Shown here in pieces: positions 1 to 64,000 of a DNA stretch of 64,000 nucleotides. Numbering within the stretch: position 1 is the stretch's first letter; every line of letters begins with the position of its first letter. The notes beneath the pieces are model-generated. The model saw only the letters and a list, made by a program, of their open reading frames with translations. It was not told where the DNA came from and did no database searches. Made by a program: the position numbers and the translations under genes. The DNA is from Fulvimarina endophytica (lineage in GTDB: Bacteria; Pseudomonadota; Alphaproteobacteria; Rhizobiales; Rhizobiaceae), in the NCBI RefSeq assembly GCF_003403015.1, contig NZ_QURL01000001.1:496001-560000 (forward strand), given 5' to 3'.

Positions 1-1111
1 CGAACAAACGGTTGGGATCGTCGGCGAAGGATGTGAGCCCGTCGGCATCGAGAACGAGGAGGCGTCCTGCGCCGAGGACTAGTTCGGCGTATTGGCGAGC
101 TGCTTTTCCGACGCCGAAGCCGGGGCCGAGGACGAAGGCGTTCAGTCGATCGTCCTTCAGATGCTCGAACAGATCCTCGGCGCCTTCGCACCGCTTCAAC
201 ATGATCGCGGTGAGATGCGAGGCGTTGACGAGGAGTGCGCTCGGCGGAGAGAACATCGTGACGAGGCCCGCGCCGGCGCGCAGCGCAGCGCTTGCCGACA
301 GCCTCGCCGCACCGGTCCTGGCGGCAGGGCCGGAAAAGACGACGGCATGGCCGCGGTCGTATTTATGCCCCGACGCCTGCGGCCTCCGCCGCACATCGTT
401 CCACAGTGCCGGCCCATTCCGGAAGCAAGTCGGTCGAATGGTTTGCAGGACCGTGTCTTCGATCCCGATCTGCACGATGTCGAGAACACCGCAATGGGAA
501 CGGCCGGGATCGAGAAGATGGCCGGGCTTGCCGCGGAAGAAGGTCACCGTCCTGTCCGCCTTCACCGCCGTTCCGAGCACGGCACCCGTTCGGCCGCAGA
601 TCCCGGAAGGCAGATCGATCGCCAGGATCCTGGCCGAGGATTTATTCACCGCTTCGACGATCTCCGCGAGCTCGCCCTGGATGGGCCGTGAAAGCCCCGC
701 ACCGAACAGGCCGTCGATGAACAGCGTGACGCGCTGCGGCAGGTCGGACGTTATCGGCTCGCTTCTGCCGCGATAGAATCGGAACGCTTCGGCGACATCC
801 CCGCCTGACGACAAGGGATCGCCGAGCTGGCGAACCACGACCGGCCAGCCGGCCCTTCGCAGAAACTCGGCAGCGACGAGGGCGTCGCCGCCGTTCTTGC
901 CGGGGCCGGCAAGGCAGACGACGTCGCCGGACACCGCCGGCGCCAGCCCTTTCAGCATGGCGAGCGCGGCATCGGCGACGCCCCTGCCCGCCTCGATCAT
1001 GAGACTGAAACCGGCGAACCCGCCTTCGATCGTTATCCTGTCGGCCTCGGCCATCTCGTCCGGCGTGAGAAGATCGAGTTCATGCGGATTGGTCGGTTGC
1101 TGCTCGTTCAT
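1..1111 (-). CDS. nnrD: Bifunctional NAD(P)H-hydrate epimerase / ADP-dependent NAD(P)H-hydrate dehydratase, 3' part outside window
   Basis: Repairs hydrated NADH and NADPH: the N-terminal YjeF_N domain epimerises R/S-NAD(P)HX and the C-terminal carbohydrate-kinase-like domain dehydrates the S form with ADP. I read 370 codons from an ATG at 1109-1111 to the window edge with no stop, so the C-terminus is missing. The glycine-rich loop GPGKNGGD lies at residues 69-76 and an IDLPSGI motif follows near residue 150; from about residue 220 the sequence switches to the dehydratase domain (SGPAARTGAARLSA, then VLGPGFG). It is divergent from glnB, the usual arrangement in rhizobia. The domain order is as in E. 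coli Nnr. Frame and identity are secure; only the C-terminal end is unseen. Confidence 0.9.
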   Translation of the reverse strand, partial: MNEQQPTNPHELDLLTPDEMAEADRITIEGGFAGFSLMIEAGRGVADAALAMLKGLAPAVSGDVVCLAGPGKNGGDALVAAEFLRRAGWPVVVRQLGDPLSSGGDVAEAFRFYRGRSEPITSDLPQRVTLFIDGLFGAGLSRPIQGELAEIVEAVNKSSARILAIDLPSGICGRTGAVLGTAVKADRTVTFFRGKPGHLLDPGRSHCGVLDIVQIGIEDTVLQTIRPTCFRNGPALWNDVRRRPQASGHKYDRGHAVVFSGPAARTGAARLSASAALRAGAGLVTMFSPPSALLVNASHLTAIMLKRCEGAEDLFEHLKDDRLNAFVLGPGFGVGKAARQYAELVLGAGRLLVLDADGLTSFADDPNRLF

Positions 1112-1301
1112 TGAACAATCTGCCTATTCTCTCATCTCGCGCTTCGATTTTTGTCGCGCCGGGTCGATCCCGTCTGGCCTTTGTGGCTGGATGCAGCCTA
1201 ATGTCGAAGCATGGTTGGTGCCTCGATCGGTCGACTCGTTCTCGTCTGGTCGTCGATCGGCCGCAGGCTATGTGCCCCGTTACGGGCGAAGGGGAGTACC
1301 G

Positions 1302-1318
1302 CTGGCATGCTTCCTGCA
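1302..1318 (+). promoter_or_regulatory. Sigma-54-type -24/-12 promoter of glnB-glnA
   Basis: CTGGCATGCTTCCTGCAT carries the invariant GG (-24) and GC (-12) dinucleotides with the required ten-base spacing. It deviates from TGGCACG-N4-TTGC at two positions. The predicted start is near 1329, about 50 bases before the glnB ATG. NtrC-dependent sigma-54 transcription of glnBA is established in rhizobia. I could not find an NtrC enhancer with correct spacing; GCA-N7-TGC palindromes at 1209-1221 and 1263-1275 are two bases too short. Confidence 0.6.
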
Positions 1319-1359
1319 TGAGGCAGGGCGCGGCGGGCCGGATGCCCGGACCGGAATGA

Positions 1360-1719
<360 letters not shown>

Positions 1720-1770
1720 GAGCGCTACAAGCGCCAACGCATAAGAAATCCATCAACTGGGAAAAACGAA

Positions 1771-3180
1771 ATGACGGATGCCAACCAAATCCTGAAGCAG
1801 ATCAAGGACAACGACGTCAAGTTCCTGGATCTTCGCTTCACCGACCCGAAGGGCAAGGTGCAGCACGTCACCATGGACGTATCCTGCGTCGACGAGGACC
1901 TGTTCTCCGAAGGATCGATGTTCGACGGTTCCTCGATCGCCGGCTGGAAGGCGATCAACGAGTCCGACATGGTCATGATGCCGGATCCCGAAACGGCCTA
2001 CATGGATCCCTTCTTCGCCCAGTCGACGATGGCGATCGTCTGCGACATCCTCGATCCGGTGTCCGGCGAATCCTATAACCGCGATCCGCGCACGACTGCC
2101 AAGAAGGCGGAGGCCTATCTGTCCCAGTCGGGCATCGGCGACACCGCCTTCGTCGGACCGGAAGCGGAATTCTTCGTCTTCGACGACGTCCGCTACAAGA
2201 CCGATCCGTACAATACCGGCTTCAAGCTGGACTGCACCGAACTGCCGTCCAACGACGACACCGAATACGAGACCGGCAATCTCGGGCACCGTCCCCGGGT
2301 CAAGGGCGGCTATTTCCCGGTTCCGCCGATCGACAGCGCCCAGGACATGCGTTCCGAAATGCTGACCGTGATGGCCGAGATGGGCCTCGAGGTCGAGAAG
2401 CACCATCACGAGGTCGCTGCCGCACAGCACGAACTCGGCATCAAGTTCGATACCCTCACCCGCAATGCCGACAAGCTGCAGATCTACAAATACGTGATCC
2501 ATCAGGTCGCCAATGCCTATGGCAAGACGGCGACCTTCATGCCGAAGCCGATCTATGGCGACAACGGCACGGGCATGCATGTTCACCAGTCGATCTGGAA
2601 GGACGGCAAGCCGACCTTCGCGGGCGACGAGTATGCCGGCCTCTCCGAGAGCTGCCTGTTCTACATCGGCGGCATCATCAAGCATGCGCGCACGCTGAAC
2701 GCCTTCACGAACCCGTCGACCAACTCCTACAAGCGTCTGGTCCCGGGTTACGAAGCACCGGTTCTGCTCGCCTATTCGGCCCGCAACCGCTCGGCATCCT
2801 GCCGTATCCCCTTCGGCCAGTCGCCGAAGGCCAAGCGCGTCGAGGTGCGTTTCCCGGATCCGACCGCGAACCCCTATCTCGCTTTCTCGGCCATGCTGAT
2901 GGCCGGTCTCGACGGCATCAAGAACAAGATCCATCCGGGCTCGGCCATGGACAAGGATCTCTACGATCTGCCGCCGGAAGAGCTGAAGGAGATCCCGACG
3001 GTCTGCCGTTCGCTCCGCGAGGCGCTCGAGAATCTCGATCACGACCGGGACTTCCTGAAGGCCGGCGGCGTGTTCGACGACGATCAGATCGACGCCTATG
3101 TCGACCTGAAGATGGAAGAGGTCGAGCGCTACGAGATGACGCCGCATCCGGTCGAATTCGAGATGTACTACTCGGTCTGA
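1771..3180 (+). CDS. glnA: Glutamine synthetase type I
   Basis: Ammonia assimilation: glutamate + NH3 + ATP to glutamine, as a cytoplasmic dodecamer. The 469 residues match the GSI-beta class. Visible landmarks are the beta-Grasp start [12 protein letters not shown], the ATP-binding region [16 protein letters not shown] and the conserved NRSASCRIP segment. The adenylylation target is Tyr398 in [10 protein letters not shown], so activity should be under GlnE and PII control. It is the second gene of the glnBA operon and is closed by a rho-independent terminator. Confidence 0.98.
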
Positions 3181-3186
3181 CCGGGT

Positions 3187-3202
3187 TCGGGCGAACGCCC
3201 GA
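3187..3202 (+). other. Short hairpin directly after glnA
   Basis: TCGGGCG-AA-CGCCCGA is a seven-base inverted repeat a few bases after the glnA stop, upstream of the proper terminator and without a T-run. It may act as a 3' stabilising hairpin of the glnBA mRNA; this is inference. Confidence 0.35.
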
Positions 3203-3221
3203 GCGATTGGCAAATGACGAA

Positions 3222-3246
3222 GGGGCGTCCACGGGCGCCCCTTTTT
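3222..3246 (+). terminator. Rho-independent terminator of glnBA
   Basis: GGGGCG / CGCCCC stem (3222-3227 with 3236-3241) with an eight-base loop followed directly by five T, 41 bases after the glnA stop. Confidence 0.85.
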
Positions 3247-3610
3247 CGTGTGCCCGCGTTGCGCTGCACTGCTGCGCCTCCTGGAAGCGCGGGATAACGA
3301 GATCACGTCTCGGCTGCGTCAGCCATGTCGCTGCCGATGAGAGCGCCATTCGGAGATCTTGCTGTAGAGCCGAAATCCGTTCGGCCGGTCGCGTTGCGGA
3401 CGTCGGAGCCTTCAGCCGGCTTCTCGCCTTCCGATTCCGCACAAGTGCGCGTCGGCGACGGCATCGGCCTGAACAGCGGCCGGGCTTCCGGTTCTTCCGA
3501 TGGATCAGCCGCTCGACGGATCCACGAAGCCGGGTCCGGAGACGGATTCGCGAATCGAATTTGTCGATTGGAAGACTAAGCCGGCGAGAACTCGCCTCCC
3601 GAAACGCAGG
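3247..3610. other. Intergenic stretch between convergent glnA and glnII; no gene recognised
   Basis: About 360 bases between the glnA and glnII terminators. Short open frames exist on the plus strand (for example from the ATG at 3325) but they lack a ribosome binding site and resemble nothing I know. Apart from a small GGCGA-GAAC-TCGCC hairpin near 3582-3595 I see no structure. Confidence 0.5.
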
Positions 3611-3642
3611 AAGCCGGACACCCCGATCGGGGTGCCCGGCTT
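3611..3642 (-). terminator. Terminator of glnII
   Basis: AAGCCGG-n-CACCCC / GGGGTG-n-CCGGCTT inverted repeat with a GATC loop and one internal mismatch, starting about 25 bases downstream of the glnII stop. The stem is long but the T-run on the minus strand is poor (CTTCC), so termination efficiency is uncertain. Confidence 0.65.
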
Positions 3643-3666
3643 TCCAATTCAAACGGGAGATGGGTC

Positions 3667-4713
3667 TCAGGCGGCGGCGGAAATTCCGCCTTCCTTGGAC
3701 TCTTCGACCTCGGCGACAGTCTTCAGAATGCGCGAGGCGATCTGGTAGGGGTCGCCCTGGGAGTTGGGGCGACGATCTTCCAGATATCCCTTGTAGCCGT
3801 TGTTGACGAAGGAATGCGGCACGCGGATCGAAGCGCCGCGGTCGGCAACACCGTAGCTGAACTTGTTCCAGGGCGCGGTTTCGTGCTTGCCGGTGAGGCG
3901 AAGGTGGTTGTCGGGGCCATAGACCGCGATGTGCTCTTCGAGATTGCGCTCGAAGGCAGCCATCAGGCTCTCGAAATACTCCTTGCCGCCGTTCTCACGC
4001 ATGAACTTCGTGGAGAAGTTGGCATGCATGCCGGAGCCGTTCCAGTCGGTGTCGCCGAGCGGCTTGCAGTGGTATTCGATGTCGATGCAGTACTTTTCCG
4101 TCAGGCGCTGCAGGAGGTAGCGGGCCATCCACATCTCGTCGGCAGCCTTCTTCGAGCCCTTGCCGAAGATCTGGAATTCCCACTGGCCCTTGGCGACCTC
4201 GGCATTGATGCCTTCGTGGTTGATCCCTGCCGCCAGGCACAGGTCGAGATGCTCTTCGACGATCGTACGCGCGATATCGCCGACGGCCGCGTAGCCGACG
4301 CCGGTGTAGTATTTGCCCTGCGGCTCGGGGTAGCCCTGCTCGGGGAAGCCGAGCGGGCGTCCGTTCTTGTAGAAGAAGTATTCCTGCTCGAAGCCGAACC
4401 AGCAGCCTTCATCGTCGACGATCGTCGCACGCTGGTTGGAGGGATGCGGCGTCGTGCCGTCGGGCATCATGACTTCGCACATCACGAGAACGCCGTTGGT
4501 ACGGGCCGGGTCCGGATAGTGTGCAACCGGCTTCAGGACGCAATCGGAGCTGGAGCCTTCCGCCTGCATGGTCGAGGAGCCGTCGAAGCCCCAGAGCGGA
4601 AGCTGGTCGAGGGTCGGAAACGCATCGAAGCTCTTGACCTGGGTTTTGCCCCGCAGATTGGGAACCGGGGTGTACCCGTCGAGCCAGATATATTCGAGCT
4701 TGTATTTCGTCAT
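3667..4713 (-). CDS. glnII: Glutamine synthetase type II (eukaryotic-like)
   Basis: Second ammonia-assimilating glutamine synthetase, the octameric GSII class typical of rhizobia and some actinobacteria. The 348 residues fit the class. It begins MTKYKLEYIWLDGY, and shows LWGFDGSSTMQA near residue 40 and the active-site segment NGSGMHANFST. The ATG at 4711-4713 is chosen because AGGAG lies eight bases upstream and the first residues then match the family; an upstream in-frame ATG would add 30 unrelated residues. GSII is not adenylylated; control is transcriptional (NtrC, sigma-54) and, in Rhizobium leguminosarum, translational through GstI. Both routes have visible counterparts upstream. Confidence 0.97.
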   Translation of the reverse strand: MTKYKLEYIWLDGYTPVPNLRGKTQVKSFDAFPTLDQLPLWGFDGSSTMQAEGSSSDCVLKPVAHYPDPARTNGVLVMCEVMMPDGTTPHPSNQRATIVDDEGCWFGFEQEYFFYKNGRPLGFPEQGYPEPQGKYYTGVGYAAVGDIARTIVEEHLDLCLAAGINHEGINAEVAKGQWEFQIFGKGSKKAADEMWMARYLLQRLTEKYCIDIEYHCKPLGDTDWNGSGMHANFSTKFMRENGGKEYFESLMAAFERNLEEHIAVYGPDNHLRLTGKHETAPWNKFSYGVADRGASIRVPHSFVNNGYKGYLEDRRPNSQGDPYQIASRILKTVAEVEESKEGGISAAA

Positions 4714-4798
4714 CGATGATCTCCTGGGAGGTAGGTTCGGTTGGAAGTCGAGAGGCCATGCGATGGCCAGGCTCGAACATCCGCCTCGCACCCAACTC

Positions 4799-4815
4799 AG
4801 CAAGTTTCATGCCAG
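4799..4815 (-). promoter_or_regulatory. Sigma-54-type -24/-12 promoter of glnII
   Basis: On the minus strand CTGGCATGAAACTTGCT matches TGGCAYG-N4-TTGC closely, with GG and GC ten bases apart. It predicts a start near 4788 and a 5' UTR of about 75 bases. NtrC/sigma-54 control of glnII is established in rhizobia. A TGCACC half-site occurs at 4853-4858, but I see no full NtrC palindrome. Confidence 0.75.
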
Positions 4816-5079
4816 AAAAGTCCTGCCGTCGATTTCAGTGCCTTCCGCCCTATGCACCGATCCGAATTACGACCAACGTATGACGAAACTCATGATATTT
4901 CAGGGACTTGGGCTTCGCTGAATGCCATCTTCCAGCTCCATCCCGCTCCTTCCGAGATGCCCAGCGACCCCAGAAAATCGCAATTCCGGATGCTTTATTT
5001 CGAGGCATAATGCTTATATATTGGGCATGTCAGCGACCCAAAGGTTGCCTCAGAATTGAATGACGATGGAGTGTAGGCG
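4816..5079. promoter_or_regulatory. Regulatory region between divergent glnII and gstI-like gene
   Basis: This stretch is clearly AT-richer than the genes around it. For the plus strand a weak promoter TTTATT-N17-TATATT can be drawn at 4994-5022. An inverted repeat TTGGG-N11-CCCAA (5021-5041) overlaps its -10 end. The nine-base word CAGCGACCC occurs twice (4962-4970 and 5031-5039). These elements are candidates for NtrC or other repressor binding; none is proven. Confidence 0.4.
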
Positions 5080-5289
5080 ATGACCATTAGCTCTCAATCG
5101 CGCCCGGCGGACATTCTCTCCTTCCCGGTCGGCGGGCGCTCGGGAATGCGCCGTCTGAGCTTCGCGAATGCGACCGGCGTGCTCGTCACCGATCGGTTTT
5201 CGCTCCGCCAGAGCCCGGTGGTCGACTGGGAAGCCAGCTACCATGCGGACGCGGTCGCCGACGAAGCCGACAGGGGACGGGGTCACTAA
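5080..5289 (+). CDS. gstI: GstI-like small protein (DUF2735 family), putative glnII translation inhibitor
   Basis: A 69-residue protein divergent from glnII. In Rhizobium leguminosarum gstI has the same position and encodes a peptide of about 63 residues that inhibits glnII translation under nitrogen sufficiency; the family is DUF2735 in Pfam as far as I recall. The N-terminal SRPADILSFPVGGRSG matches the family pattern (a short polar start, then QFPVGGR) and the C-terminal WEASYHADAV resembles the family's WYHxxAI ending. GGAG lies eight bases before the ATG. No signal peptide or membrane segment. The assignment rests on motif memory plus synteny; function here is inferred. Confidence 0.75.
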   Translation: MTISSQSRPADILSFPVGGRSGMRRLSFANATGVLVTDRFSLRQSPVVDWEASYHADAVADEADRGRGH

Positions 5290-5291
5290 CG

Positions 5292-5320
5292 ATCCCGGAT
5301 AGGCGCATCCCGGATAGGCG
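5292..5320. repeat. 15-base tandem duplication
   Basis: ATCCCGGATAGGCG occurs twice in tandem with a period of 15 bases immediately after the gstI stop codon. Probably slippage; no function is evident. Confidence 0.8.
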
Positions 5321-5531
5321 ATCGCGCGGAAGCGGATGCATCGCGATGCGTCGTTCAGGTTAGGATCCGGCCGCAAGGTCCGGTCCAGCGCAGCCACGGG
5401 CGCGTGCTTGAAGAACAATACGTGAAAGTGTAGGTCTGCGGCATGATCTTCGTCAGCTCCAGACCGCCTTCGATCCGTTTCGCGCGACGCGCATGTGGGG
5501 GGCCTGGTGCGGCCAGCACCGGGACACATCC

Positions 5532-7556
5532 ATGAGCGACGATCTCTTTTCCGGCAATACGGCCCGCAAGCCCGGCATCGCGACGCCGGCGCGCGCAAGG
5601 AAGCCGGAGCCCCAGCCATTCGTTCCCGGTGCCGACTATACGGCCGCTGATATCGAGGTTCTGGAAGGGCTCGAGCCCGTCCGTCGTCGGCCGGGCATGT
5701 ATGTGGGCGGGACGGATGCGAAGGCCCTGCACCATCTCTTCGCCGAGGTCATCGACAATTCGATGGACGAAGCGACCGCGGGGCATGCCAATGTCATCGA
5801 AGTCGCGCTGGACGCCGAGGGATTCTGCACCGTCAGCGACAATGGTCGCGGAATTCCCATCGATCCGCATCCGCGCTTCAAGGACAAGTCGGCGCTCGAG
5901 GTCATTCTGACCACGCTCCATGCCGGCGGCAAGTTCGACTCGAAGGTCTACGAGACGTCCGGCGGCTTGCACGGCGTCGGCATATCCGTCGTCAACGCTC
6001 TTTCGGACCGGCTAGAAGTCGAGGTCGCACGAAACCGGAAGATCTATCGGCAGGTCTATGGTCGGGGCAAGGCGCTGACCGATCTCGACGAGGCCGGCGA
6101 GACTCAGAACAGACGCGGCACGCGGGTGCGGTTTCATCCCGATCCCGAGATCTTCGGAGACCACGCGAAATTCGATCCGTCGCGGCTCTACCGCATGGCC
6201 CGCTCGAAGGCCTACCTCTTCGGCGGCGTGGAAATACGCTGGCAGTGCGATCCGAAGCTCCTCCCGGCGGACAGCGAGATCCCCGCGAAGGACAGCTTTC
6301 ATTTTCCGGGTGGGCTGAAGGATTATCTGGACGCCTCGATCGGCAAGGAACGGATCACCTCGCAGATCTTCTCCGGCCGCACCGAAAAGGTGTCCGGCCA
6401 TGGCGCGGTGGAATGGGCGGTCGCCTGGACCGCGGACGACGGCTCGATCCGCTCCTATTGCAACACGATCCCGACGCCCGAGGGCGGAACGCACGAGAAC
6501 GGCTTGCGCGCGGTCCTTCTGCGAGGGTTGAAGGCTTTCGCCGAACTCTCCGGCAACAAGCGGGCCTCCGTCATCACCGGCGACGACGTGATGTCGACCG
6601 CGTCGGGCATGTTGTCCGTCTTCATCCGCGAGCCGGAATTCGTCGGGCAGACGAAGGATCGTCTCGCGACGTCGGAAGCGCAGCGAATCGTCGAGCAGTC
6701 GATCCGCGACTCGTTCGATATCTGGCTGGCCTCCTCGCCCCAGGATGCGGCCCGGCTTATCGAGTGGGTTCTCGACCGCGCGGACGAACGCTTGCGCCGC
6801 CGGCAGGAGAAGGAAGTCAGCCGGAAGAGCGCGACGCGCAAGCTGCGCCTTCCCGGCAAGCTGGCGGACTGCTCGCTGTCCGGCGCCACCGGCGCCGAGA
6901 TCTTCATCGTCGAGGGCGACTCGGCCGGAGGCTCGGCCAAGCAGGCGCGCGATCGCCGAACTCAGGCCATTCTTCCGCTTCGCGGCAAGATCCTCAACGT
7001 CGCCAGCGCAGGGCGCGAGAAGCTCGGCGCGAACCAGCAGCTTTCCGATCTGATCCAGGCGCTCGGCTGCGGCACCGGTTCGAAGTATCGCAGCAGCGAT
7101 CTTCGCTACGAGCGCGTCATCATCATGACCGATGCGGACGTCGACGGAGCGCATATCGCCTCACTCCTGATCACCTTCTTCTATCGGGAGATGCCCGACG
7201 TGATCCGGGAGGGGCACCTGTTTCTCGCCGTGCCTCCCCTCTATAAGCTGACCCAGGGCGGCAAGACGGCCTATGCCCGGGACGACCGCCACCGCGAACG
7301 CCTCATCGAACGGGAGTTCAAGGGCAAGGGCAAGGTCGAGATATCGCGCTTCAAGGGCCTTGGCGAAATGCTGCCCGGGCAGTTGAAGGAAACCACGATG
7401 GACCCACGCAAGCGCACGCTCCTCCAGGTGGTGATGGACGAGACGCCGGAAGCGGGAACCTCGGGCGCGGTGGAAGCCTTGATGGGCAACAAGGCCGATC
7501 TCCGGTTCCGCTTCATCCAGGAGCGCTCGGCCTTCGTGGACGATCTCGACATTTGA
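5532..7556 (+). CDS. parE: DNA topoisomerase IV subunit B
   Basis: ATPase subunit of topoisomerase IV, which decatenates daughter chromosomes together with ParC. From the ATG at 5532 the protein has 674 residues. The GHKL ATPase domain shows EVIDNSMDEA near residue 75 and the G-rich loop SGGLHGVGISVVNALS near 150; the TOPRIM part shows EGDSAGGSAKQARDRRTQAI near 461 and DADVDGAHIASLL near 534. ParE rather than GyrB is indicated by the length, which lacks the long GyrB insert, and by the RRTQAILPLRGKILNV wording. An in-frame ATG 39 bases upstream (5493) adds only unconserved residues, so 5532 is preferred although its ribosome binding site is weak. Confidence 0.95.
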   Translation: MSDDLFSGNTARKPGIATPARARKPEPQPFVPGADYTAADIEVLEGLEPVRRRPGMYVGGTDAKALHHLFAEVIDNSMDEATAGHANVIEVALDAEGFCTVSDNGRGIPIDPHPRFKDKSALEVILTTLHAGGKFDSKVYETSGGLHGVGISVVNALSDRLEVEVARNRKIYRQVYGRGKALTDLDEAGETQNRRGTRVRFHPDPEIFGDHAKFDPSRLYRMARSKAYLFGGVEIRWQCDPKLLPADSEIPAKDSFHFPGGLKDYLDASIGKERITSQIFSGRTEKVSGHGAVEWAVAWTADDGSIRSYCNTIPTPEGGTHENGLRAVLLRGLKAFAELSGNKRASVITGDDVMSTASGMLSVFIREPEFVGQTKDRLATSEAQRIVEQSIRDSFDIWLASSPQDAARLIEWVLDRADERLRRRQEKEVSRKSATRKLRLPGKLADCSLSGATGAEIFIVEGDSAGGSAKQARDRRTQAILPLRGKILNVASAGREKLGANQQLSDLIQALGCGTGSKYRSSDLRYERVIIMTDADVDGAHIASLLITFFYREMPDVIREGHLFLAVPPLYKLTQGGKTAYARDDRHRERLIEREFKGKGKVEISRFKGLGEMLPGQLKETTMDPRKRTLLQVVMDETPEAGTSGAVEALMGNKADLRFRFIQERSAFVDDLDI

Positions 7557-7642
7557 CGATCATGGCATCGACGGTCGCAGACCTTGTCGGCCTTCCTAGA
7601 TCCCTGACCGAAACGAATGTCCGACGCTGTAAAAGGAAGCCA

Positions 7643-8266
7643 ATGCGCAACGCCCGCACGACGACCCTTCTCGCCGCTCTTCTCATCCTGAGCCCCCTTC
7701 CCGGCCTCGCTCAGACGACCGAGCCTACCGGCAACGGTGCCGATGCCCCCGCCACGGGAGCACGGGCCACACAGGCGACGTCACCGGACGCGGGGACGAG
7801 CCCGCAACCCGGAACGAACCCGGGAGATCAGGCACCGGCGGAGGCGACGGCTCAGCCCCAGGCGGTGACCGGCACGACGGACGCGGTCGCAAACCTCGTC
7901 GGAACGCTCTCGCCCCTCATCGAGGATGTTCAGATCCTCGGGCCGTGGATCGAAGGCGAACGCAATGGCGTTTGGCGCGCCGTCATGGCTCGCTCGCCCG
8001 CCCAGCCGACGGTCTCACAGTTCTATCTTCAGCAGATCGCTCCTTCGGCAGACGGGGCCCAGATCGTTCGTTCCATCAATGTCGACGAAGTCGGCGCGCT
8101 CGGCGGGGCCGTCGTAGGATACTCGGCCGACGAGCCGACCGAGGGACAGGAAGGATCGCTCACGGTGTTCTTCGAGATCGTCCCGAGCGATGGGGAAATC
8201 TCGGAGACCTACCAGCTGAATGCGCAGCCCGATGGGTCCTACGAGTTCGGTATCGCAACCAATTGA
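7643..8266 (+). CDS. Exported protein of unknown function with low-complexity N-terminal linker
   Basis: 207 residues from an ATG with AAGGAAG in front. Residues 1-23 form a typical Sec signal peptide ending GLAQ. There follows a linker of about 45 residues rich in Ala, Thr, Pro, Gly and Asp, then a folded domain of about 130 residues (from AVANLVGTLSPLIEDVQILGPWIEGERNG) rich in beta-type sequence and without cysteines. The wording LGPWIEGERNGVWRAV suggests a periplasmic beta-rich protein, but I do not recognise the family. It follows parE by 86 bases. Confidence 0.8.
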   Translation: MRNARTTTLLAALLILSPLPGLAQTTEPTGNGADAPATGARATQATSPDAGTSPQPGTNPGDQAPAEATAQPQAVTGTTDAVANLVGTLSPLIEDVQILGPWIEGERNGVWRAVMARSPAQPTVSQFYLQQIAPSADGAQIVRSINVDEVGALGGAVVGYSADEPTEGQEGSLTVFFEIVPSDGEISETYQLNAQPDGSYEFGIATN

Positions 8267-8274
8267 CCGGAACT

Positions 8275-8304
8275 GGGGTGCGCTTCGCATACTCGGCGCG
8301 CCCC
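8275..8304 (+). other. GC-rich hairpin downstream of the exported-protein gene
   Basis: GGGGTGCGC / GCGCGCCCC (one G-T pair) with a 12-base loop, starting about nine bases after the stop codon at 8266. There is no T-run, so this may be a 3' stabilising hairpin or a rho-assisted terminator. Confidence 0.4.
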
Positions 8305-8526
8305 GAACCGATGCATGAACAAGCCCAGCCGAAAAAAGACGATCGATGTGAGGCGCCCGGAAGGAGTGTCGAACGCAGCGGCAGAGACGCAAGAGACGTG
8401 TTCTGCAAAGCGTTCGGTCACCTTTCGAGAGGTTTTGAGTCTACAAAGACGCGGTTCGGCTTCTTATATTCGACCCAACGGTTGACTCGCCTCCGACCGC
8501 GCTCTATCGCGCCGGAGGTAACGTTC

Positions 8527-8568
8527 ATGCCCATCTTTCAGCAAGCATCGAGAGTATTGTCGATTTGA
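8527..8568 (+). CDS. Candidate 13-residue leader peptide coupled to the RNA helicase start
   Basis: The strong Shine-Dalgarno GGAGG at 8513-8517 precedes not the helicase but an ATG at 8527, which opens a 13-codon frame (MPIFQQASRVLSI). Its TGA overlaps the TTG start of the helicase in the tetranucleotide TTGA. The layout is that of a translationally coupled leader. Alternatively the helicase initiates independently and this frame is fortuitous. Confidence 0.45.
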   Translation: MPIFQQASRVLSI

Positions 8569-10097
8569 CCACCTTTTCCGAACTCGGCTTGAGCGCCAAG
8601 GTCTTGGCCGCCGTGGAAGCGACGGGTTACACGCAGCCGACGCCCATCCAGGCCGAGGCTATTCCCCATGCTCTGCAGCGGCGGGATGTTCTCGGCATCG
8701 CCCAGACCGGAACGGGAAAGACGGCGTCCTTCGTATTGCCGATGCTGACGATGCTGGAAAAGGGCCGCGCCCGGGCCCGCATGCCCCGCACCCTCATCAT
8801 CGAGCCGACCCGCGAACTCGCGGCGCAGGTCGAAGAGAGCTTCAAGCGCTACGGACATGATCAGAGGATCAACGTCGCGCTCCTCATCGGCGGTATGTCG
8901 TTCGACGAGCAGGAAAAGAAGCTCGATCGCGGCTGCGACGTCCTGATCGCGACACCGGGTCGTCTTCTCGATCATTTCGAGCGCGGCAAGCTGTTGCTCA
9001 CCGGCGTCGAAGTCCTCGTCATCGACGAGGCCGATCGCATGCTGGACATGGGCTTCATCCCGGATATCGAGCGCATCTGCAAGCTGCTCCCGTTCACGCG
9101 CCAGACCTTGTTCTTCTCCGCCACCATGCCGGCGGAAATCACGAAGCTGACCGAGCAGTTCCTGCAGAACCCCGTCCGCGTGGAAGTCGCGAAGCCCGCT
9201 TCGGCGGCGCTGACGGTCGAGCAGCGGCTGGTCGCCTCCGGCTCGAAGGACTACGACAAGCGCTCACGTCTGCGCGAGCTTCTGCGCGCCAACCCGGACG
9301 TCGCCAACGCGATCATCTTCTGCAACCGAAAGCGCGACGTCGCCACATTGTTCAGGAGTTTGGAGAAGCACGGCTTCTCGGCAGGCGCGCTCCATGGTGA
9401 TATGGATCAGCGCGCGCGCATGACGATGCTGCACAATTTCCGCGAGGACAAGCTGCAGCTTCTCGTCGCCTCGGATGTCGCGGCGCGCGGCCTCGATATT
9501 CCGGCGGTCAGTCACGTGTTCAACTTCGATGTTCCGATCCATGCGGAGGATTACGTCCATCGTATCGGCCGCACAGGTCGCGCGGGTCGTTCTGGCAAGG
9601 CGTTCACTCTCGTCACGAAACAGGACTCCAAGCACCTCGATGCGATCACCAAGCTGATCGGCACGGAGATCGAGTGGCTCGATGGCGATCTGTCGACTGT
9701 CGTCACCAGCGAAAGCGAGGGTGACGGTGAAGAGCGTCGCGGTCGCAGGTCGCGTGGAGAGGGTGAGAAGAACGGCCGCAACCGGCGTAGCGGCCGGTCG
9801 CGCAAGTCCTCGAACGAGGACGAGAAAGCCGAAACTCCGATCGCAGCCGCGACGGAAGAGATCCAGGAAGACGAGGTCGAGACCATTTTGGAGCCAGTGA
9901 CAAGCTTCGAGTCCGAGAACAGCCAGGCATCGAACGTTCGTTCGAGCAACGGGTCACGTTCCTCGCGCAACACGTCCGGTCGCGGCGGTCGCGGTTCGCA
10001 AAATGCTCGCGGCCGCACCAGCGGTCGTGACGAGCATACGCCGGTCGGCTTCGGAGACGATATTCCGGCCTTCATGCTGATCGCGACGAACGCCTGA
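8565..10097 (+). CDS. DEAD-box ATP-dependent RNA helicase
   Basis: RNA unwinding for ribosome assembly or mRNA turnover. 510 residues with all core motifs: Q motif with PTPIQ, Walker A AQTGTGKT near residue 48, PTREL, DEAD near 154, SAT near 185, and HRIGRTGR near 332. The core most resembles the RhlE group. From about residue 385 to 495 it has a charged tail rich in Arg, Gly, Ser and Glu, with RSSRNTSGRGGRG near 465, suited to unspecific RNA binding. The start is TTG at 8565: no in-frame ATG precedes the conserved TTFSELGLS, and the stop of an upstream 13-codon ORF overlaps it. A strong terminator follows. Confidence 0.93.
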   Translation: MTTFSELGLSAKVLAAVEATGYTQPTPIQAEAIPHALQRRDVLGIAQTGTGKTASFVLPMLTMLEKGRARARMPRTLIIEPTRELAAQVEESFKRYGHDQRINVALLIGGMSFDEQEKKLDRGCDVLIATPGRLLDHFERGKLLLTGVEVLVIDEADRMLDMGFIPDIERICKLLPFTRQTLFFSATMPAEITKLTEQFLQNPVRVEVAKPASAALTVEQRLVASGSKDYDKRSRLRELLRANPDVANAIIFCNRKRDVATLFRSLEKHGFSAGALHGDMDQRARMTMLHNFREDKLQLLVASDVAARGLDIPAVSHVFNFDVPIHAEDYVHRIGRTGRAGRSGKAFTLVTKQDSKHLDAITKLIGTEIEWLDGDLSTVVTSESEGDGEERRGRRSRGEGEKNGRNRRSGRSRKSSNEDEKAETPIAAATEEIQEDEVETILEPVTSFESENSQASNVRSSNGSRSSRNTSGRGGRGSQNARGRTSGRDEHTPVGFGDDIPAFMLIATNA

Positions 10098-10133
10098 GTG
10101 CTTTTTAGCGAACTCAGACCTAGATTCAGAAAA

Positions 10134-10166
10134 GCCCCCGATCCGGAATGGATCGGGGGCTTTTTT
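10134..10166. terminator. Bidirectional rho-independent terminator between the RNA helicase and hflX
   Basis: Perfect 11-base stem GCCCCCGATCC / GGATCGGGGGC with a five-base loop and six T on the plus strand. On the minus strand the stem is followed by TTTTC, so it can serve convergent hflX as well. Confidence 0.92.
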
Positions 10167-10196
10167 CGTGGGCGCTGGTCGCCGATCGGCGCCGTA

Positions 10197-11579
10197 TCAG
10201 GCTGAGAGCTGGATGCCCTGTCCCTGCGCCGTCACACGCGCAAGTTCCGTCGCGCTCTGCTGGGTCATCTCGAGGACCAGACGAACCGATCCATCCTCTC
10301 GATCCTCGCGGTCGAGAACCGAGGCATTGTCGTAGATCCAGGACAGATGGCGCATGCCGTCGGCGTTGAGAGTGACACCGATCTCCGTCACGCGTCCCGC
10401 GATCCGCCGCTCGATATCGGCAAGAAGCGCATCGATCCCCTCGCCCGTCCACGCCGAAAGGAGATGAGGAGCGTTCGACGCGGCGGTGTTCGAAGCAAGC
10501 GTGCGGATCCGCTCGAGTTCCGCCTCGCCAAGACGGTCCACCTTGTTCCAGACTTCGATGACGTGGTCGGTATCGTCGGCATCGATTTCGAGATCCCGCA
10601 GGATTTGTCGCACATCCTCGGCCTGAGCCAGCATGTCCGGGTCGGATACGTCTCGGATATGCAGGATGATATCGGCTTCGATCACCTCTTCCAGGGTCGC
10701 CCTGAAAGCCGCAACGAGATGCGTCGGCAATTCCGAGATGAATCCCACCGTATCGGAAAAGAGGATCTCCGTTCCATGCGCGAGGGTCGTCCGGCGCAGG
10801 GTCGGATCGAGGGTGGCGAAGAGGAGGTCCTTGGCGAACACCTCGGAGTCGGTCATCCGGTTAAAGAGCGTCGACTTGCCGGCATTGGTATAGCCGACGA
10901 GCGCGACGATCGGATGTGGCCGCTTGCGGCGTTTCGCCCTGTGCAACTGGCGTGTCCGGCGGACCTGTTCGAGTTCGACCTCCAGCGCCTTGATCTTCGA
11001 TTGAAGCTGGCGTCTGTCGGCTTCGATCTGCGTTTCGCCCGGACCGCCCAGGAAGCCGGCACCGCCCCTTTGGCGTTCGAGATGGGTCCAGCTGCGCACG
11101 AGGCGGCCACGCTGATAGTTCAGGTGAGCCAGTTCGACCTGAAGCCGACCCTCCTTCGTCTGGGCGCGTTCACCGAAAATCTCGAGGATGAGAGCCGTTC
11201 GGTCCAGAACCTTGGCGTTGAGTTCCTTCTCGAGATTGCGCTGCTGCACCGGGGTCAGGGGGTGATCGATGATTACGAGCTCGATCTCGCTTCCCGCGAT
11301 GACGTCTTTCAGTTCCTCGACCTTGCCGGGACCGATAAGCGTCGCCGGGCGGGGCGTGCGTTGCGTGATGATGCCGCTCTCGACGATCTCCAGCTTGATG
11401 GCTGCAGCAAGTCCGCAGGCTTCCTCCAGCTTCGCATCCGATGAACGGCGCAATTCGGCCGTCGCCGCCGATTCCTTCCTCACCGCATCCTTGAAAACCG
11501 GGACATAGACCGCGGTTCTCGTCGGATCGACTTTGTGTTCGATCGGCCCTCTCGGACCGAGATCTTGATGTTCTGCCAA
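10197..11579 (-). CDS. hflX: GTPase HflX
   Basis: Ribosome-associated GTPase of the Obg-HflX class that splits stalled ribosomes, especially under heat stress. 460 residues: the N-terminal HflX domain (TPRPATLIGPGKVEEL, then DRTALILEIF), the Gly-rich linker GGAGFLGGPGETQIE, and the G domain with G1 GYTNAGKST, G3 DTVGFI and G4 NKVD. The start is TTG at 11577-11579, placed immediately after the hfq TGA with no base between, so translation is very probably coupled to hfq. It is the last gene of the ntr-hfq block. Confidence 0.95.
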   Translation of the reverse strand: MAEHQDLGPRGPIEHKVDPTRTAVYVPVFKDAVRKESAATAELRRSSDAKLEEACGLAAAIKLEIVESGIITQRTPRPATLIGPGKVEELKDVIAGSEIELVIIDHPLTPVQQRNLEKELNAKVLDRTALILEIFGERAQTKEGRLQVELAHLNYQRGRLVRSWTHLERQRGGAGFLGGPGETQIEADRRQLQSKIKALEVELEQVRRTRQLHRAKRRKRPHPIVALVGYTNAGKSTLFNRMTDSEVFAKDLLFATLDPTLRRTTLAHGTEILFSDTVGFISELPTHLVAAFRATLEEVIEADIILHIRDVSDPDMLAQAEDVRQILRDLEIDADDTDHVIEVWNKVDRLGEAELERIRTLASNTAASNAPHLLSAWTGEGIDALLADIERRIAGRVTEIGVTLNADGMRHLSWIYDNASVLDREDREDGSVRLVLEMTQQSATELARVTAQGQGIQLSA

Positions 11580-11822
11580 TCAGGCCTTCCCGTCATCGCC
11601 ATCGTAGAGTGTGACCGGCTGTGCCGGCATGATGGTGGATATAGCGTGCTTGTAGACCAGTTGCGAATGACCGTCGCGGCGCAGGAGAACGCAGAAGTTG
11701 TCGAACGAGGTCACCACACCGGTGAGCTTGACGCCGTTGACCAGGAAGATCGTGAGGGAAATCTTCTGTTTGCGAACAGTGTTGAGAAAGAGGTCCTGAA
11801 GATTTTGCGTCCGTTCAGCCAT
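11580..11822 (-). CDS. hfq: RNA chaperone Hfq
   Basis: Hexameric Sm-like chaperone pairing small RNAs with mRNAs. 80 residues from the ATG at 11820-11822, giving the canonical [18 protein letters not shown] start. Both Sm motifs are present, including [15 protein letters not shown] and the YKHAIST C-terminal signature. It sits between trkA and hflX, as is usual in Rhizobiales, where it also affects nitrogen regulation. Confidence 0.97.
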
Positions 11823-11970
11823 GGCGGAGAGCGCCTTCCCTTTTGTTATCGTTGATTGGGAGCCCAAAGCTCCAGGCGTTTTGTCAGACTACACGCTGCC
11901 CCGCGCGGATCAATGGATAGGTAGCGCGCCCGGAGCGTTCCGATGATCCGAAAGCCGACGAACGTGCGGA

Positions 11971-13347
11971 TCAGAAGAATTCGAGGCTGACGCGGAACAT
12001 CTGCTCCACCCGTCGAACAGCTCCCGCTTTCGCGAAGATGACCACGCGGTCCTTCGCACGGATCTTCGTCGCACCCGTGGGTTTGACGTAGCTGCCGTCC
12101 CGATAGATCGAACCGATCCGTAGATTTTCGGGCAGTTCGAGATCCTTGAGGGCGACGCCCACGATCGGAGACGTCTCCAGCGCTTCTGCCTCGATCGCTT
12201 CGGCAAGACCGTTCTGAATGGAATGCACTGCCCGGATGCGCCCGCGGCGCACATGCTGGAGGACCCTCGAGATCGTTACCGACTTCGGATTGATGAACGC
12301 ATCGATCTCCAGGGGGCGCGTCAGTCCTTGGAAGTCGGCATCGTTGAGGAGAGCGAGATTGCCCTTGCATCCCAGCCGCTTGCCCATGACGCTCGCAAGA
12401 ACGTTCACCTTGTCGTCATTCGTCAGGGAGACGATGAGGTCGCTCTCGTCGACATCGGCCTCGCGAAGAAGGTTCTGGTCGAGCCCCGATCCGTGCAGCA
12501 CGATCGTGCGCTTCAGCTGGTCGGCGATGACCACGGCCCGCTCGCGATTGGCCTCGATCACCCGCATCTTCGCGCGCAGATTTCGGCGCTCCATCTCGCG
12601 CGCGACGTAGAGGCCGATATTGCCGCCGCCGACGATGACGATCCGCGTCGCTTCAGGCTCGACATGGCCGAAGAGGCCGAGCGTCCGCTTCACCTGGCCT
12701 CGTTCGACCACCACGTAAGCGACGTCGCCCGCGACCATCTGGTCGTTGGACGAGGGAATGAAGAGCCCGTTGTCCCTCAGAATGCCGACGACGGTCGCGT
12801 TGAGATCGGGGAACAAGGTGGTCAACTGCTCGAGCGGCGTGTTGACCACCGGGCAATCCTCGCGGCACTCGATGGCGATCATCGCCGTCGAATGATCGGC
12901 AAAACGCACGACATCCATGGCGCCAGGCAGCGCGATGCGCCGCAACACCATCTCCCCGACCTCGATCTCTGGCGAGATGATCACGTCGATCGGCATGTTG
13001 TCGGTGGAGAACAGGTCCTGCCAATGGGAGTGCAGATAGCTCTGCGCCCGAATTCGGGCGAGCTTGGTCGGAATGTTGAAGAGGGAATGGGCGACCTGAC
13101 AGGCGACCATGTTGACTTCGTCGTGAAGGGTCACGGCGATGATCATGTCGGCCTGCTCGGCACCCGCCTCCGCGAGGACATCCGGATGGGCGCCATGGCC
13201 GACGAAACCGCGGGCATCGAGATTGTCGCGGATGGCCTGGACGAGGGTCGGCGACGTATCGATCACGGACACGTCGTTGCGTTCGGACGCTAGCCGCTCG
13301 GCGATACCGTAGCCGACCTGACCCGCACCACAAATCACAACGCGCAT
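11971..13347 (-). CDS. trkA: Trk system potassium uptake protein TrkA
   Basis: Cytoplasmic NAD(H)/nucleotide-binding regulator of the TrkH/TrkG potassium channel. 458 residues with two tandem RCK modules. The first Rossmann loop is GAGQVGYGIAERLASE at residues 7-22, the second is VGGGNIGLYVAREME in the middle, and a TrkA-C domain follows each. It lies downstream of ntrX, 109 bases after it, the common alphaproteobacterial order. No TrkH gene is in the window. Confidence 0.95.
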   Translation of the reverse strand: MRVVICGAGQVGYGIAERLASERNDVSVIDTSPTLVQAIRDNLDARGFVGHGAHPDVLAEAGAEQADMIIAVTLHDEVNMVACQVAHSLFNIPTKLARIRAQSYLHSHWQDLFSTDNMPIDVIISPEIEVGEMVLRRIALPGAMDVVRFADHSTAMIAIECREDCPVVNTPLEQLTTLFPDLNATVVGILRDNGLFIPSSNDQMVAGDVAYVVVERGQVKRTLGLFGHVEPEATRIVIVGGGNIGLYVAREMERRNLRAKMRVIEANRERAVVIADQLKRTIVLHGSGLDQNLLREADVDESDLIVSLTNDDKVNVLASVMGKRLGCKGNLALLNDADFQGLTRPLEIDAFINPKSVTISRVLQHVRRGRIRAVHSIQNGLAEAIEAEALETSPIVGVALKDLELPENLRIGSIYRDGSYVKPTGATKIRAKDRVVIFAKAGAVRRVEQMFRVSLEFF

Positions 13348-13456
13348 GGACGCCCGTCCCTCAACATCAAATCGGCCCTCGCTCTAACCGCTCGCGCGGA
13401 AAAGCGCAAAGCCAACCTCCCCGGCCCGTCGCATCGCGCAAGTTCCAGGCTCTCGA

Positions 13457-14821
13457 TCAGATGCCGAGCGATTTCAGCTTCCGGTGCAGGGCCGAGCGCT
13501 CCATGCCGACGAACTCCGCCGTTCGCGAGATATTGCCGCCGAACCGGCTGATCTGAGCCACCAGATACTCCTTTTCGAAGACCTCGCGCGCATCGCGCAG
13601 CGGCAGCGCCAGGATCTGACCGTTGGACTGGCTGGGCGTCTGCGGCAGCATGTCGCCGACCTCGGACGGGAGCATGTCGGCGGAGATCGTGTTGTGGTCG
13701 TCATCGTCGCGCGACAGGATCATCAGCCGCTCGATATTGTTGCGAAGCTGGCGGATATTGCCCGGCCATTCGGACGATTGCAGAACGGCAAGAGCCTCGG
13801 GGCTGAGCTGTTTCGGCCGGATGCCGGTCTGCTCGGCGATCTGCTTCATGAAGGCTTCGATGAGGAGCGGAATGTCCTGACGGCGCTGCGCCAGCGGCGG
13901 CACACTGATCGGCACGACGGCGAGGCGGTGATAAAGATCCTCGCGGAACTGTCCGTCCGCGATCGAGGATTCGAGGTTCTGCGCGGTCGACGAGATGATC
14001 CGCACATCGACCTTGACCTTCTTCGAGCCGTCCACCCGCTCGAAGGACTGTTCGGTGAGGACGCGCAGGATCTTGTTCTGGGTCTCGCGCGGCATGTCGG
14101 CGATTTCATCCAGATAAAGCGTGCCGCGATGCGCCTGCTCCAGCGCGCCGATCTTTCGCTCGACGCCGGGCGGCGTCTCGTTGCCGAAGAGTTCGATCTC
14201 CATGCGCTCGGGCGTGATCGCGGCAGCATTGAGTGCAATGAACGGTCCCTGTGCCCGTGCCGAAGCCGCGTGGATCGCGCGCGCGACCATCTCCTTGCCG
14301 GAGCCCGAGGGGCCGAGCACCATGATCCGGCTGTTGGTCGGCGCCACACGCTCGATCACGGTCCGCAGCTGGTTCATCGGCTGCGACTTGCCGAGAAGCT
14401 CGGTGAAGTCGCTGGACTTGCGCCGTAACTCCACGACTTCGCGCTTCAGCTTGGAATTCTCGAGGGCGCGCTCGGCGATCAGGACCAGACGATCCGCCTT
14501 GAACGGCTTTTCGATATAGTCATAGGCGCCACGCCGGATCGCGGAAACAGCTGTCTCGATATTGCCGTGGCCCGAGATCATCACGACCGGAACCTCCGGG
14601 TGCTGAGACTTGATCATGTCGAGCAGGTCGAGACCGTCGACCCGGCTGCCCTGCAGCCAGATGTCGAGAAAGATCAGCTGAGGCGCCCTGTCGGCGATGG
14701 ATTGCAAGGCGAGGTCGGCATTGCCTGCCGTTCGCGTCTCGTGTCCCTCGTCTTCCAGGATGCCCGCGACCAGTTCGCGAATATCCGCCTCGTCGTCGAC
14801 GATCAGAATGTCCGATGCCAT
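13457..14821 (-). CDS. ntrX: Nitrogen assimilation response regulator NtrX
   Basis: Response regulator partner of NtrY. 454 residues: receiver domain with phosphoacceptor Asp53 (LIFLDIWLQG), AAA+ domain with Walker A GPSGSGKE at 170-177, and a C-terminal Fis-type helix-turn-helix (ISRTAEFVGMERSALHRKL). The sigma-54 contact loop GAFTGA is missing: after ELFG at 210-213 the protein reads NETPPGVERKIGALE. Loss of this loop is described for other alphaproteobacterial NtrX proteins, which act with sigma-70-type promoters. It follows ntrY by 23 bases. Confidence 0.96.
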   Translation of the reverse strand: MASDILIVDDEADIRELVAGILEDEGHETRTAGNADLALQSIADRAPQLIFLDIWLQGSRVDGLDLLDMIKSQHPEVPVVMISGHGNIETAVSAIRRGAYDYIEKPFKADRLVLIAERALENSKLKREVVELRRKSSDFTELLGKSQPMNQLRTVIERVAPTNSRIMVLGPSGSGKEMVARAIHAASARAQGPFIALNAAAITPERMEIELFGNETPPGVERKIGALEQAHRGTLYLDEIADMPRETQNKILRVLTEQSFERVDGSKKVKVDVRIISSTAQNLESSIADGQFREDLYHRLAVVPISVPPLAQRRQDIPLLIEAFMKQIAEQTGIRPKQLSPEALAVLQSSEWPGNIRQLRNNIERLMILSRDDDDHNTISADMLPSEVGDMLPQTPSQSNGQILALPLRDAREVFEKEYLVAQISRFGGNISRTAEFVGMERSALHRKLKSLGI

Positions 14822-14844
14822 CGCGTGTTTCGTCCTTCTAACCG

Positions 14845-17046
14845 TTATGCTTCAGTCGCCGAGCCGAAATCGGCAGGCAGGGTGACACGCACCATCGCCC
14901 CGCCACCCTCGCCCGGCGCATCCTCGAGGGCGATCGATCCGCCATGCTCTTCGATGATCTTTCGAACGATCGCGAGACCGAGGCCCGTGCCCTTCTCGCG
15001 CGTCGTCATGTAGGGCTCCAGAAGACGATCTCGATCCTCTACCGGGAAGCCTTTTCCGTTATCGATGATCGCGACCTCATGAACGCGCCCTTCCGACCGT
15101 GCGGTGATGAGAATACGACCGTCGGAAATGCCCGCGCCTTCAAGCGCTTCGACCGCGTTCTTCACCAGGTTTCCGAAGGCCTGGCCGAGAAGTCGCGTAT
15201 CGTAATATCCGTTCAGCGGCGTGTTGGGAACGTCCTTTTCGAAGGTGACGCCGTGATCGCCCATCTCGCGGGCGAAGATGGCTTCCTTGATGACGTCCCG
15301 CAGATCCGTCGGCTCCATGCGGGGTTTCGGCATGCGCGCGAAGTTGGAGAACTCGTCGACCATCCGTCCGATATCGGAGACCTGGCGAACGATCGTATCG
15401 ACGCAGCGATCGAAAACCTCCCGGTCGTCCTCGATCCGCTTGCCGTAGCGCCGGCGGATGCGCTCCGCCGACAGCTGGATCGGCGTCAGCGGGTTCTTGA
15501 TCTCGTGCGCGATGCGGCGGGCGACGTCGGCCCAGGCCGAGGAGCGCTGCGCGTCGACGAGATCCGTGATGTCGTCGATCGTCACGACGCTGGACTGGCC
15601 TTCATTGCTTCGCTCGGCACTGGTGATGCGCACTGCGAGCGTCCGCTCGCGGTCGCGCGTCTTCAGCTTGATCTCTTCCTGATATTCCGACCGATGGGAC
15701 TGCGTCGCCGCGTCGTGGATGGCGGCAAAGGCCGGGAAGACGACGTCGAGCCGCTCGCCCACCATGGAGCGCGACTCCGTCGCAAGGATCCGTTCGGCCG
15801 ACGGATTGACCATGGAAATGCGCCGATCCGGCGAGACGCCGATGACGCCAACCGTCACGCCCGACAGAACCGCCTCGATGAACCTGCGGCGCTCATCGAT
15901 CGTATCGCGTGCGTTGACGAGTTCGGAGCGCTGGCTCTGCAGCTGCTCGGTCATGTTGTTGAAGGTGGAGGAGAGCGAGCCGACATCGCCGTCCGAAGCA
16001 AGGACCGGGACGGAGACCGCCAGATTGCCGCGCGACACCTCGTCTGCCGCAGCCATCAGAAGCCGGATCGGCCGCACGAGCCGATCGGCGACGCCGATAC
16101 CGGTCCAGATCGCCGAGAGCAGGACGATGAGCGCGATGCCGAGATAGAGGAGGGCGAAGGCGACCTGCAGCCGGAAGCGGTTGGACTGAAGGCTCTGATA
16201 CTCCGCCGATCGCTCCTCCATCAGCCTGAGCGCGGAGAGGACCTGCGGATCGACCGCACGCACCGTGTAGAGGAAGCGATCGGGAACCTGGCGCAGCTTG
16301 ATGACCGCGCCGACGAGATTGGTCACGCCCGGGGGAATGAAGACCAGATTGCCGTCGATCGCCTGCTGCATCGCATCGTCCGGCGGGGCCGGAAGCGGCT
16401 GATCGGATTCGACATCGGCTTCCAGGGTGGGCGTCTTGTTGCGGCGAATCAGCTGGGCGCCGAGGAGCGAACGGCCTCGCGCCTGTTCCGTCATGAAATT
16501 CTCGAAGCCTTGCGGATCGAGATCGTAGAGCCGCCTCTGCTGATCGAGATCGTAGGCCATGGACAGGGTCGAGCCCTGCAGGTTCCGGGCGTTCTCGTTG
16601 ACATAGGCGCGTGCGACATTGATCGACGAGTCGACGATCGCCCGGGTGCGCATCTCGAACCAGCGGTCGAGACCGAGATCGAGGGTGATCGAGGCGACGA
16701 TCGCAACGAGGATCGCCGGGATCGCCGCGACGATCGAGAACAGGACGACGATCCGCACATGGAGCCGCGAGGCGGCGCGCCCCTGCCTTCGCGCCCTGAC
16801 CATGCGCGCGGCCTCTCGCCAGATCAGGGTGGCGAGGAGCAGGACGAAAAGCCCGTTCACGACGGTCGCGAGCGTCACGATCGTATCGGTGGGAGCGATC
16901 GGCGTCAGGCCCATCAGCACGACGAAGGAGATCGCCCCGCAGATCAGTGCACCGCAGACCGCCAGAAGACCGGGCACGAGCATGAACCGCCGCCGTTCCA
17001 TGAGGAACGGGACGCCGGTCGCCGCGTCGATGGGTTCTGTGGTCAT
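14845..17046 (-). CDS. ntrY: Membrane sensor histidine kinase NtrY
   Basis: Inner-membrane kinase that phosphorylates NtrX, linked in alphaproteobacteria to nitrogen, redox and envelope signals. 733 residues. Membrane segments are visible at about 22-46, 56-77 and 97-120, then a long periplasmic region and a fourth segment near 293-315. HAMP, a PAS domain (MVNPSAERILA), HisKA with the phosphoacceptor His in RIAHEIKNPLTPIQ near residue 510, and HATPase_c (IDNGKGFP, GTGLGLAIV) follow in order. It is cotranscribed with ntrX. Confidence 0.96.
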   Translation of the reverse strand: MTTEPIDAATGVPFLMERRRFMLVPGLLAVCGALICGAISFVVLMGLTPIAPTDTIVTLATVVNGLFVLLLATLIWREAARMVRARRQGRAASRLHVRIVVLFSIVAAIPAILVAIVASITLDLGLDRWFEMRTRAIVDSSINVARAYVNENARNLQGSTLSMAYDLDQQRRLYDLDPQGFENFMTEQARGRSLLGAQLIRRNKTPTLEADVESDQPLPAPPDDAMQQAIDGNLVFIPPGVTNLVGAVIKLRQVPDRFLYTVRAVDPQVLSALRLMEERSAEYQSLQSNRFRLQVAFALLYLGIALIVLLSAIWTGIGVADRLVRPIRLLMAAADEVSRGNLAVSVPVLASDGDVGSLSSTFNNMTEQLQSQRSELVNARDTIDERRRFIEAVLSGVTVGVIGVSPDRRISMVNPSAERILATESRSMVGERLDVVFPAFAAIHDAATQSHRSEYQEEIKLKTRDRERTLAVRITSAERSNEGQSSVVTIDDITDLVDAQRSSAWADVARRIAHEIKNPLTPIQLSAERIRRRYGKRIEDDREVFDRCVDTIVRQVSDIGRMVDEFSNFARMPKPRMEPTDLRDVIKEAIFAREMGDHGVTFEKDVPNTPLNGYYDTRLLGQAFGNLVKNAVEALEGAGISDGRILITARSEGRVHEVAIIDNGKGFPVEDRDRLLEPYMTTREKGTGLGLAIVRKIIEEHGGSIALEDAPGEGGGAMVRVTLPADFGSATEA

Positions 17047-17187
17047 GGTTCGATCGTACCTCTCGCTGACTGTAGAGATACGGAATGTGTCAAAAATGCA
17101 ACTAGAAAATCGGGTGTCCGGCGCGCGTCACAGATGGCGTCCAGCCCTTCCCGCCAGGAGAAGAATGCCGGACCGGGTCGAGGGATC

Positions 17188-18633
17188 TCAACGGATCGAT
17201 CTCACGATGGAGATGTCCAGATCGCGGATCTTCTTGCGAAGCGTGTTCCTGTTCAGCCCGAGAAGATCGGCAGCCTTCACCTGATTGCCCCGCGTCGCCG
17301 CGAGGGCCGCGGCGATGAGGGGATATTCGACCTCCTTCAGAATGCGTGCATGCAGTCCCGGCGGTGGAAGATCGTTGGCGAAGGACGCGAAATAGTCCGA
17401 GAGATAGCGTTCGGTCGCCTGGGTCAGGTCGACCGGTCCGTCCCCGTGATCGGCATCGAGACCGAACTGGTTCGCATCGTTCGCAAGCTCGCTTTCGACG
17501 AGCTCGGTCGTGATCTCGTCCTGGGGATAGAGCGCGCAGAGCCGGCGGACGAGGTTTTCCAGTTCCCGGACGTTTCCGGGCCAGGAGTAATGTCGCAGGG
17601 CCTCGAGTGCGCCGGACGTGAAGCTCTTGCGCGGCAGGCCCTCCTTCGCGGCGGCGGCGAAGAAGTGCTGCGCGAGATCGGGAAGATCCTCCAGACGCTC
17701 GCGCAGCGGCGGCAGTCGCAGGGGCACCACGTTGAGGCGGTAGAAGAGGTCCTCCCGGAACAGCCCCCGCGAGATCAGCTGGCGCAGGTCCTTGTTCGTC
17801 GCGGCCACGATCCGGACATCGGACGCGATGGGCGTGCGGCCCCCGACGGTGGTGTATTCGCCCTGCTGCAGCACGCGTAGCAGGCGTGTCTGGGCCTCCA
17901 TCGGCATGTCGCCGATCTCGTCGAGGAACAGGGTTCCGCCTTCGGCCTGCTCGAAGCGGCCGGTCGAACGGGATTGGGCCCCGGTGAACGCTCCCTTCTC
18001 GTGGCCGAACAGCTCGGATTCGATCAGTTCCCGTGGGATCGCGGCCATGTTGATGGCGACGAAAGGCCCCTTCTTGCGCCGCCCGTAATCGTGCAGCGCG
18101 CGGGCGACCAGCTCCTTGCCGGTTCCCGATTCGCCGGTGATCGTCACCGTCAGATCGGTCTGCATCATGCGGGCGAGCGTGCGGTAGATGTCCTGCATGG
18201 CCGGCGAGCGACCGACCAGCGGCATGGTTTCGCCGCCGTCGTCCTGGCCCTGGCGCTTCAGGTCGTTCTTCGGCTCGGCCAATGCCCGGCGCACGATGCC
18301 GACGAGATCGTTGAGGTCGAAGGGCTTTGGAACGTAGTCATAAGCGCCCTTCTCGGCGGCCTTCACCGCCGTCATGAAGGTATTCTGCGCGCTCATGACG
18401 ACGATCGGCAGATCGGGGCGGGAATTGCGCATCTTCGCCATGGAATCGAAGATGTTTCCGTCCGGCATCAAGACGTCAGTGACGATGAGATCGCCCTCGC
18501 CCGAGGTCACCCAGCGCCACAGGGTGGCGATGTTCGAGGTCGCCCGGACTTCGAAGCCGGCCCTCATCATCGCCTGCGATACGACCGTACGGATCGCGGC
18601 GTCGTCGTCCGCGATGAGAATATGCTGGGCCAT
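17188..18633 (-). CDS. ntrC: Nitrogen regulation response regulator NtrC
   Basis: Sigma-54 enhancer-binding activator of nitrogen-scavenging genes. 481 residues from the ATG at 18631-18633. Receiver Asp53 in [12 protein letters not shown], Walker A GESGTGKE at 167-174, an intact GAFTGA loop at 214-219 and a C-terminal Fis-type helix-turn-helix ([18 protein letters not shown]). ntrB ends four bases upstream, so the pair is coupled. Its likely targets in this window are the sigma-54 promoters of glnBA and glnII. Confidence 0.97.
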
Positions 18634-18637
18634 CGCC

Positions 18638-19807
18638 TTACTCCCGCTCCTCGTCGCTGCCCGCGAACGCATGCTGCGAGCCGGTCGCTCGCGCGGATCC
18701 CGGCTCTTTACGTGGCTTCTTCAATGTCGGCATCAGCACCCGGAAGATCGTGTGCCCGGGCTGTGAATCGCATTCGATGACCCCGCCGTGATCACCGATG
18801 ATCTTCGCGACGAGCGCAAGTCCGAGGCCCGACCCGGACGGCTTCGTCGTCACGAAGGGATCGAAGATGTTCTGCCGGATGTCGTCCGGAACGCCCGGTC
18901 CGTTGTCCTCGACGGTGAATTCCATCGGCAGCGACACGCGATCGCTCGTTCCGGGGATCGTCAGCCTGACACCCGGCCGGAAGGCCGTCGTCAGGGTGAT
19001 TTGCGGGTCCTCCACGCGCGAGACGGCTTCCGAGGCGTTCTTCACGAGATTCAGGAAGACCTGAACCAGCTGGTCGCGATTCGCGAAGACGGGCGGGAGG
19101 GACGGGTCGTACTGCTCGTGAACCGGAATACCCCGGGCAACACCACTTGCCGCGATGGTCTTCACATATTCGAGCACAGAGTGGATGTTCACGGCCGAGC
19201 GCTCGATCGGCCTTTGATCGGAGAAGACCTCCATCCGGTCCACCAGCTTGACGATGCGGTCGCTCTCTTCCTGGATGATGCGGGTCAGCACCCGGTCTTC
19301 GTCGGATGCCGAACTCGCCAGCAGCTGCGCAGCGCCCTTGATGCCCGAGATCGGATTGCGGATCTCGTGCGCGAGCATCGCGGCAAGTCCCGTGACGGTT
19401 CGCGCGGCGGAGCGGTGGGTCAGCTGCCGATCCATCTTTTCCGCGATCGAGCGCATCTGGATCATGACGATCGCAAGATCTGGAAGCTCGGGAACGGTCG
19501 AGACGTAGAGATCGACCACCCTCTCCTGCCCGAGCCTCGGGGAGGAGAGATCGACCCTGTATTCGCTGAACCGCGCCTGCCCGTCGAGCGCCATGCGGAT
19601 CAGCGAAAAGAGCGGGCTGTCCGCCGGCACGAAATCCTGCAGGCGGCGGCGCATCAGGTAGGACTGACTGGCCGAAAAGAACAGTTCGGCATCCGAATTG
19701 GCGTAGTGCAGAAGGCCATCGCCATCGCAGACGATCACGGGATGCGGCAGGCCGCCGAGAATGCGTGCGGCGTCGGTTACACGTCTATCGGTCGAAGAAT
19801 TCGTCAC
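18638..19807 (-). CDS. ntrB: Nitrogen regulation sensor kinase NtrB
   Basis: Soluble histidine kinase/phosphatase that acts on NtrC under control of PII. 389 residues: an N-terminal PAS domain ([24 protein letters not shown] region), HisKA with phosphoacceptor His147 in LAHEIRNP, and a HATPase domain with VEDNGPGVP and GSGLGLALV. No membrane segments, as expected. It starts three bases after dusB and ends four bases before ntrC, forming the classic nifR3-ntrB-ntrC operon. Confidence 0.97.
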
Positions 19808-19810
19808 GGA

Positions 19811-20860
19811 TCAAGCCGCCTTGCTCATCGCGCTCATGGGGGTGGGTTCACGATATTGGAGATCGGCCAGGGTCGATCCGTCGAAGATCTCCTGAATCAG
19901 CCGGTGAATGTCCGCCGCATTCGTCCCGGTCATGAGATCCTTCCTTGCCGAAGAGCCCGGAAGAGAGCGAGTGCCCTCCAGGCGGTCGAGATACCAGCCG
20001 AGATGCTTGCGGGCATGGCGCAGCCCGGCGCCCGATCCGTAATGGGAGAGCATCGCTTCGTGATGGGCCCGGACGAAATCCGCGGCCCCGATCGCGGCGA
20101 GCGAAGACCTGTCCGTCTTTCCGGCCATGAGGCCGGCGAGCCAGGGGCGCCCCTGCATGCCTCGCCCGATCATGACGGCATCGGCGCGGCTCTCGGCCAG
20201 CATGAGCGGCAGCTGCCTCTCGTCCACGAGATCGCCATTGGCCACCACCGGTATGCCGACGCTTTCCTTCACCGCCGCGATCGCCCGCCAATCGGCCTTT
20301 CCCTCGTAGAAATCCTCGCGCGTGCGGCCGTGAACCGTCAGCATCATCACGCCGGCGGCCTCCGCCCGCGTTGCGATCTCGGCGGCGTTCATGCTGTCCC
20401 GGCTCCAGCCGAGCCGCATCTTCAGGGACACGGGGACGTCGCCTGCGCCTCTCACGGTCGCTTCCACGATCCGCAGGGCGAGATCCGGTTCACGCATCAG
20501 CGCCGAACCGGACAGGCCGCCCACGACTTTCTTCGCCGGACAGCCCATATTGATATCGATGAGATCGACACCGTCGTCGACGAGCTTTCGCGCGGCACGC
20601 TCCATCCATTCGGGTTCACGACCGGCGAGCTGGACCGTATGAACGCCCGGCCCGTCGCGCAGCGCACGGACCTGGCCCTCTTTCGCGCCCCTCGCGAACT
20701 CGCCGCTCGCGACCATCTCCGAGACGACGAGACCGGCTCCGAATCGGCGCGAGAGAGACCGGAACGGCACATCGGAGATGCCGGAAAGAGGCGCGGCGAA
20801 GACGCGGCTGGACAACCGCAAGCCGCCTATGCGGATCGTGTCGCGAATGTCAGACATCAT
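19811..20860 (-). CDS. dusB: tRNA-dihydrouridine synthase DusB (NifR3)
   Basis: FMN-dependent reduction of uridine to dihydrouridine in tRNA. 349 residues as a TIM barrel followed by a helical domain. The catalytic Cys107 sits in INMGCPAKKV, and the FMN/phosphate regions GNGDL-type (PVVANGDLVD) and MIGRGMQGRPWL are present. As nifR3 it is the first gene of the ntr operon in many alphaproteobacteria. It and ntrB are separated by three bases. Confidence 0.95.
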   Translation of the reverse strand: MMSDIRDTIRIGGLRLSSRVFAAPLSGISDVPFRSLSRRFGAGLVVSEMVASGEFARGAKEGQVRALRDGPGVHTVQLAGREPEWMERAARKLVDDGVDLIDINMGCPAKKVVGGLSGSALMREPDLALRIVEATVRGAGDVPVSLKMRLGWSRDSMNAAEIATRAEAAGVMMLTVHGRTREDFYEGKADWRAIAAVKESVGIPVVANGDLVDERQLPLMLAESRADAVMIGRGMQGRPWLAGLMAGKTDRSSLAAIGAADFVRAHHEAMLSHYGSGAGLRHARKHLGWYLDRLEGTRSLPGSSARKDLMTGTNAADIHRLIQEIFDGSTLADLQYREPTPMSAMSKAA

Positions 20861-21062
20861 GCCAGCGTGAAGCCCATAATTTTCGCAAACAAGTCATCTG
20901 TCGCGTTTTTGATCAATCAGTTCCTCGTAGAACGGGCCTTGCGAATTGACAACCTCAAAGCCTCTTCCCATCCGGTCGAAGCCCGTCGTTGACTGCCGAA
21001 GCGTTCCCCTCCAATCGTGCACCGACGAAGGCATGGAGCGATCGGAAGGCTAGAGTCAGCCC

Positions 21063-22259
21063 ATGGGTGCGAACACAATCGCGGCGATCATCGTTGCAAG
21101 CGGACGCGGCGCGCGCGCCGGCTCGCATCCCGACGGTCCGAAACAGTTTCGCAGGATCGGCGATCGGGCCGTGCTCCAGCGCACCCTTGAAGCGTTCGCA
21201 GGGCATGGCGATATCGCATCCATTTCGGTCGTCGCCCACCCCGAAGATCGCGAGCGCATGGCGGCTATGCTCGCAGCGCTTGCCTGCGAACGACGGATCG
21301 ACCTCGTGGATGGTGGCGCGACGCGGCAGATCTCGGTTCACAACGGGCTGGAGGCGCTTGCCGGGAACGCTCCCGACATTGTCCTTATCCACGACGGGGT
21401 GAGGCCCTTCGTGTCCGCAGATCTCATCTCGCGCGTCATCGGCGCGGTCAGCCCCTCGGGCGGCGCCCTGCCCGCGATCGCCGTGCCTGATACTCTGAAG
21501 CGCGGATCGGACGGGGTTTGCGTCGAGACGGTCGATCGCTCCGGACTTTTCGCCGCACAGACACCTCAAGGGTTCCCGTTCGAGCTCATTCTCGATGCCC
21601 ATCGACGGGCACAAGCGGAGCAGGACACACCGTTCACGGACGATGCCTCGATCGCCGAATGGGCAGGGATCCCCGTGGCGCTCGTCGAAGGCGAGCCTGA
21701 CAACATCAAACTGACGACCGCGCGCGACCTCGATCTCGCGGACAGGCGACTGAAGGAGACGGATCGAATGATCGATGTGCGAACCGGCAACGGATATGAC
21801 GTGCACCAGCTCGTGCCGGGCGATCATGTCACGCTCTGCGGCGTACGGATCGACCATGATCAGGCCCTGTCCGGGCATTCCGATGCCGATGTCGGCTATC
21901 ATGCGCTGACGGACGCGCTTCTCGCCACCTGCGGCGCCGGCGACATCGGCGACCATTTTCCGCCGAGCGACCCGCAATGGAAGGGGGCGCCGTCCCACAT
22001 CTTCCTGTCCAAGGCCAGAGAGATCGTATCGCAGGCGGGAGGCCGCATCATGAACGCCGACATCTCGCTCATCTGCGAAGCGCCGAAGATCGCCCCCCAT
22101 CGCACGGCCATGCGCCAGGCCATCGCCGAATGCCTGGGGATCGACCTGGAGCGGGTATCGGTGAAGGCGACGACGAACGAGACGATCGGCTTCGTCGGAC
22201 GCCGCGAGGGCATCGCGGCGATCGCCACCGCATCCGTCGTCTACGGAGACGTGTCATGA
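21063..22259 (+). CDS. ispDF: Bifunctional IspD/IspF enzyme of the MEP pathway
   Basis: Catalyses two non-consecutive MEP-pathway steps of isoprenoid synthesis: CDP-ME formation (IspD) and ME-cPP formation (IspF). 398 residues. Residues 1-230 are IspD ([18 protein letters not shown] nucleotide loop, [10 protein letters not shown]). Residues 236-398 are IspF, with metal ligands Asp246 and His248 in NGYDVH, the LSGHSDADV motif and [17 protein letters not shown] near the end. The fused form is typical of alphaproteobacteria. Its stop overlaps the start of cinA (ATGA). Confidence 0.97.
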
Positions 22260-22741
22260 GCGACATCGACGACCTTGCCCGCCATGTGATCGAGGGCTGC
22301 CGTGAGAGGACCTGGACGATCGCGACGGTCGAGTCGTGCACGGGCGGTCTCGTCGCGGCGGCGCTGACGGAGATCGCGGGCTCCTCCGCCGTCTTCGATC
22401 GCGGCTTCGTCACCTATTCGAACACCGCGAAGCAGGAGCTCGTCGGCGTCGAGCCGCACGTCCTCGAAGCCCATGGAGCGGTCTCTGAAGCCGTCGCGCG
22501 GCAGATGGCCGAGGGAGGGCGGGCACGCGCTGCGACTACTCTTTGCGTGTCCATCACGGGCATCGCCGGTCCCGGTGGTGGAACTGAGCGCAAACCCGTC
22601 GGCCTCGTCCATTTCGCCTGCGCGGGCCTATCCGGCACCGTTCACCGGGAAGAGCGGTTCGGTGATCTCGGTCGGGCGGTGGTGAGGAGGCGGAGCGTCG
22701 AGACGGCGCTGTCGATGCTGGCCGACGCCCTGTCGCGCTGA
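22256..22741 (+). CDS. pncC: CinA C-terminal domain protein, nicotinamide-nucleotide amidase
   Basis: Deamidates nicotinamide mononucleotide to nicotinate mononucleotide in the pyridine nucleotide salvage cycle. 161 residues, the stand-alone CinA_C domain. Motifs [14 protein letters not shown] and [19 protein letters not shown] are intact. The ATG lies inside the ispDF stop (ATGA overlap), so translation is coupled. The neighbour and overlap are conserved in Rhizobiales. Confidence 0.94.
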
Positions 22742-22856
22742 CCCGGCTCCGCCTATGCCGGCAGCGACGTCTGCAGCGGCAGGCGAAGCTCGATGCAAAC
22801 CGTCCGGGAGAGGCTGATCACAAGAGATCCGCCGCCCGGACGATCAGCCCCGTGTT

Positions 22857-23492
22857 TCAGCCTTTCAGACGCGCGGCCTCGGATGCGAGCGCGGTGATTT
22901 CGTCCCACCGCCCGTCCTTGATGAGAGCCTTCGGCGCGACCCAGGAGCCACCGACGCAGACGACGTTCGGCAGGCTCAGATAGTCCTTCGCATTGTCCGG
23001 AGAGACGCCACCGGTCGGACAGAACTTCAGGGACTGGAAGACCGGAGCGAGAGACTTCAGATAGGCCAGGCCGCCGCTCTGCTCCGCCGGGAAGAACTTC
23101 AGAACCTCATAGCCCTCCTGCATCATCGCAAGCAGTTCGCTCGGCGTCGCGGACCCCGGCAGGAACGGAACTTCACTCTCTTGTGCGGCATCGAGAAGTT
23201 CGACGGTCGCCCCGGGCGAGACGATGAACTTCGAACCGGCCTTCACCGCCGCCTCGTATTGGGAGGGGTTGAGGATCGTCCCCGCGCCGCAGATCGCTTC
23301 AGGGACTTCGGCGACGATCGCAGCGATCGCGTCGAGGGCCGCCGGGGTGCGCAGCGTGACCTCGATCGCCGGCAGTCCACCAGCAGCGAGCGCCCGTGCG
23401 AGCGAGACGCCTTCTTCGGCGCTCTCCACGGCGACCACGGGAATGACCGGCTGCCCGGTAAGGATCGGAAGGAGGCGATCGGTGCTCTGCAT
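22857..23492 (-). CDS. eda: 2-dehydro-3-deoxyphosphogluconate aldolase (KDPG/KHG aldolase)
   Basis: Entner-Doudoroff aldolase: KDPG to pyruvate and glyceraldehyde 3-phosphate. 211 residues as a single TIM barrel. The catalytic Glu44 (IEVTLRT) and Schiff-base Lys132 (EVLKFFPAE) are present, and GAGTILN and CPTGGVS form the phosphate site. No edd or zwf neighbours are in the window, so it is a solitary gene here. Convergent with cinA. Confidence 0.96.
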   Translation of the reverse strand: MQSTDRLLPILTGQPVIPVVAVESAEEGVSLARALAAGGLPAIEVTLRTPAALDAIAAIVAEVPEAICGAGTILNPSQYEAAVKAGSKFIVSPGATVELLDAAQESEVPFLPGSATPSELLAMMQEGYEVLKFFPAEQSGGLAYLKSLAPVFQSLKFCPTGGVSPDNAKDYLSLPNVVCVGGSWVAPKALIKDGRWDEITALASEAARLKG

Positions 23493-23651
23493 AAGGCTCA
23501 GGTCCCGGAACAGGAGTGGGATTTCGTGGCGTGCCCCGCAGGCCAGGCGCGGCTTCGGGGGATCGGGTGCTTATCCGACTTCGGTGGTGGGGATGTAAAG
23601 TGGCGCAAGCGTGGGACGCCTCCTGTGGCAGGTTGCGTCCGGAAAACATGC

Positions 23652-23676
23652 AAAAACCGGCCGCTGATGCGACCGG
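23652..23676 (-). terminator. Rho-independent terminator downstream of the SleB-type hydrolase
   Basis: On the minus strand CCGGTCGC-ATCA-GCGGCCGG (one G-T pair) is followed by five T. It lies about 97 bases after the hydrolase stop and before eda. Confidence 0.8.
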
Positions 23677-23772
23677 CTTCGGAGCGAAGACCCGATGTCC
23701 TCGAAAGCTGAATCATGATGATCGTCGGTAACGGAGATCCGCGTCGCTTGGCGGTCTCCAGGGCGGTGCCGA

Positions 23773-24954
23773 TTACCAGCCGCCGTTATAGGTCCGGTAG
23801 AAGATGTGCTTGCCGATGGTATCGACCTTCTCCATCGCACCGGCCCAGCGGGGATGGACGTAGTTCGCGTGATAGTGGGTCGAGGAGCCGACCGCGGTCA
23901 GCCAGCTTCTTCCATAGGTGACGTCCTCGGCCACCTTCTGTGCGCGCTTGAACGCGCCTTTGTCGGAAATGCGATCCTTGATGCCGTCGCAGGCGAAGGA
24001 GAACTGGCAGCGATTGCGCCAGTTCTGGTTCTGGTAGACGACGCCGCAGATCGTGTCGGGAAAGGCGGGGTTGCGAACGCGGTTGAGCATGACCTGAGCC
24101 ACGGCCTCCTGGCCTTCGATGCTCTCGCCGCGCGCCTCGAAATAGATGCCGTTCGCGAGGCAGGTCTGCTCTTTTTCGGTGAAGGAGGACTTGGGCAGGG
24201 TATGAGCGGCCCATTCGTGATCGTCGTCGCCGATCGGGGGGATGAAGGCTTCGGGCTGGTCCTTCAGCACCTTCTCGAAGAGAGAAGAAGCGCGGCCTTT
24301 TCCGGGCTCTGTCGAAGCCGATGCGTAGCCGAGCGCCATGCTCTGGTTCGGCTGGAGGGAAGCGAGCAACAGCTTTTCGTTGGTCGTGGCCTCGCCAGGG
24401 AATTTCGGGGGGCCGCTCAGCTGGAAGTTGGCGGCGACGCGGAAGGCTTCTTCCTGGGTCTGTGCGGGCTTTGCGAAAGCAGTGCGGATGCGGGCTCCGC
24501 CGCCTGCGACGCGGGAGCCGATGATGGGTTCGTCCGAGAAGGAACCGGATTTCGCGACGGTCGCACGATAGGAGTCACGAACCGACTGCTCGAAGACCCG
24601 CCCCGATTTGCCCGAGCTCTCGACCCTGTCACCGTCCCCCATCAGGGCAAGTTCCTGGGCGATGGCTTCCTTGGCGACGAGCAGCGGGTCGGTGACGGAT
24701 GCTCCGATGGCGGAGGATGCGACCCTGCCGATCTCCGCGATCTCGGTCGCCGTGGCGGGAACGTCGTTCAAAACCGCCTGCCAACCGGAACCATTCACAC
24801 TGCCGCCGGTTACTCCGCTGACATCCTGCAGCCCGACCGCGTTCGGTGCTACCAGCAGTGCCGCGACGGACACCGCCGCGAACATCGTGGTCTTGGACAC
24901 GAGCGAGACGTTCCCCCGAACGCCGTTCGTGTTTTCCATGCCCCCAAATGCCAT
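23773..24954 (-). CDS. SleB-type cell wall hydrolase
   Basis: Putative peptidoglycan hydrolase with a C-terminal Hydrolase_2 (SleB) domain. 393 residues. A hydrophobic segment at about 22-42 (TTMFAAVSVAALLVAPNAVG) is a late signal peptide or anchor. A long, mostly polar linker leads to the catalytic domain from about residue 265: CLANGIYFEARGES (catalytic Glu), NRVRNPAFPDTICGVVYQ, CQFSFACDG and THYHANYVHP. In non-sporulating alphaproteobacteria this family acts in wall remodelling. The ATG at 24954 has GGGGG upstream; a second ATG at 24939 is also possible. Confidence 0.9.
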   Translation of the reverse strand: MAFGGMENTNGVRGNVSLVSKTTMFAAVSVAALLVAPNAVGLQDVSGVTGGSVNGSGWQAVLNDVPATATEIAEIGRVASSAIGASVTDPLLVAKEAIAQELALMGDGDRVESSGKSGRVFEQSVRDSYRATVAKSGSFSDEPIIGSRVAGGGARIRTAFAKPAQTQEEAFRVAANFQLSGPPKFPGEATTNEKLLLASLQPNQSMALGYASASTEPGKGRASSLFEKVLKDQPEAFIPPIGDDDHEWAAHTLPKSSFTEKEQTCLANGIYFEARGESIEGQEAVAQVMLNRVRNPAFPDTICGVVYQNQNWRNRCQFSFACDGIKDRISDKGAFKRAQKVAEDVTYGRSWLTAVGSSTHYHANYVHPRWAGAMEKVDTIGKHIFYRTYNGGW

Positions 24955-25046
24955 TCGGCCCCCGTCACTCTTCGGTTACAGTCTAACAGATGTCTTGCAA
25001 CATCCCCCAACTCTCTCGTTCTTTGGTTAACAGAACGTGGCTATTT

Positions 25047-26459
25047 TCAGGTGGAGCGCTTCTTTTTCGAGGCGTAGGGGTTGTGAGGCTTGCGCAAACC
25101 CAGCCGGATCGGCACGCCCTTGAGGCCGAAGACTTCACGTAAACCATTGATAAGATAGCGAGTATATGAGGCGCCGATCGCTTCGGGGCGGGTCGTCGAC
25201 AACATGAAGGTCGGCGGGCGGGTCTTAACCTGCGTCATGTACTTAATCGTTACCCGGCGACCGGCCACGGCAGGCGGCGGATGATGCGCAGTCGTGCGAT
25301 CGAGCCACTGGTTCAGCTTGGCCGTCGAAACACGGCTGTTCCAGATGCGGTGGGTCTCGATCACCGCCCTCATGAGCCCGTCTATCCCCTCGCCTGTCTC
25401 TCCGGATACGACGACAGTGCGCACCCCGCGGATCTGCGGAAGGAGGCGATCGGTCTTCTCTCGCAATTCCTTAAGCAATTCCTGCCTGTCCTCGACGAGA
25501 TCCCATTTGTTGAACGCGATGACCGGCGCCCGACCTTCGCGGGCGATCAGGTCGACGATAGTGAGATCCTGGCGTTCGAAGGGGATGGTCACGTCGAACA
25601 TGATGACGACCACCTCGGCGAACTTGAGCGCGCGAAGGGCATCGGCCACCGACAGCTTTTCGAGCTTCTCCTGGACACGCGCCTTTCGGCGCAGGCCCGC
25701 CGTATCGAAAATCTTGAAGGTCCGGTCCTTCCACTCCCAGTCGACGGAAATGGAATCGCGCGTGATGCCTGCTTCCGGGCCCGTCAGCATCCGGTCTTCA
25801 CCGAGCATGGTGTTGATCAGCGTCGACTTGCCGGCGTTCGGGCGCCCGACGATCGCCATCCGCAGCGGCTTCGTCTCGTCATAGGGAAGAGGCCCGTCGT
25901 CCTCCTCGGATACGGGAACGTCGGTGAGCGGTTCGTCGACCTCAGGCTCGTCGTCATAGAAGACATCGAGCCCCAACGCCTCGACGAGCGCGTCGCGCAG
26001 ATCGCCCATGCCCTCGCCGTGTTCGGCCGAGATCGCGATCGGATCGCCGAGCCCGAGCGCGTAGGCATCGTAGAAGCCGCTGTCGGAATTGCGGGCCTCG
26101 GCCTTGTTGGCGACGAGGATGATCCGGCCCCCTGCGCGCCGCGCCACCTCCGCGAAATCCTGATCCTCGGGCGTGATACCCGTCTTTACGTCCACCATGA
26201 ACAGGGAGAGGTCCGCGACCCTGATGGCCTCCTCCGTCTGCTCCCGCATGCGGGCGGAGAGGCTGTCCTTCTCAGCCGTTTCGAGACCTGCGGTGTCCAC
26301 GATCTCGAAGCGCAGATCCTGCAGGCGCGCTTCTCCCGGACGCCGGTCGCGCGTTACGCCCGGCTGATCGTCGACGAGCGCGAGACGCTTTCCCACCAGC
26401 CTGTTGAAGAGGGTGGACTTGCCGACATTCGGCCGTCCGATGATGGCGATCGAGACCAT
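25047..26459 (-). CDS. der: Ribosome biogenesis GTPase Der (EngA)
   Basis: Tandem GTPase needed for 50S subunit assembly. 470 residues. First G domain: GRPNVGKST at residues 8-16, DTAGLE and NKAE. Second: GRPNAGKST near residue 212, DTAGLRRK and NKWD. The C-terminal KH-like domain ends in a Lys/Arg-rich tail, [17 protein letters not shown] onward. The ATG at 26457-26459 gives the family start [11 protein letters not shown]; six extra upstream residues are possible but not conserved. Confidence 0.97.
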
Positions 26460-26603
26460 GAAGTTCGTCCTTCGCACGCCCGCGCGCCATGCCCGCAGGA
26501 CCGTCTTCGAGATCGGCCGAGCCGAAGGGCCCGCCTCGTCTCAAACCATAATTGTCCCGCATGATCGCAGCCGGACATCCGTCCGCAAGCGACGCGTCAT
26601 GCG

Positions 26604-27518
26604 TCAGTTCGCGGTTTCACCCGTGTTGTCCGTTGCCGGTTCGGCTGCACTGGACGCAGGTGATCCATTCGAGGGCGCGGCCGCATCGGGTGTCGGAGAC
26701 GTCGCCGCGCTGCCCGCATCGCTCCCGGCCGCCTCCGGCTGCGTCGTCGCGGTGCCGTCGGCCGCCTCTCCTGCCTCCGCCCCGTTGCCGGAAGGAGTGC
26801 TTGCGGCATCCGGCGTGGCATTCTCGTTCTGCGTCGAGGCAGCCTGCGGTGCGGCTTCGGCGGGCACTGCGCCCGAGATCAGCCCGAGGATCAGTTGCGC
26901 ACGCTGCGCGATACCCTGCGGCACATCGCCGGCATCGGCGATGGACTGATAGAGATCCCGGGCGGCTTCGGTGTCGCCGGCCTTCCAGGCAGCAAGCCCG
27001 ATCGCGTCTCTTGCCGCATATCGTAGCGCGTTGTCGTCGCCGGTGAGCCGCTCCGCCTTGGCTCGCACATCGGCCACCGATCCGCTGTCGACGAGGATGT
27101 AGGCTGCATGAAGATCGGCCATCTCGCGCAAGGCCGCAGGCACCGAACTATCGGCTGCGACTTCCGAATAGGCCGCAACGGCCTCGTCGCTTCTGCCTTC
27201 GCTCGCATAGGCGTTCGCGATCGACATGCGCGCCAGATTGGGATAGGCGCCCCAACCGTCCGCCGCCAGTTCGCGGAATGCGAGGACTGCGCCATCCACG
27301 TCTCCGCTCGTCACGAGATCCTGGGCCGCGAGGTACCGATCGCCGGACGCGTTGGCCTGCGACTGGGCATAACGTTCCCAGCCCACATAACCGGCCGTCC
27401 CGAGCACGACCACCGCCACCACGGCGATGATGATCGCACCGAAACGCGTCCAGATCGACTTCAGCCGATCCTGGCGCAATTCCTCGCTGACTTCGCGGAA
27501 GAAACTCTCGTCGCTCAT
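26604..27518 (-). CDS. YfgM-like membrane-anchored tetratricopeptide protein
   Basis: 304 residues from the ATG at 27516-27518. The N-terminus (MSDESFFREVSEELRQDRLK) is cytoplasmic, a single membrane helix runs from about residue 27 to 50 (AIIIAVVAVVVLGTAGYVGW), and a periplasmic TPR_21 domain covers about 55-215. This matches YfgM, a partner of SecYEG and periplasmic chaperones. The last 85-90 residues are a low-complexity Ala/Ser/Pro/Thr/Gly/Glu tail not usual in YfgM. der follows after 144 bases; the bamB gene found between yfgM and der in E. coli is absent. Confidence 0.85.
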   Translation of the reverse strand: MSDESFFREVSEELRQDRLKSIWTRFGAIIIAVVAVVVLGTAGYVGWERYAQSQANASGDRYLAAQDLVTSGDVDGAVLAFRELAADGWGAYPNLARMSIANAYASEGRSDEAVAAYSEVAADSSVPAALREMADLHAAYILVDSGSVADVRAKAERLTGDDNALRYAARDAIGLAAWKAGDTEAARDLYQSIADAGDVPQGIAQRAQLILGLISGAVPAEAAPQAASTQNENATPDAASTPSGNGAEAGEAADGTATTQPEAAGSDAGSAATSPTPDAAAPSNGSPASSAAEPATDNTGETAN

Positions 27519-27812
27519 CGCCTTACGCTTTTCCTTTCGCAGCCGGACTGAAATCCGCCAGCCATTCCTCACCGTGCGGCGATGGTTCGACGCGTTCCCG
27601 GAGCAGGCAGGCCCCGGAAGATCCCGGCTTCATGCACGTCGCCGCTTCGTGCCCACAAACGAGGCAGGCGGCGATTTCCGACGCGACTTCTATCAAGTTT
27701 TCCTGCGCGATAAAGTGCCAGTGCCGTGAGGACCGCCATTTCCCGCCTGCCGCATGGGGTTTGCAGGGTCTTCGTCATGGACACGCGCCTTTTGGTGCGC
27801 GAGGCGCCAATT
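27519..27812. other. Intergenic stretch between rpsD terminator and the YfgM-like gene
   Basis: No gene recognised; short minus-strand frames (for example 27569-27784) have no known features. The region should hold the promoter of the yfgM-der pair. A small GCGCC / GGCGC inverted repeat is seen near 27784-27807. Confidence 0.45.
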
Positions 27813-27840
27813 GAAAAAGGCCGCCCTCTCGGACGGCCTT
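27813..27840 (-). terminator. Rho-independent terminator of rpsD
   Basis: Minus-strand stem AAAGGCCG-n / GCGGCCTTT followed by a five-T run, about 30 bases after the rpsD stop. Confidence 0.85.
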
Positions 27841-27870
27841 TCGAATTCGAATGGGACGGTTCGATCGCGA

Positions 27871-28488
27871 TTAGCGCGAATAGAACTCGACCACGAGGTT
27901 CGGTTCCATCTGCACCGGATAGGGCACATCGTGGAGACCGGGAACGCGCTGGAAGGTCGCGACCATCTTGTTGGAGTCGACCTCGAGATATTCCGGAACG
28001 TCGCGCTCGGCGAGGCCGACCGATTCCAGAACGATCGTCAGCTGCTTGGACTTCTCGCGAACCTCGATCACATCGCCGGGCTTGCAGCGATAGGACTGAA
28101 TGTTCGTGCGCACGCCGTTGACGTTGACGTGGCCGTGATTGACGAACTGGCGAGCCGCGAAGACCGTCGGAACGAACTTCGCGCGATAGACGATCGCGTC
28201 GAGACGGCTTTCCAGCAGGCCGATCAGGTTCTCGGAGGTGTCGCCCTTGCGGCGTGCGGCCTCTTCGTAGATCTTGCGGAACTGCTTCTCGCGAATGTCG
28301 CCGTAATAGCCCTTGAGCTTCTGCTTGGCGCGCAGCTGCACGCCGAAGTCGCTCATCTTGCCCTTGCGGCGCTGGCCGTGCTGGCCCGGGCCGTACTGAC
28401 GACGATTGACCGGGGACTTCGGACGGCCCCAGATATTCTCGCCCATACGGCGATCAATTTTGTACTTCGCGGATGTGCGCTTTGTCAT
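27871..28488 (-). CDS. rpsD: 30S ribosomal protein S4
   Basis: Primary 16S rRNA-binding protein that nucleates 30S assembly. 205 residues, the usual alphaproteobacterial length, beginning [20 protein letters not shown]. The S4 RNA-binding domain is visible ([26 protein letters not shown]). ATG at 28486-28488 with AAGGA before it; longer upstream readings are not conserved. A monocistronic unit with its own promoter, leader hairpin and terminator. Confidence 0.98.
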
Positions 28489-28642
28489 CGCATTTCCTTT
28501 GACGGACTGACAGGCCCGGAGGCCGAGCCGCCGGGCGTTCAAGGAAACGCGCCCTCCTCTGCCTTCATCATCGTGGATGAGAGCCGACAGGACCTGACGA
28601 GGCACGCCTCGTCTTTTCAGTCCACGGGACACGTTGGATTAT

Positions 28643-28666
28643 CGTGCCGATCTCAAGATCGGAACG
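28643..28666 (-). promoter_or_regulatory. Hairpin at the predicted 5' end of the rpsD transcript
   Basis: CCGATCT-TG-AGATCGG is a perfect seven-base inverted repeat (28647-28662), extended by CGT/ACG outside one mismatch. It begins within a few bases of the transcription start predicted from the promoter just upstream. It could stabilise the mRNA or take part in S4 autoregulation; both are inference. Confidence 0.5.
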
Positions 28667-28673
28667 ATGGCGC

Positions 28674-28702
28674 TTGCTAATACGAACGCGGACGAGGGTC
28701 AA
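28674..28702 (-). promoter_or_regulatory. Candidate sigma-70 promoter of rpsD
   Basis: Minus strand TTGACC (28697-28702), 17 bases, then TAGCAA (28674-28679). The -35 box is near consensus, the -10 box weak. It gives an rpsD leader of about 180 bases. Confidence 0.5.
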
Positions 28703-28729
28703 CCATCAATCGGAACTGCGTGGCATTCC

Positions 28730-29566
28730 TCAAATGATCGCCAGCGGCTGACGACGCGTCGGCGGCGGAAATGCCCGGTCCAACCGGTCGAGATCGTCGC
28801 GGGTCAGTTCGATTTCGCCCGCGGCCGCGTTTTCGCGAACATGGTCCGGGGACCCGGCCTTCACCAGCGCACAGAGATTGTCCTGACGCAGAACGAAGGC
28901 GAGAGCGATCTGGGCGGGCGTCGCTCCGTGTTCGGCCGCGATGGCCCGGACGGTCGAATCGGCGAGGAGCGACTTGCTGTCACCCAGCGGCGTATAGGCC
29001 ATGATCCCGACGGAGCGCTCCCGCATCTGATCGATGAACCGGTATTCGATTCCGCGCTCCTCAAGGCTGTAATAGAGCTGGTTGGCGACGAGCGTCCCTT
29101 CGGGGGCGAGATCGAGGGCCTTGTCGAGATCCTCGCGGTCGAGATTCGAGACGCCCCAGTGACGGATCTTTCCAGCGGCCCTCAACTCCTCGAAAGCCTC
29201 GAACGTATCGCCGAGCGGTTCCGCACCGAGCCAGTGCAGGAGATAGAGGTCGATTCGATCCGTATCGAGATGCTTCAGCGAGCGCTCGCAGGCCTCGATC
29301 GTGCCTCTGCGCGAGGCATTGCTCGGCATGACTTTCGATACGAGCGTGACTTCGTCCCGGCAGGCGGAGATCGCCTCGCCGACGAGCCGTTCGGATCGGC
29401 CGGAGCCATAAAGTTCGGCCGTATCGATCACCGTCATTCCGAGGTCGATTCCGGTCCGCAGCGCCCTGATTTCCGTATCCCGGCGGTCGGCCGCATCACC
29501 GAGCCGCCAGGTTCCCTGTCCGAGAACGGATAGCTCGAGATCCTCGGCGAATGAGACTGTCTTCAT
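28730..29566 (-). CDS. Aldo/keto reductase
   Basis: NAD(P)H-dependent oxidoreductase of the AKR superfamily, soluble; substrate unknown. 278 residues as a TIM barrel. The catalytic tetrad is recognisable: Asp in VIDTAELYGSGRSE with Tyr four residues later, Lys in LVSKVMP and His in LLHWLG. The ATG at 29564-29566 has AGGAAAGG at suitable distance; a TTG nine bases upstream is less likely. Closest in wording to the YeaE/DkgB-like bacterial AKRs. It stands alone between rpsD and clpB. Confidence 0.92.
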   Translation of the reverse strand: MKTVSFAEDLELSVLGQGTWRLGDAADRRDTEIRALRTGIDLGMTVIDTAELYGSGRSERLVGEAISACRDEVTLVSKVMPSNASRRGTIEACERSLKHLDTDRIDLYLLHWLGAEPLGDTFEAFEELRAAGKIRHWGVSNLDREDLDKALDLAPEGTLVANQLYYSLEERGIEYRFIDQMRERSVGIMAYTPLGDSKSLLADSTVRAIAAEHGATPAQIALAFVLRQDNLCALVKAGSPDHVRENAAAGEIELTRDDLDRLDRAFPPPTRRQPLAII

Positions 29567-29745
29567 CGGATGCAACCTTTCCTCTCGTGTCTGGCGGGGC
29601 GTGGCGCGTGGTCACGCAAGCGGGAGGCCCGCGAAGAGTGCAGAGGCAGAACAGAACCGGAGGAGTGTTCGCCTCGCTGGCCAGGCGGATGTCGGTATCG
29701 AACCTGAGTGATCAAGTCGCGACCGGCAAATTCCGGCGAAGGTCT

Positions 29746-29776
29746 TTAAAAGGAGAAGGCGACCGAAGCCGCCTTC
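29746..29776 (-). terminator. Likely terminator of clpB
   Basis: Minus-strand GAAGGCG-GCTTCGGT-CGCCTTC, with a TTCG tetraloop inside, followed by TCCTTTT, about 28 bases after the clpB stop. Confidence 0.7.
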
Positions 29777-29803
29777 CCCCTTGGACGATCGATCCGAGCT
29801 GGA

Positions 29804-32422
29804 TCAGGCCGCGACCCGGTCGCCCTTTGCGCCGGCCTTGGACCCGACCACGTGGAAGATCAGATGATCGGATCCCCCGGTGATCTTCACCACGTCCTCG
29901 TCGCTCACATGACCGAGCAGGATCTCCTCGGCCAGCGGATCCTGAACCTCCCGCTGGATGACGCGCTTCAAGGGACGGGCGCCATAAGCGGGATCGTAGC
30001 CCTTCTCCGCCAGCCATTCGCGGCCATCCGCATCGAGCTCGATCCGGATCTTCCGCTCCGCCAGCAGGGCCTCCAGACGCTTCATCTGGATGTCCACGAT
30101 CGCTCCCATCTCGGAGCGATGCAGGCGATGGAAGAGGATCGTCTCGTCGACCCGGTTGAGGAATTCCGGGCGGAACGTCGCGCGGACCACATTCATCACG
30201 TGTTCGCGTGCGGCGTCGGCACTCTCGTCGTCCCGGAGTGACGTCAGGAATTCGGCACCGAGATTGGACGTCATGATGATGAGCGTGTTGCGGAAATCCA
30301 CCGTACGCCCCTGCCCATCCGTCAGGCGTCCGTCGTCGAGAACCTGCAGAAGCACGTTGAAGACGTCGGGATGCGCCTTTTCGATCTCGTCGAACAGGAT
30401 CACCTGATAGGGCCGGCGACGAACCGCTTCCGTCAGGGAGCCACCCTCCTCATAACCGACATAGCCGGGAGGCGCCCCGATCAGCCGGGCGACGGAGTGC
30501 TTCTCCATGAACTCCGACATATCGAGCCGCACCATCGCAGCTTCGTCGTCGAAGAGGAACCGCGCAAGCGCCTTGGTCAGCTCGGTCTTGCCGACGCCCG
30601 TGGGGCCGAGGAAGATGAAGGAGCCGATCGGCCGGTTCGGGTCCTGAAGACCCGCCCGTGCGCGGCGGACGGCCCGGCTGACGGCCTGGACCGCCTCGCC
30701 CTGTCCGACCACGCTCTTCGCAAGGGCGTCCTCCATACGCAGAAGCTTGTCCCGCTCGCCTTCCAGCATCCGGTCGACCGGAATTCCCGTCCAGCGAGAG
30801 ACGACCTGTGCCACGTGATCGGCGGTCACGGTCTCCTCGACCATCGAGGCACCCTCCGACTTGTCCTGCGTCTCCGCCTCCTTGAGTTCGGCCTCGAGGC
30901 GCGGGATCTCGCCGTAGGCGAGTTCGCCGGCCCGCTGGAATTCACCGCTCCGCTGGGCGGCCATCAGGGCGTTACGCGCCTCGTCCAGACGGCGCTTCAG
31001 ATCTGCCGCCCGGCCGAGTTTCGACTTCTCGGCCTGCCAGGCCTGCGTCAGCCGATCGGACTCCTCTTCCAGATTGGCAAGCTCGCCGTCGAGGCGCTCG
31101 AGCCGGTTCCGGGAGGCGTCGTCGGTTTCCTTGCGCAAGGCTTCCCGCTCGATCTTCAGCTGCATCACGCGCCGGTCGATCTCGTCCAGCGCCTCGGGCT
31201 TGGAGTCGACCTGCATGCGCAGGCGCGCCGCGCCCTCGTCGACGAGGTCGATCGCCTTGTCCGGCAGGAAGCGGTCTGTGATGTAGCGATTGGAGAGCTG
31301 AGCGGCGGCGACCAGGGCCGAATCCGAGATTCGGACCTGATGGTGCTGCTCGTACTTCTCCTTCAAGCCGCGCAGGATCGAGATCGTGTCCTCGACCGTC
31401 GGTTCGCTGACGAAGACCGGCTGGAAGCGCCGTGCGAGCGCCGCGTCCTTCTCGACATGCTTGCGGTACTCGTCGAGAGTCGTCGCACCGACGCAGTGAA
31501 GCTCGCCGCGCGCGAGAGCCGGCTTCAGGAGGTTCGACGCATCCATCGCGCCGTCACCCTTCCCTGCTCCGACCAGCGTGTGCATCTCGTCGATGAAGAG
31601 GATGATGCCGCCGGCGGCCGCCGAAATCTCGGACAGGACCGCCTTCAACCGCTCCTCGAACTCACCGCGATACTTCGCGCCTGCGATCAGCGCACCCATG
31701 TCGAGCGCCATCAACTGCTTGTCGCGCAGCGACTCCGGAACGTCGCCATTCACGATGCGAAGGGCGAGTCCTTCCGCGATCGCGGTCTTGCCCACACCGG
31801 GCTCGCCGATGAGGACGGGATTGTTCTTCGTGCGCCGCGACAGAACCTGAACGGTCCGGCGGATCTCGTCGTCCCGTCCGATCACCGGATCCAGCCGGCC
31901 CTCGCGGGCGACTTCCGTCAGATCGCGCGCATATTTCTTCAACGCATCGTAGCCGCTTTCGGCCGAGGCACTGTCGGCGGTCCGGCCCTTGCGCAGGCCC
32001 TCGATCGCGGCGTTGAGGCCGTTCGCCGTGACGCCCGCCGTCTTGAGGATGTCGGAGGTCTTCGCGGCCTTCTCGATCACCATTGCGAGGAGAAGCCGCT
32101 CGACGGACACGAAACTGTCCCCGGCCTTCTTCGCGATGTCCTCCGCAGTCGAGAACACCTTCGCCAAGGGCTGGGCGAGATACATCTGCGCGCCGCCGGT
32201 GACCTTCGGCATGGCATCGAGCGCGGCGTCGACGGCCAGACGCACGTCCTGCGGCCGGCCTCCCGCCTTCTCGATCAGGCCCGAGGCCATCCCGTCCTTG
32301 TCGTCGATCAGAACCTTCAGAAGGTGTTCGGGCGCAAACTGCTGGTGATCACGCGAGACGGCCATGGTCTGAGCCGCCTGGATGAAGCCGCGAACGCGCT
32401 CCGTATATTTCTCGATATTCAT
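29804..32422 (-). CDS. clpB: ATP-dependent disaggregase ClpB
   Basis: Hexameric Hsp100 chaperone that rescues aggregated proteins with DnaK. 872 residues. N domain with two Clp repeats (1-145), first AAA+ with GEPGVGKT near residue 207 and DEMH, a coiled-coil M domain of about 410-530, second AAA+ with GPTGVGKT near 608, and the D2-small domain. No ClpP-binding IGF loop, as expected for ClpB. A heat-shock promoter would be expected upstream; I see only a poorly spaced CTTGGG...CATAAA. Confidence 0.98.
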
Positions 32423-32635
32423 CGTCAGTCTCTCCTAGACGCGCAGACCCTCCTGGAGGCATCGCGCGGTTTTATGCTGGAGTACGGTCCCCAAGTCGTT
32501 CGGCGGACCGCCCAGAGGAGATATGGATATTCGCGCACGGGCGGAAAAGCTCGGGGTCTGCATCCAGATGCAAAAAAAACGGATCCCGGCATGGCCGAAA
32601 TCCGCTTCTGCGAGACAGACAATGGATGCTGCGCG

Positions 32636-33013
32636 TCAGCGGCGCACTTGCCGGCGCGCCTGCAGCGGGTCCGCAGCGAATGCGGCGAAAACCAGTGTCG
32701 CAACGACGGCATAGACGAGGTTGAAGCCGAGGACGGCGACCCACGGAGCAGCACCACCGCCGAAGACGAACTTGGTGAGGACGGCCGCCGCGATATCGCA
32801 CCAGAGAATGCCGACGATGATCGCCGTTCCCATCGGCAGGCTCGTGAAGAAGACCGGAAGCAGGACCGCGATCGCGATCGAGACGCCGTATTTGCCGGGG
32901 GTGGTGAGGAAGGCCGTCAGATCGCCGCCGGCGATCCACGAGACGGCAAAACCGGTTGCGATGCAGCCGAGAATGCCGCCGACGATGATGCCGAGAATAA
33001 TGCGAAACGCCAA
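32636..33013 (-). CDS. Small integral membrane protein, family unknown
   Basis: 125 residues, TTG start at 33011-33013 with a strong AAGGAGG five bases upstream; there is no ATG in a suitable place. Four hydrophobic helices are visible, at about 2-26 (FRIILGIIVGGILGCIATGF), 42-60, 62-85 and 92-116, with a short basic C-terminus (QARRQVRR). No conserved catalytic pattern is evident and I do not recognise the family. It precedes clpB on the same strand by about 210 bases. Confidence 0.8.
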   Translation of the reverse strand: MAFRIILGIIVGGILGCIATGFAVSWIAGGDLTAFLTTPGKYGVSIAIAVLLPVFFTSLPMGTAIIVGILWCDIAAAVLTKFVFGGGAAPWVAVLGFNLVYAVVATLVFAAFAADPLQARRQVRR

Positions 33014-33187
33014 GTGAACCTCCTTCGAACCGGACCTTTCCCTTCGGAATCGCAGCGCGGCGTTTCCCCGTCCGGTTGAAAGTGCCAATTACGGGCAGCG
33101 AAGGGAAAGTCAACGGCGCGGCCCGCGCCCGTCGAGGCCGTCATCCAGTCCAGTCGGCCACCTCATCCCATGGAATTGGCGCGCATG

Positions 33188-33229
33188 AAAAAACCGCCGA
33201 ACCCGCTCTTTGCGGCGAGTTCGGCGGTT
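33188..33229 (-). terminator. Terminator of the DUF4167 gene
   Basis: Perfect ten-base inverted repeat AACCGCCGAA / TTCGGCGGTT with an 18-base loop, followed by six T on the minus strand. Confidence 0.85.
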
Positions 33230-33287
33230 CGAGACATGTGTTCCGAAGGGGGCGGCAGGGTCCGGGGGAGGAGCCCCAATCGAACCC

Positions 33288-34316
33288 TCAACCGTTCGAA
33301 GCGAGAAGGAAGTCGGGCAGTTCGCTCCGATCCTCGCCGGACGCCGTCTGCTCGTCCGAATTCTTCTCCGCATCCTTGACCTTGCGAGGACGTCCCGGGC
33401 GACGCTTGGCCGGTGCATCCTCGGCAGCCGCATCGACCTCGCCCGTCTCGGCATCCGCGGCGCTCGCGGCACTCTTGCGCGGGCGACCGCGCTTGCGCGG
33501 CTTGGCCTCTTCGGCCGTATTGCCAACCGGTTCGGTCGTTGCCGTCTCGCTCACGCTCGAGATCGTCGCGGCCGTCTCGGAGATGTCCTCGGAGTGATGG
33601 GAGGGCGCCGTCTCGGTCACGGACGCCGCAGTGCGCCGATCCTCGTTGCGATCGTCCGCGTCTTCGTTTCGCTTGGCGCGAACCTCGGCGATGACGGGCT
33701 GCGGACCCGTGCCCGCCGGCTCGACATCCGAGTCGCGATCACGGCGCGGGCGATCGTCGCGCCCACCGCGATCGCGATTGTTGTCGCGATTGCGGTTGTT
33801 GCGGTTGCGGCGCTCGTTACGATCGGAATTGTCGCGATCGCGGCGGTCCGGCCGGTCGGAGCGCTCCGAGCGGTCTGATCGATCCGAACGCTCGTTCTGG
33901 CGATCGCCATTGTCGCCGCCGGACGAGTTCTGGTTTCCATCCTGACGTTCGGCGCGGTCGTTGTTCGCAGTAGAATTTCCGAATTCGCGGCGATCGAAGC
34001 GATCATTGCCGGAATGCATGTCGTCGTCGTCGTCGTCGTCGTGCTGGTCGCGGTCGTCGCGCTGGCCTTGTCCCTGCGGCTGAGCCTGCGCGATGATGCG
34101 GTAGTAATGCTCGGCGTGCTGCAGGTAGTTTTCCGCCATGACGCGGTCGCCCGAAGCGGCCGCATCGCGTGCGAGCTGGGCATATTTGTCTGCCACGTGC
34201 TGGGCATTGCCGCGAATTTTGACGTCGGGACCGTTCGACTCGTAGCTCCTGGAAAGCGGGTTGGGACCCTTGCGTCCGCGACCGCGCATCCGGTTCTTCT
34301 GCTGTCCTGGCCTCAT
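33288..34316 (-). CDS. DUF4167 domain protein with low-complexity R/D/N region and two AT-hooks
   Basis: 342 residues. Residues 1-80 are the DUF4167 domain, conserved in Rhizobiales (MRPGQQKNRMRGRGRKG, RSYESNGPDVKIRGNAQHVA, then AENYLQHAEHYYRI). Residues about 85-230 are highly charged and repetitive, with seven consecutive Asp and many RD, RN, RS pairs. Two AT-hook cores occur near the C-terminus, KPRKRGRPRKS and KRRPGRPRKVK. Start ATG at 34314-34316 with AGGA before it. Function is unknown; the sequence suggests a nucleic-acid-binding protein. Confidence 0.9.
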   Translation of the reverse strand: MRPGQQKNRMRGRGRKGPNPLSRSYESNGPDVKIRGNAQHVADKYAQLARDAAASGDRVMAENYLQHAEHYYRIIAQAQPQGQGQRDDRDQHDDDDDDDMHSGNDRFDRREFGNSTANNDRAERQDGNQNSSGGDNGDRQNERSDRSDRSERSDRPDRRDRDNSDRNERRNRNNRNRDNNRDRGGRDDRPRRDRDSDVEPAGTGPQPVIAEVRAKRNEDADDRNEDRRTAASVTETAPSHHSEDISETAATISSVSETATTEPVGNTAEEAKPRKRGRPRKSAASAADAETGEVDAAAEDAPAKRRPGRPRKVKDAEKNSDEQTASGEDRSELPDFLLASNG

Positions 34317-34680
34317 GCTGTTCCTACTTTTCGTGACGATCGTTGTCTGTCGATCGTCGTCCTTTTTGGGTTGGGAAGGGCGCAGCTTGCCCGAGGTGAC
34401 GGCCGCGTGTCCGGGCGCCGCTATCGAATTCAATCTGATTTATCGAGACACCAAGCGCCCACCTGGCAATTCGGCATTCGAAGAGCGCTAGACCTTGAGC
34501 GCTTCGGCAATCCTGAAACCGGAGAAACCGGTCAGGTTGCGAAAGAGTGCTTTTTTCGGATCTTTATCGCTGTTCGATGAACCGTAATGGGGAATTCCCC
34601 CCTCGACAAGTCCCCGGCCCGCGTTTTCCGGGTTCCGATCACCCATTTCGCGAAAACTGCGGCCCGAAAAAGACGGAATG
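34317..34680. other. Intergenic stretch between prmC and the DUF4167 gene
   Basis: 364 bases without a recognised gene, presumably the DUF4167 promoter. Contents: the 15-base word TCTGATTTATCGAGA at 34434-34448, which recurs at 59662-59676, and an imperfect hairpin built on ACCGG-TTTCT-CCGGT near 34513-34538. No clear prmC terminator. Confidence 0.45.
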
Positions 34681-35556
34681 TCATCTCCAACGAAAATGGA
34701 GCGATCGAACGATCCCCGCAAGATCCTTCCGTGCTTCTACCAGAGCGAACCCCCGGGCCTCGAAAATCAGGGTCACATCGGCTTCCTGGCCGATTCCGAT
34801 CTCGACGACGATGGCCCCATGCGGCGCGAGAAGACCGGGCGCCGCCCCGGCGATCGCGCGATAGGCATCGAGACCGTCCGCACCGCCATCGAGCGCCAGC
34901 AGCGGGTCGAAATTCTGAACCTCCTTCGAAAGAGAGACGATTTCGCCGCTCGGAATATAGGGGGGATTGGAGACGAGAAGATCCAAGGGGCCGGAAATGC
35001 CTGCCGCATATTCGGTGCGCACGGCAACGAACCTGTCCTCGACACCCAACAGGCGGGAGTTCAGGCAGGAGGTCTGCAAGGCGTCTTCGCTGATATCGGT
35101 CGCGATCGCCGTGGCGTCTGGAACTTCCGCAAGGATTGCGAGCGCGATGGCGCCCGATCCCGTTCCGATATCGAGGATGCGCAAACTGCCCTCGCCGCTT
35201 CGAGCGCGCAGGATCTCCAGCGCGACGTCGACGATGGTTTCGGTATCGGGCCGCGGCTCCAGGGTTCCGGCCGAGAGCCGGAATTCGTGACCGTAGAAGT
35301 CGCGGCGTCCGACAATTCGAAAAACCGGCTCACCGGCAGCCCGCCGATCGATCCATTCATTGAATTGCGTTCGGGTGTGCGGATCGACGGCCCGCTCACG
35401 GGATGCCAAAAGCACGGAAGTGCCGATCTGGAGAGCTTCAGCCAGAAGGATGCGCGCATCGAGGTCGGGAGTCGCGACATGCGCCGCCGCAAGCGCCGCT
35501 GCCCCTTCGCGCAAAAGGTGGGCGACCGTCGAGCCGCCGGACGCAACTTCAGGCAT
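34681..35556 (-). CDS. prmC: Peptide chain release factor N5-glutamine methyltransferase PrmC (HemK)
   Basis: Methylates the glutamine of the GGQ motif in release factors. 291 residues: a helical N-terminal domain, then a Rossmann methyltransferase with motif [16 protein letters not shown] and the hallmark SNPPYIPSG near residue 195. Its start overlaps the prfA stop by eight bases, the usual coupling of a release factor with its modifier. Confidence 0.96.
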
Positions 35557-36628
35557 CGTCGCTCACGGCGGCGAGCAATCGCGCCTGATGGTCGGCGACC
35601 AGAGCGTCCACGAGTTCATCCATTTCGCCCTCGATCACCTTGTCGAGCTTGTAGAGCGTCAGGTTGATGCGATGGTCCGTCACGCGGCCCTGCGGGAAGT
35701 TGTAGGTTCGAATGCGTTCCGAACGATCGCCGGAGCCGACCTGGTTCTTGCGCGAAGCCGAGCGCTCGTCGTCGGCCTTCTGTCGCTCGATATCGTAGAG
35801 CCGAGCCTTGAGAACCTGCATGGCCTGCGCCCGGTTCTGATGCTGGGACTTTTCCGAGGAGGTCACCACGATCCCGGTCGGCAGATGGGTGATGCGGACG
35901 GCCGAATCGGTTGTGTTCACATGCTGGCCACCTGCGCCGGAGGCACGCATGGTATCGATGCGGATATCCTCGGCTCGAACGTCGATGTCGATATCCTCGG
36001 CTTCGGGAAGAATCGCGACGGTCGCGGCCGATGTATGGATCCGCCCGCCGGACTCGGTCTCGGGAACGCGCTGCACGCGGTGGACGCCGGATTCGAATTT
36101 GAGCTTCGAGAAGACGCCGCTGCCCTTGATGGCCGCGATCACCTCTTTGAACCCGCCTACCTCGCCTTCGCTCGCCGAGAGGAGTTCCACCTTCCAGCGG
36201 TTCACCTCCGCATAGCGCTGATACATCCGGTAGAGATCGCCCGCAAAGAGCCCCGCCTCGGACCCGCCGGTCCCGGCGCGGATCTCGATGATCGCTCCCT
36301 TCGCATCGGCCGCATCCTTCGGAAGGAGGAGAAGCTGGATCCGCTGACGCAGATCTTCGCGTCTCGCCCTCAACTCGTGGAGTTCCGCATCTGCCAGATC
36401 GCGCATCTCGCGATCTGCATCCGGATCGGAGAACATCTGCTGCGTCTCGTCGATTTCCGTTTCGAGAGCCCGGAACTCCCGGATGGCGGACACGACGTCC
36501 TCGAGCGAAGCGTATTCGCTTGCCAGTTTCGTATAGACCTCGTGCTCGGGTCCCTTCGCCATGTCCATTTCGAGGCGTTCGAAGCGGGTCAGGATCTCGT
36601 TGAGGACGGGTGTCGGCAGATTGGCCAT
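35549..36628 (-). CDS. prfA: Peptide chain release factor 1
   Basis: Reads UAA and UAG stop codons. 359 residues. The RF1-specific anticodon tripeptide is PET in [15 protein letters not shown], and the catalytic GGQ lies near residue 234 in [11 protein letters not shown]. The ATG at 36626-36628 gives the expected N-terminus. First gene of the prfA-prmC pair; ptsP ends 166 bases upstream on the same strand. Confidence 0.98.
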
Positions 36629-36793
36629 CGGAACTGCAGGCTTTCATCGGAAGGCGGGCGACCGGCAACGGGAGAGGCCACTCGCATCCAAGGTTCTTGA
36701 GGAACCCGGCGGCCTCGTCCATGTCCGGACCCTGTTACGTAGACGCAGGCACGGCGAGGCGAAAGGGCAGGTCTTCGAGAATTCGAACCCGGG

Positions 36794-39058
36794 TCAGAGT
36801 TCCATTCCATTGGCCCGGGCGAAATCGGCGAGTATCGGCGAGAGGTCGGTGACGGGCTCGGCCTCGTCGATAAGCCGATTGACGAGTTCGCTCACCGCAC
36901 CGACATCGAGCGACAGGATCATCTCCTTGACCGGGCCGACGGAAGGCGGCGCCATCGAGATCGAACGGAAGCCCAGCGCGATCAGCGCCATCGCGCCGAG
37001 AGGACGCCCCGCCATCTCGCCGCAGAGCGAAACCGGCACACCGTTTCGCCGGCCTGCCTCCACGATGCTGCGAAGCGCCTTCAGGAAGCCGGGGGACAGA
37101 TCGGAGAAACGGTTCGCGACGCGCGGATTGCCGCGATCCACCGCGTTGAAGAACTGGAAGAGATCGTTCGATCCGACCGACACGAAATCGAGATGCGGCA
37201 TGATCTGGTCGAGCTGGAAGAGAATGCTCGGGACCTCGATCATCGCGCCGATCTTGAGGCTCGACGGGCCCTCGTATCCGTGGCGGTCGAGGAAGGCGAG
37301 CTCGCGGTCGACGAGGTCGCGCATCGCCTTCAGTTCGAAGGTCTCGGCGATCATCGGCACCATGATGCGCAATTCGCGCCCCGCCGCCGCCTTGATGAGC
37401 GCACGCAGCTGGGTGCGGATCAGCGCCGGACGATCGAGCGACAGTCGAACCGCACGATAGCCGAGAGCCGGGTTTTCCTCTGCGACCGATGCGAGATAGG
37501 GCAGCATCTTGTCGCCCCCGACATCGAGCGTCCGGAACGTGACTGGCTTGTCGCCGGCGGCCTCGAAGACGGCCTGGTAAAGCCGCTTCTGGTCGTCGCA
37601 GCGCGGCATGGTCGAAGCGATCATGAACTGGAGTTCCGTGCGGAACAGGCCGATGCCCGCCGCTCCCGCCTCCTCCAGATGCGGAAGATCGACGAGCAGT
37701 CCGGCATTGATCTGCAGATCGATCTCCACGCCGTCCCGCGTCGTCGCCGGACGATCCCGCATCTCGGCGAACCGCTGGGTGCGCTTGGTGCGGAACGCGA
37801 TCTTGTCCGTATAGGTCTCGACGACATCGTTCATCGGCCGCAGATGAACGCATCCGTCCTCGCCGTCGGCGATGGCGATATCGCCGTTCTCGGCGATGGA
37901 AACGATTCCGGCGGCCTGACCGACCACCGGAATGCCGAGCGCGCGGGCGACGATCACGACATGGCTCGTCGCAGCGCCCTCTTCCAGAACCAGCGCGCGC
38001 AGCCGGTCGCGGCGATAATCGAGAAGCTGGGCGGCCCCCATATTGCGCGCGACGAGGATCGCATCGTCGATCTCGTCGACCATCGAGCCCGTATGCCCGA
38101 TGAGCTGGCGCAGCAGCCGGTTGGCGAGGTCGTCGAAATCGTGAAGGCGCTCGCGGATATAGGCGTCGGACAGATGCATCATGCGCGCCCGCATGTCCGA
38201 CTGGACCTTCTCGACCGCCCCTTCGGCGGTCAGACCGTTGCGCACCGCCTCTTCGAGGCGCCGAACCCAGCCCCGGTCATAGGCGAACATGCGATAGGCT
38301 TCGAGAACCGCCCGATGTTCCCCCTCACTCGCGATGTCGCGCCGCGAGATCATGTCCTCGATCGAACGACGCAGATCCGTGACCGCCTCGTTCAGGCGCT
38401 CGACCTCGTCCTCCACATGCTCGTTGAAGAGGTTGGTGACGATCACCCGCGGCTGATGCAGCACGACGCGGCCGATCCCGATGCCGCCGGTCAGGGCAAT
38501 CCCGTTGAAGGTGACGGGGCGGGACAGGTCGAGGGTGACGCCCGGCCGGGACAATCCCTCGAGACCGCCACCGGCGATCATCTCGGCGACGACCATGGCG
38601 ACCGTCTCGAGCGCCTCCGACTCCTCCTCCCGGTATTGCCGCTCGGCCTTGTTCTGGACGACCAGAACGCCGAGCGTGCGCCCCGCCCTCAGGATGGGCA
38701 CGCCGAGAAAGGAGTTGTAGACCTCCTCACCGGTCTCCGGAATATAGGTAAAGGCCGGATGCTGCTGCGCCTGCTTCAGATTCAGGGGGCGCGCGGTCGC
38801 CGCGATGGTGCCGACGAGACCTTCGCCCAGACGCAGCTGCGCCAGGTGAACCGATCCCGGATTGAGGCCCTGCGTCGCGTAGAGCTCCAGGACGGAGTCA
38901 GACCGCAGAACGTAAAGCGAGCAGACTTCGGCGACCATGTTGCGGGCGATGAGGTCGACGATCCGGTCGAGGCGGGTCTGCCGATCAAGAGACTCCGCCA
39001 TCAACGAGCGGATGCTGCGCATCAAGACGCGGGGACCTGAAATGTCAGTTCCGATCAC
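36794..39058 (-). CDS. ptsP: PTS-Ntr enzyme I (phosphoenolpyruvate-protein phosphotransferase)
   Basis: First phosphotransfer protein of the nitrogen-related PTS; takes phosphate from PEP and passes it to NPr. 754 residues: an N-terminal GAF domain (1-150; senses glutamine in homologues), the swivelling domain with the phospho-His near residue 366 in EEGAATSHVVIVARALGIPVV, and the PEP-binding barrel (LFRTELQF, MVPMIAE, VSVGSNDLFQF). The start is GTG at 39056-39058; the ATG at residue 13 would cut into conserved sequence. lysC lies upstream on the same strand. Confidence 0.96.
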   Translation of the reverse strand: MIGTDISGPRVLMRSIRSLMAESLDRQTRLDRIVDLIARNMVAEVCSLYVLRSDSVLELYATQGLNPGSVHLAQLRLGEGLVGTIAATARPLNLKQAQQHPAFTYIPETGEEVYNSFLGVPILRAGRTLGVLVVQNKAERQYREEESEALETVAMVVAEMIAGGGLEGLSRPGVTLDLSRPVTFNGIALTGGIGIGRVVLHQPRVIVTNLFNEHVEDEVERLNEAVTDLRRSIEDMISRRDIASEGEHRAVLEAYRMFAYDRGWVRRLEEAVRNGLTAEGAVEKVQSDMRARMMHLSDAYIRERLHDFDDLANRLLRQLIGHTGSMVDEIDDAILVARNMGAAQLLDYRRDRLRALVLEEGAATSHVVIVARALGIPVVGQAAGIVSIAENGDIAIADGEDGCVHLRPMNDVVETYTDKIAFRTKRTQRFAEMRDRPATTRDGVEIDLQINAGLLVDLPHLEEAGAAGIGLFRTELQFMIASTMPRCDDQKRLYQAVFEAAGDKPVTFRTLDVGGDKMLPYLASVAEENPALGYRAVRLSLDRPALIRTQLRALIKAAAGRELRIMVPMIAETFELKAMRDLVDRELAFLDRHGYEGPSSLKIGAMIEVPSILFQLDQIMPHLDFVSVGSNDLFQFFNAVDRGNPRVANRFSDLSPGFLKALRSIVEAGRRNGVPVSLCGEMAGRPLGAMALIALGFRSISMAPPSVGPVKEMILSLDVGAVSELVNRLIDEAEPVTDLSPILADFARANGMEL

Positions 39059-39380
39059 TCGCTTCGTCCATTTCTCGTCTCAACAGATCATCACACCGGC
39101 GGGCGTTCAGAGGCAACGAACCCGTTCCAGTCTGCTCCATCGTGCCAATCTGTGACGCAACCCCGCTTCATCCCCGAAATCCGAGCCGCCATCCGGGTTA
39201 GGCACCTCTTACCTTCGCTGAAACCGACCATCAAGTGGAGAGGGCCGCAACCGAGACATCTGGTTGGTGTTTTCCAACCCAGGATCGCGGCTCGAAGGCG
39301 AGCTGCAGGAAATGCGCGCGACTACGTTCCCGAACCGATTGCTCGGAAACAGGCGGGTATGTGTCGGAACGAAACGGCGC
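39059..39380. other. Intergenic stretch between lysC and ptsP
   Basis: 322 bases with no recognised gene on either strand. The only structure I see is a GGTTGG-TGTTTT-CCAACC hairpin near 39261-39280 without a T-run. Presumably it holds the ptsP promoter. Confidence 0.45.
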
Positions 39381-40634
39381 TCAGACCTTGTCGAGACCGT
39401 AGCGGGAGTGGAGCCGTCGAACTGCGAGTTCCGTGAAATCGCTGTCGATCAGAATCGAGATCTTGATCTCCGAGGTGGTGATCGCGCGGATGTTCACGGG
39501 GATCTGCGCCAGCTCCTTGAAGGCCGTCGCCGCGACGCCGGTATGGCTGCGCATGCCGATGCCGATGACGGACACCTTGGTCAGGCCCGCTTCGCTCTGG
39601 ATCGCATCGAAGCCCGTCTCGTTGCGGGTCTTCTCCAAAACGTCGACGGCCTTGGCGAGATCGCCGGCCGGAACGGTGAAGGTCATGTCGGTGGACTGAC
39701 CGGACTCGGAGATGTTCTGGACGATCATGTCCACGTTCACGCCCGCATCGGCCAGCGGACCGAAGATCGCGGCAGCGACCCCCGGGCGATCGGCGACCCG
39801 CCGCAGCGAAATCTGCGCCTCGTCCTTCGAATAGGCGATGCCGGTGACGACTTCCTGTTCCATGATCTCATCCTCGTCGCAAATCAGCGTGCCGGGCGGG
39901 TTGTCGAAATCGTCCATGCCCGGTGCGTCGGGATCGTCGAAGGACGAGCGGACGAAGGTGCGGACCTTGTGCACCATGGCCAGTTCCACGGAACGGACCT
40001 GCAGCACCTTGGCACCGAGCGAAGCCATTTCGAGCATTTCCTCGAAGGCGATCTTGTTCATCCGCCGGGCCTTCGGCGCGATACGGGGATCGGTCGTGTA
40101 GACGCCGTCCACATCGGTATAGATATCGCACCGATCGGCGTTCAGTGCGGCCGCGAGCGCCACGGCCGACGTATCCGACCCGCCACGGCCCAAGGTCGCG
40201 ATCCGGTTGTCCGGCGCGATCCCCTGGAAGCCCGCGACGACGGCGACCTGACCCTCGCCGAACCGGCGCACGATGTCCGAGCCGTCGATATCGGTGATCC
40301 GAGCGGCCCCGTGGGCGCTATCGGTCTTGAGCGGGATCTGCCAACCCAGCCAGGAGCGTGCATTGACGTCCATCGACTGCAGGACGATGGCGAGGAGACC
40401 GGCCGTCACCTGCTCTCCGCTGGCCACGATCGTGTCGTATTCGCGAGCGTCGTGCATGGCGCTCGCCTCGCGGCACCACGCGACGAGTTCGTTCGTCTTG
40501 CCGGCCATGGCGGAGACGACCACGGCGACTTCGTGCCCGGCATCGACCTCGCGTTTGACATGGCGGGCCACATTCCGGATGCGGTCGATGTCGGCGACGG
40601 AGGTGCCGCCGAATTTCATTACGAGACGGGCCAT
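39381..40634 (-). CDS. lysC: Aspartate kinase
   Basis: First step of the aspartate family pathway (Lys, Thr, Met): aspartate to aspartyl phosphate. 417 residues: the kinase domain with KFGGTSV at residues 7-13 and LGRGGSDTSAVALAAAL, followed by two C-terminal ACT domains (ISLRRVADRPGVAAAIF; VSVIGIGMRSHTGVAATAF) for feedback inhibition. The internal segment NPPGTLICDEDE is typical. It is upstream of ptsP, an order common in Rhizobiales, and divergent from ubiG. Confidence 0.97.
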   Translation of the reverse strand: MARLVMKFGGTSVADIDRIRNVARHVKREVDAGHEVAVVVSAMAGKTNELVAWCREASAMHDAREYDTIVASGEQVTAGLLAIVLQSMDVNARSWLGWQIPLKTDSAHGAARITDIDGSDIVRRFGEGQVAVVAGFQGIAPDNRIATLGRGGSDTSAVALAAALNADRCDIYTDVDGVYTTDPRIAPKARRMNKIAFEEMLEMASLGAKVLQVRSVELAMVHKVRTFVRSSFDDPDAPGMDDFDNPPGTLICDEDEIMEQEVVTGIAYSKDEAQISLRRVADRPGVAAAIFGPLADAGVNVDMIVQNISESGQSTDMTFTVPAGDLAKAVDVLEKTRNETGFDAIQSEAGLTKVSVIGIGMRSHTGVAATAFKELAQIPVNIRAITTSEIKISILIDSDFTELAVRRLHSRYGLDKV

Positions 40635-40898
40635 GGGATAACGAGCATGGCAGCGGACGGGCGATACCCTGCGCGCTGCGAAGTCCTTCGTGTTTCGTTC
40701 GGCTGCCCTAGGGGGATCCCGCCGGGAGCGCGTGTTCCCGTAAACGAGGACAAGCCTTTTGACAATCGTTGCCTCGGCTCGCCGCCGGCGACCCCACGGA
40801 CGCCATGTCGCGACATCGGGAGCGGATGATATCTTGACTTCGCCGCCCGCCGCCGAAGATCGGTCTCAAGGCCGGATACCGACGAAGAGGGAAACGCG

Positions 40899-41648
40899 AT
40901 GAGCCAGACTCAGGGCACGACGATCGACCAGGACGAGATCGATCGCTTTTCGCGACTGGCCGCCGAATGGTGGAACCCCAAAGGCAAGTTCAAGCCGCTT
41001 CACAAATTCAACCCCGTCCGTCTTGAGACGATCCGGGAACAGGCCGCGCTCAACTTCGATCGGCAACTCAACCAGATCCGCCCCTTCGAAGGACTGCGGC
41101 TTCTCGATATCGGTTGCGGGGGCGGCCTGATCGCGGAACCCATGCGCCGGCTCGGCTTCGACGTCGTCGCGGCGGATGCGTCGCAAACGAATATCGAGGT
41201 GGCCCGCCTGCATGCCGAGGAGGCCGGTCTCGACATCGATTACCGGGCGACGACTGCCGAGGACATCGCCGCGAAGGGCGAGACCTTCGATGTCGTCCTC
41301 GCGCTCGAGATCGTCGAGCACGTCTCGGATGTCCCCTTCTTCCTCACCACATGCGCCGACATGGTGAGACCGGGCGGTCTTCTTTTCGTCGCGACCATCA
41401 ATCGGACGGCGAAGGCCCTCGCCTTCGCGATCGTTGGTGCCGAATACGTGCTCGGCTGGCTTCCCAAGGGCACACACCAGTATTCGAAGCTCGTGCGGCC
41501 GAACGAGATCGAGGCGCCGGTAGAGGCTGCCGGCCTCACGGTCATCGAGGAGATGGGCGTCGTCTACCATCCGCTCGAAGATGCCTGGAAGCGCTCGACG
41601 GATACATCGGTGAACTTCATGAGCATTGCCCGCAGGCCTGGGAACTGA
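40899..41648 (+). CDS. ubiG: Ubiquinone biosynthesis O-methyltransferase UbiG
   Basis: SAM-dependent methyltransferase for both O-methylation steps of ubiquinone synthesis. 249 residues. [19 protein letters not shown] is the family start; motif I is [10 protein letters not shown] at about 68-77, and EIVEHV and [14 protein letters not shown] are UbiG hallmarks. ATG with GAGGG seven bases upstream. Divergent from lysC, as in many Rhizobiales. Confidence 0.97.
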
Positions 41649-41974
41649 TCTCCGATCGACGATCGGTTTTCCGTTCCAGGTGCCGCGCCGCTGACTTTCG
41701 CATCACACGAGCCGTCGGCTCCGCCCGGACCGACAGGCTTTGGCCGGAGTGTCCGACGAAGAACAGTCCGCGCCCTCGGAGTAAAGAAGTCGCGCTTCTG
41801 CAACAGCCTCCGGTCACCCCTTGATCAAGACGACTGGCCAGCCTCGATCATGACAATTCGTTAAGGTTTGGGTAACCATCCTAGAGTAATGAGGGACAAT
41901 GGCACATGAAGTGCCTTGAGCCCAGTGCGGCAACCATCTGTGCGTGGTTCTGAAAGATCCGAAAGAGGACGACG
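41649..41974. promoter_or_regulatory. Intergenic region with weak ubiG terminator and CtrA-like site
   Basis: A short stem CCGAT / ATCGG followed by TTTT at 41652-41670 could end ubiG. At 41861-41876 TTAAGGTTTGGGTAAC differs by one base from the CtrA consensus TTAA-N7-TTAAC. It lies about 100 bases before the next ATG and is AT-richer than its surroundings. No gene in between. Confidence 0.45.
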
Positions 41975-42316
41975 ATGAGCGTGCCTGCTTCCGAAAATGC
42001 AATTCGCGAACAGAGCTGTCCCGTTGCACTGAACCTTCTGGCGCAGCTTATCCGCACCGAAGGTGAGGTGCGTGCCGAACTGATCCTGGAGATCCCGGAC
42101 GAGACGCGCGCGCAGCTCGGTTTCTTCTGTTACGGCCGTGTCCATCTGCGCACGCTCGCCTTCGACATCATCCTCGCATGCGACCTGAAGGATCTGCGCA
42201 AGATCGCCGGAGCCAAGGGCGACCTCCTCCGTCAGCAGGCCGAAGACTTCAAGAAGGAAGCCAAGGCGAAGAACGGACGCTCCAAGGGCGTCACGCTCGC
42301 CCGCAGGGTCGGCTGA
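41975..42316 (+). CDS. Conserved-looking small protein of unknown function
   Basis: 113 residues, start ATG with AGAGGA upstream. The N-terminal half looks like a compact alpha-helical or mixed domain (CPVALNLLAQLIRTEGEVRA, then LGFFCYGRVHLRTLAFDI), with two cysteines. The C-terminal 30 residues are basic (KKEAKAKNGRSKGVTLARRVG), which would suit nucleic-acid or membrane contact. No signal peptide. I do not recognise the family. It is an isolated plus-strand gene. Confidence 0.75.
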   Translation: MSVPASENAIREQSCPVALNLLAQLIRTEGEVRAELILEIPDETRAQLGFFCYGRVHLRTLAFDIILACDLKDLRKIAGAKGDLLRQQAEDFKKEAKAKNGRSKGVTLARRVG

Positions 42317-42362
42317 TCACAGGCGATCCTGCGGTTCGCCAGAGGCTCGCAGGGCAGAGGAT

Positions 42363-42851
42363 TCAGTTGCGATCCTCGGGCAGCGCAGGAAGCGGCAGGG
42401 CGGCGATCCCCTCTTCGGACAACGCCTCGACCTCGCTGGGCGTCGCTTCGCCGTAGACGCTTCGCTTCTCGGTCTCGCCGTAATGAATCTTGCGAGCTTC
42501 CTCGGCGAAACGCGGCCCGACATATTCCGACCTGCTGCGAAATTCCCTTGCCTGAGCGTGCAGGGCCGACCAGAGTTCAGCCAATCGTTGCGCACCAGGT
42601 CCCAAATGCCCCTCGTTCGCGGAAGATGCTTGGGGTGTCGTCGCCGGCACGGCGGCCATGGTTTCAGGCTCCGTTTCGCGCGCAGTCCCGGACGAAAGGG
42701 CCGGACGCATGAGGGCCTTGCGGACTTCCGACGTTCCACAGATCGCGCAGGCGACCAGCTTGCGCTGCAGCTGGGCATCGCAATCCTCGCCGGACCGGAA
42801 CCAGACATCGAAGCGGTGACCGCCCTCGCATTTCAGCGCATAGCTGATCAT
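42363..42851 (-). CDS. DUF1178 family protein
   Basis: 162 residues. The N-terminus MISYALKCEGGHRFDVWF with a later CAICGT is the family signature and suggests a zinc-ribbon-like start (three Cys and one His within about 45 residues). The middle is variable and the C-terminal half conserved (FRSRSEYVGPRFAEEARKIHYGE, EEGIAALPLP). Its ATG overlaps the stop of the preceding carbon-nitrogen hydrolase (ATGA). Function unknown; it is regularly found after a nit-like hydrolase and glutaredoxin gene in alphaproteobacteria. Confidence 0.9.
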   Translation of the reverse strand: MISYALKCEGGHRFDVWFRSGEDCDAQLQRKLVACAICGTSEVRKALMRPALSSGTARETEPETMAAVPATTPQASSANEGHLGPGAQRLAELWSALHAQAREFRSRSEYVGPRFAEEARKIHYGETEKRSVYGEATPSEVEALSEEGIAALPLPALPEDRN

Positions 42852-43738
42852 TCGCCGCGTTCCGTCTCCAGGGACGCTCCGGCTCCCACCTGAACAATGC
42901 GGCGCCCGGCCCGAAAGTCCCGCGCATTGCGGAGGTTCGGAACCTTGGCGCGGACATCCGCAGACAGTCCCGTATCGATGTCGGCGACAGCGATGCCGGG
43001 CTCGTCGCCGACGACTTCGGCCAGAACGTCGCCCCACGGACCTATGATGATCGAATGGCCGTAGGTCTCGCGACCATCGTCGTGCCGCCCGCCCTGAGCG
43101 GCGGCAAGCACGTAAGCGCCGTTCTCGATCGCCCTCGCCCGCAGAAGCACATGCCAATGGGCCATTCCCGTCTGACGGGTGAAGGCGGCGGGCGCCGTCA
43201 GGATGTCGGCCCCGAGAAGAGCCTCCTCCCGAAAGAGGTGGGGGAAGCGCATGTCGTAGCAGATCGCAAGCCCCATCCGCGCCTGCGCCTCGCCGAACGC
43301 CATCGGTACCACCACTGCATCCTCACCCGGGCGATAGGTGCGCGATTCGCGCCAGCTTTCGCCATTGTCGAGATCCACGTCGAACATGTGGATCTTGTCG
43401 TAGCGGGCCAATACATCCCCGTCCGGCCCGAAGACGAGCGCGCGATTGGCGACCCGGCCGTCCTCGAGGGCAACGGCGATCGAACCGAGGTGGATGTGAA
43501 CACCATGAGCCTTGGCGAGCCGGGATGCCGTCCGGGCGACGGGATCGTCGGTCTGCGACCGGATCTTCGCCATCAGGTCGTCCCGGTCGCGCTGGACGAG
43601 ATTCGTCATCTCGGGCGACTGGATGTAGTCGGCATCCGCCGCCACGGCCTGCTCGACGAGATCGGCGAACCGCTCGGCATTCTCGTTCGGGTCGATACCC
43701 GATCGCATCTGCAACACGGCGGCACGGAAAGTGGTCAT
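42848..43738 (-). CDS. Carbon-nitrogen hydrolase, deaminated-glutathione amidase-like (Nit)
   Basis: Nitrilase-superfamily amidase. 296 residues with the complete catalytic triad: Glu43 (SPEMTN), Lys115 (RYDKIHMFD) and Cys160 (AICYDMRFP). The overall wording matches the Nit1/Nit2 branch, which removes deaminated glutathione formed by transaminases. The position next to grxC fits glutathione housekeeping. Substrate is inferred from the family. Confidence 0.92.
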   Translation of the reverse strand: MTTFRAAVLQMRSGIDPNENAERFADLVEQAVAADADYIQSPEMTNLVQRDRDDLMAKIRSQTDDPVARTASRLAKAHGVHIHLGSIAVALEDGRVANRALVFGPDGDVLARYDKIHMFDVDLDNGESWRESRTYRPGEDAVVVPMAFGEAQARMGLAICYDMRFPHLFREEALLGADILTAPAAFTRQTGMAHWHVLLRARAIENGAYVLAAAQGGRHDDGRETYGHSIIIGPWGDVLAEVVGDEPGIAVADIDTGLSADVRAKVPNLRNARDFRAGRRIVQVGAGASLETERGE

Positions 43739-43861
43739 TCGGATTCTCGAACGGATAGAGGAGACGGGTGGATCCGCGCCTTCCTGTGGCGTGGACCGAT
43801 CACGGACGAAGGTCGCATCGCTTTTCGGGTCAGCACGCGAGCCGGTCCGAGCAGGGCTATC

Positions 43862-44119
43862 TCAAGCCGAGAGAAGCGGATCGAGCTTGCCGGCGCGATC
43901 GAGCGCGAAGAGGTCGTCGCACCCACCCACATGGGTCTCGCCGATGAAGATCTGGGGGAACGTCGAACCGCCTTTCGCCCGCTGGATCATCTCCTGGCGC
44001 AGTTCGGGCGATCCGGTCGCATCCTTTTCCTCGTAGCTGACCCCCTTGTCGTCGAGCAGACGCTTGGCACGGGCGCAGAAGCCGCAGAGCTGGCGGGTAT
44101 AGATCGTGATGTCGGGCAT
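43862..44119 (-). CDS. grxC: Glutaredoxin 3
   Basis: Glutathione-dependent thiol oxidoreductase, cytoplasmic. 85 residues with the active site CGFC at 12-15, the cis-Pro FPQIFIGE and the GG pair in VGGCDDL that bind glutathione. An extra Cys sits after the GG. The ATG at 44117-44119 gives the standard MPDITIYTR start. It follows comF by 47 bases and precedes the Nit-like gene on the same strand. Confidence 0.96.
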   Translation of the reverse strand: MPDITIYTRQLCGFCARAKRLLDDKGVSYEEKDATGSPELRQEMIQRAKGGSTFPQIFIGETHVGGCDDLFALDRAGKLDPLLSA

Positions 44120-44166
44120 GGGCGTCTCGTTCTCAGGAGCGATGCGTGATGAACGAGGATATGGCT

Positions 44167-44916
44167 TCATCCCTCGAAAGCCGCAACCCGCGCGAATGTC
44201 AGAACCGCGACGGAGCCCGCCCCCGCGCGCTTCAGCGCCTTCGTCGCGCTTCCGACGGTCGCGCCGGTGGTGAAGACGTCGTCGACGAGGAGGATGCTGC
44301 GTCCGCGAACGAGATCGCGGGCTGCAGGTGGTGTTTCGAAAACGCCCTTCACATTATCCCGCCTCTGATTGCGCTTCAGCCCGACCTGACTGACGGTCGC
44401 CTTCTTCCTTACCAATGCCGTCGGCCCGTAGTCCTTGCCGTTCAGGCGAGCGATCCGACGCGCGAGTTCCGCCGACTGGTTGAACTGGCGGTGCAGCAGG
44501 CGGCGGCGATGGAGCGGAACGGGAACGATCAGGTCGGCATCTTCGAGAACCTCCCGACCGGCCCGCACCATCCAGGATGCCATCAGCGGCACGAGATCGA
44601 GCCTGTCGTGATATTTCAGAGCCGATACGAGGCGACGCGCCTTCTCGTCGTAGAGAACCACCGATCGCAATCGCTGGAAGTCCGGCGGATCGGCGATCGC
44701 TTCGGGCGATACGGTCTGGTCCGGCTGATCATAGGGAAACGGCAGGCAGAGAATATCGCAGTAGGGCCGCTCCAGAAAGCGGAGCGACGACCAGCATGTC
44801 GGACAGACACCGGCCGGTTGGTCGACGGCGACCCCGCAGGCGGAGCAGACCGGAGGAAACAACAGATCGGCGACCGTTCGTCCGAGTGCCCGCCCAATTC
44901 CGCTCCAGACTTGCAT
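44167..44916 (-). CDS. comF: ComF family phosphoribosyltransferase-like protein
   Basis: 249 residues. The N-terminus has two CxxC pairs (CSACG...CPTCW), a zinc finger typical of ComF. The PRTase domain shows VPVPLHRRRLLHRQFNQS and the PRPP loop ILLVDDVFTTGATVGSA. ComF takes part in DNA uptake in competent bacteria; its role in non-competent alphaproteobacteria is unclear. The start is ambiguous between the ATG at 44916 and a GTG six bases upstream that is better placed for GGAGAG. Confidence 0.9.
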   Translation of the reverse strand: MQVWSGIGRALGRTVADLLFPPVCSACGVAVDQPAGVCPTCWSSLRFLERPYCDILCLPFPYDQPDQTVSPEAIADPPDFQRLRSVVLYDEKARRLVSALKYHDRLDLVPLMASWMVRAGREVLEDADLIVPVPLHRRRLLHRQFNQSAELARRIARLNGKDYGPTALVRKKATVSQVGLKRNQRRDNVKGVFETPPAARDLVRGRSILLVDDVFTTGATVGSATKALKRAGAGSVAVLTFARVAAFEG

Positions 44917-45115
44917 TGCCACGCCGTTCTCTCCACGTGGGTCCGATAAGAGGTCTCGCGCGCCGCCGCGAGCGACGGTTTGCGGAGAACCGTGAAGAAG
45001 ACTAACCCATCGATCCGGTGAACGCCTGCGGTTTGTGACGACCGAACCCGATTTGACGGCGCCCGACACGACAGAGGCCGCCCCTCGCGGCGCAGGCCGG
45101 AAGAGAAGCAGCCGA

Positions 45116-46021
45116 ATGACCCCCTCGACCCCCGACACGCACGCCCGACCGATCATCGATCGCGACCTCGCGGTGAGCCATCGCCTGAGATGGGCGCAGC
45201 GGGATATGGGAAGGGACGCGAATTTTCTCCATGCCTACAGCGCCGAGGAGCTCGTCGATCGCATCACGGTCACGAAGCGGCAATTCGATCGGTGCGCCCT
45301 GGTCGACGATCGTTCAGATCATCTTTCCGCGCGGCTTCGTGGCCTCTCGCATGTCCGCGGCGTCGTTGCGATGGCACCCGATGCCTCGCTGCTGTCCGGG
45401 GACCGGCTCGGCATCGTCGCCGAGGAAGAGGCGTTTCCCTTCGAAGCAGGCTCGCTCGATCTGGTGATGTCGAACCTGACGCTGCAATTGACCAACGACA
45501 CACCGGGAACGCTCATCCAGATCCGCCGGGCGCTGAAGCCGGACGGACTGTTCTCGGCGGCCCTGCTCGGCGGCGAGACGCTTTTAGAACTGCGCCAGTC
45601 GCTTCTGGCGGCGGAGGCGGAACTCAGCGGCGGCGTATCGCCCCGGGTCGTACCCTTTCCGGACATTCGCGATCTCGGAGCCCTCCTCCAGCGCGCGGGC
45701 TTCGCGCTGCCCGTGACCGATACCGACAGGCTGACGGTTCGCTATGCGACACTCTTCGATCTGATGACCGATCTGCGCGCCATGGGCTGGGCGAACATGC
45801 TGTCCGAGCGCACGCGAAAGCCGACGACGAAGTCGTTCTTCATCAGGGCGGCGGAGATCTATGCCGAACGATTCTCCGATCCGGACGGACGTATCCGCGC
45901 GACCTTCGACTTTATCTACCTGTCGGGATGGGCGCCGCACGAAAGTCAGCAGGAGCCGGCCCGCCGTGGCAGCGCCGAGGTGAGCATGAAGGACGTGCTC
46001 TCACCCGGCGGACCAGTATGA
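45116..46021 (+). CDS. Methyltransferase-fold protein related to NDUFAF5/BioC
   Basis: 301 residues. The family of alphaproteobacterial relatives of human NDUFAF5, usually beside comF. Recognisable segments are MSNLTLQLTNDTPGTLIQIRRAL, PFPDIRDLGALLQRAGFALP and LRAMGWANMLSERTRK. The SAM motif I is degenerate: the expected glycine-rich loop reads ALVDDRSDHLSARL, without any glycine. It may thus have lost SAM binding or use another fold detail. Start ATG at 45116 with AGAGAAG upstream; a GTG at 45035 is possible. Divergent from comF. Confidence 0.85.
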   Translation: MTPSTPDTHARPIIDRDLAVSHRLRWAQRDMGRDANFLHAYSAEELVDRITVTKRQFDRCALVDDRSDHLSARLRGLSHVRGVVAMAPDASLLSGDRLGIVAEEEAFPFEAGSLDLVMSNLTLQLTNDTPGTLIQIRRALKPDGLFSAALLGGETLLELRQSLLAAEAELSGGVSPRVVPFPDIRDLGALLQRAGFALPVTDTDRLTVRYATLFDLMTDLRAMGWANMLSERTRKPTTKSFFIRAAEIYAERFSDPDGRIRATFDFIYLSGWAPHESQQEPARRGSAEVSMKDVLSPGGPV

Positions 46022-46058
46022 CGACGCGATCGCGATAGCAGACGAATCTGATTGAATG

Positions 46059-46301
46059 TCAGGTTCCGATGGCCGCTTTCACCGAGTTGGAAATACCCTG
46101 CCAGGCAGCCGCAAGATTCAGCTCGGTCAACGCAGCGAAGAGCGCGATGGCCATCACGCCGCCGATCAGCGCGTATTCGATCGCGGCAGCTCCCGCGCGA
46201 TCCGCCATGAGAGCCGACAAGCGCGCCCCTGAACTCGGGCGCGATTTCCGTGCTGGTCCATTGGCGGTTTTGGGAATGCCGGAATGATCCGAGAACGGCA
46301 T
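46059..46301 (-). CDS. Flp-family type IVb pilin-like protein
   Basis: 80 residues from an ATG that shares one base with the upstream stop (TGATG). It has a long polar leader of about 35 residues, then the class IVb signature DRAGAAAIEYALIGGVMAIALFA: a small-residue cleavage site, Glu at position +5 and a hydrophobic helix. The C-terminus (WQGISNSVKAAIGT) is normal for Flp. No cpa/tad assembly genes or prepilin peptidase are nearby. It may be a minor pilin or a pseudopilin-like membrane protein. Confidence 0.8.
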   Translation of the reverse strand: MPFSDHSGIPKTANGPARKSRPSSGARLSALMADRAGAAAIEYALIGGVMAIALFAALTELNLAAAWQGISNSVKAAIGT

Positions 46302-46651
46302 CAGCACGCTCCCTGACGATGGCCGTCGCCGAAGATGTAGCAGTCGCCTGGGCCGGACTGCGTCATGCTGCGCTGGACCCGGTAGGTCCCCCCGCCATCG
46401 ACCGAGCCGATGGAACCCGTGGTCATCATGTCGATCCCCGGACCGCCCATCGCGGTCAGCAGGCCTTCGTTCTTGATCGCGGGGACCGCGATCAGTCCGA
46501 GGGCGGCGATCGAGATGCCGAACAGGATCGAGCCGCGGATCAGAAGCGACCGGAACTGCGCGACCGGCGCTCTGGGATCGAATTCTTCCAGATCGCGGCT
46601 CTTGATCTCGTATTCCACCATGGCCCTCAGATCCTTCGTCAGGCGTCGCAT
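46301..46651 (-). CDS. Small single-pass membrane protein upstream of the Flp-like gene
   Basis: 116 residues if started at the ATG at 46651; a second ATG at 46621 has the better spaced GAGG and gives 106 residues. A charged N-terminal part (EYEIKSRDLEEFDPR), one membrane helix (LLIRGSILFGISIAALGLIAV), then a Gly/Ser/Thr-rich outer part with one Cys near the end. Its TGA overlaps the start of the Flp-like gene, so the two are coupled. No known family. Confidence 0.7.
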   Translation of the reverse strand: MRRLTKDLRAMVEYEIKSRDLEEFDPRAPVAQFRSLLIRGSILFGISIAALGLIAVPAIKNEGLLTAMGGPGIDMMTTGSIGSVDGGGTYRVQRSMTQSGPGDCYIFGDGHRQGAC

Positions 46652-46884
46652 TTCCTGAAGAATATATGAGTGAGGAGTGAATGGCGCCTTAACACTTGGC
46701 AAGGAGGACAAAGCCCATCGCCCGGTTACCGGGTTCTTTATCCTGTATGCGGAAGGTCCCATTGCCGCGTTGTGCGAGTTCGCTTACGGCCGAATGCAAG
46801 GCCCCGAGGCGCGAGCCGACGGAACCGCGACTGGGGACCAGAGATCAGAATTGATGAGGCCGGTCCCATCCCCGCATCGCAGGA

Positions 46885-47307
46885 TCAGCCGAGAAGCTCC
46901 TGCAGGGGAGCGATCAGGGGTTCGTCCGCCGGCGGCATGGGATAGGAGCGCAGTTGCGACGCCCGGATCCATTTGACCAACTGGCCTTCCCGCCCGCGTG
47001 CGATCCCCTCGAAGCGACGGCAGACATAGAGCGGCATCAGGAGGTGGAAGTCTTCATAGCGATGGCTTGCGAAGGTCAGGGGAGCGAGACACGCCTCCCT
47101 GGTTTCGACGCCGAGTTCCTCGCGAAGCTCGCGGATCAGACAAGCCTCCGGTGTCTCGCCCTGTTCCACCTTGCCGCCCGGAAACTCCCAAAGACCGGCG
47201 AGACTTTTGCCCTCCGGCCGCTGGGCGATGAGGATCCGGCCATCGGCGTCGACAAGGGCGCAGGCCGCGACCAGCAGGATGGAGAAGCTGCCTTGCGCGC
47301 TCGTCAC
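46885..47307 (-). CDS. mutT: MutT-type Nudix hydrolase ((deoxy)nucleoside triphosphate pyrophosphohydrolase)
   Basis: Sanitises oxidised nucleotides such as 8-oxo-dGTP. 140 residues with a complete Nudix box, GGKVEQGETPEACLIRELREE. Starts with GTG at 47305-47307, overlapping the stop of the GNAT gene in GTGA. The combination argJ-GNAT-mutT on one strand is common in Rhizobiales. Substrate is inferred from family and context. Confidence 0.93.
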   Translation of the reverse strand: MTSAQGSFSILLVAACALVDADGRILIAQRPEGKSLAGLWEFPGGKVEQGETPEACLIRELREELGVETREACLAPLTFASHRYEDFHLLMPLYVCRRFEGIARGREGQLVKWIRASQLRSYPMPPADEPLIAPLQELLG

Positions 47308-48104
47308 ACCCTCACCTCTTCGCGCGCGCGATAAACGTAGCGATAGGCCTCAGTGAACCCGAAGGATCGATAAAGAGCCAACCCCGGCTCGTTCGAAGCC
47401 TCGACCTGCACCCAGGCCGTCTTCGCGCCGCGATGCCTGACATAGGAAAGCGCCGACGCGACGAGTTCGCGGCCGATGCCCTTGCGGCGATGGTCTGCTG
47501 CGACAGCCACATCGAGCACGCCGGAGATATCGCGCTCGTGGATCGCCATCGCGACGCCCAGGGAGGCGCCTGCCGGCTCCTGTCTCACGAACATCGTCTT
47601 CACCGGCGCAATGTCCTCGATGACGCGCTTCAGACCGTTGGCGAGTTTGGGCGAACGGCCGTGAACCGACAGGCTCGCATCCACATATCGCTCGATATCC
47701 TTGAACGGCAGACGATCGATGGTTCCGGTCAGGTCGACTTCGGAAAGATCCGCCGTCAGGACGCAGGATTCGTCGAACCGGGGCCAGCCCTCCTCGTCGA
47801 GATGTTCGACGAGCGCCGGTGGGGCGAGCGGCGACAAGCGGAAGACGATCGGTCGACCGGCTTCGCGAAATCGCCTCTCGATCGCCGAGATCCGCTCCGG
47901 GATACGGGCGTTGTCGCCCGGATCGAGCGGATTGACCGAGTTCAGCCGCCGCGCCGGATAGGCGGGCGTCAGCCTAATCGCCCATGTCCCGTCGAACTCG
48001 GTCACCGAGGCCGGGAATGCCCTGAATCCGAGTGCTTCGAGACGCCGGATACCGGCAAGTCGGCTCGGCGGGTCAGCTCCGATAATCGCCATTGATCGCG
48101 ACAT
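47304..48104 (-). CDS. GNAT family N-acetyltransferase
   Basis: 266 residues with the GNAT fold in the C-terminal half: the acetyl-CoA loop [15 protein letters not shown] and the terminal [22 protein letters not shown]. The N-terminal 100 residues ([25 protein letters not shown]) belong to the duplicated form. Overlaps the argJ 3' end by 32 bases from the ATG at 48104; the ATG at 48092 is an alternative start. Position between argJ and mutT is conserved in related genomes, but the acceptor is unknown. Confidence 0.88.
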
Positions 48105-49338
48105 AGTCCTTCGTCAGATCGCAGGTGTAGACGGTCCAGCATCCGTCCGCGAGACCGATATCGACCTTGATCTCGATCGTATCGCGCTTCATCACCGCAC
48201 TCGCGGCCGCTTCAGCATAATCGGGATCACGTTCTCCTTCGAACGCGACGCGCACCTCGCCGAACGAAATGGCGAGCCGGTCGCGATCCGCAGGCTCGCC
48301 GGCCTTGCCGACGGCCATGACGACTCGGCCCCAATTGGCGTCCTCTCCGGCGACCGCGGTCTTGACCAGGGGCGAATTGGCAATCGACATGGCGATCCGC
48401 TTGGCCGACGCGTCGCTCTGCGCACCTTCGACCGTGACGACGATCTCCTTTCGCGCGCCTTCGCCGTCCCGCGCGACCTGGCGTGCGAGCTGGAGACACA
48501 GATCGCAAAGGGCGCTGCGGAAGTCCGAAAGTCGCGGATCGCTCCCATCGGAAATCGCGGGGCACCCCCGCGCCTCGGCCCGACCGGTCGCAAAGAAGAG
48601 GAGCGTATCGGAGGTCGAGGTGTCCCCGTCGATCGTCGTCGAATTGAAGCTCGGCGCCACGGCCTCCTTCAGCATCGCCTGAAGGGCCGCCGAGGAAATC
48701 GGAGCATCGGTCGCAAGGAAGGAGAGCATGGTCGCCATGTCGGGCGCGATCATGCCGGCACCCTTGGCGATGCCGTTGATGCGGACCTCGACGCCGTCGA
48801 TCGACGCGGTGCGCGTCAGAAGCTTCGGATAGGTATCCGTCGTCATGATGGCGTCCGCGGCATCGCGCCAGCGCTCGGCAGAGGCTTCCTTCACGAGGCC
48901 GCCGAGAAGATGGGTGAACTTCTTCGCGTCGAGAGGCTCACCGATGACGCCTGTCGAGGCAAGGAAGACTTCGTCGGGCTTGCAGCCGACCGCCGCCGCC
49001 GTAGCCTCGGCCGTCGCACGGGTCGATTCGCGCCCGTTCTTGCCTGTGAAGGCATTGGCATTGCCGGAATTGACGATGAGCGCCCTCGCCCGGCCGCCCG
49101 AGAGATTTTGCCGGCAGACCTCCACCGGCGCGGATGCGCATTTCGACGTGGTCAGAACGCCGGCGACGGCCACCGGCTCATCGAAGACCATGACCAACAG
49201 ATCGGTGCGTCCCGCATACTTGATGCCGGCTTGGGCGGTCGCGATCCGCACCCCTTCGATACCGGGAACATCCGGGATCGAAGCCGGGGCGAGCGGCGAA
49301 ACATGGGGCGCGGCTTTGGAAGCTGATTTGGTCGACAT
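48073..49338 (-). CDS. argJ: Bifunctional ornithine acetyltransferase / N-acetylglutamate synthase
   Basis: Arginine synthesis by acetyl cycling: transfers acetyl from N-acetylornithine to glutamate. 421 residues, made as a precursor that cleaves itself before the nucleophile Thr203 in [14 protein letters not shown]. The oxyanion residues TG (LASTGVIGE) and the C-terminal substrate region ([14 protein letters not shown]) are in place. Whether it also uses acetyl-CoA cannot be told from sequence. Downstream of the peptidyl-prolyl isomerase gene by 122 bases. Confidence 0.96.
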
Positions 49339-49460
49339 CGGTTCGGTCCGTTCGAGACTCGGGCGATGGAAGGATCGTCTTCCCGAGACCTTCCTTCGAG
49401 GGCTGGCGATCCCGGCGGGCAGCGGCGAAGGCGCGAGGCGTTCGCCGTGCCCTATCCGCG

Positions 49461-50384
49461 TCAGTTGGCGCCTGTAGCCGAGGGCTGCTCTGCGGGCGAC
49501 GCGGCATCGCCGCCGGCTTCAGCACCGGCTGGTGCGTTCGCGCGGGACGCCATCTCGTCCATCCGCTGCTTGATGTCGGGATCGACATAGGTGACGCCGA
49601 GCTCCTCGCGAGCCTCTCCCACCAGCGAGACGTATTTCTCCTGGAGAACGGCGCGGCGAACCTGGTCCTCGACCTCCTCGAAGGTCGGCGGCTCGGCCTG
49701 TCGCTTTTCCTCGACCTTGATCACATGCCAGCCGAATTGCGTTTCGACGGGGTCGGTGGTGAACGATCCGGGCTCGAGCGCGAAGGCTGCGGCCTCGAAG
49801 GGCGGCACCATCTGCCCGGCCGAGAAGAAGCCGAGATCCCCGCCATTGCCGCCGGTCGGACCCTTGGACCGCTGGCGTGCGAGTTCGGCGAAATCGGCAC
49901 CGTCCTGCAGTTCCTTGATGACCGCGCGGGCATCGGCCTCGTTGTCGAGAAGGATATGCCGGGCATGAACCTCCTCGACGGGCTCCATCGCCGAGATTTC
50001 CTTGTCGTAACGAGCACGGACCTCCTCGTCGCTGACGGTCTCGACGCCTTCCTTGGCGAAATAGGCGTTGTGAAGCGTCCGCTCCTTGAGGAAATCGATC
50101 GTCGCGGCCGTCTTCTCGTCGTCCTGCATGGACGCCTTTTCCGCCTCGAGGGCGAGCGCCTTGATGTCGATGAGGGCTGCGAGAACCGCAAGCTTGCGCT
50201 GCTCTTCCGGAAGGCGCTGGAAGTCGGCCCCGATTTCGCTCTGAGCGGCGGCGAGGTCAGCTTCGGTGATGTCCTCGTCACCGATCGTCGCGACGACCGT
50301 CGACTGGGCATAGGCGGACACGCTGGAGAGAAGCGCGAATGCGACCGATGCGGCTATGACGCCGAGGCGTTTCGTTGTGGCCAT
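49461..50384 (-). CDS. Exported parvulin-type peptidyl-prolyl cis-trans isomerase
   Basis: 307 residues. A Sec signal peptide (residues 1-25, ending AYAQ), a SurA_N-like helical region, then a parvulin domain ([52 protein letters not shown]). The last 30 residues are Ala/Gly/Pro-rich and disordered. A periplasmic folding helper; it sits opposite secA, which matches a role in export. The ATG at 50382-50384 is chosen because the signal peptide begins there. Confidence 0.93.
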
Positions 50385-50695
50385 GATCGGATGTCGTCCT
50401 CGTGGTAATGGTCGGTTCCGTTGCCACGGAGCGAAGACGAGAAGCACCCGATCCGGCGCCGAAAGAACCGCTCGAAGCGGGACGTGCGGGGGGTGGGGCT
50501 CGCATTCGAAGCGCCGTTGACATCGGTTGGGGGCACTCTTATCTCTCGCCCGTCCCGAAAGTCCAGTCGCCTTCGGATTAAGTTTCGCCAAGGCTTTGCA
50601 CATGGCCGGAACCGGGTCGATACGAGAGCGCGGCGGCCGGGCTCGGTCCGGCGCTGAAGGCCGGTCAATCGCAACTGATCGAGAAGGACTGGTTC
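50385..50695. other. Divergent promoter region of secA and the peptidyl-prolyl isomerase gene
   Basis: 311 bases without a gene. Besides the secA promoter at 50517-50545 I see no further clear element. Short frames across it are shadows. Confidence 0.5.
50517..50545 (+). promoter_or_regulatory. Candidate sigma-70 promoter of secA
   Basis: Perfect -35 box TTGACA at 50517-50522, 17-base spacer, then TATCTC at 50540-50545. The predicted start near 50552 leaves a secA leader of about 145 bases. Confidence 0.55.
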
Positions 50696-53434
50696 ATGCT
50701 GGGTTTCGGCGGAATCGCACGCAAACTGCTTGGTTCGTCGAACGACAGGCTCGTGAAGAAAAACCGGCACGTGATCGATGCGATCAACGCGCTGGAGGAC
50801 GAATTCGCTCAGCTGAGCGACGACCAGCTTCGGGCCAAGACGGATGAATTCCGCTCGCAGATCGCGGACGGCAGAAAGCTCGACGATCTGCTCGTCCCGG
50901 CCTTCGCGGTGGTTCGCGAGGCGTCCAAGCGGACCCTCGGCCTTCGTCACTTCGACGTGCAGGTCATCGGCGGCGTCGTTCTTCACAACGGCAATATCGC
51001 GGAGATGAAGACCGGTGAGGGCAAGACCCTCGTCGCGACCCTCGCCGTCTACCTCAATGCGCTCGAGCAGAAGGGCGTTCACGTCGTTACCGTGAACGAC
51101 TATCTCGCCAGCCGTGACGCGGCCGAGATGGGCCGGCTATACCGCTTCCTCGGACTGACCACGGGCGTGATCGTTCACGGCCTCAGCGACGCCCAGCGCC
51201 GCGAGGCCTATGCCTGCGACGTGACCTACGGCACCAATAACGAACTCGGCTTCGACTATCTGCGCGACAACATGAAGTATGAGCGCGCCCAGATGGTCCA
51301 GCGCGGCCATCACTACGCGATCGTCGACGAAGTGGATTCGATCCTCATCGACGAGGCGCGCACGCCGCTGATCATTTCCGGGCCGCTCGACGACCGGTCC
51401 GACCTCTACATGACGCTCGACGGCTTCATTCCGGAGCTTACGCCGGAGGATTACGAACTCGACGAGAAGGCGCGCAGCGTCACCTTCACCGAAGACGGAA
51501 CCGAGAAGCTGGAGCGTCTGCTCGAAGCTGCCGGCCATCTCGAAGGCGCCTCGCTCTACGATATCGAGAATGTTGCCATCGTCCATCACGTGAACAACGC
51601 GCTGAAGGCCCACAAGCTGTTCCAGCGCGACAAGGACTACATCGTTCGCGGCGACGACGTCGTGATCATCGACGAGTTCACCGGCCGCATGATGCCCGGC
51701 CGCCGCTTCTCCGAGGGTCTGCACCAGGCTCTCGAAGCCAAGGAGAAGGTGACGATCCAGCCCGAGAACCAGACGCTGGCCTCGATCACCTTCCAGAACT
51801 ATTTCCGCATGTACGACAAGCTGTCCGGCATGACGGGTACGGCGCAGACCGAAGCGGCGGAATTCGGTGACATCTACGGGCTCGACGTGATCGAGGTCCC
51901 GACCAATCTTCCGATCGCGCGTATCGACGAGGACGACGAGGTCTACCGGACCTTCGAAGAGAAGTTCAAGGCGATCAGCATCGAGATCCTCGAGGCACAC
52001 GAGCGTGGTCAGCCGATCCTCGTCGGCACGACCTCCATCGAGAAGTCCGAACTTCTTGCCGAACGCCTGCGCAAGGATGGCCTCAAGAACTTCAAGGTTC
52101 TCAACGCACGCCATCACGAGGAAGAAGCCGGCATCGTCGCGCAGGCCGGCGTGCCCGGTGCCGTGACGATCGCGACCAACATGGCCGGACGCGGAACCGA
52201 CATCCAGCTCGGCGGCAATCCGCAAATGCGGATCGACAACGAACTCGGCGACATGCCCGAGGGTCCGGACCGGGCGAAGGCGGAAGCGGCGATCCGTGCC
52301 GAAATCGCCGTCCTGAAAAAGCAGGCCATCGAGAATGGTGGACTCTACGTTCTCGCCACCGAGCGCCACGAGTCCCGACGAATCGACAATCAGCTGCGTG
52401 GCCGCTCCGGACGCCAGGGCGATCCCGGCCGTTCGAAATTCTTCCTTTCGCTCCAGGACGACCTGATGCGGATCTTTGGGTCCGATCGCATGGACGGCAT
52501 GCTTCAGAAGCTCGGACTCAAGGAGGGCGAGGCGATCGTCCATCCCTGGATCAACAAGGCGCTGGAACGGGCTCAGAAGAAGGTCGAGGCGCGCAACTTC
52601 GACATCCGTAAGAACCTCCTGAAATACGACGACGTGATGAACGATCAGCGTCGCGTCGTCTTCGATCAGCGCGTCGAGCTGATGGAGGCGACCCCGCAGG
52701 AGGTCGCCGAGACGACGACGGACATGCGTCACGACACGATCAACCATCTGGTCAAGCGACACATCCCGGAGCGCAGCTATCCCGAGCAGTGGACGACGAG
52801 CGAACTGTGGGACGAGGTGCGCGAGACGCTCAACCTCGATCTGCCGATCGTCGAATGGGCGAACGAGGAGGGTGTCGCCGAAGACGACATCCGCGAACGC
52901 CTGACGGAGGCGGCCGACCGGTATGTCGCAGAGAAGACCGAGCGGTTCGGCGACGACATGATGGCCTATATCCAGCGCTCGCTCGTCCTCCAGACGATCG
53001 ACGGGCTCTGGCGCGAGCATCTCGTCAATCTCGATCACCTGCGTTCGGTGGTCGGCTTCCGTGGCTATGCCCAGCGCGATCCGCTGAACGAGTACAAGTC
53101 CGAGGCCTTCGAGCTCTTCCAGTCGATGCTCGCCAATATGCGCGAACGCGTGACGACGCAGGTGATGCAGGTCGAAGTCGTCCAGCAGCAGAACCCACAG
53201 CGCGACCTGCAGCCGCCGCAGGAAATGCAGGCGCATCACTTCGACGCGACGACGGGTGAAGACGAGATGAGCGACGGCGCGCAGCGCCTGACCGCCAATT
53301 TCACGCCTGCCGCGGCCGACGGCCTGCGCACCAATCCCGACTCGCCGGACGAATGGGGTCAGGTCGGGCGGAACGAACTCTGCCCCTGCGGATCGGGCAA
53401 GAAGTTCAAGCACTGCCACGGTGCCTACGTCTGA
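50696..53434 (+). CDS. secA: Preprotein translocase ATPase SecA
   Basis: Motor of Sec-dependent export. 912 residues. NBD1 with Walker A MKTGEGKT at 104-111 and [18 protein letters not shown]; the preprotein cross-linking domain; NBD2 with [10 protein letters not shown] and the [18 protein letters not shown] region; helical scaffold and wing; a Gln/Pro-rich linker; and a C-terminal SEC-C zinc motif with Cys896, Cys898, Cys907 and His908, which binds SecB. ATG with AAGGA seven bases upstream. Monocistronic with its own terminator. Confidence 0.98.
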
Positions 53435-53442
53435 GACAGACA

Positions 53443-53475
53443 AGCGCCGGGAGCCCCCTCGCTCCCGGCGCTTTC
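53443..53475 (+). terminator. Rho-independent terminator of secA
   Basis: Perfect 11-base stem AGCGCCGGGAG / CTCCCGGCGCT with an eight-base loop and a short T-run, starting nine bases after the secA stop. Confidence 0.88.
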
Positions 53476-53510
53476 ACATCTGAGGCTGTGTCGGCGAAAT
53501 CGAGACGTCC

Positions 53511-54287
53511 TCAGCCTGCCAGGATCTCGAGCGCGGCGTCATGAAGTTCCTGCGTTGCCGCCGCGACGAGATGACCGCCCTCCTCCATCCGGCCGCCTTC
53601 CCAGTTCGTGACGATGCCGCCGGCCCGCTCGATGATCGGGATCAGTGCGACGATGTCGTAGGGTTTGAGGTCGCGCTCGACCACGAGATCGGCGTGCCCC
53701 GCCGCCAGCATGCAGAACCCGTAGCAGTCCGTTCCGAACCGCGTGAGCCGTGTTCGCTCTTCGAGGGCCTCGAACCTATCCCTCACATCTCCTGTGAAGT
53801 GACGCGGCGAGGTGCTGAACATCACCGCGTCCTCGATGCGACGGGTCTGCCGGACGTTGAGCGCCGTCGCGTAGGAATTGCGGACGAGTTCCGCGCCCCA
53901 AGGACCGGCGAGATACCGCTCGCCGGTAAAAGGCTGCGACATGATGCCGGCGACCGCCCGACCGTTCTCGATGAGGCCGACCAGCGTCCCCCAGAGCGGC
54001 ACGCCCGAGATGAAGAGCCGCGTCCCGTCGATCGGGTCGATGACCCAACGCCGGGCGCCCGAGCCGTCCGCTCCGTATTCCTCGCCGAGGATCGCGTCCT
54101 GCGGATAGGCGTTGCGAATGGTCTGACGGATCGCGCGCTCGGCGGCACGGTCTGCTTCGGTCACGGGATCGAAGCCCTCGTCGAGCTTGTTGTCGACCCC
54201 GATCTGCCGGCGAAACAGAGGCATGGTCGCAGCATCGGCCGCTTCGGCCACGGAGAGAAGAAAGTCGCGGTCGTCGAACTCGGGCAT
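53511..54287 (-). CDS. hisN: Inositol monophosphatase family protein, probably histidinol-phosphatase HisN
   Basis: 258 residues. Metal-binding motifs of the IMPase superfamily are complete: GEEYG, WVIDPIDGTRLFISGVPLWG and KPYDIVALIPIIERAGG. The phrase IDGTRLFISG...GTLVGL is characteristic of HisN, which makes histidinol in alphaproteobacteria and actinobacteria. No other his genes are near, so an inositol phosphatase role remains possible. The ATG at 54285-54287 starts the conserved part. Confidence 0.88.
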   Translation of the reverse strand: MPEFDDRDFLLSVAEAADAATMPLFRRQIGVDNKLDEGFDPVTEADRAAERAIRQTIRNAYPQDAILGEEYGADGSGARRWVIDPIDGTRLFISGVPLWGTLVGLIENGRAVAGIMSQPFTGERYLAGPWGAELVRNSYATALNVRQTRRIEDAVMFSTSPRHFTGDVRDRFEALEERTRLTRFGTDCYGFCMLAAGHADLVVERDLKPYDIVALIPIIERAGGIVTNWEGGRMEEGGHLVAAATQELHDAALEILAG

Positions 54288-54339
54288 CGTCTGTTCCGTC
54301 CTTGAGGAGCGCAGTCGCTGGATGATCGGGAGAGCGGGA

Positions 54340-55344
54340 TCAGTTCGCAAGAACCGGGCGCACCGTACCGACCTCCGCTCCCTTCCAGTTCCGCAGCGTG
54401 GTGACGGCGAGTTCGTCGTAGATCGCGGCGAGATCGGGTTGGGTGCTTCGCAAGGCGTGCGCGATGACCGCAGCGGCGAGAGCTTCGGCCGCGCGGGTCG
54501 CACCGTCGTCGATCTTCAGGGCGAAACCGAGCCCGAGTTCCGGGATCGCGCCGCAATAGACACCGTCGGCTCCCGTCTTCGCGAAGACGCGGCCGGGCGC
54601 TGCCTCCATCAGCCGGAGACAGGCCCTCTTCGTGCCGGACATTTCCCAGCGATGCTCCATGCACGCGGCGATCAGCCGGGAGCCGGCCTTCGCCCGCCCG
54701 GCATCGACGCCCTCGCCCGTGACGAGCTTGGCGAAGCCGTGGGCGAAGCGCCTCAGCGGGGCGGCATAGGTGGGTATGGAACACCCGTCCGTGCCGCACA
54801 CATCGGCACCGAGCCGCGTCTCCGTCAGGTCCTCGATCGCCTGACGGGCTCGCACCTGAACGGGGTGATCGCCGGAGACGTAGCCTCTCGTGTCCTCGCC
54901 TTCGTGCAAGGCGGTGCAGAGGAAGCCCGCATGCTTGCCAGAACAGTTGTTGTGAAGCTGCGTCGGATTTTCGCCGGTCTTCGCCAGATCGATCGCCACC
55001 GGCAGATCGAACGGCCAGTGGCATCCGCATTCGAGCGCGGAGCCGGAGAGACCGAGGCGCGCGAGCATCCCTTCCGCAAGGGTCGCGTGGCCGGGTTCGC
55101 CGGAGTGAGACGAGCAGGCGAGAGACAGTTCGGCATCGCTCAATCCGTAGCGATCGGCGGCGCCCGTTTCGATGAGCGGCAAGCCCTGAAAGACCTTGAT
55201 GGCCGAGCGCGGAAAGATCGACCTTTCGATATCGCCGGCGCCGGAGACGAGCGATCCGTGGCCGTCGACGACCGCGAACGCGCCCCTGTAGAGGCATTCC
55301 GCGATCCCGCCCCTCGTTGCTTCGATGAGGATTGGATTGGTCAT
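54340..55344 (-). CDS. L-asparaginase of the Rhizobium type II (AnsA-like) family
   Basis: Hydrolyses asparagine to aspartate and ammonia. 334 residues of the Asparaginase_II Pfam family, unrelated to E. coli asparaginases and described in Rhizobium etli. Ser-x-x-Lys-type motif in FPRSAIKVFQGLPLIE, then CSSHSGEP, CGCHWPFD, HNNCSGKHAGFL and CGTDGCSIPTYA, which hold the Cys and Lys residues of the metal/active site. It is 52 bases upstream of hisN on the same strand. It may feed ammonia to the glutamine synthetases encoded in the first 5 kb. Confidence 0.9.
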   Translation of the reverse strand: MTNPILIEATRGGIAECLYRGAFAVVDGHGSLVSGAGDIERSIFPRSAIKVFQGLPLIETGAADRYGLSDAELSLACSSHSGEPGHATLAEGMLARLGLSGSALECGCHWPFDLPVAIDLAKTGENPTQLHNNCSGKHAGFLCTALHEGEDTRGYVSGDHPVQVRARQAIEDLTETRLGADVCGTDGCSIPTYAAPLRRFAHGFAKLVTGEGVDAGRAKAGSRLIAACMEHRWEMSGTKRACLRLMEAAPGRVFAKTGADGVYCGAIPELGLGFALKIDDGATRAAEALAAAVIAHALRSTQPDLAAIYDELAVTTLRNWKGAEVGTVRPVLAN

Positions 55345-55530
55345 GACGATCTCCGGCCTTCGTGCAAACTGACAGTCCCGTCCCTCCCGGTCCTGCCGGA
55401 CCGATCGGATGGGAAATGGTTTCGCTGCCCCAATTGCGGCTCAACGGAGAGATAGTCCTCACGCATCGGGTGCGAGCATGGCCGGGTGCTATACGAGCGC
55501 GCGTTTCCGTTCCACCTCGTTTCCTGTTCG

Positions 55531-56289
55531 ATGAAGATCATACGCACCCTTCTTTTCGTGTTCCTCGCCCTCTTCGTGCTCCCGTCCGCCGTTTCCGCCG
55601 GTCTCTGGTGGCTCGGAGACAATCCTCGCTCCTGGGGCGAGGCGGACTGGTCCTCGGCGCGCGTGCTGCCGGAAGCGGGTGAAAGCCGCGATGCGGCGGT
55701 CTACGTGATGTCGGCCCGCACCGGTGGATTGAAGGGAGCCGTCTCCGTGCACAGCTGGCTCGTCCTCAAGGACGAGGGGGCCGATCGATACGAGCGCTGG
55801 GACGTGGTCGGCTGGGGCATGCCCGTCAGGCAGAACAATTGGGACCCGGACGGGCGATGGTATTCGAACCAGCCGCAGATCGTCGGAGAGGCCCATGGGG
55901 AACTCGCTGCCGATCTCATTCCGCGGCTCAGACAAGCGATCACCGACTACAGATTTTCCAATCGCGGAGACTACCGGATCTTTCCCGGGCCGAACTCGAA
56001 CACGTTCGTCGCCACCGTTCTGCGCGACCTGCCGGGATTTGCGGTGACCCTGCCTGCCCCCGCTGTCGGCCGGGATTATCCCGTGGACGGCGAACTTGCC
56101 TCGCTGGATCGGGCGCGCGGCGAGTTCCGGGCCTCCCTGTTCGGTTATGCCGGGATCGTGCTCGGACGCGCGAGCGGGTTGGAGATCAACGTCCTCGGGC
56201 TCGTCGCCGGCATCAATCCCTTCGATCTGTCGGTGACGATCCCTGCATTCGGCACCTATTCCCTTCTGAACGCGGCAAACTTCGCGTAG
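55531..56289 (+). CDS. DUF3750 family protein with N-terminal signal or membrane segment
   Basis: 252 residues from the ATG at 55531, the first Met before a signal-like helix (MKIIRTLLFVFLALFVLPS). The globular part shows YVMSARTGGLKGAVSVHSWLV, WDVVGWG, YSNQPQIVGEAHG and FPGPNSNTFVATVLR. This pattern (conserved His, Trp, Asn-Ser-Asn) recalls DUF3750 and periplasmic hydrolase-like folds. Function unknown. It has a poor ribosome binding site; a GTG at 55486 is an alternative start. Confidence 0.85.
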   Translation: MKIIRTLLFVFLALFVLPSAVSAGLWWLGDNPRSWGEADWSSARVLPEAGESRDAAVYVMSARTGGLKGAVSVHSWLVLKDEGADRYERWDVVGWGMPVRQNNWDPDGRWYSNQPQIVGEAHGELAADLIPRLRQAITDYRFSNRGDYRIFPGPNSNTFVATVLRDLPGFAVTLPAPAVGRDYPVDGELASLDRARGEFRASLFGYAGIVLGRASGLEINVLGLVAGINPFDLSVTIPAFGTYSLLNAANFA

Positions 56290-56381
56290 AGAGCGAGCGG
56301 GATCGCAGAAAGCTGCGTCGGCCTGCTGGAGCCGTCCGCCATGCGACCGATGGTGCGACGAAGACGAGAAGGAGTGAGGGA

Positions 56382-57329
56382 ATGTATCTGTCGTGCGGCG
56401 ACGCCCTGTTCGACCTGTTCGAGCGGCATGGAGACACGGACATCGCCTCGATCGATCTCGCGGGACGGGTCGGCGGCTCCCCGCTCAACGTCGCTCTCGG
56501 CATCGCCCGTCTCGGCCATGAGGCGAGCTTCTTCACGAAACTGTCCAGCGATGTCTTCGGCAGACGTCTCGCCGGTTTCATGGACGCCGAGCGCATCGAC
56601 CGAAGCTTCTGCATCGCCACGGACCGGCACACGACGCTCGCCATCGTCTCGCTCGATGCGAACGGAACCCCGCTCTACGACTTCTACATCGACGGAACCG
56701 CCGATCGGTCGATCGAAACCTCGGAACTTCCCCCGTCTCTCGACAAGGTCACGGGACTGCATGTCGCCTCATACGCGACCGTCACGGAGCCGACCGCCTC
56801 GGCCCTCTACGACCTGGTCCGGCGCGAGGCCGGTTCGAAATTCGTTTCCTACGACCCGAACATCCGTCTTTCGATCGAACCCGATGTGGATATCTGGCGC
56901 TCCAAGGTCCGCGACTTCGTTCCGCACGCGACTTTGGTCAAGGCGAGCGAAGAGGATCTCGAAATGCTCTATCCGGGCCGTTCGACCGAAGAGATCCAGG
57001 CCGATTGGCTCGACATGGGCGCGGAGGCCGTCGTCGTGACCTTCGGCGGCAAGGGCGCGCGTGCCATGACGCGCTCGGGCATCGACGCCTTCGAGGACAG
57101 CCAGCGGGTCACGGTCGTCGATACGGTTGGCGCCGGTGACACGTTCCAGGCCGGTCTCATCGTCTGGCTGATCGAACACGGCCGCCTGTCGCGCGAGGGC
57201 ATCGCGGGATGCAGCGAGGCCGATATCCACGACATGCTGTCCCTCGCCATGAATGCCGCGGCCATCACCTGCTCGCGCCGCGGCGCCGATTTGCCGCGCA
57301 GGGCAGATCTCGGTCTCGCGCCGCTCTGA
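56382..57329 (+). CDS. PfkB-family carbohydrate kinase (fructokinase-like)
   Basis: 315 residues of the ribokinase fold. GGSPLNVALGIARLGHEASFF is the PfkB N-terminal signature (sugar binding); DTVGAGDTFQAGL near the C-terminus contains the catalytic Asp and anion hole. ATG with GGAGTGAGGG upstream. Most similar in wording to alphaproteobacterial fructokinases. No sugar transporter or regulator adjoins, so the substrate is open. Confidence 0.9.
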   Translation: MYLSCGDALFDLFERHGDTDIASIDLAGRVGGSPLNVALGIARLGHEASFFTKLSSDVFGRRLAGFMDAERIDRSFCIATDRHTTLAIVSLDANGTPLYDFYIDGTADRSIETSELPPSLDKVTGLHVASYATVTEPTASALYDLVRREAGSKFVSYDPNIRLSIEPDVDIWRSKVRDFVPHATLVKASEEDLEMLYPGRSTEEIQADWLDMGAEAVVVTFGGKGARAMTRSGIDAFEDSQRVTVVDTVGAGDTFQAGLIVWLIEHGRLSREGIAGCSEADIHDMLSLAMNAAAITCSRRGADLPRRADLGLAPL

Positions 57330-57389
57330 GACGAAGGGAGGGCGATCTCCGAGCCTCGAAACGATCCTATGCGGCGGTCTCTTCACGCC

Positions 57390-57410
57390 ATGCGACATGC
57401 GACATGCGAC
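57390..57410. repeat. Three tandem copies of a 7-base unit
   Basis: CATGCGA three times in direct succession, in the gap between the sugar kinase and the cytochrome c gene. Likely replication slippage. Confidence 0.8.
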
Positions 57411-57517
57411 GCAGGGGTTCTCCAAACTGTTTCCAGCCTTAACAATCGGCCGCAATTCTTTTGCGCGCCATACACTGGAACGATTGTAAGGACCGGTCTA
57501 TTTCTTCTATTGAGGAC

Positions 57518-57538
57518 GTTGGTCGGGCACAGGCCAAC
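57518..57538 (+). promoter_or_regulatory. Hairpin in the 5' UTR of the cytochrome c gene
   Basis: GTTGGTC / GGCCAAC seven-base stem (one G-T pair) with a seven-base loop, ending seven bases before the GGGAGG ribosome binding site. No further evidence of function. Confidence 0.35.
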
Positions 57539-57556
57539 CGTACTGGGAGGATCAGA

Positions 57557-57961
57557 ATGCGTTATCTCACACTTCTCGCCACGAGCGCCGGACTGGCGCT
57601 GGCACTCGGAATGCCCGCGAAGGCTCAGGATGCCGAAGCCGGCGCGAACGTCTTCAAGCGTTGCCAGGCCTGCCACAAGGTCGGCGAAGGCGCCAAGAAC
57701 GGTATCGGCCCGGAGCTGAACGGCGTCTTCACCGAGAAGCCGGGGGCCGTCGAAGGCTACTCCTTCTCCAGCGCGTTCCAGGAGTGGGCGGCCGACAAGG
57801 ATCAGTGGAACGACGAGTTGATGACCGAGTGGCTCTCCGACCCGCGCGGCACGGTCAAGGGCACGAAGATGGCCTTCGCCGGCCTGAAGAAGCCCGAGGA
57901 AATCGCCAACGTCATCGCCTATCTGAAGACTTACAACGAAGACGGCACGAAGGCGCAGTAA
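57557..57961 (+). CDS. Soluble class I cytochrome c
   Basis: Periplasmic electron carrier. 134 residues: a Sec signal peptide cut after AKA (residue 23), haem attachment CQACH at 36-40, and the axial Met105 in GTKMAFAGLKKPEE. The mature part of about 110 residues with NGIGPELNGVF and a C-terminal VIAYLKTY is typical of the cytochrome c2/c550 (CycA/CycM-like) class. ATG with GGGAGG upstream. A strong terminator follows, so it is a single-gene unit. Confidence 0.95.
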   Translation: MRYLTLLATSAGLALALGMPAKAQDAEAGANVFKRCQACHKVGEGAKNGIGPELNGVFTEKPGAVEGYSFSSAFQEWAADKDQWNDELMTEWLSDPRGTVKGTKMAFAGLKKPEEIANVIAYLKTYNEDGTKAQ

Positions 57962-57989
57962 ACTCGTTCGATCTCGCGACGAACGACCG

Positions 57990-58018
57990 AAGGCGTGGGA
58001 GACCCCCACGCCTTTTTT
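57990..58018. terminator. Terminator between cytochrome c and the convergent thioredoxin-like gene
   Basis: Perfect ten-base stem AAGGCGTGGG / CCCACGCCTT, five-base loop, six T on the plus strand, 29 bases after the cytochrome stop and just before the convergent stop. Confidence 0.9.
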
Positions 58019-58023
58019 GTTGA

Positions 58024-58422
58024 TCAGGGTACGCGGCCGGTCGTCTGCCGTTTTTCGGAGGCCGGCAGCCTTTCGAGCATCGGCTCGATTTCCGAATAGA
58101 AGTACTTCCGACCGGGATAGCCCTCGAGGCGACCGACCTCCCTGCCTGCTCCGTCCACCAGCACGAAGGTCGGGGTGAAGACCGCAGGCTGCACCTCGTC
58201 ATAGCCACCGGTTCTGTCGTCGAAGATATCGACACGTCGCAGCGGCGCGATGCGGCCCGAACGACTGTCCGGATAATCGGGAGCGATCTCGGCGTCGAAG
58301 CGGGCGCAATAGGGGCAGCCCTTCTGCTCGAACATCAGGAGTTCGGCGGCGTCGGCTCGAGGGGTGCCAAGGCAAAGCGCCATGACGACCCCGCCTATCA
58401 GCAGCCGCTTGCCATCGGACAT
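58024..58422 (-). CDS. Exported thioredoxin-fold protein (CPYC)
   Basis: 132 residues with a signal peptide (1-25, ending ADA). The redox motif CPYC is at 36-39 in FEQKGCPYCARFDAEIAP and the cis-Pro segment is FTPTFVLVDGAG. CPYC is glutaredoxin-like, but the rest is thioredoxin-like with a periplasmic location. Convergent with cytochrome c, so a role in haem-ligation thiol chemistry is conceivable but unproven. Confidence 0.85.
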   Translation of the reverse strand: MSDGKRLLIGGVVMALCLGTPRADAAELLMFEQKGCPYCARFDAEIAPDYPDSRSGRIAPLRRVDIFDDRTGGYDEVQPAVFTPTFVLVDGAGREVGRLEGYPGRKYFYSEIEPMLERLPASEKRQTTGRVP

Positions 58423-58519
58423 CGAACGATCCTTTCGCCTTGCGCGGCGGAGGATAGCCGATGGTAAGGCTTGCGACCATGCGTCCGATTCGTCTTTCGA
58501 TCCACAGGCCTGCCCAACG

Positions 58520-58547
58520 AAAAACGGCCGGCCTTTCGGCCGACCGT
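58520..58547 (-). terminator. Rho-independent terminator of the class I aldolase
   Basis: Minus-strand ACGGTCGGCC-GAAA-GGCCGGCCGT (one T-G pair) followed by four T, 28 bases after the aldolase stop. Confidence 0.9.
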
Positions 58548-58574
58548 TCGTTGCTGTCCATCGGAGGCCTGCGA

Positions 58575-59486
58575 TCAGGCGTAGATTTCCATGATCTCCT
58601 TGAGCAGAGCGATCGCCTCCTGCTTCGAACGCTGGAAGGAGTTCCGGCCGATGATCGAACCGTTTCCGCCGCCATCGCGGATCGAACGGACCTCGTCGAG
58701 GAGTTCCTCGGTATTCTTGTGACCACCGCCGGAGAACACGACGACGCGCTTGCCGTTGAAGGCCGACTGCATCACGTGCTGCACGCGCTTGACGGGATCG
58801 GCGGACTCGACCGGATACTTCTCGTAGGTGGACTTCGCCGCATCGAGATCGAAGTGGTCGGAGGGAAGCTTGACCTTGATGATGGTCGCGCCCATCAGAG
58901 CCGCCATATGGGCGGCATAGGCGATGACATCGAGCCCGGTTTCGCCGTCCTTGGTGATGTTTCCGCCGCGCGGATAGGACCAGACGACCGTCATCAGGCC
59001 GCGCGACTTCGCCTGGAGGCTGATCTCGCGAAGCTCCTCGAGCATTTCATAGGACCGGTCGGCACCCGGATAGATCGTGAAGCCGACACCTACGCAGCCG
59101 AGGCGCATCGCATCCTCGATCGTGCCGGTGAGCGCCTGATCGTTGCCCGAGAAGAGCGAGTTGCCGGAATTGAGCTTCAGGATCAGCGGCACTTCGCCGG
59201 CGAAGGTGTCGGCGCCCTGTTCGAGAAGGCCGAGCGGAGCGGCGTAACCCGAAACGCCGGCATCGATCGCGAGTTCGTAGAGATAATGCGGATCATAGGC
59301 GGCCGGGTTCGGCGCGAAGCTGCGGGCCGGTCCGTGCTCGTATCCCTGGTCCACCGGCAGGATCACGAGGCGTCCGGTTCCGGCGAGCCGACCATGCATC
59401 AGCAGGCGAGCGAGATTCGACTTGAGGCCCGGCGTTTCGCCTTCATACCAGGAGAGAATTTCGCGGACTTTGTCGGTTCTCAGCAT
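58575..59486 (-). CDS. fbaB: Class I fructose-bisphosphate aldolase (DhnA/FbaB type)
   Basis: Schiff-base aldolase cleaving fructose 1,6-bisphosphate. 303 residues of the DeoC/FbaB TIM-barrel family. Landmarks: LVILPVDQGYEHG, LKLNSG, GFTIYPGADRSYEM, VVWSYPRGG, the Schiff-base Lys in ATIIKVKLPSD, and VVFSGGGHKNTEE plus NSFQR for phosphate binding. It sits alone, not with other glycolytic genes. Function could be gluconeogenic, as usual for FbaB. Confidence 0.93.
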   Translation of the reverse strand: MLRTDKVREILSWYEGETPGLKSNLARLLMHGRLAGTGRLVILPVDQGYEHGPARSFAPNPAAYDPHYLYELAIDAGVSGYAAPLGLLEQGADTFAGEVPLILKLNSGNSLFSGNDQALTGTIEDAMRLGCVGVGFTIYPGADRSYEMLEELREISLQAKSRGLMTVVWSYPRGGNITKDGETGLDVIAYAAHMAALMGATIIKVKLPSDHFDLDAAKSTYEKYPVESADPVKRVQHVMQSAFNGKRVVVFSGGGHKNTEELLDEVRSIRDGGGNGSIIGRNSFQRSKQEAIALLKEIMEIYA

Positions 59487-59758
59487 ATTCGGTTTCCTGC
59501 AAGGGTTCTTTGGGATCGCAGCATATGACGCTGTTCGCCGGACTGTATTGTTCGAACGCCTGCAACAGTAAAGACCGTTGGAGAACCGGTCTCCGATTAA
59601 AATCGGTTAGACCCGGCGCTTTTCTTCTTGGATGGTTGATGCTGCTCGTTCAGTCACTTTGTCTGATTTATCGAGAGCCCGAACCATTGGCGGCAGACGA
59701 TCCGGCACCTCGCTGTTCTGACGGGTGTTCTTGATCGTCACCCTCAGCCTGCCTGCGG

Positions 59759-61549
59759 TCAGACCGGTGCGTCGGCGATGTCGACGACCCGCAGGCGAAC
59801 CTGTTCCTGCCCCCGGAACCGATCGAGGCTCAGGCATCCGGCGATGTGGATCGGGCGATCCCCGCGTTTCAGGAGACGCTCGCCGATCGGCGTTTCGGCC
59901 TGCTTGAATGCGATGATGTCGGCCCTGCCGCCGGAGGGTCCGACGATGGTCGCGCGCACATGGGCGTGTCCGACGATCGAGGAGGAGACCACCCGGTGGT
60001 TCGGCATCGCGAAGACAGGCGTCGGATGTCCCTGTCCGAAGGGACCGGCGGCCTCGATCGCCTTGTAGAGTTCCACGGACAGGCCCGAGGCGCTGAGGAC
60101 TCCGTCGATGCGAAGACAGTCGCCCGCAATCGTCGCGGCGACACTGTCCCGCGCCTTCTCTTCCATGAACTGCCGCAGATCGCCGATCCTCGAGCGGTCG
60201 ATTGTGATGCCCGCGGCCATCGCATGACCGCCGCCTTTCACGAGGATTCCTTCCGCAACGGCAGACCGCACGAGCCCGCCGAGATCGACGCCGGCGATCG
60301 ACCGGCCGGAGCCGCTGCCCCGGTCGTTCGCACCGAACGCGATGGCGAAGGACGGGCGGCGGAAGCGTTCCTTGAGGCGGGCGGCCAGAAGACCGACGAT
60401 CCCCGGATGCCAATCGTCGGAGGATGTCACCAGAACGGAAGGCCCCTCGCCCGCGCCGATCTCCTCGCGCACCGCCTCCTCGGCGTCCCGGAGCATGGTC
60501 TGCTCCATCGCCTGCCGCTCCTTGTTCAACTCGTCCAGACGGTCGGCGAGCGCGTCGGCCTCGCTCCCGTCGTCGAGGCAGAGAAGCCGGCTGCCGAGGG
60601 CGGCATCGCCGATGCGTCCGCCCGCATTGATGCGGGGCCCGAGGAGGAAGCCGAGATGATGCGGCTCGATCGGCCCTGACAATCTGGCGACGCGCACGAG
60701 CGAGGCGATCCCGGCATTCGCCTGATGCCGCATGACCTTGACGCCCTGCACCACGAAAGCACGGTTCAGCCCGATAAGGGGAACCACGTCGCAGACGGTC
60801 GCGAGCGCCACGAGATCGAGCCAAGCGAGAATATCGGGGCAATCGCTTTGGCGAAGGCCGTGCGCTCTGAGGGCGCGGTTGACCGCGACAAGCGTCATGA
60901 AGACGACGCCGGCGGCGCACAGATGGCCGAGGCCGGCGATGTCGTCCTGCCGGTTCGGGTTCACCAACGCATCGGCCTGCGGAATGTCCGTCCCGGTCTG
61001 GTGATGGTCGAGAACGACGACGTCCGCCCCGGCCGCTCGCGCGGCGAGCACGGGGTCGAAACTCGCGGTCCCGCAATCGACGGTGACGATGAGGCTGGAT
61101 TGCGACGCAAGTTCGCGCATGGCCTCGACGCTCGGTCCGTAGCCTTCCGTCACGCGGTCGGGAATGTAGATCCGCGCCTCGATGCCGAAATGCGCGAGAT
61201 AGCGCCAGACGAGAGCCGCCGAGGCCGCGCCGTCCACGTCGTAGTCGCCGAAGATCGCCACGCGCTCGCGGTTCTTGACCGCATCCGCGATTCGGTCCGC
61301 CGCCCGGTCCATGTCCGTCAGAACGGATGGATCGGGCATCAGGTCACGCAGGCGCGGAGCGAGAAACCCTTCCGCTTCGGGCGGATTGACGCCGCGGGCC
61401 GCGAGGACGCGCGCGACGATCTCCTCGATCCCGCCCTTCTGGCTCATTGCCAGCGCCATCGCCTCGCCGCGCTCGTCGAGTGCCGCCTGCCAGCGGCGGC
61501 CGCCATGGGATCGCTCGATCCCGAAGAAAGTCTTGCCCGTCATCGCCAT
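59759..61549 (-). CDS. recJ: Single-stranded-DNA-specific exonuclease RecJ
   Basis: 5'-3' exonuclease for RecF recombination and mismatch repair. 596 residues. DHH phosphoesterase motifs: FGDYDVDGAASAAL near residue 100, VDCGTAS near 150, LDHHQTG near 180; the DHHA1 domain carries VKGGGHAMAAG; the OB fold lies at the C-terminus. The first ATG at 61549 is used; MTGKTFFG two codons later is an alternative. Confidence 0.96.
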   Translation of the reverse strand: MAMTGKTFFGIERSHGGRRWQAALDERGEAMALAMSQKGGIEEIVARVLAARGVNPPEAEGFLAPRLRDLMPDPSVLTDMDRAADRIADAVKNRERVAIFGDYDVDGAASAALVWRYLAHFGIEARIYIPDRVTEGYGPSVEAMRELASQSSLIVTVDCGTASFDPVLAARAAGADVVVLDHHQTGTDIPQADALVNPNRQDDIAGLGHLCAAGVVFMTLVAVNRALRAHGLRQSDCPDILAWLDLVALATVCDVVPLIGLNRAFVVQGVKVMRHQANAGIASLVRVARLSGPIEPHHLGFLLGPRINAGGRIGDAALGSRLLCLDDGSEADALADRLDELNKERQAMEQTMLRDAEEAVREEIGAGEGPSVLVTSSDDWHPGIVGLLAARLKERFRRPSFAIAFGANDRGSGSGRSIAGVDLGGLVRSAVAEGILVKGGGHAMAAGITIDRSRIGDLRQFMEEKARDSVAATIAGDCLRIDGVLSASGLSVELYKAIEAAGPFGQGHPTPVFAMPNHRVVSSSIVGHAHVRATIVGPSGGRADIIAFKQAETPIGERLLKRGDRPIHIAGCLSLDRFRGQEQVRLRVVDIADAPV

Positions 61550-61674
61550 GGGCGCTCCTTAGCCCATCGGTCCCGATGCCGGGAGCCCCGAAGCGCGACG
61601 AATGAGCCGCGTCCCTTGAAGGGGCCTTTGGGCGCGGTACCCTTGCTTCGACCATCGGAAAGGGGTTTCGCACG

Positions 61675-62079
61675 ATGATCTACATCCTTCTGAACATCGT
61701 CCCGATCCTTGCCGCGACCTTCGCCAGCCTGGCCATCGGCTTCGTGATGACGAAGGTCGCGAACGGCGCGCGTCATTCGGTGGGGTTCTATATCGCGGCC
61801 TTCGTCGCCGAATTCTGGCTCTGTTCGATCCTTGCCGGCGCGCTCATTCTCGCTCCGCCTCAGGCCGGCGAATGGGTGATGGCGCTCGGAAGCGCCGTCG
61901 TCATCTGGATCGGTTTCGTGGTGCCCGCCCTCGTCGTCTCGCTCGGCCATCGCGGCGAGTCCGCCGGACGCATCGCCCGCGATTGCGGCCACTGGCTGGT
62001 GGCCATGTTCCTGATGGCCCTCGTCCTGAAGACCATCGGGCTCGTGCCGCCGCCCGGCGCCCCCGGCATGTCCGGCTGA
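61675..62079 (+). CDS. Small multi-pass membrane protein, family unknown
   Basis: 134 residues, ATG with GAAAGGGG upstream. About four hydrophobic helices: residues 2-25, 38-60, 68-90 and 107-125. The first loop carries a basic patch (KVANGARHS). The last residues are [10 protein letters not shown]. It is divergent from recJ and precedes purL by 118 bases. I do not recognise the family. Confidence 0.8.
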
Positions 62080-62197
62080 TACGCTAGGGCTTGCGGAATT
62101 CGCATCGGAGGCAGGCGGAACGAAGGACGGGTCTTTGTCCGGCAGGCGCAATGATGTAACAGCCGGACCAAACGAACTCGACCAGCCGAAAGCCGTC

Positions 62198-64000
<1,803 letters not shown>

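Follow-up and report, generated by a model that had tools for sequence, protein, structure and literature searches.

A small gene facing glnII

The window, by which we mean the whole stretch of 64,000 nucleotides (nt) that was analysed, carries glnII, the gene for glutamine synthetase II (GSII; 348 amino acids (aa)), on the reverse strand at 3667–4713. Its product matches the Pfam models Gln-synt_C and Gln-synt_N, both above their cut-offs, and the NCBIfam model gln_syn_GlnII (E = 2e-115), where its 385.5 bits stay under the cut-off of 500. An open reading frame (ORF) of 69 codons on the forward strand (5080–5289) faces glnII head to head, 366 nt away from start codon to start codon (4714–5079). 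It starts with ATG 8 nt downstream of a Shine–Dalgarno sequence read as GGAG (5068–5071, forward strand), ends with TAA and encodes a peptide of 69 aa. These features bear out the initial annotation, which had described a 69-codon gene with a good ribosome-binding site in this arrangement. The next gene downstream (5493–7556, forward strand) matches DNA gyrase B-type subunits. On the other side, glnB and glnA, the latter encoding GSI (1381–3180, forward strand), are tail to tail with glnII, so that PII, GSI, GSII and the small gene form one cluster. The same glnB/glnA/glnII layout is found in named Mesorhizobium, Aureimonas and Antarcticirhabdus loci; among the 110 loci examined, whose flanks are limited, GlnA is found in 20 and GlnB in 13.

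The 69-aa peptide matches the Pfam family DUF2735 (PF10931) with an E value of 4.1e-4; its score of 21.3 bits falls short of the Pfam cut-off of 25 bits, which is a curation threshold and not a biological feature. When the whole genome was searched with the same model, the ORF scored 20.3 bits and was the sole match at E ≤ 1. The peptide has no match in NCBIfam at E ≤ 1, and in the literature searched, which lay outside the primary GstI papers, we found no mention of DUF2735. Because the single protein was too weak as a query, with matches in no more than 4 of 61 genomes, its own included, we rebuilt the family profile from the sequences of 101 relatives, with the genus of the window left out. 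Against this GstI profile the ORF reaches an E value of 8.8e-12 (41.1 bits), and the next best of the 1142 stop-to-stop stretches of at least 25 codons in the window reaches 0.9. The family search proposed in the initial annotation was thus answered in two ways: DUF2735 itself gave a match that stayed below its cut-off, whereas the rebuilt profile gave a significant one. The profile match and the place beside glnII support the assignment of the ORF to DUF2735/GstI as a diverged member. To judge from its sequence, the gene is a gstI orthologue, and otherwise an ordinary, correct and easily missed annotation.

Distribution and motifs of GstI

We searched 297 genomes from the taxonomic family to which the window belongs. 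GlnII is present in 133 of them, and DUF2735 at E ≤ 0.01 in at least 107, at least 102 of these above the Pfam cut-off. Counting was limited to E ≤ 0.01 because at E ≤ 1 the model matches 8 of 14 control genomes, none above the cut-off; at E ≤ 0.01, none of the 14 is among the matches listed. In this sample, 104 of 108 DUF2735 places are divergent beside glnII, as in the window, with a match-to-match gap of 266–591 nt (394 nt in the window). The remaining four comprise a partial match below the cut-off (G275), two places where a contig end cuts glnII (G198 and G290) and one DUF2735 near the end of a contig of 4002 bases (G285). Together with the rebuilt profile, this kept position supports the earlier proposal of a divergent GstI homologue and agrees with the check suggested alongside it, that relatives should hold the gene in the same place.

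The order-wide sample has DUF2735 in 60 of 297 genomes. In a sample of named organisms, 75 of 80 glnII loci have a DUF2735/GstI match at E ≤ 0.01, those of R. leguminosarum, S. meliloti, Bradyrhizobium and Xanthobacter included; 74 of these matches lie on the other strand, upstream of glnII, and the remaining one, in Methylobacterium, is downstream. This last is a weak GstI-like ORF of Methylobacterium sp. J-076 (L215:3799–4119, reverse strand; E = 1e-9) that adjoins glnB and has a WYHEAA motif and no FP. A search with the rebuilt profile for hidden gstI genes in the 32 glnII regions without DUF2735 turned up no convincing candidate; the best E value was 0.03, on the wrong strand. These 32 include three regions cut by contig ends (L172, L173 and L175), distant GSII relatives of 48–52% identity (G021, G146 and G158 C55) and a second GlnII copy in G318. 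The second glnII of G318 (L189, C18:511633) has neither an adjacent DUF2735 nor a good sigma-54-like box; the first copy has both.

Conservation in the 104 members falls on two short motifs. The N-terminal motif A-x-I-x-x-F-P spans residues 10–16 of the window peptide (5107–5127, forward strand), and the C-terminal motif reads W50-E-A-S53-Y54-H55-A-D-A58 (5227–5253, forward strand). In window numbering, F15, Y54 and H55 are invariant, A10 and A58 are each present in 103 members, P16 in 99 and I12 in 96, with Val in the other 8. The window peptide has all seven of these residues and with them both A-x-I-x-x-F-P and Y-H-x-x-A. The linker that joins the motifs is 24 to 37 residues long, depending on the member, and at 69 aa the window peptide is at the long end of the family range (56–70 aa). 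Its net charge is 0, as is the family median (range −3 to 5). An AlphaFold model built with 42 sequences has two helices and no confident compact fold (mean pLDDT 72.5, pTM 0.27). A fold search with this model returned nothing at E ≤ 0.001, and the best sequence match of the peptide among solved structures is an unrelated protein at E = 0.52. These features suggest that GstI may be a flexible chain that carries two short motifs, and hint at a peptide that docks through its motifs more readily than at a folded basic RNA-binding domain.

The GstI proteins of R. leguminosarum (Tri-43, L251; 63 aa) and S. meliloti (4H41, L229) are, like that of the window, encoded on the strand opposite to glnII and upstream of it, and share both motifs and a similar length with it. 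The window peptide is 22% identical to the former and 20% to the latter, and scores 21.3 bits against DUF2735 compared with 63.3 and 72.3 bits for these two. It also differs from them in its 69 aa, its longer linker and a Ser in place of Trp48.

The spacer and the glnII leader

A sigma-54 promoter-like box of glnII, TGGCATGAAACTTGCT, lies at 4799–4814 on the reverse strand, and two dyads of the form TGC-N11-GCA, the outline of an NtrC site, lie at 4991–5007 and 5011–5027; both patterns were read against consensus sequences. The dyads are spaced 20 bp apart, with their centres 81 and 61 nt ahead of the gstI start. The likely regulator, ntrC, is 12 kb away (matched part 17218–18621, reverse strand; profile match above the cut-off), and rpoN is found above the cut-off elsewhere in the genome. 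With ntrC, at 13466–18621 on the reverse strand and about 8–13 kb from gstI, is a second NtrC-type regulator, which we take to be NtrX-like.

Of the 104 gstI-bearing loci, 101 have a sigma-54-like box within 130 nt of glnII; it starts 54–116 nt ahead of the glnII start codon. An excerpt of PMC3616915 calls S. meliloti glnII RpoN-dependent. The stretch from box to glnII start measures 69–76 nt in seven gstI-less loci (L171, L174, L177, L187, L191, L192 and L198, in G133, G313, G203, G076, G284, G230 and G167) compared with 84–116 nt in 100 of 101 gstI-bearing loci, the other having 54 nt.

The 104 spacers hold 113 TGC-N11-GCA dyads, against 14.8 expected from shuffles, concentrated 60–80 and 100–140 nt before the gstI start. 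Pairs 19–21 bp apart, expected in 0.02 loci, occur in 7 of 104, the window included; G273 has a pair like that of the window at a nearly equal distance, and the congener G002 has no such dyad. The position of the dyads before gstI suggests that NtrC may repress gstI from them. Dyads within 300 nt upstream of the box are also present in 18 of the 27 gstI-less glnII loci that have a sigma-54-like box, so they need not serve gstI, and activation of glnII alone would explain much of their presence.

The predicted leader of the glnII mRNA, 75 nt long if transcription starts where the sigma-54 box implies (4714–4788, reverse strand), is the presumed target region of a translational brake and contains the glnII Shine–Dalgarno sequence, read as AGGAG (4721–4725, reverse strand). 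Compared with dinucleotide shuffles, and with kinship ignored, its folding has a mean z of −0.41 in 100 gstI-bearing loci (26 below −1) and of 0.07 in 27 gstI-less loci (1 below −1); the window has a z of −0.92. This comparison left out 4 of the 104 gstI-bearing and 5 of the 32 other loci, which had no near sigma-54-like box or unclean sequence. We also considered GAGAG as a target of GstI and rejected it. It occurs within 20 nt before the glnII start in 74 of 92 loci whose GstI has the family Trp described below and in 5 of 12 whose GstI lacks it, and in 20 of the 29 gstI-less loci with an ATG start of glnII, and looks like a ribosome site. With no clear leader structure, basic charge or structural relative, none of our results explains the presumed translation block.

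A replaced tryptophan and a putative nitrogen circuit

The C-terminal motif of the family is WYHxxA, with Trp just before YH in 92 of 104 members; in GstI of R. leguminosarum Tri-43 this Trp is residue 48 of 63, counted in the sequence. Exchange of this residue for Asp (W48D) reportedly abolishes the function of R. leguminosarum GstI, and the Trp is said to be essential there. In the window the site is occupied by S53, and in two congeners by A and P; all three peptides have a different Trp four residues before the Tyr (W50 in the window). The initial annotation had likened the tail, WxxxYHAxAV, to that of GstI. Its YH and A58 do match the family, but its Trp is not the family Trp. The Ser at this site is a caveat, missed in that annotation, to any transfer of GstI function by homology.

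The family Trp is absent from 12 of the 104 members, which are, as sampled, 3 of 3 in the genus of the window, 5 of 5 in genus g21 and 4 of the 5 DUF2735 members in g15. S, A or P takes its place, and the nine members outside the window's genus have no Trp anywhere in the peptide. All 12 genes remain beside glnII, for which reason we did not take the Trp before YH as defining the family. In the named sample the Trp is absent from 3 of 75 matches, those of a Fulvimarina MAG and two Jiella (L221, L225 and L242). These three read GGASYH, and their genes, like that of the window, are on the strand opposite to glnII and upstream of it. The three peptides have no Trp at all, unlike those of the window and its two congeners, which have one four residues before the Tyr. 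G271, of genus g21, groups with the Fulvimarina MAG.

A GlnII gene tree of 51 rows requires three changes of the Trp trait (bootstrap 3–3), which may be losses or a regain. Members without the Trp fall into g15 and a clade (94/80) that unites the window's genus with g21, Jiella and Fulvimarina; within this clade sits Aurantimonas, whose GstI has the Trp. A tree made without third codon positions requires four changes, of which well-supported branches force only two, and places the window's genus apart from Jiella and the Fulvimarina MAG, with weak support and an unsettled bootstrap. Purifying selection acts on GstI across the family and in the Trp-less groups g15 and g21: the median dN/dS is 0.18 in nine Trp-less pairs (six from g15, three from g21) and 0.19 in 53 Trp-bearing pairs, all non-independent pairs of more than 60% identity, with one identical pair dropped. 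The synonymous-biased conservation that the initial annotation had asked for therefore holds for the family, g15 and g21. Pairs within the window's genus that include the window have dN of 0.8–0.9 and dS of 1.8–2.7, near saturation, so that the ratios from g15 and g21 say nothing on the window gene itself.

In the window peptide, where the family Trp is replaced, its contact would be dispensable or have been taken over by W50 or other residues. We tentatively entertain, as a possibility that falls somewhat short of probable, that the Trp is inessential to the conserved job of GstI and that separate lineages of rhizobial relatives, that of the window included, have a brake that relies on other residues and perhaps on a glnII leader that co-evolved with it. 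If the Trp is truly needed for inhibition, the alternative is a second, selected function of GstI, so far undescribed. The gene would then be a gstI orthologue by descent in which loss of the Trp ended the inhibition of glnII and the peptide was kept for another role through FP and YH. The replacement of Trp by S, A or P in the window's genus, in g21 and in 4 of the 5 g15 members, the three changes on the GlnII tree, the retention of YH and F15 in 12 of 12 Trp-less members and the continued selection in g15 and g21 would all suit such a role. We nevertheless think it unlikely: Trp-less loci keep, as if glnII were still the target, their place beside glnII, the sigma-54-like box (12 of 12) and one or more dyads (10 of 12, compared with 62 of 92 Trp-bearing loci), and the essential role of the Trp is itself reported for an exchange to Asp, which is harsher than one to Ser.

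Much less probable still is a gstI that is decaying in the species of the window and of which the ORF is the remnant. The low Pfam score, the identity of only 33–35% to two congeners and the lost Trp could be read as decay, but the frame is open, with a good start and ribosome site, and seven of the eight best conserved residues are kept. In addition, identical residues are encoded by differing codons at 12 of 22 and 12 of 21 positions in the two window–congener pairs, and at 18 of 28 in the third pair, as for a kept protein. We give hardly any weight to a chance frame in GC-rich DNA or to coding by the longer antisense ORF that covers gstI (5050–5619, reverse strand; 189 aa). In 68 of 104 relatives the frame matching the antisense ORF is open along the whole of gstI, the top of a range of 5–68 for the five frames other than that of gstI (open in 104 of 104 by construction). 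This antisense ORF has no Pfam match at E ≤ 1 and is probably spurious, whereas the forward frame matches the family profile in a conserved place.

We consider it probable that the gene is the rhizobial gstI orthologue and takes part in a nitrogen circuit of the S. meliloti type, which homology, position and control anatomy make the best explanation for the window. When nitrogen is plentiful, gstI would be on, and its 69-aa peptide, with two short conserved motifs and a variable linker, would lower translation of the glnII mRNA and so keep the amount of GSII small. Under nitrogen shortage, phosphorylated NtrC (NtrC-P) on the tandem dyads just before gstI would switch it off, and NtrC-P with RpoN would switch glnII on. 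Translational inhibition of glnII is here carried over from GstI homologues, and the expression pattern of the two genes and the repression by NtrC are likewise predicted for the window. In S. meliloti, according to excerpts of two articles, gstI is four-fold lower at low nitrogen, only with sufficient phosphate (PMC8829014), or three-fold lower, with P of 0.07 (PMC3596328), and glnII is induced in both; with reference to Spinosa 2000 and Napolitani 2004, both present gstI as an inhibitor of GSII translation. An excerpt of a third article, PMC7240162, merely cites the gstI paper. The sigma-54-like box and the paired dyads in the spacer fit this circuit, in which glnII goes up and gstI down at low nitrogen. 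Against this reading we count the Pfam score below the cut-off, the identities of 20–22%, the few genomes reached by the single-protein search, the lost Trp, the near-saturated dS in the window's genus, the dyads in gstI-less loci and the congener without a dyad.

To our knowledge, few small proteins inhibit the translation of a single mRNA. The list of near-invariant residues, the natural variants without the Trp and the natural glnII loci without gstI make the mode of action of GstI testable by allele swap. Interest is added by the natural loss of a well-conserved Trp from genes that have stayed beside glnII and, where this can be measured, under selection. For the genome of the window, a gene that falls under the Pfam threshold gains a name and a probable place in nitrogen control.
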